Both the position numbers and the translations under genes were made by a program. Below are positions 1 to 64,000 of a stretch of DNA of 64,000 nt, one piece after another. Numbering within the stretch: the first letter of the stretch is position 1; every line of letters begins with the position of its first letter. The DNA is from Tigriopus japonicus (lineage: Eukaryota > Arthropoda > Copepoda > Harpacticoida > Harpacticidae): assembly GCA_010645155.1 (NCBI GenBank), contig CM021321.1, positions 1,827,497 to 1,891,496 on the forward strand, given 5' to 3'. The notes under the pieces were generated by a model. The model was not told where the DNA came from and made no database searches. It was given only the letters and a program-made list of their open reading frames with translations.

Positions 1-3000
1 AAGGGGGGGGGGATGTCATGTTGGGTAGGGCATGGTCTACAATGCGGTGTGCAGTGTGTTTAACGGATATTGAGTAAATGACAAGTAAAGGAGGAAAGTG
101 GGTCCAGGGACGATTCACAACAAACGAGTTTTCTCGGTCTCTAAATAGAGAACGAAAAACCATGTTGATGACAAAGCGTTTCGTTTCAAGGAAGGCGTTT
201 ACTAAGGGTCCATCCGTGGGTTGGAGCCGTGAAGTTAGATAATAGTGGAAACATATTTGAATACTTTGGACAGGAAACACGTCCTTGCACCTGACTAGAG
301 TCCAACAAAAGGTGTCCATCTGAATGGGGGCCAACAACATTGGTCCTGAATAGAGTTAACCCTGTGAACATATCAACTGGACCAAAGAATTCATCCTTCG
401 TCCTAAATAGCCGAAACGAGCAAACTGTTTTCAAAAAGGTTTTCGACGTTCGTCCGTCGAAAAGTGCCCCGAATCATTTTTAGGTCGACTCTGCACAAGA
501 TTTTTCAACAAGTGAGTCTGATCCGGATTAAACCATGACAGAGGTTAGACTGAAGGATCGAAGGCAAGCCAGCCAACTACAGTCAACTAGCCAGTCAGCA
601 AAGAGGCCATTGCCAAAGTCTCTTGTACATGAATCAAACTGAAATTTGATTCAATTGGATGAAAAAATGACGAGCAGCCAGCTTCTTTGGCAGAGTGAAA
701 TCCAAGTCTAAAGATTGTCGATCCGAACCTGAAGTCCAGTAACGCTCCGATCCACTCTCACTACTATACTACTATCAATCGCCAACTACGACTGCTACCA
801 TGAACTGCTACTATTCGACGTACTCGTCTGTACTTACTGCGGAGATCATGACTCAAATGATCAAGTTTCAGAACGAAAACGCCAGTGGAATGTGTGCCTC
901 AATTGAGCTTGGTTGATATCAGACAATCATTAATTATAAGTCCCCTCGGTGCTCCTCTCTTGGCAATGTCTCTGACAGTTTACCAATCTCATAAATATTT
1001 CCCTAAAAAGTGGGAAAGGAGCACAGATCATCGAGGCTCAACACCTGCGCCACAAATTGTTGGTGGCTCTTCTCATTCCAAACCGTGTGGAGAAATGGAG
1101 AAACGAGCTGAATAGCTCCCGAGCAAGAAGACACCTCCTCACAATGGACAAAGTCCAGATCAATCACCCAAGACCGAGGTGGAACGACTGTGTTTTTGTC
1201 CCTCAAATTTGACGCTAAATGATCACAATGCCTTGAATGACGCATTCCATTGTGAAGATCTTTGAATCATGGACGAATTCTTCCCTGCTTCTCCTGGTTT
1301 CCGAATGGGCGTGAGTGTACGAAGAGGGGCAGAGACACAGATGTAGTCTTTGTGAACTTTGTAACAATCCTAGGAGATCCCAAATCGCAATTCAGACTTC
1401 ACAATGTCATTTAAGGAGAAAAAAGAGAGATGAGGAGTAATGATCCTTTGATTCGCGATCTAGAGCAGAAGCGCCCTTTTCACGCACGGTAGCGGTGATA
1501 CCCGTCGAATCTCATTCAGAAGCGATCTTGGGCAGTTTTGAAATGTACGTAGATGTATCCAATTGTAAGAGTTCTGGAGAAAAAGTTGATGTGGTGCCAT
1601 TTCTCTGTGTTCGCAACTTAAAAATGGGGTTTTCGAGGTTCAGGGTGTCATGCAGAGGGTTTTTTTAAGCAGAAGGGATTCGAATGCAGCTCCTGATGTT
1701 GAAGGAAATGACGATTCGTCTCAACGTTAAAATGAAGGCCACAATTTGGGTAGAAATGCATTTTGGACTACGACGTGTACATTCATAGAAATAGACCTGT
1801 CATTGTATACCGGGTTATGATGCTAGACCGAACTACAAAGAAGTGATGTAGGGCGAAAATATCCTCATTTATAGGTTGTAAATCCGATCCAAAACGTGGC
1901 AACGGCTTTTTTCTCCCTCGAATTATGAACAGGTCGGTTTGGCAAGACCCTAACCATAATTCACACACACTTACCTTGTCTCAAGAGGAGTCAAGATCAA
2001 CGTTTGTGATGTGCGAAGAACATGCATGTGAATATGAACGTGTTTCAGCGCGTCTAGCTGTCTTTCATTTTCTGATTACCACTTGCTGGATAACGTTTGG
2101 CTCTCATGATGTCGGATCGGTCGAACTCGTCGTCCATGATGGCAAATTCAGACAAATTTCCTCCCATCGCCAATCACTGATTGGAAAATGTTTGACAGGA
2201 GAGGACTTTAAAGTTTCGTCACACTGACGAAGGACATTTTCCACGTTGAAAAGTTCATCAATGATAGGCTATCTCGTTTTCTTTACGAATAGGCTATCAA
2301 TGATCGATATTTTCAAACAGTGGATAGATTTATGCTCGAAAGGCCTTCAGCCATTAAGGTAAATGCATTGTGCGGAGTCGGTTGCACACTAATTCCTGTC
2401 TAACTTGATGAACGTCAGTCAGAAATAATCTAATCCTACCCCAAAGGTGTACTAATTGTCATGCTCATCCGTCGAAACTGTGTCCGATTCCACATCAGAA
2501 GCATGCGAAAATTTAATTTGCATTCATTCTTCCGAGGGTCCAAAAATAAACAACCCTCGTCTCGGCGTGTTCAAATGACACGCCTTATTTCAGATGGCTC
2601 AGCCAAGCCTAGAGATTCGAGCATTCTATCGGGCAAATTCACCCAAATCCAAAACTCATCATTTTGAATATTGAAGTTGGCAATTGCATGCAAGAACCTC
2701 GAACTCGGAGCCTAGACGCAATTGCTAATCTGTCTCATATACAGAACATTCGATTTCTGAAGATGAAATCCGGGCACTTGGATCAATGGCCTGCTTGCAT
2801 GGGTCACATTGAGATCTTCGTCATTTTTGTCCAATTTGATTGCCAAAGATGGTTCAGGAAGCAATTACAACGCATTTGCTATTCCTTCCGAGCATGAATC
2901 TTCTGCCAATCCAAAATTCATCAAGGTTCGTTAGCAAAAAGTTGACAAGAATATTGGCAATCCATGTGGGTTTTGAGAGTGAGTCGAATCCCGGAATTGT

Positions 3001-6000
3001 TGCATGTTTCATTTTAAATTTTGCATAACCTCAATGACCCGCACACAGGCCTGGATGAAATCGCGAGAATCAACAATAAATTTCCGCCATTCAAGAACAA
3101 TCACTGAATCAATCCCTCGCCTTTGTCACTTTTACGAATACGTTGCCATTGGATTCATGGTTGAGGCAATAAACACCTTGTCAAACCTTTGGTACAATAC
3201 ATAAGAGTCCATTTAAGTATTCTCCGAGACTGTCCCAAGAAAAGAAGGGATTAATGTCCTTTAGGATTTTGACCCTACCTACTGTCGGACAGCTTGGGCA
3301 CAATTGAAATGGATCATAGATTTGTGCCCCCCCCCCTTTCGAGTTGCCATCATAGATCATGTTGACGTTTCTTATCCATTTCTGATTCCAGCCATGATAG
3401 CAAAGACCCCACCCAATCACCCAAAACAACCCACCCGAAGCCCCACAATGGTTTGTAGATGTCCTGATTCGGGCTGGGACTCCTAGAGATAGTCTACAAT
3501 GATGACAGAAATTCTGGGCCAACCACCTTGTCCCTGCCCTAATTACACTCAAGATCGATCGAAAGTATTTTTTGAAGTTTGGCAACAAGTGTCGAACCAA
3601 CCATACATAGGTACACAAGCTTATTTATGTTTATGATAAGAAGACCTACCTTTGATTTTTTTAAACTTGGTGTTCAATCTGTTTTGTCCAAATACAACCA
3701 TGGTATATTGCTAAGTACTTATCCTCAAAATACTTTTCTTGTACTCATATATGGTTGTCAAACAGACGAATTTAAATGATCCGAAAAACGTTGTGATTCT
3801 GAAAAAGAAGGAGGGGTCTAATCACTTTAAATAACTGAAATCCCCCAGACAGTAAACTAGAAATCTTGATAATGCCAAGTGTTCCCTGATCGTCCCAATG
3901 ATCGCAAGGACTTGCAGAAAACTCTTGTGAGCTTTTCAAACTCTAGTCCTCTAAACGGCACCATGAAAATCAATAGCCCCAGACAAATTAGGATAGTCAC
4001 TCACTCCAGAACCATTGTATTCTCGGTTAATCTTGTGCAATTGAGTCGAGACAAAAGTCAATTGGAGTTGGCAACCTTCGGCTTCAGAAGAGGGTCTTGG
4101 CACGAAGTTGTGGAATTACCATTGGCTTTGTGCTCTTATGAGTTAGTTTCGAGAGCCAAATGCTCTTGTAATAATGTGTCCTGGACTTGTGCTCCGTAAA
4201 AAAACCCCATTTTGTCTTGACTGCAGTTTGCATGGCGAACCATTTCATTGCGCTGTGTGAGGGCTGTTGGAACATTATTGAGGGTTACTAAAGCTCCACA
4301 TTTACAATAGAGGGTTCCTCCTTCGGTTCTTGTTTGACTCTCCCTCTGAGCAATGAGCTCGTATGAATCGCCAATGAAGATCTTTTTCCACAGATTAGGT
4401 GGAATAATGACCAGGCAAGCCGTTCAGATCGATTTATCACGATAAATGAGGTGTGTAGGTCGAGGAATGAGAAACGAGACTCCCAACACGATATGAACAT
4501 AGAAAATGGTCTGAATTTTAGTTAAGAGTGCCCGCCGCTTCAAATGAACTAAGCCCATGGGGACAAAGTTTCGTCTTGGTTGAATTACGATTGGGTTGGA
4601 AGTGTCTCCTAATCCTTCGAAAGAGGGATTTTCCCCATTTTTCCCAATAGGATTAAATCCATATTTAGAAGTGCTCTATGGTGAGCTTGGTAGAACCATC
4701 GATCTTGACATGTTTACGCCCGATTCAATGTTTATAGGTGTATCCTGCCATCGTTTTGGTCCGGAACTTATTTCTCTTCTTCCGAGAATTGCTCTGATCA
4801 TTAATAACCAGTCATGAGGGACACAATAAATCCGTCTTGTTCTGTCAAGTTGGAATGAATTTATTAAAGGAATTGCCGACAATCGATTCATTCGTCATTG
4901 GAGAAATTGAGATGTGACTCGTTTGGCTCACCATCATCATTACGATTATCATTATTTCTATTGTCGTCGTCATCGATTCCACGTTTCTCCATTTAGTTCG
5001 TCCGTGGGCATGAGATTTGTCACTTTTGTTCAAACATTCACTTGGAATGTCGGAAAACTGTCCTTTGTTCTGGCTAAACGTGTCCATATGTTTTTGTATC
5101 CAATCTGGCCAGATTCTTTGACGAGTTGGGTTCTACAGAAGAGCAAAGCGAATCTTTGTTGAAAGAACGCCTCTCAAAACGACATCGTTCCACTCAGGTT
5201 CCTCCACACAGGCGTCGACAGTCATTGCTCTCAAAAGACAGTTGCTCAACCTCATCGGGCTGACATGACCATATACTAACCTTAGACTCGCATGACCAAA
5301 CGAAAAGGTGGACGAGGGTCAGAAATCACTCGCACTGAGCAGAGCTATTGACTTCTTCTTTTTCTCCTCGATTTCGTCCTCCTCCCTTGAAATTTGGGGA
5401 TTGTTGGGGTGGGGAAAGGTATGGATGACAAGAGGAGGAAAAAGGAGAAGAGATCGATCCTGGAGACAGACGGGTAATTAGCAGATTGTCTTTCCTATCC
5501 TCCCTCGCTTATGACAGCTCGGTTTCAAGGCTATTTTAAGCCAGTCCAAAGACAGTGCAGAACGTCAAATTTGGAATTGGAACAGTCCCAAGGACGCATA
5601 GTTTAATAGTAGACATGTTCTAAAATGACAACAAGGTCACGGCAATAAATGACATTGACAATGTCCATTTTACACTGTGATTTCTTAAGAATGGTTCGTT
5701 CATTTCTGCCAATGTAACACGGTGACAGTCCGAGTGTCTTCTTCTTATTCTCCAAAGGCTTTTGAACATTTGAAACGATCATTTGTTGAAGTCCTGTTCA
5801 ACGGGAGCAACACTACCCAAAAGCATTGCTATTGAATAGATCAGGTTTCTTGCTAGCAAAAGTGGGTCCACCATCCATAGACACAGCTCCATACCATTCT
5901 CGGCTACCACTATTGCTACACTTCTACACTACAACTAAAGCTGTCCCTGGGCTCTCTTTTAGAACTTGGTTGAAGTAGATGTTGGCCAGAACCAGCTGAG

Positions 6001-6490
6001 CAGCAAACGATGTCCACGAACGACTCTGGAGCAACCACGAAGCACATTCTCTTCAGTTTTTGAGGCTCATCTATCTAGATACTAGAAAGAACGACGAGAC
6101 TGACTGACCAATTGGACTTCTTGACAAACTACAATGGTTTTGATGGATAGTTGTAACTTTTTCCCTAAGATTAAAATTGAAGTATCGAAATTGCGAGATT
6201 ACAATTTGCAAGAGATTGTTCCGCCAGAGAGATACGAGAGAGAGAGCAGATAAAATTAAGAAGTCCATGGATGTTCGTCTGACCGTATGACTCTTGACTA
6301 ACGAGCGTTTGGTTGTTCAAAGAAGTCCAGAGAGAAGAATTGAAGGAGACGAAAGAGGTTGTTGTTGTTGTTGCTTCAACAACTACAACATTTCGACCGG
6401 CCGCTTTTCTTCTTGTTGGTGAGTTTTAAGGGAATTGCTAGAGATCCATGGGCAAGAAATACCTTGACAAGCAAGACCCAAATATTTGAA
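1..6490. other. Downstream region of the TCF gene, no gene supported
   Basis: No open frame here shows a recognisable domain, and none is joined to others by plausible splice sites. The longest (minus strand, 3181-3618) has a composition typical of a chance frame. The stretch holds short purine/pyrimidine tracts and simple repeats. It is best read as intergenic sequence beyond the 3' end of the minus-strand TCF gene. Confidence 0.5.
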
Positions 6491-6493
6491 TGG

Positions 6494-6499
6494 TTTATT
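6494..6499 (-). promoter_or_regulatory. Candidate distal polyA signal for TCF
   Basis: AATAAA on the minus strand about 1.16 kb beyond the TCF stop codon. It is only a hexamer match and no cleavage site can be verified. Confidence 0.25.
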
Positions 6500-6669
6500 T
6501 AAAGGTGTGCAAAGCAGGCTTCAATGAATTTTCGGAATGCCTCTTTTTCCCAGATCCCAGAAAGACAGGAAAAAATAGAGGACTCGTTCCTCTGTGCGTG
6601 AGAAGGAAAGCAAAAGAAGAAACGAAATTTCCAAATTGCAGAGTGCGAAAATAAAAGTGGGTCTGGGCA

Positions 6670-6675
6670 TTTATT
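6670..6675 (-). promoter_or_regulatory. Candidate proximal polyA signal for TCF
   Basis: AATAAA on the minus strand, the nearest I noticed after the TGA at 7658. It implies a 3' UTR of roughly 1 kb. The evidence is the hexamer alone. Confidence 0.3.
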
Positions 6676-7657
6676 GTGCGAATTTCGTGTCTTTGTCGAG
6701 GTCGAACAAAATAACTCGACTCGGGTGGTTCAGATGGCTTTGCTCAGTAATCATAACTTGAGCCTAACGATTATCTGGATTAGTAAAATGGTGGTTCATC
6801 ATCGTCCCGGGCTCATTTTCTCATTCCAGAGCCCGGGAGTTTGAACAAATTTCAACCTGACGCACGGATATGGAAATGGTACCCTGACCAAATGAAAAAG
6901 GGACATGTTAAATACTTTTGTTATTTTTTTTAATTCTTCGCTGAAATAGGATTGATCAAAAGAGTTGGGCTGACAATAAAGGGGAGAAGGTATGTTGAAC
7001 ATTGGTTTTTCACATTGAGTCAAATCGCAAGCGAAGCAATAGTACTTTGTACGTATGAGTGCTCATTTGGAATACATACAAGCATCACTGCAAGAATTTG
7101 GAGCGTCACATAAATATATGCGTGTTTGTGTTTGTTGTAGTAGAATTGGTATTAAGAGTTCGGTTGGGGGGCATATAGCATGGTTTATATGGTTTATACG
7201 TCGGGTTGGTTTTCTAAATGAAGCTGATTATGAAATGGCGTACACGAAGGGGTACACCACAATCGCAATAGAAATTCATTGGATCACCTGATTTTTCTCA
7301 TCAGGCACCGATGAGAAGGAATTTTCATTTCATTCTATTAGTTCGGGTTTCTTTGGCACTTTTGAATCTGAGATCATGCGAAATGCGAACTCTAAGTATC
7401 ACTTGTCATAAGGTTGGATTGGAGTGTTCTTCATCTTCACGCGAGGATCGAACACTCTACGCGGTTGGCTAGAACAGCACTCGATCGGGAGAAAGGACGT
7501 TTAAAAGGGCCGTCCGTCACAGAGAGCCGTTGTCAAATACACACACCGCACCAAATTCACAGATTCTCTCTCTCTTTTTTTCTCGTTTTCCCTTCTTCTT
7601 TCTCCTCTTGAAGCATTTCTATCTGGAGCCGCTGGCTGAGCAGCGAAGTGCCGCCAG

Positions 7658-8429
7658 TCACGTCATGCTGAGAAGAGGGGGTCGCTTATCGGCAGATGGC
7701 GGAGCGTGAGGCGGTCCGACCAAATTTTCCGAGGCAGCGGGAGTACACGAGCCTCCACCGCCGGTGAGTTGAGTTACACTTAGAGGATGGTTCGAGTCTT
7801 TGGGATCACGTCCCACAGCTGCCCTTTGGGGCATGTGGTGAAAGTAGGCTGGCGGCTTGAAAGCTCCTCCACCGGCGGCAGCGACGGCGGAGGCTCGACT
7901 GAACCAATCGGAGGCCAGAAACGAGGCCATTGGATTGTCATAGTTTGAGGTGGTGAGGCTGGAAGACGATGGGGTTGACGGGGAGGCGATGGACGAGCCA
8001 CCAGGAGACCCAATGCTCGGCAGGCTATGGAAGCCCGCTGGAGACCTGAGGCTGGGTTCGGAGGTAGATTCGACACTAGCTGGGCCGTTCAGACCCATGG
8101 GGGAAGCTTCGCCGGGACTTTCATCATCATCGTCCTCACCGTCAGAGTGGAAATGGCCTTTGTTTCCACTTCCCGGCCCGCCTGGATTGCCCAGACCATT
8201 GGAATGAGGTTTGGAGCCTCCATGAGGGTAGTTCCTGAGGTTGGCAAAGCCGTTAGTGCCATCGCCAAATGGATGATGCAAATGAGATCCTGGTCCCGTT
8301 CCACTAGAGGGACCATTGTTCCCAATGGAGCCTGCTGAATTGCTGCCCGACGAGGCTGCACTGGCTGCAGCAGCGGCGGCTGATTTCCCTTCCAGATAAA
8401 CCTGAACTCGAATACACTTCTTCTTCCTC
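7658..8429 (-). CDS. pan: TCF exon 11: end of C-clamp and C-terminal tail
   Basis: 772 nt, entered in phase 2 after the acceptor TTTGCAG. It begins RKKKCIR, supplying the fourth C-clamp cysteine. A low-complexity Ser/Gly/Ala tail follows with an acidic run ([16 protein letters not shown]). Near the end is [11 protein letters not shown], reminiscent of CtBP-type PLS motifs in some TCF tails (weak inference). The frame closes at TGA 7658-7660. Only the first 15 or so residues are strongly conserved. Confidence 0.9.
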
Positions 8430-11400
8430 CTGCAAATAGAAGATGAAAGGGAATTTGTGAGAACTTCTGAGAAGATCAAATCAACTCATTATGACGAGAT
8501 GAGGGACTTTCGTGCACACATGCATCGCACAGTAGACGTCGTCGTCGTCGTCGTCGCTGGGATCCAAACAGACTAGCTACGTAGGATGCCAGCTCGAGGG
8601 GTTCGTTTCTCCAGGAATTGAGTTGGAGCATACTGCATATACGATTCGAATGGTACACGCGGATACCATGGCTCTGTAAATGTTGGAATGCTCAAAAGTA
8701 CAAGGATCACGTCACAAAAAGATCGAAAAAGGGGTTCCTGTCTGAAGCAGACTTTTGGAACCGACTTGCGTATAGATAATTCATTTCAATTACTGAACAT
8801 TCCTTGGAGGAGCTTTACTTTAGTTCACCCAACATTAACATAACAAGTTTCCATTTACAATACGAAAGCCTGGAGTAAACGAAGGGAGCCAAGCATATAT
8901 TTGCTACTATGATATTAACATGCTTCAGAATGAACCAACATAAGGAGAGGGAGAAAGAGAGAACATTAACAGGAAGTGGGGAAGAAGAACTTCTTGGATA
9001 TGGAGGAAGGAAGAACGAACGCTTCCCATCCCGCCATCAACCCCAAACGTGCGACTCCAAAGGCAGAGTGAATAATTAAAATAAATTGAACTTATCAAGA
9101 AATATGAAGGCAAAGAGAAACCTGAAGAATTAATCTCAAGGCACAACGACGAAACGAAAAAATCATACACACACGAAAGAGGCTGCCTCACTGGTGATAC
9201 TTTTCAACGTGCAAGATGAATGTTGGCCATGGGCATTCTCGGAAGACATTGCATTCGGACCAGACTCAAGTGCTACCCACGAACTAGGTAGCACTTCTAC
9301 TTGATACACTACGGCTAAACCGTCGATGCAGTTTCTGCGAGCTTGATACACCAAAACGAGGAGGAAAGTCGATTCTTACGGAAACATGAATTATTACCCA
9401 CACAGCCAAATGCACCCCTCAACCCTTCAACGGCCAACCAACTCAACCATTTAGAGAGAGATGTATTTTGGCTCATTGGAATAAGGGGTTGAAGAGTTGT
9501 CATAGTCCTCCTTGGTCGATACCAAAGAATTAGGATTTTGGGCCACGCTCATGGCAACAGGATGTTGGGCAGTGTTGGGCACACCCATGTCATACATATC
9601 AGCTATTAGGTCATGTTGGGACATGGGCGTGGAAATTGGGGAACCAAAACTCGGGTCCTCGTAGGAATTGGGAGGCATCTGATCATAGTAAGGGGTAGGT
9701 GGGACGTATTGGGACGACACAGAAGGAGGGTCCTCAAACAGGTGGTTGGCCACGAGTGTATTATTGTTATTACTGGATCCAGTTAGCGGCACAGGGACCA
9801 ATTTAGAAAAGTCAATCAATTCCGAGGAAGAAGAGGATCGATTCGTGTGAACCGGAAGGTATTCGTCGCCGTATGTTGTTAGGGATTGGACATATTCAGG
9901 GTGTTGTTGATGATGATTGGGGTCATTGATGGGCATAAGGCCCATAGAGAGGTAGTTTTGATCAAGGGATTGGTTCGAAGCCGGTCTGATATAACCATTG
10001 TTATTGGTGTTTGGCCTTTGGGGCGATCCAAAACCACTCTCTATAGATCCATTAGCGGATGCGCCGAGTTGCTCGTCAACATTCAAGTTGTGGTTAGTGT
10101 TCGAGTTATTGCCGTTCATGCTGTTGTTACCTGGACTGTTAAGATTAGAGTGAGCAGCGTGGAAATAGAGATAAACCGTGGTTAGTATCAATAAGCCCGG
10201 ATAAGCCCAGGTAATATGCAACGGAAAGGGTTGTTTTAAGACGAGAAGCCACAAAGGTTTGCCACAAGAGACAACAAGCCTGAACCCCACAAGGAAACAC
10301 GGTTAAAGATAGACAGAAAGAAAGAAAGAGAACGAGAGAGCCCAGGAAGGAAAGAGGACTTGAAGCCAAACAGAGCGTGGAGGAGCCCCAAAGTTTTTGT
10401 TTGTTTTTCCACCCCCAGGAAAAAAGTCTGCCTCATAAAGGCATCATAATGGGAAAGAAAAGCGTTAGTGTGAAACGTTGTCAATATTTGTCGAACCGCC
10501 ACCTCAGATTATTGCGGCGCCCCATCTAACCTCCTCATTTCACCTCAGTAAATTTAAGATTCTACTTTGCGCTTTTGGAGCGAATGTGTTTGTTGTGCTG
10601 TAAGTCTGGACACTTCAGAGAGCTGACTTGAACCATGATTGACACTCGGAAGGAAAAGGTTTAAAAAGCAAACATGTGCGAGCGATCAGCTTCTCTTATC
10701 TCGGTTTCTTTTTCTTTCTTTCGTTTGTTCGTTTGTTCCCTTACATATGATGAGGATCATGAAAGAATTTTTGGCGGCTTACCTGCAAGGTTTACACCAA
10801 AGGTCTTGTTGATCGAGTCCAAAGCGGGCGCGGCATTTCTTCATACTCGAGGCTGAAAGAGAAAACAAATATTACTCGTAATAATCATGTTCCTCATTGA
10901 ATAGCCCCATCAAACAATACACACATACATACACACACACGAGAACAGCGACAGACAATAAAAGTGAACAAATGGAAATCTCATGTCAGTTTTCTCCGCA
11001 GAGCGAGCGACGACCCCAACAAAAACAGGGACAAGTATTTTCTCGCCGACGATTGATTTCCGTCTCAATTTTCAACAATCATCTGTGGGTGTGTTGTATG
11101 TGTGTACGTGTTGGGTAAGAGAGCTTATGTATAGAGTATATACACACACTCAATGCAATACTTGCACAAAAAACGACTAGAAATGTGTTGTAAAACGCTG
11201 CTCCTGACATTGTTTGGAGAGAAATGAAAATGTTTCGCTCTTCTTGAGGCCAGCAAAAAGGAGAGACAGAGAGAGACACGGATCCACTACTACAAAGAAA
11301 TCCAGGATCAAAGAGACTTGGAGATGAGGAGAGAGGGACCAAAAAGGAGGAGGCTCAGACAGATACAGAGAGAGGAGGAAAAGGGACTTGAGGATGTCGG

Positions 11401-14400
11401 AGGTTGGTTCAACGAGGAGCAATAAGCCAGCCGAGGCACGGATAAATCTTACTGCTGCTGCTGTTGCTGCTTTTATGACAATTGAGATGAGATGATTGAG
11501 GCCATTCAACGAAAAATGCTAGGACAGATTTCAATCCTGGTCTAAGCATTCCCGAAAAGGGGCGCCGTGATTGCTGTAGATTGGAGGAATGCTACAGCCT
11601 GGTTGGAACGTTCATGGACACGCCATATTTCATTAGTAATGTTGAAAGGTGGTCATTTCTGTCATGTGACTGTGGTTGGCGCTTTGGCAAGTGGTGTTGA
11701 GCAATAGTAGCAGTGGTAGATTTTAAGAAAACAACAACGGTGACGTTCACAGCAAACCAGCACACTTGAAAGAACATTGCAAAAAAGAAAATGTCACACA
11801 TAGAGAGAACACAAGTGAGAAAGCTCGTCTCGAGGGGCTTTGTCGTCTCTTCTCCCAGCTAAGATCGTCTCCAAATACAGGAACTTGACGATAGTGGTTG
11901 GTTGATTGTTCAATGATCTCGATCCCAAAAGTTATATAGTCAAAACAACAACAACAACAACAACAACACAGTCAAGCTTTTGAGGTTGTGACAAACATCG
12001 ACTCCGTGTACCTCCACCGGCCGAGTCTCCATTGGAGACCCCGCCTCCTCCTCCTCCTGCACCCCCATTGCCATCTCTGATCACTTCTTTCCGACGCTTT
12101 TTCTTCTTATGTTTGGCATAATTATCTCGAGCAGTCCAGCCCGGATAGCGGTCCATGTGGATCTGTCTCTCCTTCCGAGCCTGATCGTAATACTTGGCCT
12201 GTTCCACTTTACTCAAACTATGCCACTGAAATGAACCGAAGAGGTCCAAGATTAGACAGATCGTAAATTTGCTTACCTGGATCATCAGCTTTGTCGCGTT
12301 TTCGCTTCTTCTTTTTCAGTCCAAAGCGATAATTGTCCCTAGCGTTCCAATGAGGATACATTTGCATGTGCTTCTGTCGCTCAGCGCGGGCCTTTTCGTA
12401 ATACTTGGCCTGCTCATCGCGACTCAAGCTGTGCCACTGAAATGGGGGAAGACAACAATTGATTGAGGGAACGAATGACATTCATGTTTTGTACTAAGTG
12501 ATGACGGTGAAGTGGAAGACGATGGCTAGCTGGATGGCCTCCACATACTACAGATCAGTTCGTCTGGTGCTTCCCTGAATGGCAAATGTTGATTCGGGGC
12601 TTGCAACCGTTAAAAAAGAAGAAGATTTGTGGAAGCACAAGATGACAGAACAGAGAGTCTGTCTGAGTGAGCACACTTGAAACGAGTTTGACCTTCTTTT
12701 TAGCTTGATTTGTTTAACGGCCGTTCAAGACACATTGGGTCCTCGTCTATTTGAGGTCCCAAAGCGCATAGACGCATGCACGCACTCAAACAAACCATGC
12801 TTCACCGACATTTTATCCCTCTGAAGCATCAGACATACTTTTCTGGTCTCCCCCCTACCCCGACTAGGTGTGCAAATCTTGCTCACTTCAAAGACAATAA
12901 TTCCAGTCTTTTCTACTATTCCCACCTTGGAACTATCATTAGATCTTGTGATTATTTTTTGCCACCAAATTTGAGAAGGGATCTTCAACGAATGCCTAGT
13001 CCAACCAACTACCGTAGTAATGTGTGTGTGCGTGCTAGTGTATATACAGTACTGGTCTGAAGGAGGGACCAGGTTAGGCTTGGAAAATAATCTCTCGGGT
13101 CTGAATGTTATGTTTGGTGTGTTCATGTGTTTAATCCCGCCTAACACCATGCTGAGATGATGATCTTTTTTCTTTCTCCTCTTCTTTCTCGTGGTCTTCA
13201 GGGCCCACTCTATGTATAGAGCTACATAATAGACCCAGGCAGAACAGAGCTAGCTGCCTCGGGTTTTTTTAACGACCAAGGCGTCTTCAGCAGTACTACC
13301 ACTATTTGTCTCTTGGTGATAAAAAAAATGAAATGAAAAGACACGAGAACAAGCACACGAAGACGCGGGAGACCGAGAAACTAAACAAGATCTGCCAAGA
13401 TCACACAAACACTCACACAGCACATTCGACGACGGTCGGTCGAAAATACGGACGAACGAGCAGACAACAAGCGGCTTCTGCTGCTTATTTACCAACCGAA
13501 AAAAAATCACAATTCAGACCGACCGCTCATCTGAAGACACAAANNNNNNNNNNNNNNNNNNNNNNNNNNNNNNNNNNNNNNNNNNNNNNNNNNNNNNNNN
13601 NNNNNNNNNNNNNNNNNNNNNNNNNNNNNNNNNNNNNNNNNNNNNNNAGCAGACAACAAGCGGCTTCTGCTGCTTATTTACCAACCGAAAAAAAAATCAC
13701 AATTCAGACCGACCGCTCATCTGAAGACACAAAAAGTCCGAATGCCAATTTTCAAACGGACAAGGTGTCAGAATTGGAAAGATTTGCTTTTTTAGCCCTC
13801 CCTTAGTCCCCTCCCCATCACTTCAAGCGTTGGACACCCAATACTAAACTCGACCAAGCAGGCCTTTTAGCGTCATTTGGAGATTCACAAATTGCAGGTT
13901 CATTTTCAACGAGTCCATGAAACTGGCAATTTGAAATTAATTTTCTCGTTTGTGTCGTAAACCGCATCACGGAGGTGCTTTTTTATATCAGGCCATGGAC
14001 AAGACTTTGGTGTTAAGTGTTGTTTGTTGTCGGGGCTAGATTTCAAAGTTCGAGATTCCAATCTCATATCAAACAAGCTGTTGACAGGGGCATAAATCCA
14101 ATGTCGGATCGTCGGCAATGCTGTTCAATGTAACGCGTGGAGACTTCCAAAAATAGGAGCGACATTACTCTCCGCTTTAACGCTCTTTGATCAAGAGCAA
14201 TTAAGAAGCTTTTAAAACTTCCACTTCGTAACAAAACACAAAACCAGTTGACATCATTTTCCTCGAAGAGACCTCAGACGATGAATGAATGAAATGAGGG
14301 ATGGAAGAAACTTTGTGAATTTATTTACCCTGCGTCCCAGAATCTGGTTAATGGCAGCCGATTCCTTGAGGGTGCATTCGGCTTGAACCACGGGTCTCAT

Positions 14401-17400
14401 CTCCTTCATGTACAGCATGAATGCATTTAAAGGCTTTTTGATGTGAGAGTCGCGTTTACTGGCTTTACCTGAAATAAGAAAGATCATGCAAATAAATAAC
14501 TCGATGGCCTCAAGTTGAATGTAGCCTGTACTATAGGATAGGTGTGAGGCTTGCAAAGAAGACTGAAGGGACGTGGTGGTCAAAATAAAAAGTTGACACA
14601 TAACTCAGACTTCAATTGAAATAATGCATTCATTGCTGCTAAGGAGCAACAGAAGAAGGCTCTTTTTCTATCTTGGGGATTAAGAGGATGATAACAAGCA
14701 AACATGTCCGGCCAATGCCTGCCTGTCTTACGATTACTACTCTCAAACCTGGCGGAGATGCTTTCTTGTGTTTATTTATGGATTTTCTGAGGCGTCTCAG
14801 ACAAGAGTGATGTTGACTTCGAAGTCGTCATTGTGATGGTCGTCTTCGTCTAACACTCTTCTTCAAGAGATAGCCGGTTTGGCCCTCGAGGAAAAAGGCT
14901 GAGTTATGAGCCTCTTGATTGTAACACTTCTCGTTTGAATTCATGAGCCTTGCGGTTCTTGTTCATGACTGGTCGATTCATTCGCACTAATTCTCTTAGT
15001 ATACTGTAATGTAAGTAGTACTTACTTGGACTATGAAGGTCTTTGTCGGAGTGATGAGATCCACGGGAGTGACCGTATTCTTGTTTCATGTGCTGAGGTA
15101 GATGCTGCCCGTGGACACCTGCACCCACTGGACTTCCTGCGGCCACAGCAGCCGCTAATCCCGGATGGCTCAGAAAACCCGTGGGTGAAAATCTTGACAT
15201 GGAGCTAATAAGACGAGGAGTAGAAGAAAAATACGAGATTCATTAGATACACATCACCGAGCCCATGTTGACACCCCAATCCATCAAGGTTCAATAAGCA
15301 TTTCACGTACGATTTTCACACCCGATTTTGATGAAAAGATAACGCTTGGAAATAGAATGGCATTTCTACTCGAGCAAGGAGGGCACGAAATATCACAAAC
15401 ACGCGATTGATCCACCCACAAAAGAACGGAAATCATTCGTTTCCAATAAATTGGGCAATCCCACATGAAATTGGGGTCATTTTCACGCTAAATTCCAATG
15501 CTACTCAATCAATTGATCCCTATCTAGAAGGAGGGATTGGTAGCTCAACTTTGGAATTGTCGAGAAAGGAAGGGCAATAGGTTGTGGCACAAGTTGGTCA
15601 TATATCAAGTCTGGAATGCCAATCAATGCTTTGGTCAGGAAACGGGGAAATTTTCCGGGTCAATTCCAGTAGAAGGTTACGCGAAAGAAACTTGGTCTGA
15701 CAAGATCGGAGGCCACACCGGGAAACCTTCTTCTCTCACACTTCTTTAAGAGATCTTAGCAAATGTTTTGGCAGATAATCGCGAGGTTATCGCCAAAAAA
15801 CGTCACAAACTTTGCACACTCTAATGTACAAGGTTAGAGTAGGCCATCTCCAAAAAGTTATTTTTTCATCTGACAGGCGTTTTCACAAAGGTAATTCGCC
15901 AGAACGAACCATCACATTCGGTGTGGTTTGCTGACTTGCTAGCTAGTAGATGATACCTCGGTAGCTAGCAAGCTTGGCTGAGCAGGGCCGTGTAATTAAA
16001 TTAGAGAATGCGAAAAATTTGCGCCATTTTTCGCCTATTCTCGGCCCCTCTCCACCAACCACTGTACATAAACTCACCTTAAACTGGTTGAGGTAATAGG
16101 AAGACTGTAGGGAGAACCAGGACGCAAACCATAGGCTGCTTGGTGATGCCTGAAATCGAGAATAAAACCCGTGAAATTCTTAATCATAACCCAGTTGATT
16201 TCGGTTAGTGAGTTCACACCTGAAACAAGCCTCCTCTCTCTATTTCTCTAACACTCCCTTTTCTTCTTCCATGGTTATCCGATTCTAACCTCGCGCTATA
16301 CAATATGTACGTACTTGTGCGTGTATATCAAGTTCATTGGGATGAATGCCATGTGTGAACTGGAAACCAAGAATCATGATACGAATAAGTACCTTAAGCA
16401 GATTCAAACCAGGAAAGAGTCGAGTAGAAAAACCGGGGCTAGCACCGGGAAATATTAATAGCATGCTGTCATGAATCTGCTGCCAAATCCGGAGTGATGG
16501 AATTCGCGAATTAGCCTTGCCAAGGTGACCAAGCTAGTCCAAAGCACTCAGATTGTGAACGCTTCCTGTGCTCGATTGAGTTGTTTCTTCCCTTTTTATC
16601 AGAGGAAGAAGGGAGGGGGAGAACGAAAGAAAGAAGCGTTTTGGCAATAATTTCGTAATTACATGATGCCCTAATGGCCCCTTGTCACGCTGGATAGCAA
16701 TTGCAAATTCAATTGGAACATCTTTACTCATACGAAGTGTGCTCGGTAGGTCTGTCAGAAAGATGCTGCGTACTGCTGGCGATCAAGCCATCATCGGAAA
16801 AGTTCGTCGACACGAACCATCCCACCAACAACCCGAGTGAAAAGAAGACCAAAGTTTTGTTATTTGTTCTACTTACCAAGCTGCTAATTGGTCTGCACCT
16901 AGCATATGATAAGGGTAACCAGCCGCAGCGGCTGCTGCAGCGTGTGGAGGCAATCCATACAACGGAGGCCGTAGACCTACGGAGAGTTGAAAGAAACGAC
17001 GCGTTATTATTAGTATTGGGATGATTTGAGCCCACATAACCACTAGCTTGGGATAAAAAGCCAACTCATTTGTTGCATGTCATAATTTGGGCTACTGTTT
17101 TTCCCCTTTGAGATTTTGTTGTGAGGGGCTACATAAAACAATTTGCCAAAATGGAGGACTTTAGTTCAGGAAGATGGCGAGACTATTAGGGTGAAAGGAG
17201 GGCCCATTTTTTGCTTGGAACTAGGGGCCGAGACAAAATTTGGTGGTGATTATTAGCGTGGCTCGTTGGGCCAACAACGAGTCTTGGGTAATCTTGACAT
17301 CATCAATCTCCCACTTTTCAACTTGAAGCTCTACCGTCGAGTCTTTGGTGCCAGTTGCCACTGAAGAGAGCCGAGAGCCTCTCTCGCACTCACTATGCTG

Positions 17401-20400
17401 CCCCTTTGTAATTTCAATTAACTGATTTCTTGATACAAATTCCAAGCCCCAGCTTGCCAGTGGGCAGTCATTTCGAAGCAATTTATTTCTGCTTCACCAA
17501 TCACGATTTAAAGTGCATCTGATCAAGGATACGAACAAAGATCACACAATCATCGTGCCAGTGGAAATGAGTTCACTCAGCGGAGGAAGACTTTCTGAAT
17601 AATTGATGACATGGGACTTTTTTGGGTACCCACTGGACGCTCACTCCTACCTACGGTCCTACTGGTCGTCCAATGGATTGAAATTGACGGTTCTTCAGCC
17701 AAATTTGGTCTGATGGTTACTGGACATTTAGCTAAATCCACAACAGTCCCAATCAGACAAAAGAGTCAAGTGTTGGGAGTTTTTGAACAAAACTCAAACA
17801 GGTTTAACCAAGAGTGGTCCTCTTCGATATCGCCGTCATCAGACCACAGACGTGGTTGGTGCATTGACTGAATGAGTCGATTTAATGCTAACAATGCTAT
17901 GACCGCTACTCCGGTATATTTCAAGAAAGGTTTTGAAATCAGTTCATCTAAATATCAAATTTATCCGGAAAAAAGGTTCAAACTTACCAGCAACGCCCGC
18001 TTTATCGAGGTAGGTTCCCATGTGAGCCGGCGGAGGGCTGGACAGCGGATCACCGTATAAGTATGGAGAACGTGCCTGGAATTGAGAATCAATTTAATTT
18101 TTCAAACGTTGTTGTTGCAGAGAGACCGTCGTTCAATGGCCTGGCATAAATTCTTTCGTGCATTGCATCTCCCTTGGTCGTGTAACGACCGTTGCCCATT
18201 CCTGATTTAGAAAAAGGAAAACTTCGATGCTTCCTTCTTGGGTATTAAGTTTGTCAATCAAGGCCTGCTCGATCGTAATTTGCTCCTCTTAGGGCTTCGG
18301 CAATGTTGCAACGAGTGACTAAGAAACCTGATTTTTCCTGATTCATTCATGGCTTTGAGTCTTTGTAGACCTGCAGTCGAGGGTTTGGCTATCAGTTAAG
18401 TTGTACATAAACAGCTCAACACGGTCATTTCCGCAGCTCAGAGCTCAAAGCTTCAGACAACACACAATCACCCTTCTTCACCGAAAAAATGTTGACCAAA
18501 ACAAAATTCCTACATTTCCACCAGGTTTCCTCGAGCTTTCAACAACGCCCGAATTTCAGACAGAGCTTGAACCCTCTCAACCTTGTTCTTAGTACCGTTC
18601 CGGGTGAAAGGCATCGGATTTCAAAAAGAGCTCTCGATGATTCGTGTTCAGGATAAATGAATGCCAAGGATATCTGATCTCTAGGGATTCGAATAATTTC
18701 CGAACCACCTTGAGCCGAATTCCGTTGCCACAACATGCATGAATTACAATCCACTCGACCCCATTCAAGCCTTGTCTTAAAGAGTGACGAGTGTCACTTC
18801 CTAGTGCGAATCTAGAAGTCTATGAGAAGTATCCGTTTACCTCATCATCACGGGAGATGGACGGCCGACCGACGGATGGTGATGATCTGGTAGAAATTTC
18901 TGACCCAAACCTGACGAGAAAATCACTCTTGAACACCTTTCTTCGCTCACTCTATACCTACTTAACCCTCACCGCCCCCCCCCCCCTTCGTTCTCTTTTT
19001 CAAAGGTCAAAACTAGAGCGACCCCTTGTACGCCCAACAATGGTCCCTTGTAGAACACCACTCATCCAAAACATCAGGCTTAAATGCACCTCATGACACA
19101 TATGTACTCTCATCCCGTCCTGTTTATTCAAGCAAGTGTACGGATATGCTCAATCATCTTTTCTCGAGAAAACTGGTGGGAACCTGGTTCAAAGTATGGT
19201 TTAGGGCTTTGATAATTGAAACACCTCGTTCTCAGTTCGTCTCCTGCGCTTTTTTTCTGTTCATTACATGGCAGGGTAGAAACTGTTCCTGGGAGTTAAC
19301 TGGCTAAATACCTCTGGAGCAATTAAGCCAGATTTATCTTTTGAGGGACTGCTCCTCCTTGGTGTTCTCGTGTCTCTTTCTCTCTCTATCCCCCTTGATT
19401 TTTTAACTAGCTCCCTTTTTTTGTTACCTAGTAGACTACTAACTACCACATACGATAACCCTCTAGCTCTGTTTATAGCGCTCGCTGGGCTCGAAGCGAT
19501 GAAATCCAACGCCAAAGTTGTAAAAACGTTCAATTTCTTCAAATCATAAAATATACTTGGAAACTTGTAGTGCTCGTCGCTACTGCCAAGAAGTGCGATT
19601 AAGAACTAGCAGGAGGAGGAGCATTTGGCAGTAGTGGTCATTATGGCAACAACCTTCCTCGGTTGGCTCCGGTTCTGGAGTAGAGCCATCATCGGCTTGA
19701 ATATTGTCAGTGATAGTCACTCAACTGTCTTCTTCAAATCTACTTAGGACTTCATCCAATTTTCAAGAAAAAAAAAAGACAATTAATTTTCGTATCTGGC
19801 GGCACGGTAGCACAGGCATTGGCATAAAAAGCCGGTCTTATCGTTCACTTAATGGGAGCATTGGCTTCTTTTTTGAAGAGAGAAGCTTTTTATCTCTCAA
19901 TTAAAAGATAAGTTATTAAATCAGGACCAGAGACTTTCTTGAACCCAAGAATATCCGTTAAAACGGATATCTGCAAAAGAAAGACTGTTGAAAGAGATCT
20001 CTCGGATAATTTACAATGGACTTCAGAAGAGGTGAACAATTGCTAATAAATCATCTGTACGTACAGCACTTGTGTCTAAGCATAACAGAATTCCAAGCCA
20101 CTCAGGACATGGGGATGGAGATGATGATGATGCTCCATGGGGAAGAGAAAAAAAGACCCAACCCCTACCTTTTGTCAAGCTTCGATCGTAACTCAGGTAT
20201 GAACTATGAATTGGCAACCAGGGAAGAGACTGAAATATTATCCTCGAGACAGTGCCTGGCTGCTAATCAAATATTGACTTCGAGGAGCCAAGAGGAATAG
20301 TAATCCGCCCAGATTTCGGTACATGGTCTGAGTCTAGTGCAATGTAAAGTTCAGTCAAACATTCCAACAATCTTGGTGGAATGTCGTCCATGCACTGCAG

Positions 20401-23400
20401 ACAATGCTCGGACGATGAGGTTAATTTCAGGTGGAAAGGGGAGCACCAATGGTTTAATGAATGGTTTTCATGGCGCGGTTGACTCCTGGTCACATATCTG
20501 ACCTCCCCTATCATGTGAGACAGATGGACACAGAAGAAGAAGGAGCTATTTTCTGAAGTCACGCAGGTGACAATAAAAATTTATTGAAAGAATTCACACG
20601 CAAGACAAAAAAGCTCTCTTGGTTTCAAATGGAAGGGATCTGGTAATGAGCTTCGAGAATAAAAACGATTCTAGTCAGCTATAACACTGGAACTGCAACA
20701 CTAAAGGAAAGGTTCACGATGAATCTCCTATCATATCGAGGAGTTGCTTGCCAACGTTAGCGGATATTGGAGCCACTTTTGATTCTATTCGCAACATCCA
20801 CTTGTTGAATGGAGAGGAGATGTCATGAGTGTCTTGAAGTTCGGGCCATTCAGGCATGGAGAGGGAAGAAAAAAACTCCCAGAAAGGTCTTGGAATTCTT
20901 CAAAGAATATTTCTAAAGTCAGGAATGTTCCCTATGAGCTCAAGTCTCTCTTTCTTTCTCTCCCATTCCCGACAATTCCGCGGACGGACGGTCCGATACA
21001 ATGCACACAGACACTCCTCACAAAAAATCCCGTATAGAACAATCATAACACTCCAGAGAGTCCGCGGTGAAATAGGGGGCCATGGATCGTTCTAGTACGA
21101 GTATGTATGCCTCATAAAATATTATGTACCCCTTTTGAGCTAAGCTGTTGTAGGCCAGTGGCTGGTTGTTCTTGAAGACCGTTTAAGTTGGGGGCGAAGA
21201 GGAGGAAGAAAAAAAATCTATGTTTGCTTATGCTCTAAGTCACAGCACGTCGTAATTTTTTTTCCGAAGAAGGTCCAAGCCCAGCCAAAGATGGGCACAA
21301 CTTGCTGCCACAGAGGGGAGTCTTGGAAAAACCGATTTTTATGATCTGAATGAGATTCAAGAGTGGGAGGCATTTCGCAGATCTTGCCTGTGGCACTTCT
21401 AGAGCTATTTCTAGAGTTAAGTACATACAGAGGAGTATTTGTATTTTTCTCCTATGCACATTGAATCCGAACTCATGGAGTCATGATCGCTCCAAAGCGA
21501 GTGAGACGGCGCAATTGTGCTAATTGCTCACAATGCCAAACCAAGAGGCAATTCAATTCAATGGGCTCGTCACGAGGAGAACCAGCGGGTGAACCACTCT
21601 CCCGGTGAATCATGCCTAGTGATCCAATAAAATGCTGAAATGTCAACAATTTGTCACCTGATGGGCCAGGTGTTCGCTCGTATGTCACATGCTACTACTA
21701 CGTAGGTAGGTACGCACATGTTTTTTCTTTCCGGCTCAGACAGCAAACAACAAACGTCAAAAGACGCTTGGCTTGCATGTTGATTTGATCGAGGATCAAC
21801 ATTTCCCGCCTCTGCTTTATCCCATACAAATGCTACCTTCAAATTTTTTGAGCTCTCATTTCAATTGGTTTGTTGCGTGGATCTCGCTCATGTCTTCTTG
21901 ACAGACGTGAACTCTATGAACGTTCATGGGGGAAGCTTTGATTTGACATTCAATGACCGGAGAGGCGTGGATTGCTTCAAACACTTGGGCGTGACATAGC
22001 CGGTGAAGCTCGAACCAAGACACGTGTGAATCTGAATAAGCTAGCAATTACGACCGCAACTGGCCCGTTTCTTCACCCAAGTTCAAAGATAAATCGGTTG
22101 TGGAACGGACAGTACGAATAATCGCATGAACTCAGACCTCCTTGTTATCTTTGAAGTGGGAGGGTGAAGGATTGATGTTCCGAAAAGAGGGCACAAACAT
22201 GCCTACAACCAACCGTCTTTCGGACGACGTGCCATCCAAGATTGGAAATGCATTTTTTAAATTGATCTTTTTGTCATGACAGGACAAGTCCAATCTCTAG
22301 TCTGAAAGACAAAACACAAGGTACAGAATTTTGTCCTGTCATCTATTTCAATCGGACTTGGGGCGACATGGAACAACCGCCCCGAATGAAGCAAGACACA
22401 GAGATAGAAAGACAGCCAGAACAAAAAGAACTACCCTATGAATTCGGGAAGGTAGGTAGATACGTATTAGGTACATAGGTAGTCAGTCATTCACTCACTC
22501 AGTAAGGCAGTGAAGGAGTCGGTCGAGCCTTTAATGAAATGCTACGGGAGAAGTCGGTGCGTGTGCTCTGTACATTGACACAGTGGCCATGTCGCTCAAG
22601 AAAAGTGGTTGATCCAACCAATGGTAATCAATATTCTTCGAGAAGTTTCATCTTGTCAACCATCCTGAGCCCACGCAAATGCCATCCAGGGATCAAGGAC
22701 TGATGCCAGATCGTCTCACTTTTTACCGACCCCGACGAATTAATTCCATGGTGAAGCCAATTCAAAGGCTACCATTATATCGGGAATAGTATAGTTCTGG
22801 ATATTGGTTTGGGTTTGTCTGAAGCGAGGAGCACACCCCAAAACGCTCTTGAAAGGACCAATTTCACTCTCTTTCTCATTTTCGTTGCTCGCCGTGTTCT
22901 TGAAGATCAAACAAGGGCAATTCAGAGCCAAAAAGGAAGATCAAAGGAATTCTACATGACAGCCAGCTAAATATGATCTCTCCTGAGCTCTCTTTGTAGT
23001 GGCAGTAGTCTTGACTAACACGTACGTAGGTAGTCAGTCCCCCATTCAAGAAGAAAACGACGACATGGACTTTCTCACTCAAGAATGTAATTGTTGGTGC
23101 ACTAACTTGTGGTCAAGGTGGGTCCCTATCAAGTACGTAGGATACGAGACTGGTGAGGAACCGGTCTCTAAAATTGTCAACGTCGAGAGTACTTGGTGAT
23201 TGAGCCACTTTTGTAGCGTTATGGTGCATGCGTTCTTTGCCCTCCAGGAGGCCAAATCTCCCAAGGGACATGTTTCGGGAAGGAAATTGCTTTGACTAGC
23301 TGAGAATGGCGCATAACTGACATCAGCAGAAAACGATCTGCCATTTGATAGGTTGACAAAAATCTGATTCAACATGTACTGTACATTCGAACACATGATA

Positions 23401-26400
23401 GAAGAACTTTTCTGAATATTCTACATGTCATACCGACATTTATTTCCCCGAGAAAGATGTAAGTTTAGGCGCTTTGGGGGTGCATGTTGGTGTCATTTTT
23501 CAAAATGTTCTTTATTTGAAGGCTTCATCATTATTCTTATTGGTTAGACAGCTCTCCTTGAATAGTTTTCCCTCTCCAAGGAACAAGGCACACGTCAAGT
23601 GACTTTACATTTCAATCTCAGAGGAAATCTCAGCATTGGTCGTCTTCTTTTAGAAGATATTTCAAGTTACCAATCCATAACCCTATCCTCTCCAATGACA
23701 AGAGAACTCTGTAGATCCACTTCCACTATAGAATCCAGTTGAGAAGGAACAAAAAACGATTATTACTCCCAAATTATACGGGAGTTTACCTCGTGGCTTA
23801 TGAGTTGGTTTTGTGAGATAGTCAGCACTTATTTTAAGCAAGGCACGACGAGGGCATTAGCAACCTCGAGGCCATTGGTTGGGTGGGAACCAACGTTACC
23901 ATACCTGGATGAACGAGAAACCCTCTTGAAGTCAATGGAGACAAAGGGGTTTTACACCTTTCCAAGAGCCTTCACCTAGTCCATGGTCTAACGACGTTCT
24001 CAAGATCGGCTACTTCGCTCAAACGAAGGAGGGGCGTTGAGACAATGTTTTGTTTCCTTGGCAAATTGATATGGAAATTCAAGCCTTTTTGTGTGGAGAG
24101 AGAGCCGAGGCAAAAGGCTTTCATCTCATTTTCACTCCATCTCTCTTTCAGCGTTTGCATTAATTAGTAAATTGCGTGATAAACTTCTTTTTACGAAGGC
24201 CGTAACTATGCTGCAATGTGGTAATTTTACGGGCTTTAAAGCACTTCTCGGATCTCTTTGGTTTTTTTCGTAGGGACGAATTGTCGTCATCATCATCGTC
24301 ATAATCATCATTGTTCAAAGATGAAGATGTAACGGAGCTTTTGTGGAAGAATGCTCAATAATTTCGAGAAATGCATTTCCTTCGAGAGAGATCAAGGAGG
24401 CATTGTTGTAATGGTTTGCTAGATCCTAGATGCTACAGATTTTCGCCAAAACAAGACCAATTTCAGTGGTCCCCAGAACAAGGCAAACGCACCAAAGTTT
24501 CTCAGTCTGTTGGAAGAGAAGAAGCTGCCAGATTGGCGAGTGGCAATTTTAAGTGAACGTCAATATGATTGTGCAATATATTTCTGGCATTTGGGTGCAC
24601 TTCTTTCAAAGCACGAGTTCATCCATCAAAATTGGAAACTATTGGCATTCCTTCGACGACTGGGATTCATTTGAGATTCACGAAACTAGGAGTAATGCCC
24701 CCGCATTTTGGAAATCCTTCCTTTATGCTCGATCAAGTGATGATGCATGGATGGAGTAGTTTGCTCCTATTCTTTCCATGGTCATTATCATTAGCATAGG
24801 CACTACCACTCGGCTTCGTCCATGGCTTCAGTGATGGATCTTGGATCACGATATTTAAATCAACGAACCATATATCCTCCGGAATGCTTGGACATCGCAC
24901 ACCGAACACGCTAGCCATGAGATTCCTGAGCTCTCATTTGGTTCGCCTTTGGCATCTTTCTTGAAACTGACAAATCATGGCTGGAACCGATGATTGATTC
25001 TCAACTCTAGGTTAGTGCTCCCTTCAAAAACGACGAACGAATTCTGGCTCTGTTAATGAGTGCGCGATGATTATACATCATCGCTCGAATTCCATTCACA
25101 AATGCTAATTCAATCGCGACAAGTTTCCAAGGCATCGAGAAAGTTTCAGGCACACTCCAAATGATGATGATCACAACCGAGAAGAGAGTCAGTTAGTCAG
25201 TCACTTTAAACATTGGGCATCGATAGGCACCTATATCCATTGGCAAAGCGAGTTTACGAGCGAACTCGGCCAATTTTTGGGCAGTGTTTAAAGTGGAATG
25301 AGGCATACGCCATCAAAACGTGGTAAACCTAGGATGGATGTATGGAACTGAATTTGCATTCAAAAAGTCTAATGGAGTTTGAGCTTCATGGTCTATCAAA
25401 GCCAAAGCTTGATGACAGGCCACCAATGCGAGTGTCCGTCCGCACTTTGTCTTCCTCTCGGAAAGATAAATACCCAGTGGGACGATAAAAAGTCATTTGG
25501 AGGTGCTTGATTCCAACCTTTTTAAAATCCCCTTTAGCCTTTGGAAATGGCTTGGGCGTCCTCAACGATGTGTGAGTGTGTGTCAATGAACAGTACGTGT
25601 GGTGGAGTGTGTGAGAGACAGAAAGAGACACGGGGAGAGAAGTCGAGATAGAGAACATGTAATTTATTCCCTTTCGTTCTCTTTCTTGCATCCCTCGCAG
25701 CATTGGTGGCACAGCAGCAGTATAGAAGGAGAAGGAAAACCTAGGACTAGTTCTAGTGGTCCCACCATCGCATTCTTTGGGTGACAAACCTCCAATCTCC
25801 TCTGGGAATGAAGAGGAATTCTTGACTTCAAAAAAATCTTCATGGCGACCACCACAGAGACGGCAGAAAGAGAGCGAGAAACAACCAAAAAGTGAAATAT
25901 TTTCCTCCCATTTTGCTCGTAATAAATTGCTTGGTATTCCTCCCCTTGAAATAAGAGAAAACAAGGCAAATGAGATTTGCTTGGGGGAGGGATTCAAACT
26001 AATACTAGCCGGTCCAGTCTGCTGGAGCTCTTTTTCCCGAGTTCCAATTATCCTGAACTATACTCCAGGGAGGCCAATTTCGTCCCTGACGCTCAATTAC
26101 CCGTCTTCCAAAGAATCGCTCACCTATGCCAAACGAAAAATGACTTGGAAAAAATTGGTGCCAAAATCAAACAAGAAAAAAAGACACATTTGTTAGCAAC
26201 TTTTAATGGGATTTGAGCCGAGGTGTTTTCGGCAATTTTCAGACTAGCGGAGATATCTTCATCCGTCCTCCCCAGAGTCTTGGGCTCCGGGCAAAAACAA
26301 CTTCAGGGTGATCCAACTCCGTTTCACCCCAGTCAACCTCTCCTCCCCCTTTCGAGTGAGATTCATATTACAGAATGAGTCTCATTATGGACTCAAAATA

Positions 26401-29400
26401 GCCATATTAAACACATGGGAATGCCACAACAATGACTGCTTAAGCCCAAGAATTTGATAAAGATCGGGTAAGGTACTTGACGAGAGAATACCAGATAAAA
26501 CTTGTGAAAACTTGGTCCTTGAAACTGCTATGGTTCTCGTTTGTTCAAAGTCCTTTTGAAATGTCAAGTCTTGTAAATGAAGTCAAGGACGAACTTGGGT
26601 ACTTGTTTCAGTTGGGAACTTTAACGGTTGGGGTTTTGAGGGCGGATAATGAAGACGTTAGCTCATATAAGTGATGTCAAGCGAAGTTTCTCGTTGCATA
26701 GAGCTAGTGTTTCCAATGGGTATTAGCATGTTCAAGCTTGGAATATGAGTAAAGAACACATAAGAGATGTGTCATTTCTAACGCTTTTACAACTTGATCC
26801 GCGTTCCTGTCAGATCGATGACATACATCCCCCGAAGACATTATTGCTGCATACTGTATTACCCTCCACAAATCCTCGACCAACTTCGCCAACACTCTGG
26901 ACGAAGGAAGAGCTCAGCTTCTATCCGATCCGAGGTTAGTATCCACGAGTTTAGTGAAATACTCATATTTTCCTCCATCGAATGATGCGGTTGCTTTGGG
27001 TGCTCTTGGCGAGGAACTCTTTGTTGTCATNNNNNNNNNNNNNNNNNNNNNNNNNNNNNNNNNNNNNNNNNNNNNNNNNNNNNNNNNNNNNNNNNNNNNN
27101 NNNNNNNNNNNNNNNNNNNNNNNNNNNNNNNNNNNAGCTTCCATCCGATCCGAGGTTAGTATCCACGAGTTTAGTGAAATACTCATATTTTTCTCCATAG
27201 AATGATGCGGTTGCTTTGGGTGCTCTTGGCGAGGAACTCTTTGTTGTCATTTCAATCCCATTGAGCTCGAAGAAGGATCAAAAAAGTAAACAGAGTTCCC
27301 CAAGTTGGCCACTTCGTCCACCCAGAAAGAGAGAACGACGCGACGAAGTTGGGGAAACAAGAAGACTCCCTAAAGCCAACGTATACACAGTCCTGTCTGA
27401 ACAAATAAACTTGGCCATTCATTGGGCACCTAGGACTACTGTACATAGGTAGAGCGATCGAAGTAGAAGTATTACGTCCAGCTCTCTCGCTCAATGTCTC
27501 TGGCAGTGGTGTCCAAGTCCAAGATTGAGGTTAAATTTGTCCCCAAAAGAGGTGTCGAAGGATGGGGGTGCATCTTTTCAACGTGAGCAATTTGGTTTCA
27601 CTGGCATTAATGACATATCACGTCAAACGTGAACCCATTCCCCAACCAATGATTGGGGCAATTATCTCTCTGGTTCCCTCTCTTCTCCACGTCATTATTG
27701 CTATAATCATTATCATACTCTCACTACCAATCTTTGATGACTTCTGTTGCACCTTCTTCATCATAGGAAACAAAGTGCTGTCAGTTGTTGGTACTTAATG
27801 AGGTAATTCAACAAGATGGCTTTTTGTTTCTACTCGATCCCCCCAATCTTTCACACTCAGTCTCAGTTCTACAAACACGGGCAGACCATTAATTTAAGTC
27901 TTCAAATGTGGAACACCCCCTCTGACCATCAAGACTCGTTTTTTGCTTAGCTTTCCCGTACTACATAAGTCACAACAGCTGCGGCGTTAATGTCTGAATG
28001 CAGGTTTACAAATGATGTCCAACCAAATATAGATGGCCTTTAAATCATTACAAATGAGGAAACAAAGGTGCCAATTAGGTTGATTGGCATTTCTGATGAT
28101 ATTTCTTGTGGCTTCAACCTCGTTGTATCTATTTATACTGAACTCGTGTTTTAGCGTGGGCCGCTCTCGTCGGCCTCTCCATTTTGGCGGGAAAAACGAG
28201 AAAATTCCGAGAACACCAAGCTGATTGGACGTGTCCGGGGAGCGACGAAGTAAATTTGTCAAAGTCAGAGATTTGGTGGCCCCCTCAATCTCTCACTTCA
28301 AATCATTAGAAGACAAACAGCTTTTGGGGCCCTTTTCGTGATCGCCCCGAGGGAACGAAGAAGTTAGTCTCCGCACAAAAGCGACGACGCACCACTGAAT
28401 CAAGGATCGGTTACAGGAGTTCAACGTAATTCAATGGATGTTAAAAGACGCATTGAAATGATTAGATTGAGCACATCTCTACCAGAAAATTTACTTAAAA
28501 GTCTCACGAACCGAGATTGAAGGTGGAAACTGAAGGAGCCTCTTTAACGCCATCAATTGATTTCAGCTCATCAATTAAAAACTCATCCCGGCAAATTCGA
28601 GTTGCGAGAGAGTTGAGGGCCTCAATCAGGTTCAAGGGAACCAAGGTAGTCGATATCTGGTGGTGTTTGAGCCCCTCTGCTTTGTGATCACCACGGGATT
28701 GGGCGGTTGGATTCAGTTTGGCGTGATAAGTCTTTCTTTCCCCAGGCCAAAAGTATCCCCAAAGCTATTGAATCAATCTCAAACAATTCTCTTCCTGTGC
28801 TTAAAGATGAGATCACCAAAATAAAAGGGCAGAGTGAGATCAGGGGTATCAGGGTCTAATTACCCCGGCTCATAACTCAAAGCCTTCAGCCTGATACAGA
28901 ATAGGAACATCTTGCGTGTATGCATACATGTACAGCAGGTTGCAAAAGCTTTACATATTGTTATAGCTCGGGTGTAATCATCAAGCTTGTATTGACAATC
29001 AGTTCAAGCGAACAATAGGTACAAGAGGCAATTAAAGTTGAATCTCTAGACCAGGTTTTTTTCTAATCACACTATTCAATTTCGACCATTTGCTCACTTA
29101 TAAAGTGACAATGCGTCAAGATCCATCAGATGATAGGCTTCTCTCAATTCCTTAGTAAGAAACTGGCTTCTTATGAGCCCCACGGATGATCAGACAAGCA
29201 GGCAAAAACATATGAATCCTCGGAGTTAATGTTTCACTTTTGCCTCCAAAGGTCCCTCCCCCTTCAGAGAAGTGATCAAACAGCCCTAAGGGCCCTTGAA
29301 CCCTCCAGTCAGACAACCAAAGTGGCGTTGATGGTCGTCGTGGCCATGGTGGCAGTCGAATGGTGCTAACACTACTGGTTTGCAGAACCATGGAAAAGGA

Positions 29401-32400
29401 AGAGCCAGCTCATTCACAGGACTATCCGGGGAACAATGGTGAAAATTATGGTTTCATATTCATTGGGTGGTTGTCTTCAAGACGCCTGACACAACATGTC
29501 AGGGAACTTGTCGTCTAAGAGCATTGCCACCAGGGATTTTCTTGTGTCATTGTGGTAATTCTCAAATCAAGTGTTGAATTCCTCCCTACTCACGCCTCCT
29601 TCTGTTTCGTCAATAATCGATGGCGTGGGTTTGCATTTCTTTTCCACTCCAAAGGGCTCTTAAATTCAAACAATATCAAGCTCAGGGATATCTGAAACTA
29701 TTTCATTCTAACAACCCAGAGCCATTGTTCACCCCAGCCACCACCAACATCGTTGCTCCTCTGTTATGCTCTTGTCAGCCCCATCAGGAGTGAGGTTTGT
29801 TCTGAGAAGAATCAGAACTGACACATCCAAGTTGACCCAGGTGTTCAGCGTTGAGGACCAGCGGGAGGTGATCGAGATTCTAACAGCAACTGGAGCAATT
29901 TGGAGAAAATCTCCAACTGACTAGCTATTAAAGAGGTACAGCCACTTGTTGCTCCATTCTGAAGCCTCCCCTGATCCGCTCCATAACTCCTTCAACCTAA
30001 CAAGTTCCAGCTGAGGGGAATAAAAATTCTGTGGATACTCTCAGTGGTTTCGACCGTTAACGCGATATCCCCAAATCGACTCTGAACTCGACTTAATCAG
30101 ACGAATATGATCCCTTTGGCTTCGTTAAGATTTCTTACCAGATGAGATCCATTGGCATAAGCAGCGGCAGCGTAGCTACCGAACAGGTACGGGGACATGG
30201 AGCCGAATCCAAAACCTGAAACAAACAACAAAAAAGAACATCAATGCCAATTCCAAGGGTTAGAAAAAACTGTCAGCGAGAAATCACAGCCCAGAGGTAG
30301 AAAAGTTCTTGGTTAGTTTGTCCGTTCTCTCGGTGGTGAGTGAGAACGAGACATGAAGATGAGGTTAGTGTGAGCTGACAAGGATCGGTAAATATTTGTA
30401 AATTTCCCTCATCTCATTTCCTCTCTTCCTTGCTGTTCGTCGCCGTTCTCGTCTCGCTTCATCGTTATGCCAAGTTAGTGGGACGACAGAAGCCGAGCAG
30501 GCCATCATGTGCACCTTCCTCGGGGCCAATCATCATCATTTGCCTTTAAAGTAAACTCTCAGACATATCTGACAAGTGTAATTTGCCCCCCTTTGCCGGA
30601 GTTTATAAGCCTTTCGCGCGAGAGTGCCAAGCCAGTCGATCTCTGTGTTATTGTTCTATCATTGGATTTCGAATGCTTCTGGCCTCAGAAATCAGGAGAG
30701 TGTTGAGTCCGCTTCCGGGCAAAGCTTTCAAAGTGTATGACAGCACCTCTACTTTATTAACAAGGAGTCGGAATCTTGCCATGATGACGAGATAAGGCCA
30801 AATTTTTATGATCAAGATCAATAGAATCTCGGCCACAACGAGACATTCGGAGTACATAGAGCTCGTCAATTTCGATGATCTCGTAGTTTGCTCGAAACAC
30901 GAAACGTCTTCCACGTTCACCCACCTCTCTCTTGGTCCTTTCAGTAGTCTGGTCGCATTGAAATTGTAAATTTAAACTGGTAATGGGAGGTAATTCTAAT
31001 GGAGTTGATAGCTTCAAATTCTCTAACCATGGCTCGAGGGCAAAACCACAAGATCCATCTCAAATGCAGATCTTGTTCACAATGAAATCAGACGCTACCA
31101 GAATAAGCCATCTTTGCCCGATTGCGAGAAGGAAGAGTCATAACAAGAGCCCTTTGTATGATTTGCTCACAACCATTGTTATGTCGTCTTCTTGTCTTGT
31201 TAATTACGATTTACAAAATTATCTCCAGGCCATACAAGGTGGACCAAGAGGAAACAATCCTACCGAGAACCTTCAGTAGATTGGATAGATACGTATGTGG
31301 ATGGACGGGTTATGTCGTTTCAGGAGGGTATCATTGTTTTGAATTCGCGCTAAATACCAGTCAGCACAGCTATTAAAAGGGTGTACCATGCCAAACCAAG
31401 GAATTCATTCATTGGTAAACGACAATTGCGGAAAGTGAAGAAAGTGAATTGGGGGATTTTGACACATCAATGATGACATAAGAAGTCTTAATTGACATGC
31501 AAAACAGTTGACAGCTCAAGTTCACTTTATGAAAAAGCACTCTCTCTTTTTCTCTGAATCCCCAACATTTCACCACCATCGAGCGTTGATCTCCTGTCAT
31601 CGGGATGTGTTTTAGCATAAAAAACTTGAATCAAAAATCGTTTGACTTTGTCAATCAATCCCCTTCCTCTATCAAACGGATTTTTAGAGGAAGCTTAGCC
31701 TTGCCATCCACGACAACTCAAAAAACTTGTTTGGGACCTTGCTTTTAAAGATCAAAATGCGACCAACCGTTTTTCTATTTGATCTTTTTTCCCCGAGTGG
31801 ACCGTCCCATGCTCATACATTACACAGAAAGGAAACGCGACGAACTAAAAAAGAAGCCACAGTTCCTGGTGTGAGGATAGATGAGCCGTCTTCAAGATTG
31901 TTTCAAACGCCCCAAAATGCCATGGAGAGAAGGATCTTCCAACGGGTAGTAGATCTTGAATAGATGCAACTTAATGGGAGTTGATCAAAAAGCTCGCTCC
32001 TGTTCATTGAGCTGGTAACGACCGTTGCCTCCTTCCTTTGGATGATGGCGATTCAAGGCCATCTCAAGACAAAATCTCCAGTAGGAGACGCGTATACACA
32101 CACTACGTACATACACACAGAAGAAAACCCCACATGATCTTCGAGAGCCATCCATCCACCAAGGAGAGTCGGCCAAACAGAGGTAATAGAAGAAGAAGAA
32201 GCCCGTGAGGACTGCAGATGCCGAGTGGCTTAAGATTTTCCAAGTGGTTTCAAAGCGTTCTTTCTTCAAGTCTCGAAGAGGACAAACAAAATTGTTATTG
32301 AGGAAGGTGTTGTTTTGGCTCCTGGCTTCACTTCGAAACACCGAGGGAAGAACGTAGAAGTAGGGGGAGGCGAAGGTGGAGGAGGGACTTTGGGTGGGTT

Positions 32401-34947
32401 GAATTGGAGATAAGGAAAATGTGCTTTGGAAAGGTTTCATGCTTGATAAAACTCTGATAAAGCTGAGATGACATTCCACCTCTGGGCACGTTATGATGAA
32501 GTTTTCGAAGACTGGAAGTGATGGGGACTTACCGGCAAATCCATCTCTGCGGGATTTCTCCTGAAAATGTAAGAGAACACGGCGATTAGTACAATGATGG
32601 TCATTGGGGCGGAAGAAACTGAACTTTCGCTCTTCAAAGGATTCGGGTTCGCTCGCTCGCTTGCTCCTTCCTTGAGCAAATATTACTTTAGACATGAATG
32701 AAAGTCGAGGAGAGGAATTGAAGGAGACTGCTGCTATGGATTGGAACATACGCACACTCAACGGAATGTTCAAAGCCATTTCCGAGTTGTGAGGCCGGGG
32801 TCAAAACATTCATAAAAGCGTCCCTCGCAACCGCAACGGAGCTTAGAGAAAGCTTGAAGGACAGCTCATAAATTTGACTTCTAGCCTTTGTTTTAGCCTT
32901 TGACTTGTTCATTATTTACTTTCTGCATTCATCACGACATTTGTAGTTCTAAGAATTTTCAAGAGCGAGAGAGCGAGTGTGAGAGGGAGAAAGAAAGAAA
33001 AAAAGAGATAAGGGCCACAATTTGCGTGAGCCCAATGCAGAAACACAGTCACATATACACACTTTGATGAGATTAATGCTTGAAACTTTTGACAGGTCGA
33101 ACAGTTTTATCTGCTCCATTTCGTCTTAACCTATTAATGTATTATCTTGTGGCAAGTTTACTTTTACTAACAATTGCTTGAGGACCAATTCTCAATCCCT
33201 CATCCGGATGAAAGATTCTGACATCATCGCCGCGAGAAGACCCATGCTTCAGCACAGATGATGACAATATTTCGTCCAAGCATCATGATCGTTTTGCATG
33301 AAATTGGTCATTTTGATCCGGCCTCAGTAGTTGAGCACATGGCAAAAGGCAAAAGCCTGGGCACCATGACAGTGGAAAAATTCTCCAAATCCACACACGT
33401 AATTTTGCTGCTAACTAAATTGCTATTGCCATCATGTTATAAAATTAAATTGCCCCCTTAAATGCTCTCTCTGGGCTCGAACATTCACTCACTCACTCAC
33501 AGAATGTGGCAGTGCTTCCTTCTACGGGTGGGTGAGGGTGTCTGTCTATGTACTGTTCGTTCTGCTCTAACATGGATCATGCGGCTGTTGTGAAGTAGGA
33601 CTACATAGGTCCAAGAAGAGAGATGTGTGTGTGTAGCAATTCAACTGTACAAAAGCGAATGCTCAATTCGACCGAAAGGTTCACAACAGCAACATTTTGC
33701 ACTACACCAGAGTCGTTGATATCAGGTTTCAGAAATACAGAAAAACTTCCAAACTCGTGCAAAATGCGTCGAATGCTATCTTCCAACCCCATCTACAAAC
33801 CAGGAGGAGCGATGAGGGGTTTCTCGAGAAATTTCATCGTTTAGTGTTGAGAGTTTCCCAGACTCTTCGATGCTCGCTATTATATTGGGGGGATTGTTGG
33901 TGGTATTCAAATTTGAATTTAAATTTCACGACCACGATTGGACTATACTGTAGTTTATTCGGGAATGGCCAAGAATACCGTTACGTTCAGATTTCAATAG
34001 TTTTACGTAAATAACGACCGCAAAGCGAGTTCACTGGTTCATCCAATCCTTGTCATACAAGAATTGAATGAAGGTTAGGAGCAAAACCCATTCAGTGTTG
34101 CACTCTGCTCTGTGAGAGCCAATATTCGACCTGTTTCACTTTGGGACTAGGCACAAGTTGACCGGGAACAGACTGGCCAACCACTACCAACCCCTCCTCT
34201 AAATTGGAGGTTTCGAAAATTGGTCAAAATCATCAATTTTGGGGGTTAAGAGGTTTTCTCTCTGGCTCTTGGGCAGTGCAGCCAACAATCGTTGTGAACT
34301 ATTCTACCACGGACGAGTGAGGTGGTTGAAATGGGAGGAGGGGATATATATTGACCAAGGATTTTGAGAGCTCAAATTGCACCCAGTCCAATGACTGGGG
34401 AGCTTAAGAGGAGAAAATTTTGGGAATTTGGCTCTCCAGAGGAAATGATTGGGACTTAGTTGGGCATTATTTTTGAATTTTCATAGACTGAGTGACGAGT
34501 GATCCGAGATTGGATTTTAATTTATTGTTCCTTATCGCCAAGAAAAGGCTCTGTTGTGCTTTTTCGACCAGCTGAGAGACACTCACTGACATTTGCTTTC
34601 AAGGGGTAAATAACGCCTTCTCCTGTCACTTGACAATTTGACCGTGGTCTTACCTGCTCTGACTCGGTGATGAGGCTAGATTCTTCCTCGAGAAGATCTG
34701 CTTGGAGGTTCCCAGAATCACTTTTATCCCGGTCGTCCTCACCCTCGTTTTGGAACACCTTCACCTCATCTGAAGAGGGACCTAACTCGTCGCCTCCTGG
34801 GCCAGAAGGTCCAGAGGGCCTCGACGAGGACGTAGAGCTTCCTGAAGGACTAGAACCAGAGCCACGGCCACTGGGACCCGCACTGGCTACCACTAACGAG
34901 CCCGCAGAGGGCCCCCCCGAATTGGAAACCACAGTTGGCATGGTCAT
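7658..34947 (-). CDS. pan: TCF/LEF transcription factor (pangolin orthologue), 11 coding exons
   Basis: This is the nuclear effector of Wnt/beta-catenin signalling, a sequence-specific HMG-box DNA-binding protein that recruits beta-catenin. The coding exons on the minus strand are 34654-34947, 32533-32560, 30139-30215, 17988-18075, 16877-16976, 16078-16149, 15026-15204, 14329-14468, then 12277-12436 (9A) or 12012-12225 (9B), then 10783-10852 and 7658-8429. Every junction is GT-AG and every phase matches. The lengths sum to 660 codons with 9A and 678 with 9B, stop included. In the 9A form, residues about 52-98 are the beta-catenin-binding segment, 100-280 the proline/alanine-rich middle, about 287-360 the HMG box, then a KKKKRKRDK basic tail. 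The C-clamp cysteines are C386, C399, C402 and C408, and the tail is serine/glycine-rich. The identification is firm; exon choice and the 5' end are inferred. Confidence 0.93.
8430..9450 (-). other. TCF intron between alternative and final 3' exons
   Basis: About 1 kb with no supported exon. It contains a (GAC)n-like run near 8537-8556 and purine-rich stretches. If the exon ending at 9451 is terminal, part of this would be its 3' UTR. Confidence 0.5.
9451..10135 (-). CDS. Candidate alternative terminal exon of TCF (Asn/Ser-rich tail)
   Basis: An open frame of 228 codons ends at TAA 9451. It encodes an Asn/Ser/Pro-rich tail with acidic aromatic patches ([36 protein letters not shown]), resembling a transactivation region. 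A TACTAAC branch-point match lies about 40 nt upstream of the acceptor TTAACAG (exon end 10135). That acceptor is phase 2 and fits the donor of exon 10. A second acceptor TCCAG (exon end 10130) is phase 1 and fits exons 9A and 9B. Joined to exon 10 it would lack the fourth C-clamp cysteine. I saw no AATAAA closely after its stop. It could instead be an unrelated gene's exon, but composition and phase favour TCF. Confidence 0.6.
10783..10852 (-). CDS. pan: TCF exon 10: C-clamp core
   Basis: 70 nt, phase 1 to 2. It encodes [20 protein letters not shown], the first three cysteines of the C-clamp, a second DNA-binding module that reads helper sites beside the HMG site. The acceptor is TTTCAG and the donor GTAAGC. 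No long open frame reveals this exon; it was found by motif. Confidence 0.93.
11944..11970 (-). repeat. (GTT)n tract in the intron after exon 9B
   Basis: On the transcribed strand this is about eight GUU repeats starting some 40 nt downstream of the exon 9B donor. GU-rich tracts are known binding sites for CELF/Bruno-type splicing regulators. A role here is inference from position only. Confidence 0.7.
12012..12225 (-). CDS. pan: TCF exon 9B: second half of the HMG box (alternative 2)
   Basis: 214 nt, phase 0 to 1. It encodes [20 protein letters not shown], then [13 protein letters not shown], a basic tail KKKKRRKE, and a 20-odd residue glycine-rich linker including GNGGAGGGGGG. It is a paralogue of 9A in the same register. 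Its acceptor is CATTTCAG and its donor G|GTACAC is weaker than that of 9A. Intact HMG residues and basic tail argue against a pseudo-exon. Confidence 0.88.
12277..12436 (-). CDS. pan: TCF exon 9A: second half of the HMG box (alternative 1)
   Basis: 160 nt, phase 0 to 1. It encodes [20 protein letters not shown], then [13 protein letters not shown], then the basic tail KKKKRKRDK and a short linker ADDP leading to the C-clamp exon. The acceptor is CATTTCAG and the donor GTAAGC. It lies 51 nt upstream of exon 9B in transcription order and shares both splice phases with it. Confidence 0.93.
12437..14328 (-). other. TCF intron 8, containing an assembly gap
   Basis: The intron lies between the two HMG-box halves. 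I see no further exon copy of the HMG second half in the sequenced part. The gap at 13544-13647 leaves that not quite closed. Confidence 0.5.
13544..13647. other. Assembly gap with duplicated flanks
   Basis: A run of N. The roughly 80 bases before it (from about 13460) recur almost identically right after it (13648-13732), with a one-base difference in a poly-A. This pattern is typical of two overlapping contig ends scaffolded without merging. Confidence 0.95.
14329..14468 (-). CDS. pan: TCF exon 8: first half of the HMG box
   Basis: 140 nt, phase 1 to 0. It encodes helix 1 and most of helix 2 of the HMG box. Motifs [28 protein letters not shown] and QILGRR are near-invariant in TCF/LEF proteins. 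It ends exactly at ...GRR, so the next exon must begin with the conserved Trp; both 9A and 9B do. Confidence 0.95.
15026..15204 (-). CDS. pan: TCF exon 7, upstream of the HMG box
   Basis: 179 nt, phase 2 to 1. It encodes a segment containing [16 protein letters not shown], an Ala/Gly stretch, and a His-rich run ending SDKDLHSP. The donor GTAAGT follows CCA-A. The first base of the split Ser codon is completed by GT of exon 8. Confidence 0.85.
16078..16149 (-). CDS. pan: TCF exon 6
   Basis: 72 nt, phase 2 to 2. It encodes [20 protein letters not shown] and then TSL. The acceptor is TTTCAG and the donor GTGAGT. The frame is confirmed only through the neighbouring exons' phases. Confidence 0.82.
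16877..16976 (-). CDS. pan: TCF exon 5, poly-alanine segment
   Basis: 100 nt, phase 1 to 2. It encodes [20 protein letters not shown] and then [12 protein letters not shown]. The final TG is completed by G of the next exon to give Trp. The acceptor is CCGTAG and the donor GTAAGT. Confidence 0.85.
17988..18075 (-). CDS. pan: TCF exon 4, proline-rich conserved block
   Basis: 88 nt, phase 0 to 1. It encodes [20 protein letters not shown] then TYLDKAGVA. The PPPAHMG block is a recognisable conserved patch in the TCF middle region. The acceptor is TTCCAG and the donor GTAAGT. Confidence 0.85.
18076..30138 (-). other. TCF intron 3, about 12 kb, no supported exon
   Basis: The largest intron. Open frames within it, including the 203-codon minus-strand frame at 25386-25997, show no domain and no joinable splice structure. 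Simple repeats and purine-rich runs occur throughout. An internal promoter for a shorter TCF cannot be excluded from sequence alone. Confidence 0.5.
27031..27135. other. Assembly gap with duplicated flanks
   Basis: A run of N inside TCF intron 3. About 115 bases ending at 27030 recur almost identically at 27136-27250, with a few substitutions. This looks like unmerged overlapping contigs or two haplotypes. Confidence 0.95.
30139..30215 (-). CDS. pan: TCF exon 3
   Basis: 77 nt, phase 1 to 0. It encodes [19 protein letters not shown] followed by YANGSHL. Aromatic PYLF-type motifs and alanine runs occur in this part of arthropod TCFs. The acceptor TTTCAG and donor GTAAGA are clean. Confidence 0.82.
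30216..32532 (-). other. TCF intron 2, no supported exon
   Basis: A 264-codon minus-strand frame (31985-32779) overlaps the microexon and extends into this intron. It reads straight through the exon's donor and lacks conserved features, so it is treated as chance. Confidence 0.5.
32533..32560 (-). CDS. pan: TCF exon 2, a 28-nt microexon
   Basis: It encodes EKSRRDGFA plus one base. It has a clear acceptor (TTTTCAG) and donor (GTAAGT), phase 0 to phase 1. Charged RDKSRE-like sequence follows the beta-catenin-binding segment in other TCFs, which supports the assignment. It is too short to be seen by open-frame length. Confidence 0.75.
32561..34653 (-). other. TCF intron 1, no supported exon
   Basis: About 2.1 kb with no recognisable coding exon. 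Short runs of (CA)n and ACTC repeats are present near 33490. Confidence 0.5.
34654..34947 (-). CDS. pan: TCF exon 1: N-terminus and beta-catenin-binding segment
   Basis: It encodes 98 residues. The first 50 are a Ser/Gly/Pro linker. Residues 52-98 match the family's beta-catenin-binding segment, with an acidic first half ([10 protein letters not shown], then FQNEGEDD) and a helix ending ESSLITESE. The ATG at 34947 is preceded in frame by TAG at 34963-34965; a second ATG lies at 34941. That TAG could also be the end of a splice acceptor (TTGTTAG), in which case the frame would continue upstream. The donor is GTAAGA after CAG, phase 0. Confidence 0.88.
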
Positions 34948-35298
34948 GGGGCACAGCACAAGCTAACAAATCCGAATCGGATCAAGAACGTGGATGCACT
35001 TCAACTTTGTTGACCGTCATGGGTCAGAAGTGGTAATATCAACAACTACCATAACGCCAAGCATTGTCACTGATACAAAACCAGACACCGTCGAACCAAT
35101 GTTTAGCCCAGTTCCATGATGGTGGGCCCAGGAACAGTGTGGAACAGTCTTGGGTACGATTGAATTTTGTTGCACCTCCAAACGAAACGATCCAAAGCCA
35201 GTGAGCGAGAAGGCTCAAACTGAAATGTCGGAGACTGTTGGATGATGCACACCAAACGTGTTTTTCTTGGTCATGAAACAGCTCCCCACCACAGTTCT

Positions 35299-35577
35299 TT
35301 ACAGGTCTCCAACTTGCCGACTAACTCTCAAACTAACCGCTGCTCTAGTACTCTGTGAAGGATTCTCCTCTGATGTCTTCTTGGGCCGGCCAACATCTTT
35401 AGCTTTATCGTTGTCTTCCCGCCGCTGTGCTCCTGCCGCCGGGAGCTCCTTCACTCGCTCGATCGGTAGGTCGGTCGTCTTGTCGGTTTTGTCGGCTGGA
35501 TCTTCAACAGTCTCCTCCGCGCTCCTTAAAGGATCGTCGGCGGGAGGTTGGAAAAAATTCGAAGAAATTTTTAGACC
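35299..35577 (-). other. Unassigned charged open frame upstream of TCF
   Basis: A minus-strand frame of 92 codons without any ATG. It encodes a highly charged peptide with RREDNDKAKDVGRPKKTSEE, including an AT-hook-like GRPKK. A donor GCG|GTTAGT (phase 0, exon edge 35338) could join the acceptor TTGTTAG at 34963, which continues in frame into the TCF first exon. It may be a 5' coding exon, a translated-looking 5' UTR or an exon of another gene. TCFs normally begin close to the beta-catenin-binding segment. Confidence 0.3.
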
Positions 35578-37581
35578 TCATCTCTTTCGTTACTCTGCTA
35601 GAGAGCTCTACGAGAGGAATCACGTTAAAGCGCAGACCAGTGCACATGTGCGCACCCTTTCACCTACCTGGTAGTGTGAGGGCTAGCCTAGGTTCACCAA
35701 GGGACACAGGTGCTTTTCCAGCTCCTGGCAGCACTAGCTAGGGCAAAAATACGCGCACCAGAGCGGCCCAAATGTGAGCGTGTTAGCATCATAGAGGGCC
35801 AAAAAACTATTTGCTTCTTCTAGTTGTTTGCCACTGGCAGTAGTGGTGTTGTTGGTAGTGGCGATGAAGATTATGATGATGATGTTGATGATGGGTCTGG
35901 GTACTTAGGCAATATGGAATGACTAACAACCAGTTATCCAAACGGACATACTTTCCAAGGGCTTATCGTTTGACCGCAGCACTCTTGTAACAAGGTGATT
36001 CGTCCGATTAAATGTATGAGTTTGTTGGGATGCTTGGATTTCAGCCCATGAAGATATTTGGGCCCTTTCCAAAATTGGCACTGTTTTTTTACTGCAGCTT
36101 TTGAAATGGTAATTTCTAGTTAGTGCACGAAACTCCTCGGACATGTTATTAGTATATCAGGAAAGCAATTTCCCTTATTCGTGAATGATAACATTATTCT
36201 GTTTTACATGTGAAAATTCTATATGACAAAAAAATGTTTGGAAACGTAATCTAAAAAGCATAAAACTAACCATAAGTGTATGATTTTTTTAAATAGAATT
36301 TGAAATTGTCTTGTAATTGTATGGCAAATTTTCAAATTTTGGTTTGTTTTGTCCTCCATAAAGACCATATATTCATTGGCACAAATATATTTCTGTCCAA
36401 CTAAAGTAACAATCAAATGCATAAGCTTGGACTAACTTTTTACTTCACAACAGATGGCAGCACCGTATGAGAAATTTGAACCAATGTCTAGTCTCACCTA
36501 CGCCCTCTTTGTTGGGGGGAATAAGGGTGGCTAAAAGCTTCACTATTCAAGCATTTCATAGTAAAACTTCAGGAAAATAGTCCCCATTGCACGCTGATAT
36601 TTTTCTATCATACAGATTACAAGACAAACCAAATTGTTAATCAAAAACCTAAAGACGTTTTTCAAGACATTTACAAGGGGCTTGAAGGTGAGCTTTTTAT
36701 TTTGTTTTACATTTTGTCACCCTGATTTAAATTCAAGAATTTGAGAAATTTTCTTTGCAAAAAATCAGAACTTTCATTCACTTTATCGTCGATTTTTACA
36801 TTTTGTTACATAGCCAAAAATATTTGTTTTCTTTTAAAAGGCAATTAACTCGTTGAATACATTTTTATAGCTCACATAAGGGCAAACAAAAATGGGCCAA
36901 AACTGCAAAATCACCATCACATATTTTACTATCAAAAGGTATATAATGAAAAATCAGTTTGTGAAGTCTCTGGAAGCGAGTGTCTGTCGAGGCACGACTG
37001 AACTTAGATCGCTAGGTTGGCTGATCAGTCCAGTTTGTTAAACCTCCTTTCCTCTACTCTTGGTAATGCTTGTCGCTCCCGATGCCCCGGCATTTGCTGG
37101 AGTCGCACGGTTGAGCGGCATTGGCCCAATCTCCGCACACGATTTCTTCCTCACCTTCATGAGGATAGCTTAGCTTGTGTTGTTAATTGTGCTTCCAATA
37201 AAGTGGCGTATCTCGAGGATACCTGCCGGTATTTTTTACCGTTGTTTTCTTTTTTAAATCTTCTTTTTAAATCTATTATTAAACAATAATTAGCTCCTTA
37301 AAGGACTCGCACCTGCAAGCTGGTAAGCAATTTGTGTGTAGAAGATGAAAGTGCTGACGCAGCAAAATTAAACCAAGTAAAACACTGACGGAGTAAAAAA
37401 GTTTCATGAAAAGTCATGATATTGTTTAAAAAAGGTGAGGTTATACTCAGGAGCACTCCTTTTTCCTTTCTGATCTTCCAATCAAAAAGAGCCAAAGTAT
37501 GCGAGGGATGTTTTTCAAGGTAAGAACCATCAAGTGTCACTTGCCATATTACTTTTGATTGAAATTGTTACACGAATGTAG
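35578..37581. other. Region upstream of the SMYD-like exons, no gene resolved
   Basis: The 5' exons of the SMYD-like gene should lie here, but I could not identify the first Cys pair of its MYND finger or its SET N-terminus. A GC-richer island at about 36960-37240 has a plus-strand open frame with several cysteines (37017-37289) but no recognised family; it may be a transposon fragment. Confidence 0.4.
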
Positions 37582-40155
37582 GATTAATACACCATTGGTT
37601 TGTAATGGATGTTCCATGGTAAATTACTGCTCTACGGCTTGTCAAAATTCGATGGATCCTTCCCATCTTCACAAAACATTGGGAGAATGTTCCATTCTCT
37701 CTGAGATTGGTCCACTTCGATACTATATTTGTGACGATGTTAGATTGATTATCAGGACATACCTAGCGGATAAGGTTTGGTAAAAATATAACTATTCCAC
37801 CAAAGCAATAAGTACGTAATGGTGAACTACTTTTTCCTCTTTTATTTAGATCTTTGGATCCAATGAGGACGTTATTCCAACTCGAACCAAAAAGATGAGG
37901 AGATTTGCTGACCTCTTGGACCGTAAGATCTTCTGAATGAAAGAGACGAATCTTCCACAATTTTGGAATGATCCAAGAAGCACTGGAATCATTTCCGTGC
38001 TTCTTGAATGATCAAAATTTCGGTTGCATTTTAATATATATTTCTACAACATGCTAAAGGTATTTACGATAAGGACAGCTAAAAGTGATTTCGATTACTT
38101 TTCCAGATGCTGTTGAAATTGGGTCGGACAGCCCAAACTTACTTCTAGAGTTTTGGACTCAACTTAAGATGGTGCCAATTCCTCAATTCCCTTCACCATC
38201 GTGGTCAACGTTCGTTTCAATTTATGGAAAGGTAAATAGCTGAATGTAAATAATAAATAACATTGCTCAGGGTCATATCAAAAGAAACATTTGAGCTTTC
38301 AAACAGATGTTGAGTTAGTTTTGAAGTAAAGTAGAAGCATATCTAGAAGTATGAAGGAAGCATATGAGGCAAAGTAGAAATAACCATGCTCGATCACGTT
38401 TCGCTACATAAGCTGCGATTGACAAACGCTCATGACCGAAGCCAAAAGTTTCGGCCGAAAGAGGGCTTAACCGAAACCGAAAGCAGCTGACTGCAAAATT
38501 GTATAAATACGAAATTCGCATTATAAATTTTGATTGCTTATGTGGTCGATTTTGGGTAGTTGCAAATTTGGAAAAATTGGAAAATTAAAATTTTTAGAGG
38601 TTTTTGGACCAAAAAAAATTCGATTTTGTTGTCAAACTTCCTTTTTTATAATGCATGTTTGCTTTCAGTTTTGGTAGGCGTAACCGAAACCGAAATTTCG
38701 GCCAAAAGCGCATTCGATCCATCACTATTGACAAGGTACCCTACCCTAGGGTTTAATTTTGCTTGCATAAGCAAAAAAAGTACCTTCTGACTGTTTCATT
38801 TTTCTTCAACTTGGCAATGATTTCAGATATTCTGATTGAAATGAGTTCACATTAAAGTTTATCTTAAATATCTAAAAAAAAATATCTTCATGATTTCAAA
38901 ACTGCTCTGCTTTAAAAACCATCATTTTACTTTTTAAAATTTGGAACACTAAACAAGGCTTGCCTATGTATTTTGGATCTCGGCTTTGTTAAAAAAAATA
39001 TTATGATCGCTCTTTCTTACCTTACCTTTTGTCCAAGTAAAAAGTACAAGCCATCGTTGCAATCAATAAATATTATAATCCAAACTATGGGCACTTATCA
39101 AGAAAACTGCGATCCTAACGAGGATCCCTTGAAATTGGCAAATTAAAAAAGCTTGTTAAACCTGCAAAAGCTCTAAAGCAATAGCTCAAATCATAACCTA
39201 AAGAATTGAAGCTATTTCATCGCAAGGACTTTATGATTAGTAGAGAAAGGGCTCATAACCGAAACCGAAAGTTTCGGCCGAAAGAGGGCTTAACCGAAAC
39301 CGAAACCGAAAGTAGCTGATTACAAAATTGTTCAAATGCAAAATCTGCCTTAAAAATTAGAATGCTCATGTGTTCGTTGTTGGGTAGTCGCAAATTTTGA
39401 AAAATCGGAAAACTTAAATTTCAGAGGTTTTTGGACCATTTTTTTTGATTTTGTTGTCAAACTCCATTTTACATAGTGCTTGTCTGCTTTCGGTTTCGGT
39501 AGGCATAACCGAAACCGAAACCGAAATTTCGGCCGTAATTTCGGCCGAAAGCGCTTTCGGTCCATCACTAATGATTAGAGAATGAAATTTTTGAAACAAT
39601 CTTAACCGATAAGTCTCCAAAATAGACCCACATGAGAGTGTCCCAAAAGCTTTGAGCTTTGTCACGTGAAAATTTGCTTCACCCAACAAAAAGACCAACG
39701 TATTGACCAAAAAGTTCCTTCTTTCGGCTGTTCCTAATAATCTTTTTGAACTTACAGATAATGATCAATTCATACACAGTAAGTGATGAGAATTCCGGGG
39801 AATGCCTTGCCAAAGCTCTGTATTTGGGAGGAAGTTACTTCGATCATTCTTGTCAACCGAACGCCAGGCCAAGATTTGATGGCTTAAATTTGGAATTGTT
39901 AGCCATGGACACAATTGAAGCTCAAGACGATTTGCAAAACGTGAGGGACTGAAAGAGTCCCATTTTGTTCATTCTTTGATTGTCTTTAAACTTGAAATGA
40001 CTCTCTTTTTGTGTTTCTAGGTCCGAATATCTTATGTTAATGTTGACCAACCTCAACAGGAGAGAAACAAAGAACTTGAAGCTATTTGGTATTTTCGATG
40101 CAAGTGCCAACGTTGTCATGATGAAATTGACCAGCGGGCAATAAAAAACAGCTAA
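37582..40155 (+). CDS. SMYD-like SET/MYND protein, 5' incomplete, five exons
   Basis: SMYD proteins are lysine methyltransferases with a MYND zinc finger inserted in a split SET domain. The exons are 37582-37774, 37850-37922, 38107-38231, 39758-39940 and 40021-40155, all GT-AG with matching phases (236 codons with stop). The first exon has the second half of the MYND finger (VCNGCSMVNYCSTAC, then HLHKTLGEC). The fourth carries the SET core YFDHSCQPNARP. The last has ISYV and the post-SET CKCQRC, then stops at TAA 40153. The usual NHSC Asn is Asp here. The C-terminal helical domain of SMYD3 is absent. The upstream exon with the first zinc ligands and the start codon was not found. AATAAA at 40361 is a plausible polyA signal. 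It could be a short arthropod SMYD or a decaying copy; open frames and clean splice sites favour a gene. Confidence 0.75.
38427..38727. mobile_element. hAT-like MITE, copy 1, in SMYD intron 3
   Basis: A 301-bp copy of the element described at 39241, rich in CCGAAACCGAAA and TTTCGGCC motifs. The right end reads CCATCACTA. The flanks TTGACAAA (38419-38426) and TTGACAAG (38728-38735) look like an 8-bp target duplication with one change. The left end is shorter than in copy 2. Confidence 0.7.
39241..39570. mobile_element. hAT-like MITE, copy 2, in SMYD intron 3
   Basis: 330 bp beginning TAGAGAAAGGGCTC and ending GGTCCATCACTA, flanked by a perfect 8-bp duplication ATGATTAG (39233-39240 and 39571-39578). 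TAG termini and 8-bp duplications are typical of hAT transposons. The body has no coding capacity and carries repeated CGAAACC units near both ends. It is in the same orientation as copy 1. Confidence 0.8.
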
Positions 40156-40360
40156 TGGTTTTGGTAGCTGCAATGTTTTGTGATTTTGCATCTAACAATT
40201 GCAATTGAAAGAAGCACTCTTGAGAGTAAAACACCATATTAAGACATTATAAAATCCATGAAACTTTAGAAGAATTTAGGGAAAGCAAAATAATTATGCA
40301 ATTTATCAATATTCCCCGCTTTCAGTTTCCCGACAATGCTTTTCCAAATAATTGCACTAA

Positions 40361-40366
40361 AATAAA
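40361..40366 (+). promoter_or_regulatory. Candidate polyA signal for the SMYD-like gene
   Basis: AATAAA about 205 nt after the stop codon on the plus strand, in AT-rich sequence. Confidence 0.4.
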
Positions 40367-40563
40367 TAATTATCCTTAATACGACATGAAGTAAAAAATC
40401 GTTTTTATGTATTAAAAGATATCCCTAAATTCACAAATAGCCATGGGTGATCAGTCAGGTTGCAACAAATATGCTTAAAAAGTTGAATATAAGCTTTGGA
40501 AATGCTTTAAAACAAAACACAAACGCTAAAATATTTTCAAACAGGCAAAAATATTTTAATGTT

Positions 40564-40663
40564 NNNNNNNNNNNNNNNNNNNNNNNNNNNNNNNNNNNNN
40601 NNNNNNNNNNNNNNNNNNNNNNNNNNNNNNNNNNNNNNNNNNNNNNNNNNNNNNNNNNNNNNN
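40564..40663. other. Assembly gap, 100 N
   Basis: A run of exactly 100 N, so its true size is unknown. Its flanks are not duplicates of each other, unlike the other two gaps. A minus-strand start codon lies at its right edge. Confidence 0.98.
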
Positions 40664-40679
40664 CTTTCTTAGCTCGTGG

Positions 40680-40764
40680 CATTTTTGCTCAAAGATTGGT
40701 TCTTTCAATTGCTCTTGAATGAAATGAAAGTGATAGACCATCAGTGAGGGTTTCCCTTTTTATA
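40680..40764 (-). promoter_or_regulatory. TATA box and start codon of a gene cut by the gap
   Basis: On the minus strand TATAAAAAGGG (TATA at about 40764-40756) is followed some 75 nt later by AAAATGCCACGAGCTAAGAA, encoding MPRAKK before the N-run. A TATA box with a short leader suggests a highly expressed intronless or compact gene. The product cannot be named from six residues, and sequence beyond the gap shows no matching frame. Confidence 0.35.
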
Positions 40765-41753
40765 GGATCAAGAACCCTCCTCTGCTAGCCAGCTACAGCG
40801 GCTCCTGTAGTGCGCTCGTGCACGTGCCGGTCAAGTCTAGTAGGCTAGTAGAACAAGTGGGGCGGCTGACCCCAGCGTACCATTAAAATTTGCCAGAGGG
40901 CTCACTTTATTGAAAATGCCCATTTGAGCGAGAGCGTGTGTGGCAACGACGCACCAAAAAACAGCCGAGCTGTCGTCAAAAGTTTTGTCGAAAAAGCCCA
41001 AAAACCAACTACCCACCTCGATGAACGGGTGCTCTTTTGGATTCACCACACCATAATTAATCAAACCAAACTGCAAGGGCATGTATGGGATGGTACAAAT
41101 GATAAGCTCGTTGGACAAATCAGACTGAATCACAACCCTTTCAAAACCTACCATAATTAATGCTGCTCTTATTTCAACAAAATTCAAAATGGAAAGTTGT
41201 TCATCTTGGGGATTACTTACAATTCACGGCTATGCCTTTTATATTTTGTAATTACTTCACTTGCAGAAGACTGTACATAATTTGATCATACTGCAAATCA
41301 AAATTCTTAACACTGGCCTCTTGGTTTAAAAAATCAGTAGTTAACGATTGAATAACAAAAAATAGTCAGCCTGTCAGGGCTTTTTGTTAGGGACGATATT
41401 TGCTTATTATGTAGTGCAAAATGGTCCAGATACAGCGAGTTAACCAACTATTCTTTCCAATTTAATGGCAGTTCAGTCTGGTTTATCCATTGGGTTTTAT
41501 CAGGGAAGAGAGCATTATTTCACCCTTAAAACCTCTAGCTCTAATTTACCCTATTGAGATGTCAAACTCAGGGTGGTGTTATGTTTTCCGGAGCCAAACG
41601 AAAACTGGACTCGCAACCTCAAACAACATGGTCGTACAACATATTATGGGCCGCATGTTAACGCACCTAATTCAAAAGCAAGAGCACACCAAAATCAAGT
41701 CAGATTAACCGGCCTCGAGTTTATACTCGTGCAAGAAGCACGGAAATCATGGA
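40765..41753. other. Intergenic, nothing resolved
   Basis: Short open frames on both strands (40837-41187 minus, 40924-41160 plus) overlap each other and match no family I recognise. Confidence 0.4.
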
Positions 41754-42064
41754 GTGGGAGGCTAGCAATGAGAAGTATGATTTCCAGCAGAAACGAACCA
41801 TCTGTGTTCTTCTGCAAATGAGACCTGGCTTGCATTGAGAAGAACACGTATTTCAAATTTCAGCCCAATCGAATGGCGGAGTGAAAAGTTGTGCCTTCTC
41901 AAACTTATTTACTGAAGAGAGCATAGAATGAATGAACTCCGACGTTCGATTGAACTGAAAATTGACATTAGTATTCTTGTCAACATATGCAAGGTCTCAT
42001 TTGCAGAAGAACGTAATTGAATTGTTCTTACTGGAAATCATTATTCTCATTGCTAGCCTCCCAC
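41754..42064. mobile_element. Palindromic MITE-like repeat
   Basis: The ends are inverted copies: GTGGGAGGCTAGCAATGAGA at the left reads back from the right. Similarity continues for about 75 bp, including CTTCTGCAAATGAGACCT. The spacer is about 160 bp without coding capacity. The target duplication is unclear. Confidence 0.6.
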
Positions 42065-42068
42065 ATAA

Positions 42069-42513
42069 CAGGCATAACAGTCTGTAGCACCGTCAGCCTG
42101 ACGACTGCTACGAATGCGCAACTTCACCAGGGCTGCCAGATAATTGTTCAACAAAAAAGTCATTTCACATGACAATGCAATATTGTGCAAAAGGAAAACG
42201 CTCTAATGTTTTCAAGTGACGTTCTAAATATTCACCAATCAATTTCGTATCTAGTTAGATTAAGTTTTCCGAAAAAGTAAGAAACTCAATGCAAATCAGC
42301 ATGGAGATTCATCAAGAGCTGACATTACAGAGTCAATTCACAGCAGCACTGGGCTTGAACGCGCATTGAGGTTTAAGGAGAACAAGAAGGTTATCTTCCG
42401 GCACCCATGGTTTTGGCCAGCCTTGGCCTTCAAAGGCTATTAAGGTCAAACATTATGCTTTCAAAGGTAAGCTGAGATCATGAGCGTCAATTTGGTAGTA
42501 AATAGTGCATAGG
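42069..42513 (+). repeat. Third copy of the foldback arm sequence
   Basis: About 445 bp, from GGCATAACAGTCTGTAGCAC to GTAGTAAATAGTGCAT, closely matching both arms of the foldback element at 43832-46297 and in the same orientation as its right arm. It retains about 100 bp that the right arm has lost, so it is an independent copy. It lies immediately 5' of the truncated BEL/Pao coding region. Confidence 0.8.
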
Positions 42514-42590
42514 TATTACGAGTCTCTGCATATTGAACATACTTTCTTCTTGACACGACTTTAATCCAAACCAAAAAATGTAACGCCAAC

Positions 42591-43831
42591 TAACAAAGAA
42601 CTACCTTCCAAAGAAACGGACTTGAATTGTCTCCAAGAGCGCATATATCAAANCAATTCGATTTTAGACAGTTTTGGTCTGGAGAGAATATTGGAATTTC
42701 CCCTAACGAACTGGATATTAAGGAAGGGAAGGCCGAAGAAATTTTGGCCATGGAGCATCAGAAACGCACAGCAAAATATGACAAAGTTGGAAAATTTTGG
42801 TCAGTAGAGTTGCCTTGGAAAGATCCCTCGCCAGGGGGGCAAATGTTGAGTGACAACCTATCACGGGCCATGGCAATGTGGAGGCAAGTCATGCGCCGCA
42901 TTCGGCCAGAACATGCTGAATTGGTCCTGAAAGCGTATGAAGAAATTCATACAATGGGGTTTTCTGAGCTGGTACCAGACGAGCAGATTGATAGAATCGA
43001 TCACCCGACGTATGTCATGACGAGTCATCCCGTAATACGGCTAAATAAATCAACAACGAAGTGCCGCATAGTAACGAATGCGTCATTGGCAGATCAAAGG
43101 GACAAATCACGGACTTTGAATAAGTTGCTCTTAGCTGGACCTAATCTTTTGCCTCAAATAACCGAACTAATACTGTATTCCAAGACAAAAAAGTTCATTA
43201 CCACCATTGACATTCAAAAGATGTTCCTTTCCGTGCGTTTGAGCAAGGAGTCAGATCGCGACATGTTGCGATACGTTTGGGCGCCGCCGGGGCAATCCGT
43301 GCCGAAGATCTATCGATTCACAAGGTTGCCTTTTGGCTGCGTTTGCAGCCCATTTCTGGCCATCTGGTGTCTGAAAGAAACGGCAAAAATGTGGGAAACA
43401 AAGTTTCCCGAAGCAGCTCAAATCATCCTCTCAAAAACGTACATGGATGACATTCTTATCCTTTCCGACTTTCACAACGAAATGAAAGTTTTGGTGGAAC
43501 AAATCTTAATAATTCTGGGTAGTGGAGGTTTCTACGGCCACAAAATATCCGCCAACGATTCATCCCTCTTAAAGAGCATTGATCAGAGCAGAGTAGATAT
43601 ATCATCGACGATGTCTCTTCTGGGTTTAACTCTGGATCTTGAAACTGACGAGTTCAAATTCGATTTAGATGATAAATTCCAACAATTCGACGAACACGCG
43701 GAAGTAATCACCCGCAGACACGTCGTATCGTTAGCCAGTTAAGTTTTTGACACCCAAGGTTTCGTCGCTCCTTACGTTATGCGATATAAAAGCATTCTCC
43801 CATTACTTTGGCATAACAATAATGGCTGGGA
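42591..43831 (+). pseudogene. BEL/Pao reverse transcriptase region
   Basis: It contains family hallmarks: FWSGENIG, then KFWSVELPWK, then CRIVTNAS, TIDIQKMFLSVRL, RLPFGCVCSPFLA and the catalytic TYMDDILIL at about 43438-43464. One ambiguous base lies at 42653. A TAA at 43740-43742 sits where family members read through into the VFDTQGFVAPYV block, which continues in the same frame up to the insertion at 43832. The enzyme would copy element RNA into DNA in cytoplasmic particles if intact. Confidence 0.88.
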
Positions 43832-46297
43832 CTAGAGCGCTTTAATAAAAGAGTACGCGCATGTGCCATTTTGGTCCCAAGACGTCGGTTCCATTGTACT
43901 GTGGTTCTTGGGTTCCACCTGTTTAAGGCAACTTTACCCATGCACTATTTACTACCAAATTGACGCTCATGATCTCAGCTTACCTTTGAAAGCATAATAT
44001 TTGACCTTAATAGCCTTTGAAGGCCAAGGCTGGCCAAAACCGTGCGTGCCGGAAGATAATCTTCTCGTCCTCCTTAAACCTCGATGCGCGTTCAAGCCCA
44101 GTGCTGCTGTGAATTGACTCGGTAATGTCAGCTCTTGATGAATCTCCATGCTGATTTGCATTGAGTTTCTTACTTTTTCGGAAAACTTAATCTAACTAGA
44201 TACGAAATTGATTGGTGAATATTTAGAACGCCACTTGAAGCCATTAGAGCGTTTTCCTTGCGCACAATATTGCATTGTCATGTGAGATGACTTTTTGTTG
44301 AACAATTATCTGGCAGCCCTGGTGAAGTTGCGCATTCGTAGCAGTCGTCAGGCTGACAGTGCTACAGACTGTTATGCCTAACTTTGTAAAAAAATTGATA
44401 TTTTGCACTCATAATATATATGACAGAAGCTATTTAAGAAAGTTTTTGCAATTCACCTGTCAATTTTTGACTTTGTCACTAATTATTAGATGAAACTAAA
44501 GAAGCTCATGGGGTAGAAGCATCATTTCAACTATTGGACTTGATAAAAAGCAAAATGTAACGGTTCTTTCTTTGCATCAAATGATGAATTATGAACAGGC
44601 CCACCAGATAGTAGTAAATTACATTTTACAATGTAATTACCAAAATCTGCGATTTTTGCCCAAAATTACATAAATGGGGAAAATTTTACATAAATGTGGT
44701 TAAATTGCCTGTTTCAATGGAACTATTATGGAAAAAATTTATGACAAAGTCAAGATAAAGAAACAAGACTAAACAGCGCATTACTTTTGTCACTAGGAAT
44801 CTTTAGTATATCATCAGGCCCGCTAATCGGTTGCAAATGACATTTTACATAGTAGTTACAAAAATGTGCAATTTTTGTCCAAAACTACAAAAATTGGGAA
44901 AAATTGGAAAAAAATGGAAATTGCCTATTCTGTTGAGAATGATCTACAAAAAGGATGTCAAAATAAAAATAAAAATAGAGGCGATTAAATTTTTAACAAT
45001 CATGACAAAATATAATTATTTTAGCATCTGTTCCTACCTAAGAAACAAAATTTAGATGATGCAAGTATGAAAAAGGTTAGTTTTTGAGGAAATATGTGAC
45101 CAAATTACCAAAAAATTACAAAAAAGTCCGATTTTGTTACATTATTTCTCAAAAAAAACTACCAAAAATAATGCATTTCTCAGCGAAATTTTTTACATAA
45201 ATTTGGTGGCCCTGCTTATGAATCAAAGATGCAAAGAAGTTGTGTTTGGTTTTGCTGAATCTCAAACCCATCAAAAACATTGCAACACTTTTTTAAAATA
45301 AAAATAGATAACCTAAATGAAATACTCACTTTTATGAATGGATAGGCACATTTGGACAATTTTAGCTTGAGATTTGGGGGTCCAAACTGCCTAAGAATGG
45401 ATCAGAACATGGCTTGGGTGTTTTGCAGTACAGGAAAAATTTGTTTTGATTGATTGTCAAAACAGCTTGAGAATTATAATCAATTTTTTTATTAAGTTTT
45501 TGAAGGGTTGGTCTCAACTCTGACACATCCCCAGCCATTTTGAGCCCAGAGTCCCCAGCTCAATTTGTTTGATAACAGTCTTCTATTGGAAAGAACTTTT
45601 TCCAGATGTTGCACAAGAAGAGGTTGTACAGATATTAAAGGGCAATGAGTCCAATTGTTGAAATGATACTTCTATCTCATGAGCTTCTTTAGTTTCATCT
45701 AATAATTAGTGACAAAGTCAAAAATTTATAGGTTAATTGCAAAAACTTTCTTAAATAGCTTCTGTCATATATATTATGAGTACAAAATATCAAAACTTTT
45801 TACAAAGTTAGGCATAACAGTCTGTAGCACTGTCAGCCTGACAACTGCTAGAATGCGCAACTTCACCAGGGCTGCCAGATAATTGTTCAACAAAAAGTCA
45901 TCTCACATGACAATGCAATTCAATGACAATTAGTTAGATTAAGTTTTCCGAAAAAGTAAGAAACTCAATGCAAATCAGCATGGAGATTCATCAAGAGCTG
46001 ACATTACCGAGTCAATTCACAGCAGCACTGGGCTTGAACGCGCATCGAGGTTTAAGGAGGACGAGAAGATTATCTTCCGGCACGCACGGTTTTGGCCAGC
46101 CTTGGCCTTCAAAGGCTATTAAGGTCAAATATTATGCTTTCAAAGGTAAGCTGAGATCATGAGCGTCAATTTGGTAGTAAATAGTGCATGGGTAAAGTTG
46201 CCTCAAACAGGTCGAACCCAAGAACCACAGTACAATGGAACCGACGTCTTGGGACCAAAATGGCACATGCGCGTACTCTTTTATTATAGCGCTCTAG
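43832..46297. mobile_element. Foldback element (2466 bp) inserted in the BEL/Pao pol
   Basis: The termini are CTAGAGCGCT and AGCGCTCTAG. The arms are long inverted repeats (43832 to about 44546, and about 45641 to 46297), with a loop of about 1.1 kb. It is flanked by CTGGGA at 43826-43831 and 46298-46303. Removing the insert plus one CTGGGA restores the pol frame, since 2472 is divisible by 3. The right arm has a deletion of about 100 bp relative to the left. I see no transposase, so it is non-autonomous; the superfamily is undetermined. Confidence 0.88.
44596..45214. mobile_element. hAT-like MITE nested in the foldback loop
   Basis: 619 bp with inverted ends CAGGCCCACCAGAT and, reading inward from the right, CAGGGCCACCAAAT. 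The flanking 8-mers ATTATGAA and CTTATGAA differ only at the first base. The body contains internal direct repeats of a TTACA/TTTTTGYCCAAAA type. CAG-type ends and an 8-bp duplication indicate hAT. Confidence 0.8.
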
Positions 46298-47320
46298 CTG
46301 GGACGAGAATTTATTGGCTAAAGGAAGGCCAAATTCGAAAACGGACAAGGAAGCCGACGAAATTGCGCAAAGAGCAGTAACTTTATTCAAAGAATGGATC
46401 GAGCAAATTCCCCTACTAAAGCAGTTTGCCTTTCCCCGTTGGAGTGGTGGTCCAATTGCGTTTATCGCTATCTTCAGCGACGCTAATACGGTTGGGATGG
46501 GTGTAGCAGCATACATGATCTCACGTATTGGAACCAACAGGTTCGAATCTCAGCTAGTCTTTGCCAAAAGCTCGCTGATGCCCAAAAACTTGCGAAAAGG
46601 AGCCAAGGCTGAAGACTTGACTATCGCACGAGCAGAGTTAATTGGCATAGTAATGGCAGTAAATGTTGGCCGATATCTCCAGAACGCCTACAAAGACTTT
46701 ATCAGTAAGGCAGAGTTTGAGTACTTTACAGACTCGCTACTTAACCTCCAACGGCTCCAAAGAGGAATAGGTCAATGCAAAGTTTGGGAAGACAGACGAA
46801 TCCGGAGAATCCTTGAAGGAGCTTCAGCAGAGAAGGTTCATTTCTGCCCAGGAAAGTTGAATCCCGCAGATTTGCCAAGTCGGGGATGCTCACTCCAGGA
46901 ACTACAAGCTCAAGCTAGCTTTTGGGGAAAGGGTCCGGATTTCCTTGTTGAGCCAAGAGATTCATGGCCAAAGCAGCCTGTTATTTCCTCACAGGTAAAG
47001 CAAAATTAAAGGAAAAGTGCACCACCGCTAACCTTGCACGGGAAGTATCGATAACAGACTGGCAAATTTATTCAATACAAATTAAGGCACTTGACCTTGA
47101 GCAGAACACGGCAAAGACCAGCCATGAGAGTGAGAAACTAGATAATCTTGAGTTTCTTGATCAACTTGTGCTCAATTGTTCAACATGGACAAAAATTGTC
47201 AGAGTTCTTGCTCGAATCAAAAGAAAAAAGAAACCAGATGTGCAAGCACGAGCTCCCTTATATCCAATGAAGAATGGGATTGGGCTGAGATGCATTTGGC
47301 AAGACGAGCGAAAAATAAAT
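46298..47320 (+). pseudogene. BEL/Pao RNase H and connection region
   Basis: The RNase H-like block runs from FSDANTVGMGVAAYMISR through LTIARAELIGI to the YFTDSLLNLQ and NPADLPSRG motifs characteristic of BEL/Pao. The frame in phase with the reverse transcriptase closes at 47007-47009. The connection region then continues in a second frame (to 47326) and the integrase in a third, implying two frameshifts near 46980 and 47265. Confidence 0.85.
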
Positions 47321-49011
47321 TTTTGAGCAAGGACATGGAAATCTTGAAGCAGAGAAACGTTGTCAAGACGTACCTTAGACTGCCAAAAGGTTCTCCGTTA
47401 AAAGACCTTCCAGTCTATTGGGACACAGACGGTCAAGTAATTAGACTTGAGACAAGACTCCACTTGGCCTCATCCTTGACCCATTCGTTCAAGAATCCAA
47501 TTATTATGCCCAAAAGTGACATTGCACTGAAAAGAATTTTGCATGTTCATCAATCTCGAATGCATTCAAGCCAGAAGCAAACATTCGATATCATGCGGAA
47601 AAAGTTCTGGGTCCTGGGAGGTTTCAAATACACAAAATCGGTTGTAAAGCAATGCAAAACTCCCCGATGTCGATATGTCAGATTCGAATCGCCAAAAATG
47701 TCTCCGTTGCCTGCCCTCCGTGTTGACAATCCGAAGCCTTGGGTATATGTGGGTCTGGATTACATGGGTCCGCTTTTATGCAAGCATGAATGTTATCCAG
47801 AGATCTCTGCTCTTGTGAAATCCAACGAAGCAGGCAAAGTTCTTAATGTCGAGCAGAAACGGAAAAAGATCAAAGAGCTTGAAAACCGTTGTATTCATCC
47901 CCAAACCTACAAGGTATGGCTGGTATTATTTACTTGTCTTCACACGCGAGCGATTCACGTCGAGGCAGTAGCATCCTGCACCACGCACGAGTTCCTCAAT
48001 GCGTTTCGTCGATTCATCGGACATTGTGGGAAACCGACCATCTTCTACTCAGACAATGCGAAATACTTCAAAGCAGCCGACGCAAACCTCAACGAGATCG
48101 CAAAAATCGTTGACTTTGAGAGAATAAAGTCCGAGACAAACAGCGGTGAAGCTGCCATTGATTGGCAATACAGCACTCCAGAAGCACCATGGACAAACGG
48201 AGTGACAGAAAGGATGGGCGGTCTCTTCAAAAAACAGTTAAGGATTGCTCTGCAAAGAGAACTTCTCTCCCTGGGAGCTTTACAAACATTGTTGGTTGAG
48301 TTGAAGTGCGTAATCAATGACAGACCGTTGGGAGTTGTCAAACAGGAAGCCACTGAATGGATCTCCATCACTCCCAACCTTCTTGTGTACGGAAGACCAA
48401 TGAGTGAATTCGTGACACCAAACGCAAAGCAATTGGCGCAACTCAATTACGCAGACATTTGGATCACCCGAAAGAGGATAATGAACAAATTTTGGGGACT
48501 ATGGTTAAAGCAATATCTGCAAGAATTAAGCATAAATCAGAAATGGAGAAACGGGACCACTTCCGGCCTGAGGCCGGGCGACGTGGTCATTTTGAAGCAA
48601 GAAACATTGATGAAAAATTGTTGGAACCTTGCAAGGGTTAAGGATATTCTGACAGATCATAACAATGTCGTCGTTGCTGTTATAGTTGTTAAACCAAATG
48701 GGCAAGTGTTTAAACGGACTGCCCGACAGGTTGCTCTGTTGGAGCCCAATTGTCAAAGCACGGAGGAAGCAGAATTCAAATCCCCGCATGGGATTGGACG
48801 TGCTGGAAGTGAAGGTCAGACGTTGACGGACCTTGGCTCGGGAGGCCTACCGGGCCAGGATATCCAATCTCCTGAACTCCACCGACCCTGCCATGAAGAT
48901 GCGACGGAGGAGAAGGATGCTGACCCAGGGGATGCAGATATCCTGGCTGTTGACCCTGTTTCTCAAAACTCTCCCGGATTGGAATGTGAAACGGATGCCA
49001 GAGTTCCATGA
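47266..49011 (+). pseudogene. BEL/Pao integrase, largely open
   Basis: The N-terminal zinc-binding part includes MHSSQKQTFDIMRKKFW and CKTPRCRY. The catalytic DDE core shows GLDYMGPL (first Asp), FYSDNAKYF (second Asp) and NGVTERMGG (Glu). A C-terminal domain has RPGDVVIL and VARQVALLEP-like sequence. The frame is open from 47176 to 49011 and is the best-preserved part of this element, but the upstream frameshifts mean no intact polyprotein. Confidence 0.88.
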
Positions 49012-49480
49012 GGAAGACGAGACGACGAAAAGGTTATTATAAAGACTTAGCTAAAGGCATAATTGGGCCAAAAAATAAATAAACTAATATAAACCCCATA
49101 AATAAGTGCGGGGAGCATCCACGGAAAAAAAAAATAAGCAAAAAGCAACAAAAAGACACCAAAAGATATACAATGGGTCTATCCACGAGAGAACCAGACA
49201 TAGGGGGTCAGGAAGCCTTACAACCTTCCTGTCAATCGACCCAGGAGCCTTACAACCTCTATGACGATACCCCGTGACACATCTTCCCGAAGGTGGTCAT
49301 CGTCAAACCTTGAAGTGAAGTGCGGAAAGCTTAATGATAACTTTCCAATGCCACCAGTTTAGTATTAAAAAAAGAGAGAATGCAGGGTTGGTTTGAAATA
49401 TATTTTTTTGAGGTTTCACATGAGTGGTTCTGGCCGCCCTCTCGTAGTTGACTATATCCTAAAAACGCGTTTTTCCTCCC

Positions 49481-49740
49481 GGGGAGGGAGTGTCGGAACC
49501 CTGACTACGATTTCCGTGTAACAGCCCACATCAGGGCCGAGGGCAGAAATATCCTAGGTAAGGCAGTAAGGAATAAGCTGATTAATCACCTGAAATATAC
49601 ACTTCCGTATCCGACTGGATTTAAGTCGCATGTGGAAACTTCTCACTCTTGACTTCTTGTAAGTTATTTAGTTATTACCTATTATACTCACTATCTCTCG
49701 GCACACAATAGCTAGGCTCAAACAGACGTTTCGAAAGGTG
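49481..49740 (+). mobile_element. Polypurine tract and 3' LTR of the BEL/Pao element
   Basis: The polypurine run GGGGAGGGAG directly precedes TGTCGGAACCCTGAC. The LTR's right end is uncertain because there is no 5' LTR to compare; about 250 bp is assumed. The stretch 49012-49480 is non-coding 3' internal sequence. Confidence 0.6.
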
Positions 49741-49905
49741 GGTCACTATTAGTGATGGGTTCCGAGTTGGGAGTGTTGCCACATTTTACTTGGAGATTAG
49801 GTATCTTGCTGTTTGAGAAGTTTAGCAGTGGTCAAGCTTTTTGACCCTTAAGGACCAAGATGGCAAAAGTATTGCAAAAGACGAACTCAAATCCATTAGT
49901 AGTCA

Positions 49906-51505
49906 CACGGGTAGTTATTTCAAAAAAAAAATAATTTCAATGGCATTCCACTTTCAGTGGTACCACACCATTGGCTTAAGTCTTCGAAAGAAAAAAATGC
50001 AAAAATTAAAATCTTCCCCCATGGAATATTACAGAAATTGTCATTTTAGTTATGACGTGTTTTGAATCTTTTTCCCCTTGATTAAAATCATGAGAAGGGC
50101 ATCTCCTGAATGTAGGGCCATACATTATTACCTTTCAGTGTAACTGTACTGATGTTTGTAATTAACTGATCCTTGGCCAATTTCTTGACTTGAGTTTAAT
50201 TTTATGTATGAGTATCACTACCTCAACACAAGAAGGGACAAGGATGGCACAGGCACAGCATGTTTGTTTAGTTTGTGAAAGTGACTTTTACATCCTGGAT
50301 CTATTGGTGATTAATTTGGATCAGTTTGGTACATCTGAGATGATGTTATTGTGGTAGATTGGTCATTTCCTCGTTGATCATGTGCTTATCATGTGTCATT
50401 GTGTGCAATCCTGAATATCATTCTGCAAATCGCTTTTTTCTTGTGAGAAATCCTCCATGTCAAGATTGCAATCACCAAATGAACAATATTGTGTTGGCCT
50501 TCCACTTTAGGCAAAGTATTTCAGCCAACAAAATTTACATGAGGTAAAGTGCATTAAAGACCGAGTGAAGAACATAGAACAAAGGATTTTGAAGAATCCA
50601 AGTTATTGAAGCCTGAACAATGTGATCATTGATTGATCAGTTCTTTTGCTGATCGTGTGCTTTAAAAGTGACAAAATCACAGGCCTGTGAACAAAATGTC
50701 ACTTATACATCAAAGAGAGCACGAGCATCAAACTCATCTAGTGTGCCATGTGTACAAACAATTTCCAAGCATAAAAAATCTTCACAGTGCACTCAGTATC
50801 CAACACATCAATGAAAATCATCTGAAAGTTATCCTAAAAGTTCTGGAACAAAACTATGTGAATATGAGTCATGTTGTTCAGTTGTGATTTTGAGTTCATT
50901 GCTCAACATTTTCCATTCCAAGTCTTGTTTCTTGACCACCATGACTGTCCTATCTCCTTTTTTTGCCTTGTATTGTTTGCCATTGTGAATCCATTTCTGA
51001 TGATAAATAAACTGCTTTACTTTATAGTTGTTTAGTTTTTGTAATTTTAACTCAGAAAGGCTTTCATTAGAATTATCAAAACAGCAACTAAGCAAATTAA
51101 TGCACTTGAAGCACTATCCTCAAGGGACATTTTGCTCCTCTTCATCATTGTTATCATAGCAGATTGAAGCTTGTATTTCTCAACTTTTCTTGATTGTAAT
51201 AAACAAAGCCTTCTAAATCAATAAATTGTCTATGATGTGCAAAATCGAAATTAAGCTTTGCTCCATATCACGGACACATTGGGGCCCAAAAATGTGTTAC
51301 AAAGGAGACATCCTTCTCATGATTGGATAAGGAGGAAAATGGATTCAAACCATGCCATAACTAAAAAGGCCATTTCTCTCATTTTCCATGGGGGAAGATT
51401 TTAATTTATGCATTTCCTTCTTTCCAAGGTTTATGCCAATGGTGTGGTACCACTGAAAATGGAATGCCATTGAAATAAAAAAAAAACCTTAAAAAACTAC
51501 CCGTG
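49906..51505. mobile_element. 1600-bp long-TIR element with GTCA target duplication
   Basis: The ends are CACGGGTAGTT inverted, flanked by GTCA at 49902-49905 and 51506-51509. Imperfect terminal inverted repeats extend about 220 bp inward, with matches such as ATTTCAATGGCATTCCA, AGTGGTACCACACCATTGGC and TTAAAATCTTCCCCCATGGA. Only short unrelated frames lie inside (50359-50547 and 50687-50887 plus, 50829-51095 minus), so it is non-autonomous. A 4-bp duplication with long TIRs is not diagnostic of a superfamily I can name with confidence. Confidence 0.85.
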
Positions 51506-51509
51506 GTCA

Positions 51510-52640
51510 CCATGAAGGAACAGATGGACACACTCTTCAAAGCTTATTCGATCATTAATTTCAGTTTGTAATCTTATGTTTTCTTTTATCTTGTGAATAG
51601 CTCACAAACCTAATGACAAGAGGGAAATGCTTGATGATTTGAATCAAGTTCGCTTTCCTGCTTCCTCTTTGATAACTCGTTTCCGTTCGTACATTCTTTC
51701 CGTTCTTTTCTATCACGTTCTGTCAGATTCGACTTATTACTTAATTACTGTATAACATAGTCCAGTACCAGGATCACGGTGACTTGGGCTTTGAAGAAGC
51801 AAGTGAAAACCTGAAACAGGAATGGCAACCAGGGAATCCTTCGAACCTCCACTTCAAATGAAGTTTAGTCATAAGGTTAAGAATTTAACACACTTTCCTT
51901 TATTCTTTATTGCTTTCCTATATTCTATTATCATTTGTGCAAACATGTAAATTAGACCAGCCGTACAGCTGAATACATGTCTCATTTGCATACAAATATA
52001 TTGCGATACAACAACTATCTCATATTCTGAAGCATAACAATAACGTACTACACACATCATTTAAATACTCGTCTTTCTAAACTATTCCCATCTTTCCAGC
52101 CCTTTTTCATGGTTGAAATTCAATTTGGGAGTCGAGCGCTAAAGACAAAACTTCGAAACACAGGTCCTTTGTGGAAATCTAGGTCAAACTTTTCCCGCTA
52201 GATGGCGCTGAAACGAGTCGCGCGATTGCCGCGCCTCTAGCGACTGTTTCACTTTCCCGAGTATGCAAAAAATAGGCTAGAGTACGTTGCATGTGGAATG
52301 AAAACTACCAGGGTAGCTGAATTAATTGAGTAAGACAGAACATCAATTTGGTTGTATGAGTTACTATTGGTTTCAATTGTGGAGAAAAGTGATCTATTTG
52401 GATATGAAGAGTATTCACGAATGCAATCGTTAGGTAATTTACAATCCTTTGTGATTAAACACGGAAATAACAATCCTCCATGTCTTTTAAAATATTTTGG
52501 TAACCTTGAGCAATTCAGAGATATTTATTTTGGGTGAAAGTTTCATGTAAAATCAATAGATGACGTTACTAGCACTGCCTAGACGTTCCTTTCAAAACAA
52601 GAGAGGTGCCATCTAGAGAACAAAAATGCTTGTTTTCTCT
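51510..52640. other. AT-rich intergenic sequence, nothing resolved
   Basis: No coding region or clear repeat structure was recognised here. Confidence 0.4.
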
Positions 52641-52660
52641 AATAATCTTCATAGGCTAAC

Positions 52661-52792
52661 TAGTTAGACGTGTTTCTGATAAGGGACGGTTTCCTTTAAT
52701 CATGAACTTTGGCTTCCTGCATGTTGGATGACGTCACCGCCTGTCCATGTTGGTTGGGTATTTATAGATTTCATTGGCCAGTCTCTAGTAAG
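52661..52792 (+). repeat. Truncated third copy of the hAT-like element
   Basis: It matches the right-hand 130 bp or so of the element at 56872-57600, for example TTGGATGACGTCACC against AGAATGACGTCACAG. It lies head to head with copy 1, making a local palindrome. It is more diverged than the two full copies. Confidence 0.65.
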
Positions 52793-52808
52793 GGTCGCTA
52801 GGTCTCAC

Positions 52809-53462
52809 TAGAAATACTAAAAGGCAGAGATTGGCCTTCAAATCTATGATTGCCCGACCCGGTACGGACTGTCTGTGACGTCATTCATCATGTGGGAAGC
52901 CGAAGTTCAGTATTAAAGGAACCTTTACTTCTAAGAAACACATCTAAACTATTTCGCTCATTTGATAGTGCGGTTTGGTTAGTAAAAATCCTCAAGCCTG
53001 TTGCAAATGTGTCTAAGGTATTTACCTGATATGCTAAAAGTGAATTTCAATTAGTGTGGAGTTTAAACAAGGGCCGATGGAGGTTTCAAGGTAGGGTTGC
53101 CTCTTGGAGAATGGGTGCTTTGCTCTTGTATGTAAGCAAACACGGATTTGATTTTGATTTGCAACCCTGCTCAGAAGTCACTGAAGTCAGGGATGCCTTG
53201 CCTTCTGGTGCTCTTTAAAGAAAAAATAGGTTTATAAAGACTGGTAGACAGAGGGGAATATGATTTCAGATAGGTAAATTGGCAACCCCACCACCAAGTC
53301 AAAGCACTACAAAATCAACAAAGAAGAAGTACTCGGGTTTGTTATTGAAGTTCGTCAGAATCAGCTGAATGTTCAACAGAACGCTCTTGACCAATCACCT
53401 GCATGAACCATTGGGCACTGTGTGTTAGCCTAGGGCAGCCAGTATCTATCTTAGTGTATCTA
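52809..53462 (-). mobile_element. hAT-like element, copy 1 (654 bp)
   Basis: The ends are TAGAAATACTAAAAGG and, inverted, TAGATACACTAAGATAG. It is flanked by a perfect 8-bp duplication GGTCTCAC (52801-52808 and 53463-53470). The body matches 56872-57600 in the opposite orientation over almost its whole length. There is no transposase frame. Confidence 0.88.
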
Positions 53463-53470
53463 GGTCTCAC

Positions 53471-54192
53471 TATTGATTCTTCAGATTTTGCTTGATAAGA
53501 AACGTCGCATGATTGTGATTAAGTGGAAGAAAAAATGCAAAAGAAATAATCGGAAAGAGATGAATATTCAAGAAAGGTGGAACAGAAAGTGACATAAAAT
53601 AACATTTGATACCAAGCTGAACATGCTCGGGTCAATACATTGAACAGTTTTCCAGACCCAGACGACACAGACGCACGATTTTTTTTTCTACTAGCGGCAG
53701 AAAACGGAACCCTTTAGTTGCGTGAGCAATTTTACTAATGTTCCGTGAGGTTAAAATGGTTAAAAGTTTCGTAAAGATAGTCCGTTCGAATCATCAAAAA
53801 AGTAATCGAGTAAAACAGTTTTTTTGACACATGCATAGAATCTAAATTGATACAGAATTGGTAATGGAATAATTGATATTATTGTTGAATTTTCACGGTA
53901 ATAGATTTATTTAACCAAGTTAACAGAAGCCAGATCAAAGAACGTGTTGTAATTGCCTACTTGTACATAGTACTCAATCCAGTTTGTTACTTCTAAATCG
54001 GCTTTGCAGTGGGAAAAAGGCGGGAAACGGAACGATTAGTTTGAAGAAGGTAAAACCTCCAATTAGGAAAGTCGATGATGGTTCACATATTAACAATTAT
54101 TGATCATGATATTACAGTAGAGATCTTATGGTGACTAAGTTTAATCAAATATCATTAGAAATTAATTCACAAGATAAAACCTAATAGGTATG
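53471..54192. other. Intergenic sequence, nothing resolved
   Basis: No coding region or recognisable element between the hAT copy and the TRIM LTR. Confidence 0.4.
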
Positions 54193-54346
54193 TGTGGCGT
54201 GCTCGCTCTTGAGCAACTGTGTTGCTCACAACCCTCCCCCTCTCCTTGTATATATAGTCCGTGCTATGTAGGAATAAAACCAGTATTGAAGTATCTACTT
54301 TACTCACTCCACGTCGAGTGGCCTCGCGCCGACTCTTCGTGCTACA
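54193..54346 (+). repeat. TRIM LTR, left copy
   Basis: 154 bp, TG...CA, with a TATATATAG box and AATAAAA signal in the order expected for a compact LTR promoter and polyA site. It differs from the right copy at only a few positions. Confidence 0.82.
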
Positions 54347-54382
54347 TGGTGGCAGCGGTGTTTCCATGGTGGGAGTAGGGAA

Positions 54383-54696
54383 CACAGACCATATAATGGC
54401 TAGACCTCGCTTCGTGCGAGAAAAAGGTGGACAACTTTGCTTCATCAGCTGATACATAACACTACACCCCAAAATGGTGGGAATTTCGAACTTTTCAAAA
54501 TTTTGCCAGCGTGGCCAAATCCTGAACAAACTCAACGTCCCGTACGTACTTTGTTCTTGAGGCGAACAAACGTCGTTACTTCTGAGCACGCGGTCGCCCT
54601 GAGATTTTGAAGCTAGTGCAGCTGGGCCAAGTGGTGTCACTTTTCTCTCGCCGACGGTACGGGCCAATGCGACATCTAGTCATTATATGATCTGTG
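54383..54696. mobile_element. MITE inserted in the TRIM interior (314 bp)
   Basis: The inverted ends begin CACAGACCATATAATG and CACAGATCATATAATG. It is flanked by a perfect 8-bp duplication GTAGGGAA (54375-54382 and 54697-54704). The matching interior after the right LTR has the uninterrupted site GTAGGGAAGCGAGG at about 55886, an internal empty-site control. There is no coding capacity; the superfamily is not certain. Confidence 0.9.
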
Positions 54697-54761
54697 GTAG
54701 GGAAGCGAGGCATGTGAGGTTATCATGCAGTACTGAAACCCCACGGAGCACAAACCAGTGG

Positions 54762-55097
54762 CCGGATCGATTGGCCGTGGGCGGGTAGATTCCCGGATCG
54801 ATTGACTGAGCGGATGGATTCCCGGATCGATTGGCCGTGTGTGGGTGGATTCCCGGATCGATTGGCCGTGTGCGGGTGGATTCCTAGATCGATTGCCCGT
54901 GCGCGGGTGGATTCCCGGATCGATTGGCCGTGTGCGGGTGGATTCCCAGATCGATTGCCCGTGCGCGGGTGGATTCCCGGATCGATTGGCCGTGTGCGGG
55001 TGGATTCCCAGATCGATTGCCCGTGCGCGGGTGGATTCCCGGATCGATTGGCCGTGTGCGGGTGGATTCCCGGATCGATTGGCCGTGCGGGTGGATC
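54762..55097 (+). repeat. 31-bp minisatellite in the TRIM interior
   Basis: About eleven units of roughly 31 bp built on GGATTCCCGGATCGATTGG plus a GC-rich spacer. Two unit types alternate (GGCCGTGTGC and GCCCGTGCGC), giving a 62-bp higher-order period. Open frames across it are products of the repeat, not genes. Confidence 0.9.
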
Positions 55098-55225
55098 CTG
55101 ACAGTGGTGGGCCAGGAGTGTCCAGAGTCATCCTGGAAGAGTGGGTCCTGTTGCGCCCAGAAGTATCCGGGATTGGTGGGGTCAGGAGTTGCCCAGTGGA
55201 TCGCCTGGTGAGGTCGTGAGTATCG

Positions 55226-55588
55226 CCGTGTTGGATCGGTGGGGCCTGAGAACACCGTGTTGGATTGGTGGGGTCTGAGATCACCGTGTTGGATCGGTGG
55301 GGTCTGAAATCACCGTGTTGGATCAGTGGGGTCTGAAATCACCGTGTTGGATCGGTGGGGTCTGAAATCACCATGTTGGATCAGTGGGGGTTTGAGATCA
55401 CCGTGTTGGATCGGTGGGGTCTGAAATCACCGTGTTGGATTGGTGGGGTCTGAGATCACCGTGTTAAGTCGGTGGGGTCTGAGATCACCGTGTTGGATCG
55501 GTGGAGTCTGAGATCACCGTGTTGGATCGGTGGAGTCTGAGATCACCGTGTTGGATCAGTGGGGTCTGAGATCACCGTGTTGGATCGT
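55226..55588 (+). repeat. 29-bp minisatellite in the TRIM interior
   Basis: About twelve units of roughly 29 bp containing GGATCGGTGGGGTCTGAGAT and CACCGTGTT, with scattered substitutions. It lies just 3' of the 31-bp array and 5' of the polypurine tract. Confidence 0.9.
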
Positions 55589-55705
55589 GGCTGTGAGGTG
55601 CCGAGAAGGATCGTTGGTGGGGCGAGATGCACAAAGATGGATCGTCGGTGGGCCATGATGGGCCATATGTTTTGGTTGGGTGAGATCGTTGATCTGGGGG
55701 GAAGG

Positions 55706-55859
55706 TGTGGCGTGCTCGCTCTTAAGCAACTGTGTTGCTCACAACCCTCCCCCTCTCCTTGTATATATAGTCCGTGCCATGTAGGAATAAAACCAGTATT
55801 GAAGTGTCTACTTTACTCACTCCACGTCGAGTGGCCTCGCGCCGACTCTTCGTGCTGCA
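55706..55859 (+). repeat. TRIM LTR, right copy
   Basis: 154 bp, same length as the left LTR, preceded by the purine tract GGGGGGAAGG and followed again by TGGTGGCAGCGGTG. Confidence 0.82.
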
Positions 55860-55990
55860 TGGTGGCAGCGGTGTTTCCGTGGTGGGAGTAGGGAAGCGAG
55901 GCATGTGAGGTTATCATGCAGTACTGAAACCCCACGGAGCACAAACCAGTGGCCGGATCGATTGGCCGTGGGCGGGTGGATTCCCGGATT

Positions 55991-56639
55991 CGATATTCAT
56001 CTCCCATGCTGTTCAAAGGAGAACCAGACTAGAGGTGCTTCTAACTCGTTTGAATGTACGATTTTTGGATTTACGAAAAATATTGAAATGAAGATTTATT
56101 TCTTGTGAGCAAGTCTTATGCTGTGAATTTTGTTGTTAGACAAAGTTGTTTGAAGCTATGATTAAATCAGATAAGGTGTGTTGGGTGACCCCTGTATACA
56201 TGGAAAATAAGCGCACGTAAATGACAAGCAACAACACAAAATGATGTACTATTCAAAGCCATCACATTGTAATTTATCATCTTTTCTCCAAAAGTGTTCA
56301 CCTAATTTTGATATATGAGTATGAGCAACATCTTAAGTTTCCAAAATATTGGAGTTTGACGATTTTTTGCTCTTGACGTTAATTATTTTTAAGCTTGCAG
56401 GGGTCGCCCAAAATACCTTGACTTATTAAATCATAACTTCAAACAAATTTGTATAACAACAAAGTTTATTTAATAGCACCTGTTCACAAAAGATAAAGCT
56501 TTAATGCAATTTAGTGCAATTTGACGAATCACAGGTCCATCTACCAAACCAAGGATGACTCAACGAAGGATATATTACAGAATACCACTTAAGTCCTAGT
56601 TACTACAATGAAAATTCAACGGAACATTTACTGCTTTGA
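55991..56639. other. AT-rich sequence between TRIM and gypsy fragment
   Basis: No coding region was recognised. It may be non-coding remains of the 5' part of the following gypsy element. Confidence 0.4.
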
Positions 56640-58552
56640 AATAACCTCTCATTTTAGTACAATGACAGGCCTTAAGCTGTATTTCCGTGATTCGTCCTGA
56701 GAAATTAAGATGTTCTTGACCAAACCCACGTAGTTTTCAAGCCCACCATCAAGTTCATTTTGTGCCAAGGCGTGCCATCGTTGTGGAATAAATGGCAGGC
56801 ACGAGGTTGGGGGAGAATGTTTTGCTGTAAGTATGACTTGCTTCAAATGTAATAAGAAAGGTCATTTAGCCTAGATACACTAAGATAGATACTGGCTGCC
56901 CTAGGCTAACACACGGTGCCCAATGGTTCATGCCGGTGATTGGTCAAGAGCGTTCTGTTGAACATTCAGCTGATTCTGACGAAGTTCAATAACAAACCCG
57001 AGTACTTCTTCTTTGTTGATTTTGTAGTGCTTTGACTTGGTGGTGGGGTTGCCAATTTACCTATGTGAAAGCATATTCCCCTCTGTCTACCAGTCTTTAT
57101 AAACCTATTTTTTCTTTAAAGAGCACCAGAAGGCAAGGCATCCCTGACTTCAGTGACTTCTGAGCAGGGTTGCAAATCAAACTCAAATTCGTGTTTGCTT
57201 ACATACAAGAGCAAAGCACCCATTCTCCAAGAGGCAACCCTACCTTGAAACCTCCAGTGAAAAAAATTGCGCAAGCCCATATTTCACATCACTAAGGTTT
57301 TGTTGTCAATCACCCAATTGTGTGACATAAATCGGCCCTTGTTTAAACTCCACACTAATTGAAATTCACTTTTAGCATATCAGGTAAATACCTTAGACAC
57401 ATTTGCAGCAGGCTTGAGGATTTTTACTAACCAAACCGCACTATCAAATGAGCGAAATAGTTTAGATGTGTTTCTTAGAAGAAAAGGTTCCTTTAATACT
57501 GAACTTCGGCTTCCCACATGAAGAATGACGTCACAGACTGTCCGTGCCGGGTCGGGCAATCATAGATTTGATGACCAATCTCTGCCTTTTAGCATCTCTA
57601 ATTTAGCCAATGTGTGCCATAACAAAAACTCGTCCCGCGGATTTCATCACACCCCGCCCAGAGACCCGTATTCTTGCTCTGATTCACCAAGGCCATTCAA
57701 TTCGCGATCGCACTCTCCTTCATTGGTTCATTCTTGATCGTCATCACCCGATGTCGAGATATCTTGTTCGGTGATTTCAATTGACGCTTTGTCGACTCGA
57801 TCTTCGCTCAAAACTCCGCTCATTAATGCTACCATCATCCCAAAAATTGGAAGTGCGTTCAATATCCAAGTTCTGTCAGACACGGGGGCTACAGCAGCAA
57901 CTGTCGCCGAGGACCTAGGTACGAGCCATTATATCCCAATTGACAATCGTCGATGCATCATCAAGGCGGCTAATGGCACAAACATGACCTGTTTAGGTTC
58001 AGTTGATTTAAATGTGGAGGTGGAAGGCCAATCGGCTTTGGTAACCGCATTTGTCACTCCTGCTCTTTGAAACTCGCTATATATATCTTGGTTTAATCTC
58101 GTCGATTTGAAAATCATGCCTCGTGATTTTCCCTCGCCCATGCTTAAAATACATTCGGTTTATCAACATACTCGGACCCTCTCCTCCTTGCCGCGCTCCA
58201 GCCAATTTTCGAACGATATGAGCCTGTTTTCAATGAGGGAAACGTGTTACCGTCAATGAATGGTTCCCCCATGCATATTCATTTGGCACCAGGAGTAAAG
58301 ATCATTCCAAAGTGCGTTTTGATTGCTAAGAAAATTCCATTTGCATTTGCAACGAATGCAAAGAAGGAAATTGACATTCAGCGCTCTGCAGGTGTTATTG
58401 AACCAGTAACTTGGCCAACTGAATGGACGAGCCCTGCAATATTTCTGCCTAAGCCAAATGGAAAAGGAATCCGCATGGTGACGGACTACACGTCCCTTAA
58501 TCAATTACGTGCAGAGGCCTACACATCCATTTCCCACACCAGCGATTTCCAG
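56640..58552 (+). pseudogene. Decayed gypsy gag, protease and reverse transcriptase N-terminus
   Basis: Two zinc knuckles mark gag: CHRCGINGRHEVGGEC, then CFKCNKKGHLA, whose last cysteine lies beyond the hAT insertion at 57609 (NVCHN). An aspartic protease with LSDTGATAATV follows (57771-58070). The reverse transcriptase N-terminus has RSAGVIEPV, PTEWTSPAIFL and VTDYTSLNQ (58244-58506), and continues after a frameshift as YVQRPTHPFPT to about 58550, where Copia sequence begins. Stops and frameshifts are frequent, so it is dead. Confidence 0.82.
56872..57600 (+). mobile_element. hAT-like element, copy 2 (729 bp), inside gypsy gag
   Basis: Ends TAGATACACTAAGATAG and, inverted, TAGAGATGCTAAAAGG. 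It is flanked by a perfect 8-bp duplication ATTTAGCC (56864-56871 and 57601-57608), and it splits the second gag zinc knuckle. It carries about 75 bp more than copy 1 in the middle, near 57270-57330. There is no transposase. Confidence 0.9.
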
Positions 58553-60238
58553 CGATGTGGCATGAACTTCAGTCGTTGAAGCATCACCAAGTGTGGGACT
58601 TGGTGGAGCGACCAAAAGATCATCGGAACGAAGTGGGTATTCAAAGTAAAGCAAGATGAAGCCGGAAACCCAGAACGATACAAGGCCAGATTAGTCGCGA
58701 AGGGGTTTACTCAGCGTTTTGGACTCGACTATGATAAAACTTTCTATCCTGTTGCAAGGTTTGAAAGCATTCGTGTGCTACTGGCCATTTCAGCCCATCA
58801 GGGGCTAGTGTTACATCAAATGGACATTGGTTCAGCATTTCTGAATGGAGAAATTGACGAAGAAGTTTTTGTGCAACAACCTGAAGGTTTCGAGGTGCAT
58901 AATGATGGTGTTGAACTCGTGTGCAAACTCAAGAAGAGCCAAGATGTTGGAATGTGATGTTGGACACTGTTCTCAAAACCATTGGTTTTGAGCAGACAAA
59001 TGACTTGTCTTTATCATCACCGTGACAAAGAACTGATCTACTTGCTTGTCTATGTTGATGACCTTGTAATTGCAGGAAAAGACGAGGCAAAACTTGAAGC
59101 GATCAAGAAGAGTTTGATGGAGCATTTTCAAGTTAAAGACCTAGGCAGGCTGTCGTATTTTCTGGGCATCAAGGTCGTCCAGCGGGAAGCGGGAAGAATC
59201 TGGATTGGACAACCCCTTTATGCCTCCCAGCTATTGCAAAAGCATCAAATGAGTGACTGCAAACCTGTGGATACTCCAATGGAAACAAACGCCAAGCTGG
59301 TCCGGGCTTTACCCGGTGACAAAACTGTGAATGACAAAGAATTCAGGTCCATCTTGGGAGGACTTTTGTACCTCTCGATTCGAACAAGGCCTGACCTGGC
59401 ATTCTGTGTGGGGGTGATTGCAAAGTTTAGTGCTACTCTTACACCAGACCATTGGTTTGTGCTTAAACAAATTCTGAGGTATGTCCGAGGAACGTTGACG
59501 AAAGGAATCGAATTTCGACGATGTGTGGATTTAAAAGTGATCGGTTATTCCGATGCTGACTAGGCTGGAGATGTCGAAGATCGTCGATCAACCTCTGGAT
59601 ATGTGTTCATGCTCTCTGGTGGGTCAATTTCTTGGCGAGCCCAGAAACAAAAGTCAGTTGCTCTGTCTTCAACCGAGGCAGAGTATATGGCCCTCTCGAG
59701 TGCATCTCAAGAAGCAATTTGGTTGAAAAACCTATTGAAGAGTATGAAGTGTGAAGCAACGGAACCTATCGTGATCTACGAGGACAATCTACCATCGATT
59801 GGTTTGGCCAAAAATCCCCAGTTTCATGGACGTGCCAAGCACATTGCTATTGGGTCCTTTAAGGAGCAGCTGACTGGGAGGTCACAGTACATACAGTAAG
59901 ACTGGGAGGTCACAATAGTAATACAGCTCCAGAAATTGCACCCTGACACAAACATGTGACCCATTTTCGAGCTTCTAAAGGTATATTGGACACATTAGAA
60001 CAGAAATTTTGTGCATCAAAGCTCAAAGGTTGCACGTGATTTCCATTTCACTGGTTGCGCTTGAAGGACTCAATACGCTATCACTTCACGAGGGAACAGG
60101 TTGCCTCTGGGAACATCACCCTGAAATACTGCAAATCTAAAGACATGGTTGCCGACATTCTCACGAAGAGCTTATCAAGACCCAAGTTCAATAAATTGCG
60201 TCAATTCTGCTGTGTTGATTTTGACAAGTGAGGGGATG
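58553..60238 (+). pseudogene. Copia pol remnant (reverse transcriptase and RNase H), 5'-truncated
   Basis: Copia hallmarks in order: MWHELQSLKHHQVWDLVERP, a frameshift, IGTKWVFKVKQDEAG, RYKARLVAKGFTQ, QMDIGSAFLNGE, then a small deletion near 58950. These are followed by LVYVDDLVIAG at about 59045-59077, DLGRLSYFLGI, and RNase H motifs RRSTSGYVF, STEAEYMALS and NPQFHGRAKHI. A TAG at 59561 replaces the Trp of a conserved DADWAGD-type motif. A MITE splits the RNase H tail. Gag, protease and integrase are absent. Confidence 0.88.
59851..60072. mobile_element. 222-bp MITE inside the Copia RNase H
   Basis: The inverted ends are TGGGTCCTTTAAG and TGAGTCCTTCAAG. Excision with a 2-bp AT (or TA) duplication rejoins the conserved AKHI and RYHFTREQ parts in frame. 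The short duplication would suit a Tc1/mariner-type element, but AT and TA cannot be told apart here. Confidence 0.75.
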
Positions 60239-60455
60239 TGTTGGTTTATTCCCTTGTCAATTTTGTTCGGTGATTTCCATATCCAAACTTCCGTCGTTTT
60301 CTCACTTGGCAAATTCACACCTAATTTATTTGATACCTCTTGACGAGTCTGTGTTCGCGCTTATGCGCATTTTACTTGATCAAACATATCTCGGTGAATA
60401 AATAGTCTATGTTGGAAAAGCCTTCTGACTAGCTGTTTTTCCCTCCGATCATTAG
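60239..60455 (+). mobile_element. 3' LTR of the Copia element
   Basis: It begins TGTTGGTTTATTCCC right after the purine-rich GTGAGGGGA that follows the Copia stop codon. It includes a GAATAAATAG polyA-type signal near 60397. The right boundary is estimated from where gypsy sequence resumes. There is no 5' LTR, as expected for a truncated copy. Confidence 0.65.
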
Positions 60456-60469
60456 CATTTACGATTTTT

Positions 60470-60960
60470 ATCAGAATTATCATACGACAATGTTTATCGT
60501 GTTTTATAATATAATGCTCGAGTGATCGTTCCTCTTGCGGCTAGAAAGACGATTTTAGACGCACTTCATCAATCCCACCAAGGTATAACGAAAACCAGGG
60601 CTTCAGCTCGAATGCGTTAATACTGGCGGGGAATGAATAATGAGATCGCTCTTTGAATTCAACAGTGTGTTGTGTCAACAATTACACCCAAGTCAACCGA
60701 ACGAACCCATTCAGAAATCGGAAGCTTCGAGACCGTTGGAAAGCGTCTCTTTGGACTTGTTTCAAGCTGCGGAGAAAACTTACATGGTCCTAGTTGATCG
60801 CTTTTCTAACTGGCTAATACATCGAAATCGACGCGCAATGCATCAAAGTCCACCAGCGCAACCTCAAACCACTAATTGACGAACTACTCCCAATTGAACT
60901 TCGGAGGGGAATTTCCGTTGTGTACGTACCAGTGCTAATTTAGACTCAGTTCAGCCAAGT
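60470..60960 (+). pseudogene. Gypsy integrase fragment
   Basis: The integrase N-terminus reads ARVIVPLAARKTILDALHQS then HQGITKTRASARM and YWRGMNNEI (about 60515-60650). The start of the core follows: SVSLDLFQAAEKTYMVLVDR (60750-60810). Stops interrupt both, and a large deletion follows before a C-terminal piece near 60830. It is probably the 3' half of the gypsy copy at 56640, separated from it by the Copia insertion. Confidence 0.75.
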
Positions 60961-61102
60961 CCTCCGAAGAAACAACTCGATAACCACTGACGAACCTTCC
61001 GGGGTAAATTCTAATAGTTCTATGTATCTCCTACATATCGTCATAATGTATATCTATATATTAGGTTCCAGAAATATATGTATTTAATCCCACGACATCA
61101 CA
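60917..61102 (+). mobile_element. Putative 5' LTR of the terminal gypsy element
   Basis: The right edge is well placed at ...CATCACA, just before a primer-binding-type site (TTGGCGACGAGGATACAAG from 61103). The left edge at TGTGTACG is a guess, because the partner LTR lies outside the window. A TATATATTAGG-like box is present near 61052-61066. Confidence 0.5.
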
Positions 61103-61121
61103 TTGGCGACGAGGATACAAG
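61103..61121 (+). promoter_or_regulatory. Primer binding site of the gypsy element
   Basis: TTGGCGACGAGGATACAAG directly 3' of the putative LTR end. The TGGCGAC form is common in Ty3/gypsy elements. Confidence 0.6.
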
Positions 61122-61135
61122 ACCCCACCTACGGA

Positions 61136-64000
61136 ATGCCAACGGTGAACACACACGGAGGGAACCCCGGGGGGACGGTCCGAGGGACCCCAGATCCACC
61201 CCGCTTCGACCATTCAGCTCATGCAGATAATGATCGGCTCGAAGCCCTCGAGGCGTGGATAGATGGCTTCGAGGCCTACTGTGAGGCCTTTTACGGACAA
61301 GAAAGACCCCCAACCCAAGACGACTTGGTCTCTAACAACCAATGGAAGAGATTGCTTAGGATCGCGTTGGCACCGGCAACCATATCCGTCATTCGGAACC
61401 GGTTCTTGGACCTGAAAGACGACTCAGTGACGTACAAGGGAATCATGGACCACCTCAAGCAACAATTTGGAAGCCTCAAGTCGGAGTACGCCACGATGAA
61501 TGTCCTTCTCGACGCACATCAGAAACCGGGCGAAACCTTTTCGTCATTCCATGACAGAATCTCCGGCTTGGCCACTCGCTCTGGCCTACCTTGTGGTCCG
61601 TGCCGAGGATATCTAGTCAAACACCTGGCCCTTAGAGGAACATCGTGTCTGACAATAAGGGCCTCCGCCTTGCAAAATAGATGGACTGCGGAAGAGCTCC
61701 CAATTAGAGCACGAGAAGTCGAGATTTCGACCGCCGCTTCCGCAATGGGCCGGAAGACTTCCACACTCAGAGTCGAGGTGGAAGATGCTCTCCACCCAAC
61801 TGCCGAGGTCAATCGGATTGGAGGTCCGTACTCAAGGTCAGCACGACGGTCTGAAGAAGCTCGCCAATCAAGAGAATCGTCAAACGGAGCATGTAAGTGG
61901 TGCGGCAGATCGCCAAGCCACGAGCGCTCTCGCTGCCCCGCGTCCCGAAGTCCGTGCAACAAGTGTGGGAAGTTAGGCCATTTCGCAAGGGTATGTCAGT
62001 CATCCAGACCCCAAGAGCGCGCGGTCCAACAACTGGCACCACCCCACATCCCGGCTCACCAAGCCCAGCCAATGAATAACGTAAACGAAGAAGTGGCTTA
62101 CTACGACGTCTTTCAAACCAAGGTTGAGGAACCAAACCGTAGCCCTCTCGGCGCGGCAATCACCGTGGGCTCTTCCGAGCTAATTGCAGTCGTGGACACG
62201 GGTGCCCAAGCAAATGTCTGCCCCCTGTGGGCCCTCAGTGCCCAAGATAAGAAGGAAATCAAGCCATGCAACATCTCTATCCGTCCCTTTGGCAGCACGC
62301 CGATACGTCCAATGGGTGCCGCAAACTTCAAGACCTCATGGCAAGGAGGAACCATCCTTGCCGAATGGCTCATCATAGACGATTCCACACTGAACAGACG
62401 GATTGATCCCATCGCATCAAAGTCACTTGCGACTTCTTTGAAAATGATAACGCCGGACCCTAGACTCATTCCCTATATTAAAGATTCCAACATCAAACAA
62501 GACAATAAACCTGACAAGTTTTTGTTTGCTTCTAATTCAGCGATCGAGGGATACTCCGCCGAATTGGGAAATGGGGACCATACGCAAAGATGGGTCAGCA
62601 ACGAGCGTTATAAGGCGTGCTTCAAAGGCCTCGGCCTCCTTAGAGGATACGTTGTGCGATTATACCTTAAAGCCAATGCAAAGCCATATATATCCCCTCC
62701 AAGATCCCACCCATATTATCTTCAACCCCAAATAGAAGAAGCCATTGCACAGATGCTCAAGGATGGGGTGATAGAACACCATGAAGGCCCTGCCGAGTGG
62801 ATCTCCAACTTGGCTATAGTTTTCAAAGAAAAAGGAGCAATCCGAGTTACCGTCGACCTGAGAGGATTAAACGCCGAACTAAGAGATACACACATTCCAA
62901 TCCCAAACCCCGACACAATCAAAGTCAAATTGGCAAACTGCAAAGTTTTCTCGAAACTAGACTTCAAACAAGCTTTCCATCAACTCGAACTAGCAAAGGA
63001 GTCACGCCCATTCACAGTTTTTCGATGCGGGCCTCGTCTATATCGCTACAAGAGACTATCCATGGGCCTAAAGCCTGCATCGGGGGAGTTATCGGCAGCA
63101 TGTACGGAAATGTTTGGGGACCTTCCAGGCGTTAACATAATTCATGACGACGTAAAAGTGGCCGCCCCAACGAGACAAGAACACGACAAAGCTCTGGCTT
63201 CCTTTTTGGACAGGGTGTCGAGCTGTGGCATGACCCTAAACCCCGAAAAGTGCAGTCTGGGGGCGGATGCCATAACCTTTTGGGGAGTGATTGTAAGTGC
63301 AAAAGGGGTCTCACCGGATCCAGAGAAGGTAGAGGCTCTCTCGTGCGCCAGAAAGCCCGCAACCAAAAAGGAACTGATCTCGTTCCTGTGCATGGCTCGA
63401 TCAAATCAAGACTTTATTCCCGCCATGGCCAGCCGTACACCGGCGTTGCGGGAGCTCACACGCAAGTTCGCACACTTCAAGTGGGAAGCCCGCCACCAGA
63501 AGGAGTTCGACTCACTCCGTACAGCGATTGTTGGGTTCATCAGCCTTGCATTCTTTGACCCTCAACTCACTACACATGTAGTTGTAGACGCACACACTGA
63601 GGGACTGTGTGCCGTGCTTGTTCAAGGCGACGGACCAACCACGGGCCGAGCGGTGGCCGTGGCATCTCGAGCTACCTCTGCCACCGAAAAGCGCTATTCT
63701 CAGTTGGATTTGGAGGCTATGGCAATTGACTTCGGACTACGAAGATTTCGACAATATCTGATCGGAAACCCAGATGTGAGGGTGCATTGCGATCACAAAC
63801 CCCTGATCACAATCTTCCAAAACTCCAGACAAGGATCAGTCAGAGTCGGGTGGATCAAATTGCGACACCAAGACATAGCATACGGCATCCACCACCTAAA
63901 AGGAGCCACTAACCCCGCCGACTTCTGCTCGAGGAGCCCAATCCCTTGGGAGAAGCTCCCACCAAACATAAGAAACGAGGCTGACGATTCTGAACGTTTA
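61136..64000 (+). CDS. Intact gypsy gag-pol open frame, continues past the window
   Basis: A single frame of 955 codons from the first ATG after the primer binding site to the window edge, without a stop. It starts with a gag region, then two zinc knuckles (CKWCGRSPSHERSRC from residue 253, CNKCGKLGHFARVC from 274) and a retropepsin with VVDTGAQANV (Asp 354). The reverse transcriptase contains LDFKQAFHQLELA and IIHDDVKVAAP (H670, D671, D672), and RNase H includes VVVDAHTEG (Asp 818) and HCDHKPLITIF. Integrase would follow outside the window. Gag and pol share one frame, as in many K02A2.6-type gypsy elements. The base composition is GC-richer than its surroundings. The absence of stops suggests a young, possibly active copy; the 3' half is unseen. 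Confidence 0.92.
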   Translation, partial: MPTVNTHGGNPGGTVRGTPDPPRFDHSAHADNDRLEALEAWIDGFEAYCEAFYGQERPPTQDDLVSNNQWKRLLRIALAPATISVIRNRFLDLKDDSVTYKGIMDHLKQQFGSLKSEYATMNVLLDAHQKPGETFSSFHDRISGLATRSGLPCGPCRGYLVKHLALRGTSCLTIRASALQNRWTAEELPIRAREVEISTAASAMGRKTSTLRVEVEDALHPTAEVNRIGGPYSRSARRSEEARQSRESSNGACKWCGRSPSHERSRCPASRSPCNKCGKLGHFARVCQSSRPQERAVQQLAPPHIPAHQAQPMNNVNEEVAYYDVFQTKVEEPNRSPLGAAITVGSSELIAVVDTGAQANVCPLWALSAQDKKEIKPCNISIRPFGSTPIRPMGAANFKTSWQGGTILAEWLIIDDSTLNRRIDPIASKSLATSLKMITPDPRLIPYIKDSNIKQDNKPDKFLFASNSAIEGYSAELGNGDHTQRWVSNERYKACFKGLGLLRGYVVRLYLKANAKPYISPPRSHPYYLQPQIEEAIAQMLKDGVIEHHEGPAEWISNLAIVFKEKGAIRVTVDLRGLNAELRDTHIPIPNPDTIKVKLANCKVFSKLDFKQAFHQLELAKESRPFTVFRCGPRLYRYKRLSMGLKPASGELSAACTEMFGDLPGVNIIHDDVKVAAPTRQEHDKALASFLDRVSSCGMTLNPEKCSLGADAITFWGVIVSAKGVSPDPEKVEALSCARKPATKKELISFLCMARSNQDFIPAMASRTPALRELTRKFAHFKWEARHQKEFDSLRTAIVGFISLAFFDPQLTTHVVVDAHTEGLCAVLVQGDGPTTGRAVAVASRATSATEKRYSQLDLEAMAIDFGLRRFRQYLIGNPDVRVHCDHKPLITIFQNSRQGSVRVGWIKLRHQDIAYGIHHLKGATNPADFCSRSPIPWEKLPPNIRNEADDSERL

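Follow-up and report, generated by a model that had tools for sequence, protein, structure and literature searches.

The beta-catenin-binding TCF (pangolin) gene of Tigriopus japonicus carries two neighbouring exons, 9A and 9B, which judged by their sequences are tandem-duplicated homologous exons and which very probably form a functional either/or pair, one exon being taken per mature mRNA. Each mRNA would contain 9A or 9B, so that two TCFs with a common first half of the HMG box would be made. TCF is the protein through which Wnt signalling finally switches genes on; if this reading is true, the exchange of an HMG-box exon lets one gene field two DNA-binding domains, and splicing could set target choice in this pathway. 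Sequence comparisons support a reach wider than the preliminary description of this DNA had supposed, with similar pairs in many insects and crustaceans.

Structure of the exon pair and of the gene

The window, meaning the whole stretch of 64,000 nucleotides that was analysed (C7:1827497-1891496), lies inside an assembly of 194.9 Mb, and the TCF gene is read from its minus strand. Exon 9A (12277..12436, 160 nt) encodes version A of the second half of the HMG box with the basic tail, and exon 9B (12012..12225, 214 nt) encodes version B, which has a Gly-rich extension. They are separated by an intron of 51 nt (12226..12276) that contains a CTAAT motif. The lengths of both exons are 1 mod 3 and their phases are identical; a Trp codon opens each of them directly after the AG, and a GT follows each. 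Coordinates, phases and splice sites agree with those first described, and the joins to exon 8 (14329) and exon 10 (10852) fit. The assignment of both exons to the second half of the HMG box and the basic tail was likewise borne out, since LEF-1 (2lef_A) aligned over the domain with an E-value of 4.5e-40 when 9A was used and of 1.8e-41 when 9B was used.

The DNA of 9A and 9B is 72% identical over 116 nt, acceptors included. A protein search of the animal's own genome with 9A as query found 9B (E 2.6e-13) and the reciprocal search found 9A (E 1.1e-12), thus the resemblance is not due to chance. Neither search revealed a further copy within the gene itself. Beyond the neighbouring TCF gene described below, nothing else matched 9A, and what else matched 9B did so weakly (E 1e-3 to 0.4). 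An assembler could in principle have duplicated a single exon, and a run of N between exact repeats in the upstream intron would be in line with such an artefact. However, the two exons share just 72% of their DNA sequence and the gene model of Tigriopus californicus contains both, so that we rejected this explanation as having next to no probability. The exact direct repeats around the N run (13459-13543 and 13648-13733), which lie in the intron that separates exon 8 from 9A, probably represent an overlap left unmerged at a gap in the assembly.

The remaining exons, all on the minus strand, were located as follows. The beta-catenin-binding exon, with a possible start codon, was placed at 34654..34947, its ends being inferred from the PF08347 match, the open frame and a donor (CAG/GTAAGA). 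The assembly contains no other match to PF08347; this one spans 34390-34803 of the window (E 1.7e-6) and overruns the exon end into two stops. Central exons were found at about 18.1 to 15.0 kb by tblastn with the T. californicus model P0001. Exon 8 (14329..14468) encodes the first half of the HMG box, as seen from its splice sites and from a match to PF00505 positions 1-39 (C7:1841822-1841938, E 7.0e-7), and ends at 14329 with CTG GGA CGC AGG/gtaaat. Exon 10 (10783..10852) was recognised by the sequence motif CRARF...WCKPC, the start of the C-clamp. Two alternative last exons follow: exon 11 (9451..10135), which is used in the T. californicus and T. kingsejongensis models, lacks the last Cys of the C-clamp and ends in EPKYISL and a stop, and exon 12 (7658..8429) supplies RRKKKC. 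The C-clamp is therefore complete with exons 10 and 12 and incomplete with exon 11. By combining 9A or 9B with exon 11 or 12, the gene could give rise to four different C-terminal parts of the protein. PxYVNL-type ends, akin to the PKYISL end of exon 11, were observed in 50 of the 304 proteins from the searches described below (best 120 per search).

Reading frame and probable mutually exclusive use

Use of both whole exons would lead to a stop 279 nt upstream of the last junction, and use of neither to a stop 61 nt upstream of it. Given the splice sites above, the frame is kept solely if one of the two exons is used, which supports the mutually exclusive reading. Inside 9B there is an AG at 12207, leaving 9B from 12206 on, at which 9A could be joined in frame to a shortened 9B with the join remaining open, and P0001 makes a comparable join. 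Because of this internal AG and the join in T. californicus, exclusivity is something that we infer.

It is improbable that 9A and 9B are spliced into one mRNA through the internal acceptor of 9B, which would duplicate the third helix and the tail. Besides the open in-frame join and its counterpart in P0001, a similar join in the Allacma model P0029 and the occurrence of two second-half segments within one model in 33 of the 304 proteins (best 120 per search) would agree with this possibility; however, a gene predictor dodging a frameshift would yield such joins as well. In addition, at least 15 other species have records with one type of exon only, and at 51 nt the intron is shorter than the introns of 72, 69-70 and 124 nt seen in the neighbouring TCF gene.

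For the either/or use that we prefer, steric block by the very short intron may enforce exclusivity. Between the putative branch A in the CTAAT motif and the donor there are 25 nt. Distances below 50 nt are treated as potential steric interference in the text available of a survey of such exons in humans (PMC5740500), and the distance at this putative motif is shorter than that. Messages with both exons or with neither would be removed by decay of the frame-shifted mRNA. By simple count the donor of 9A agrees with the consensus at 8 of 9 positions and that of 9B at 5 of 9, suggesting that 9A may be the default exon owing to its stronger donor, and 9B might be the regulated choice. RNA pairing would be another possible mechanism; for this, the introns offer three inverted repeats, all of which are weak and two CA/GT-rich.

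Constraint on both copies

Between 9A and 9B, 30 of 45 residues are the same, and over these 45 aligned codons pS is 0.767 and pN 0.267, with pN reaching or exceeding pS in 1 of 2000 bootstraps. Synonymous sites are saturated and yet two thirds of the residues agree, which shows that both exons are constrained. The top protein match to the gene was the T. californicus model P0001, which carries 9A and 9B almost unchanged. Compared with this species, 46 of 46 residues are identical in exon 8, 52 of 53 in 9A, 41 of 41 in the core of 9B and 90 of 104 aligned residues in the exon-11 tail. The one T. kingsejongensis model contains 9B and lacks 9A; here 44 of 46 residues are identical in exon 8, 36 of 41 in the 9B core and 108 of 216 in the exon-11 tail. 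Exon 10 is identical to that of both species (23/23). From these comparisons both 9A and 9B look old and under purifying selection.

It is very unlikely that one of the copies (9B would be the likeliest) is a functionless duplicate, in decay or rarely used. The donor of 9B is the weaker one (5/9) and its Gly-rich extension is variable within Tigriopus, but the core of 9B is kept in T. californicus and in T. kingsejongensis, where the sole model uses it, and pN is well under pS. We therefore rejected the reading of either copy as a pseudo-exon. The preliminary description had named absence of the pair from close relatives, together with relaxed selection on one copy, as what would speak against it; what we found is a relative, T. 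californicus, that has both exons at 52/53 and 41/41 identical residues.

Type-1 and type-2 exons in other arthropods

Three protein searches returned 5,825, 5,742 and 5,786 hits, and the best 120 of each comprise 304 distinct proteins. Two of the three queries contained both exons and each list ends at 120 entries, so that the sample is biased and the species counts are not a survey. Among the matches listed, 116 arthropod species were mapped by hand, which is not every listed arthropod; in this set a single mite (P0123) stands for the chelicerates, and neither branchiopods nor myriapods are included.

Among the matches listed, two second-half segments were present in 33 of the 304 proteins and one in the other 271. 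In 30 of the 33, a type-1 segment comes first and a type-2 segment second, the remaining three being from T. californicus, the ostracod Cyprideis and the bivalve Mya. At least 29 of the 116 mapped species have one gene model with two tandem second-half exons. Insects among these 29 include beetles, moths and butterflies, stick insects, a cockroach, a cricket, a psyllid, a louse, a wasp and a mayfly; the crustaceans include a decapod, an amphipod, an ostracod and a copepod, and a springtail is also among the 29. The pair sits between the first-half HMG exon and the C-clamp exon, in the same order as in our copepod. At least 15 other species of the 116 have separate type-1-only and type-2-only records, and in 13 of the 15 the two records agree in the listed size of the longest contig. 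In the 30 models with type 1 before type 2, the commonest residue differs between the types at exon positions 3, 5, 15, 18, 29, 32, 34, 36, 37, 38 and 40 of the first 40.

The two-exon models are probably automatic predictions that fuse alternatives; they nonetheless place both exons side by side, type 1 before type 2. Such second-half pairs are known as database records with numbered isoforms. The search of related genomes that had been suggested at the outset thus found both exons in T. californicus and comparable pairs across Pancrustacea among the matches listed. The suggestion that one gene could make TCFs with two different DNA-binding domains is supported by the logic of the reading frame, by the constraint on both exons and by the pairs of the relatives.

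Several single models deserve mention. The metagenome protein P0002, from a contig of 1481 bases, has a type-1 exon and exon 10 before a normal HMG order that is followed by type 2; as an apparent chimera it was excluded from the species counts. In the mite Halotydeus destructor (P0123) a second, diverged HMG-like stretch follows the C-clamp. Mollusc TCF models contain tandem first-half segments in Elysia (P0004) and Ostrea (P0005) and tandem second-half segments in Mya (P0014), which suggests that the exchange of HMG-box exons has arisen more than once.

Age and descent of the pair

A tree was built from 44 segments and 49 columns (LG+G4), with a bootstrap that had not settled. The type-2 exons of insects and malacostracans form one group (97/89). 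In the best tree malacostracan type 1 stands apart from hexapod type 1, although a single type-1 clade is not rejected (p-AU 0.40), and 9B is unplaced, with a p-AU of 0.18 for its grouping with type 2. Descent of the copepod pair from the insect and malacostracan pair is the reading favoured by these sequence comparisons. A separate origin of the copepod pair, with a like structure, is unlikely, though it carries real weight: the best tree does not put 9B with type 2, and a clade of 9A and 9B is not rejected (p-AU 0.09). This clade, however, costs 11.7 log units, 9A adjoins hexapod type 1, with weak support (69/42), and EKAR and the exon order agree with type 1.

Starting from common descent, we put forward a broader proposal, tentatively and with rather more doubt than confidence. 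The pair would have existed since the ancestor of copepods, malacostracans and hexapods, higher flies would have kept type 2 only, lophotrochozoans would have acquired a first-half swap independently, and Tigriopus would use the pair as a linker switch. The 12 brachyceran species mapped have type 2 only, among the matches listed in one list that favours no type. Under this proposal the Drosophila model would have failed to reveal the pair, since higher flies would have kept type 2 only, and the 12 brachycerans hint that Drosophila is perhaps unrepresentative. The structure of Drosophila pan was reportedly described by Dooijes and others in 1998. Were the proposal true, one Wnt pathway would have two modes of reading DNA, and the Tigriopus switch would set the linker (10 or 29 residues) and thus the spacing of bipartite sites.

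Predicted effect on DNA binding

The 9A and 9B versions differ in helix 3, in the spacing of the basic clusters and in the linker to KKCRARF, and helix 1 is common to both. The linker between HMG box and C-clamp has 10 residues with 9A and 29 with 9B. According to the text available of a paper on TCFs, helix 1 binds the minor groove and the basic tail contacts the major groove, and the linker of Pangolin, which has 10 residues, is postulated to set the preferred spacing of HMG and Helper sites (PMC4154663). From this postulate an isoform-specific HMG-Helper spacing is predicted for Tigriopus, in which linkers of 10 (9A) and 29 (9B) residues would select the spacings that are bound, and the swap of the exons might tune DNA bending and affinity. 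Whether the swap affects target choice in this way, through tail and linker and by tuning bending, affinity and site spacing, is close to evenly balanced in our judgement, leaning slightly towards doubt.

In the structure models headed P0003 and P0001, helix 3 of both versions is helical, with a block pLDDT of about 86-92. The mean pLDDT of these models is 50.0 and 53.8, helices 1 and 2 run together, and a Foldseek search with the P0003-headed model gave no match at E<=0.001. For these reasons the models contribute little beyond what the 2lef alignments show.

Comparison with known systems

In the vertebrate FOXP1 exon 18/18b switch, splicing exchanges part of the forkhead domain. The Tigriopus pair is similar in that part of a DNA-binding domain would be exchanged, and differs in that FOXP1 is a forkhead protein and its switch is one of vertebrates. 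Closer to our case is Pdu-Tcf of the annelid Platynereis, in which, according to the text available, the first HMG-box half is encoded by alternative exons (PMC5996498). As far as that text goes, both systems have one TCF gene with exchangeable HMG-box exons that combine freely, in Tigriopus potentially, with C-clamp variants. Platynereis swaps the first half, and in Tigriopus the swapped part would be the second half, together with helix 3, the basic tail and the linker. The exchange in Pdu-Tcf was also demonstrated on cDNA and genomic DNA, according to the same text. The earlier statement that a swapped HMG-box exon is not known in TCF thus has to give way for the first half, and it stands for the second half as far as the open-access literature is concerned. 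Searches of that literature brought up no paper on a second-half swap or on its spread in Pancrustacea.

The type-1 and type-2 exons of insect and malacostracan pangolin have the same place and order as the Tigriopus exons, and both are joined to the C-clamp exon, as in Tigriopus; compared with them, the copepod exons are diverged and the linker of 9B is longer. The variants E, S and M of vertebrate TCF7L2 have alternative C-terminal exons like the gene described here, but the available part of that source describes no exchange within the HMG box of the kind proposed for Tigriopus (PMC4963812). Tandem duplicated exon substitutions are, in the text available to us, ancient homologous exons of which one is used per mRNA, and some are common to insects and crustaceans (PMC9741552). 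The cases in that text are mostly channels and the term 'transcription factor' is absent from it, whereas the Tigriopus pair would swap part of a DNA-binding domain.

A second TCF gene and other observations

The text available of the paper on TCFs ascribes a single TCF to nearly all invertebrates (PMC4154663). T. japonicus has a second TCF gene (C7:1772186-1772566) on the same strand, about 67 kb downstream of exon 9A. One exon 9 was found in it, sharing 75% identity with 9A (49 residues) and 72% with 9B (46 residues), together with a degenerate C-clamp (KKFRGKYG...WCKPC) and a tail ending in PKYISL and a stop. Upstream of this gene there is a weak stretch resembling the beta-catenin-binding domain (C7:1784554-1784829, E 3.4e-5).

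The window also contains remains of retrotransposons on the plus strand. Matches to reverse transcriptase, Pao peptidase and DUF5641/integrase lie at 42594-49011, and a copia-type RVT_2 match is located at 58958-59563.
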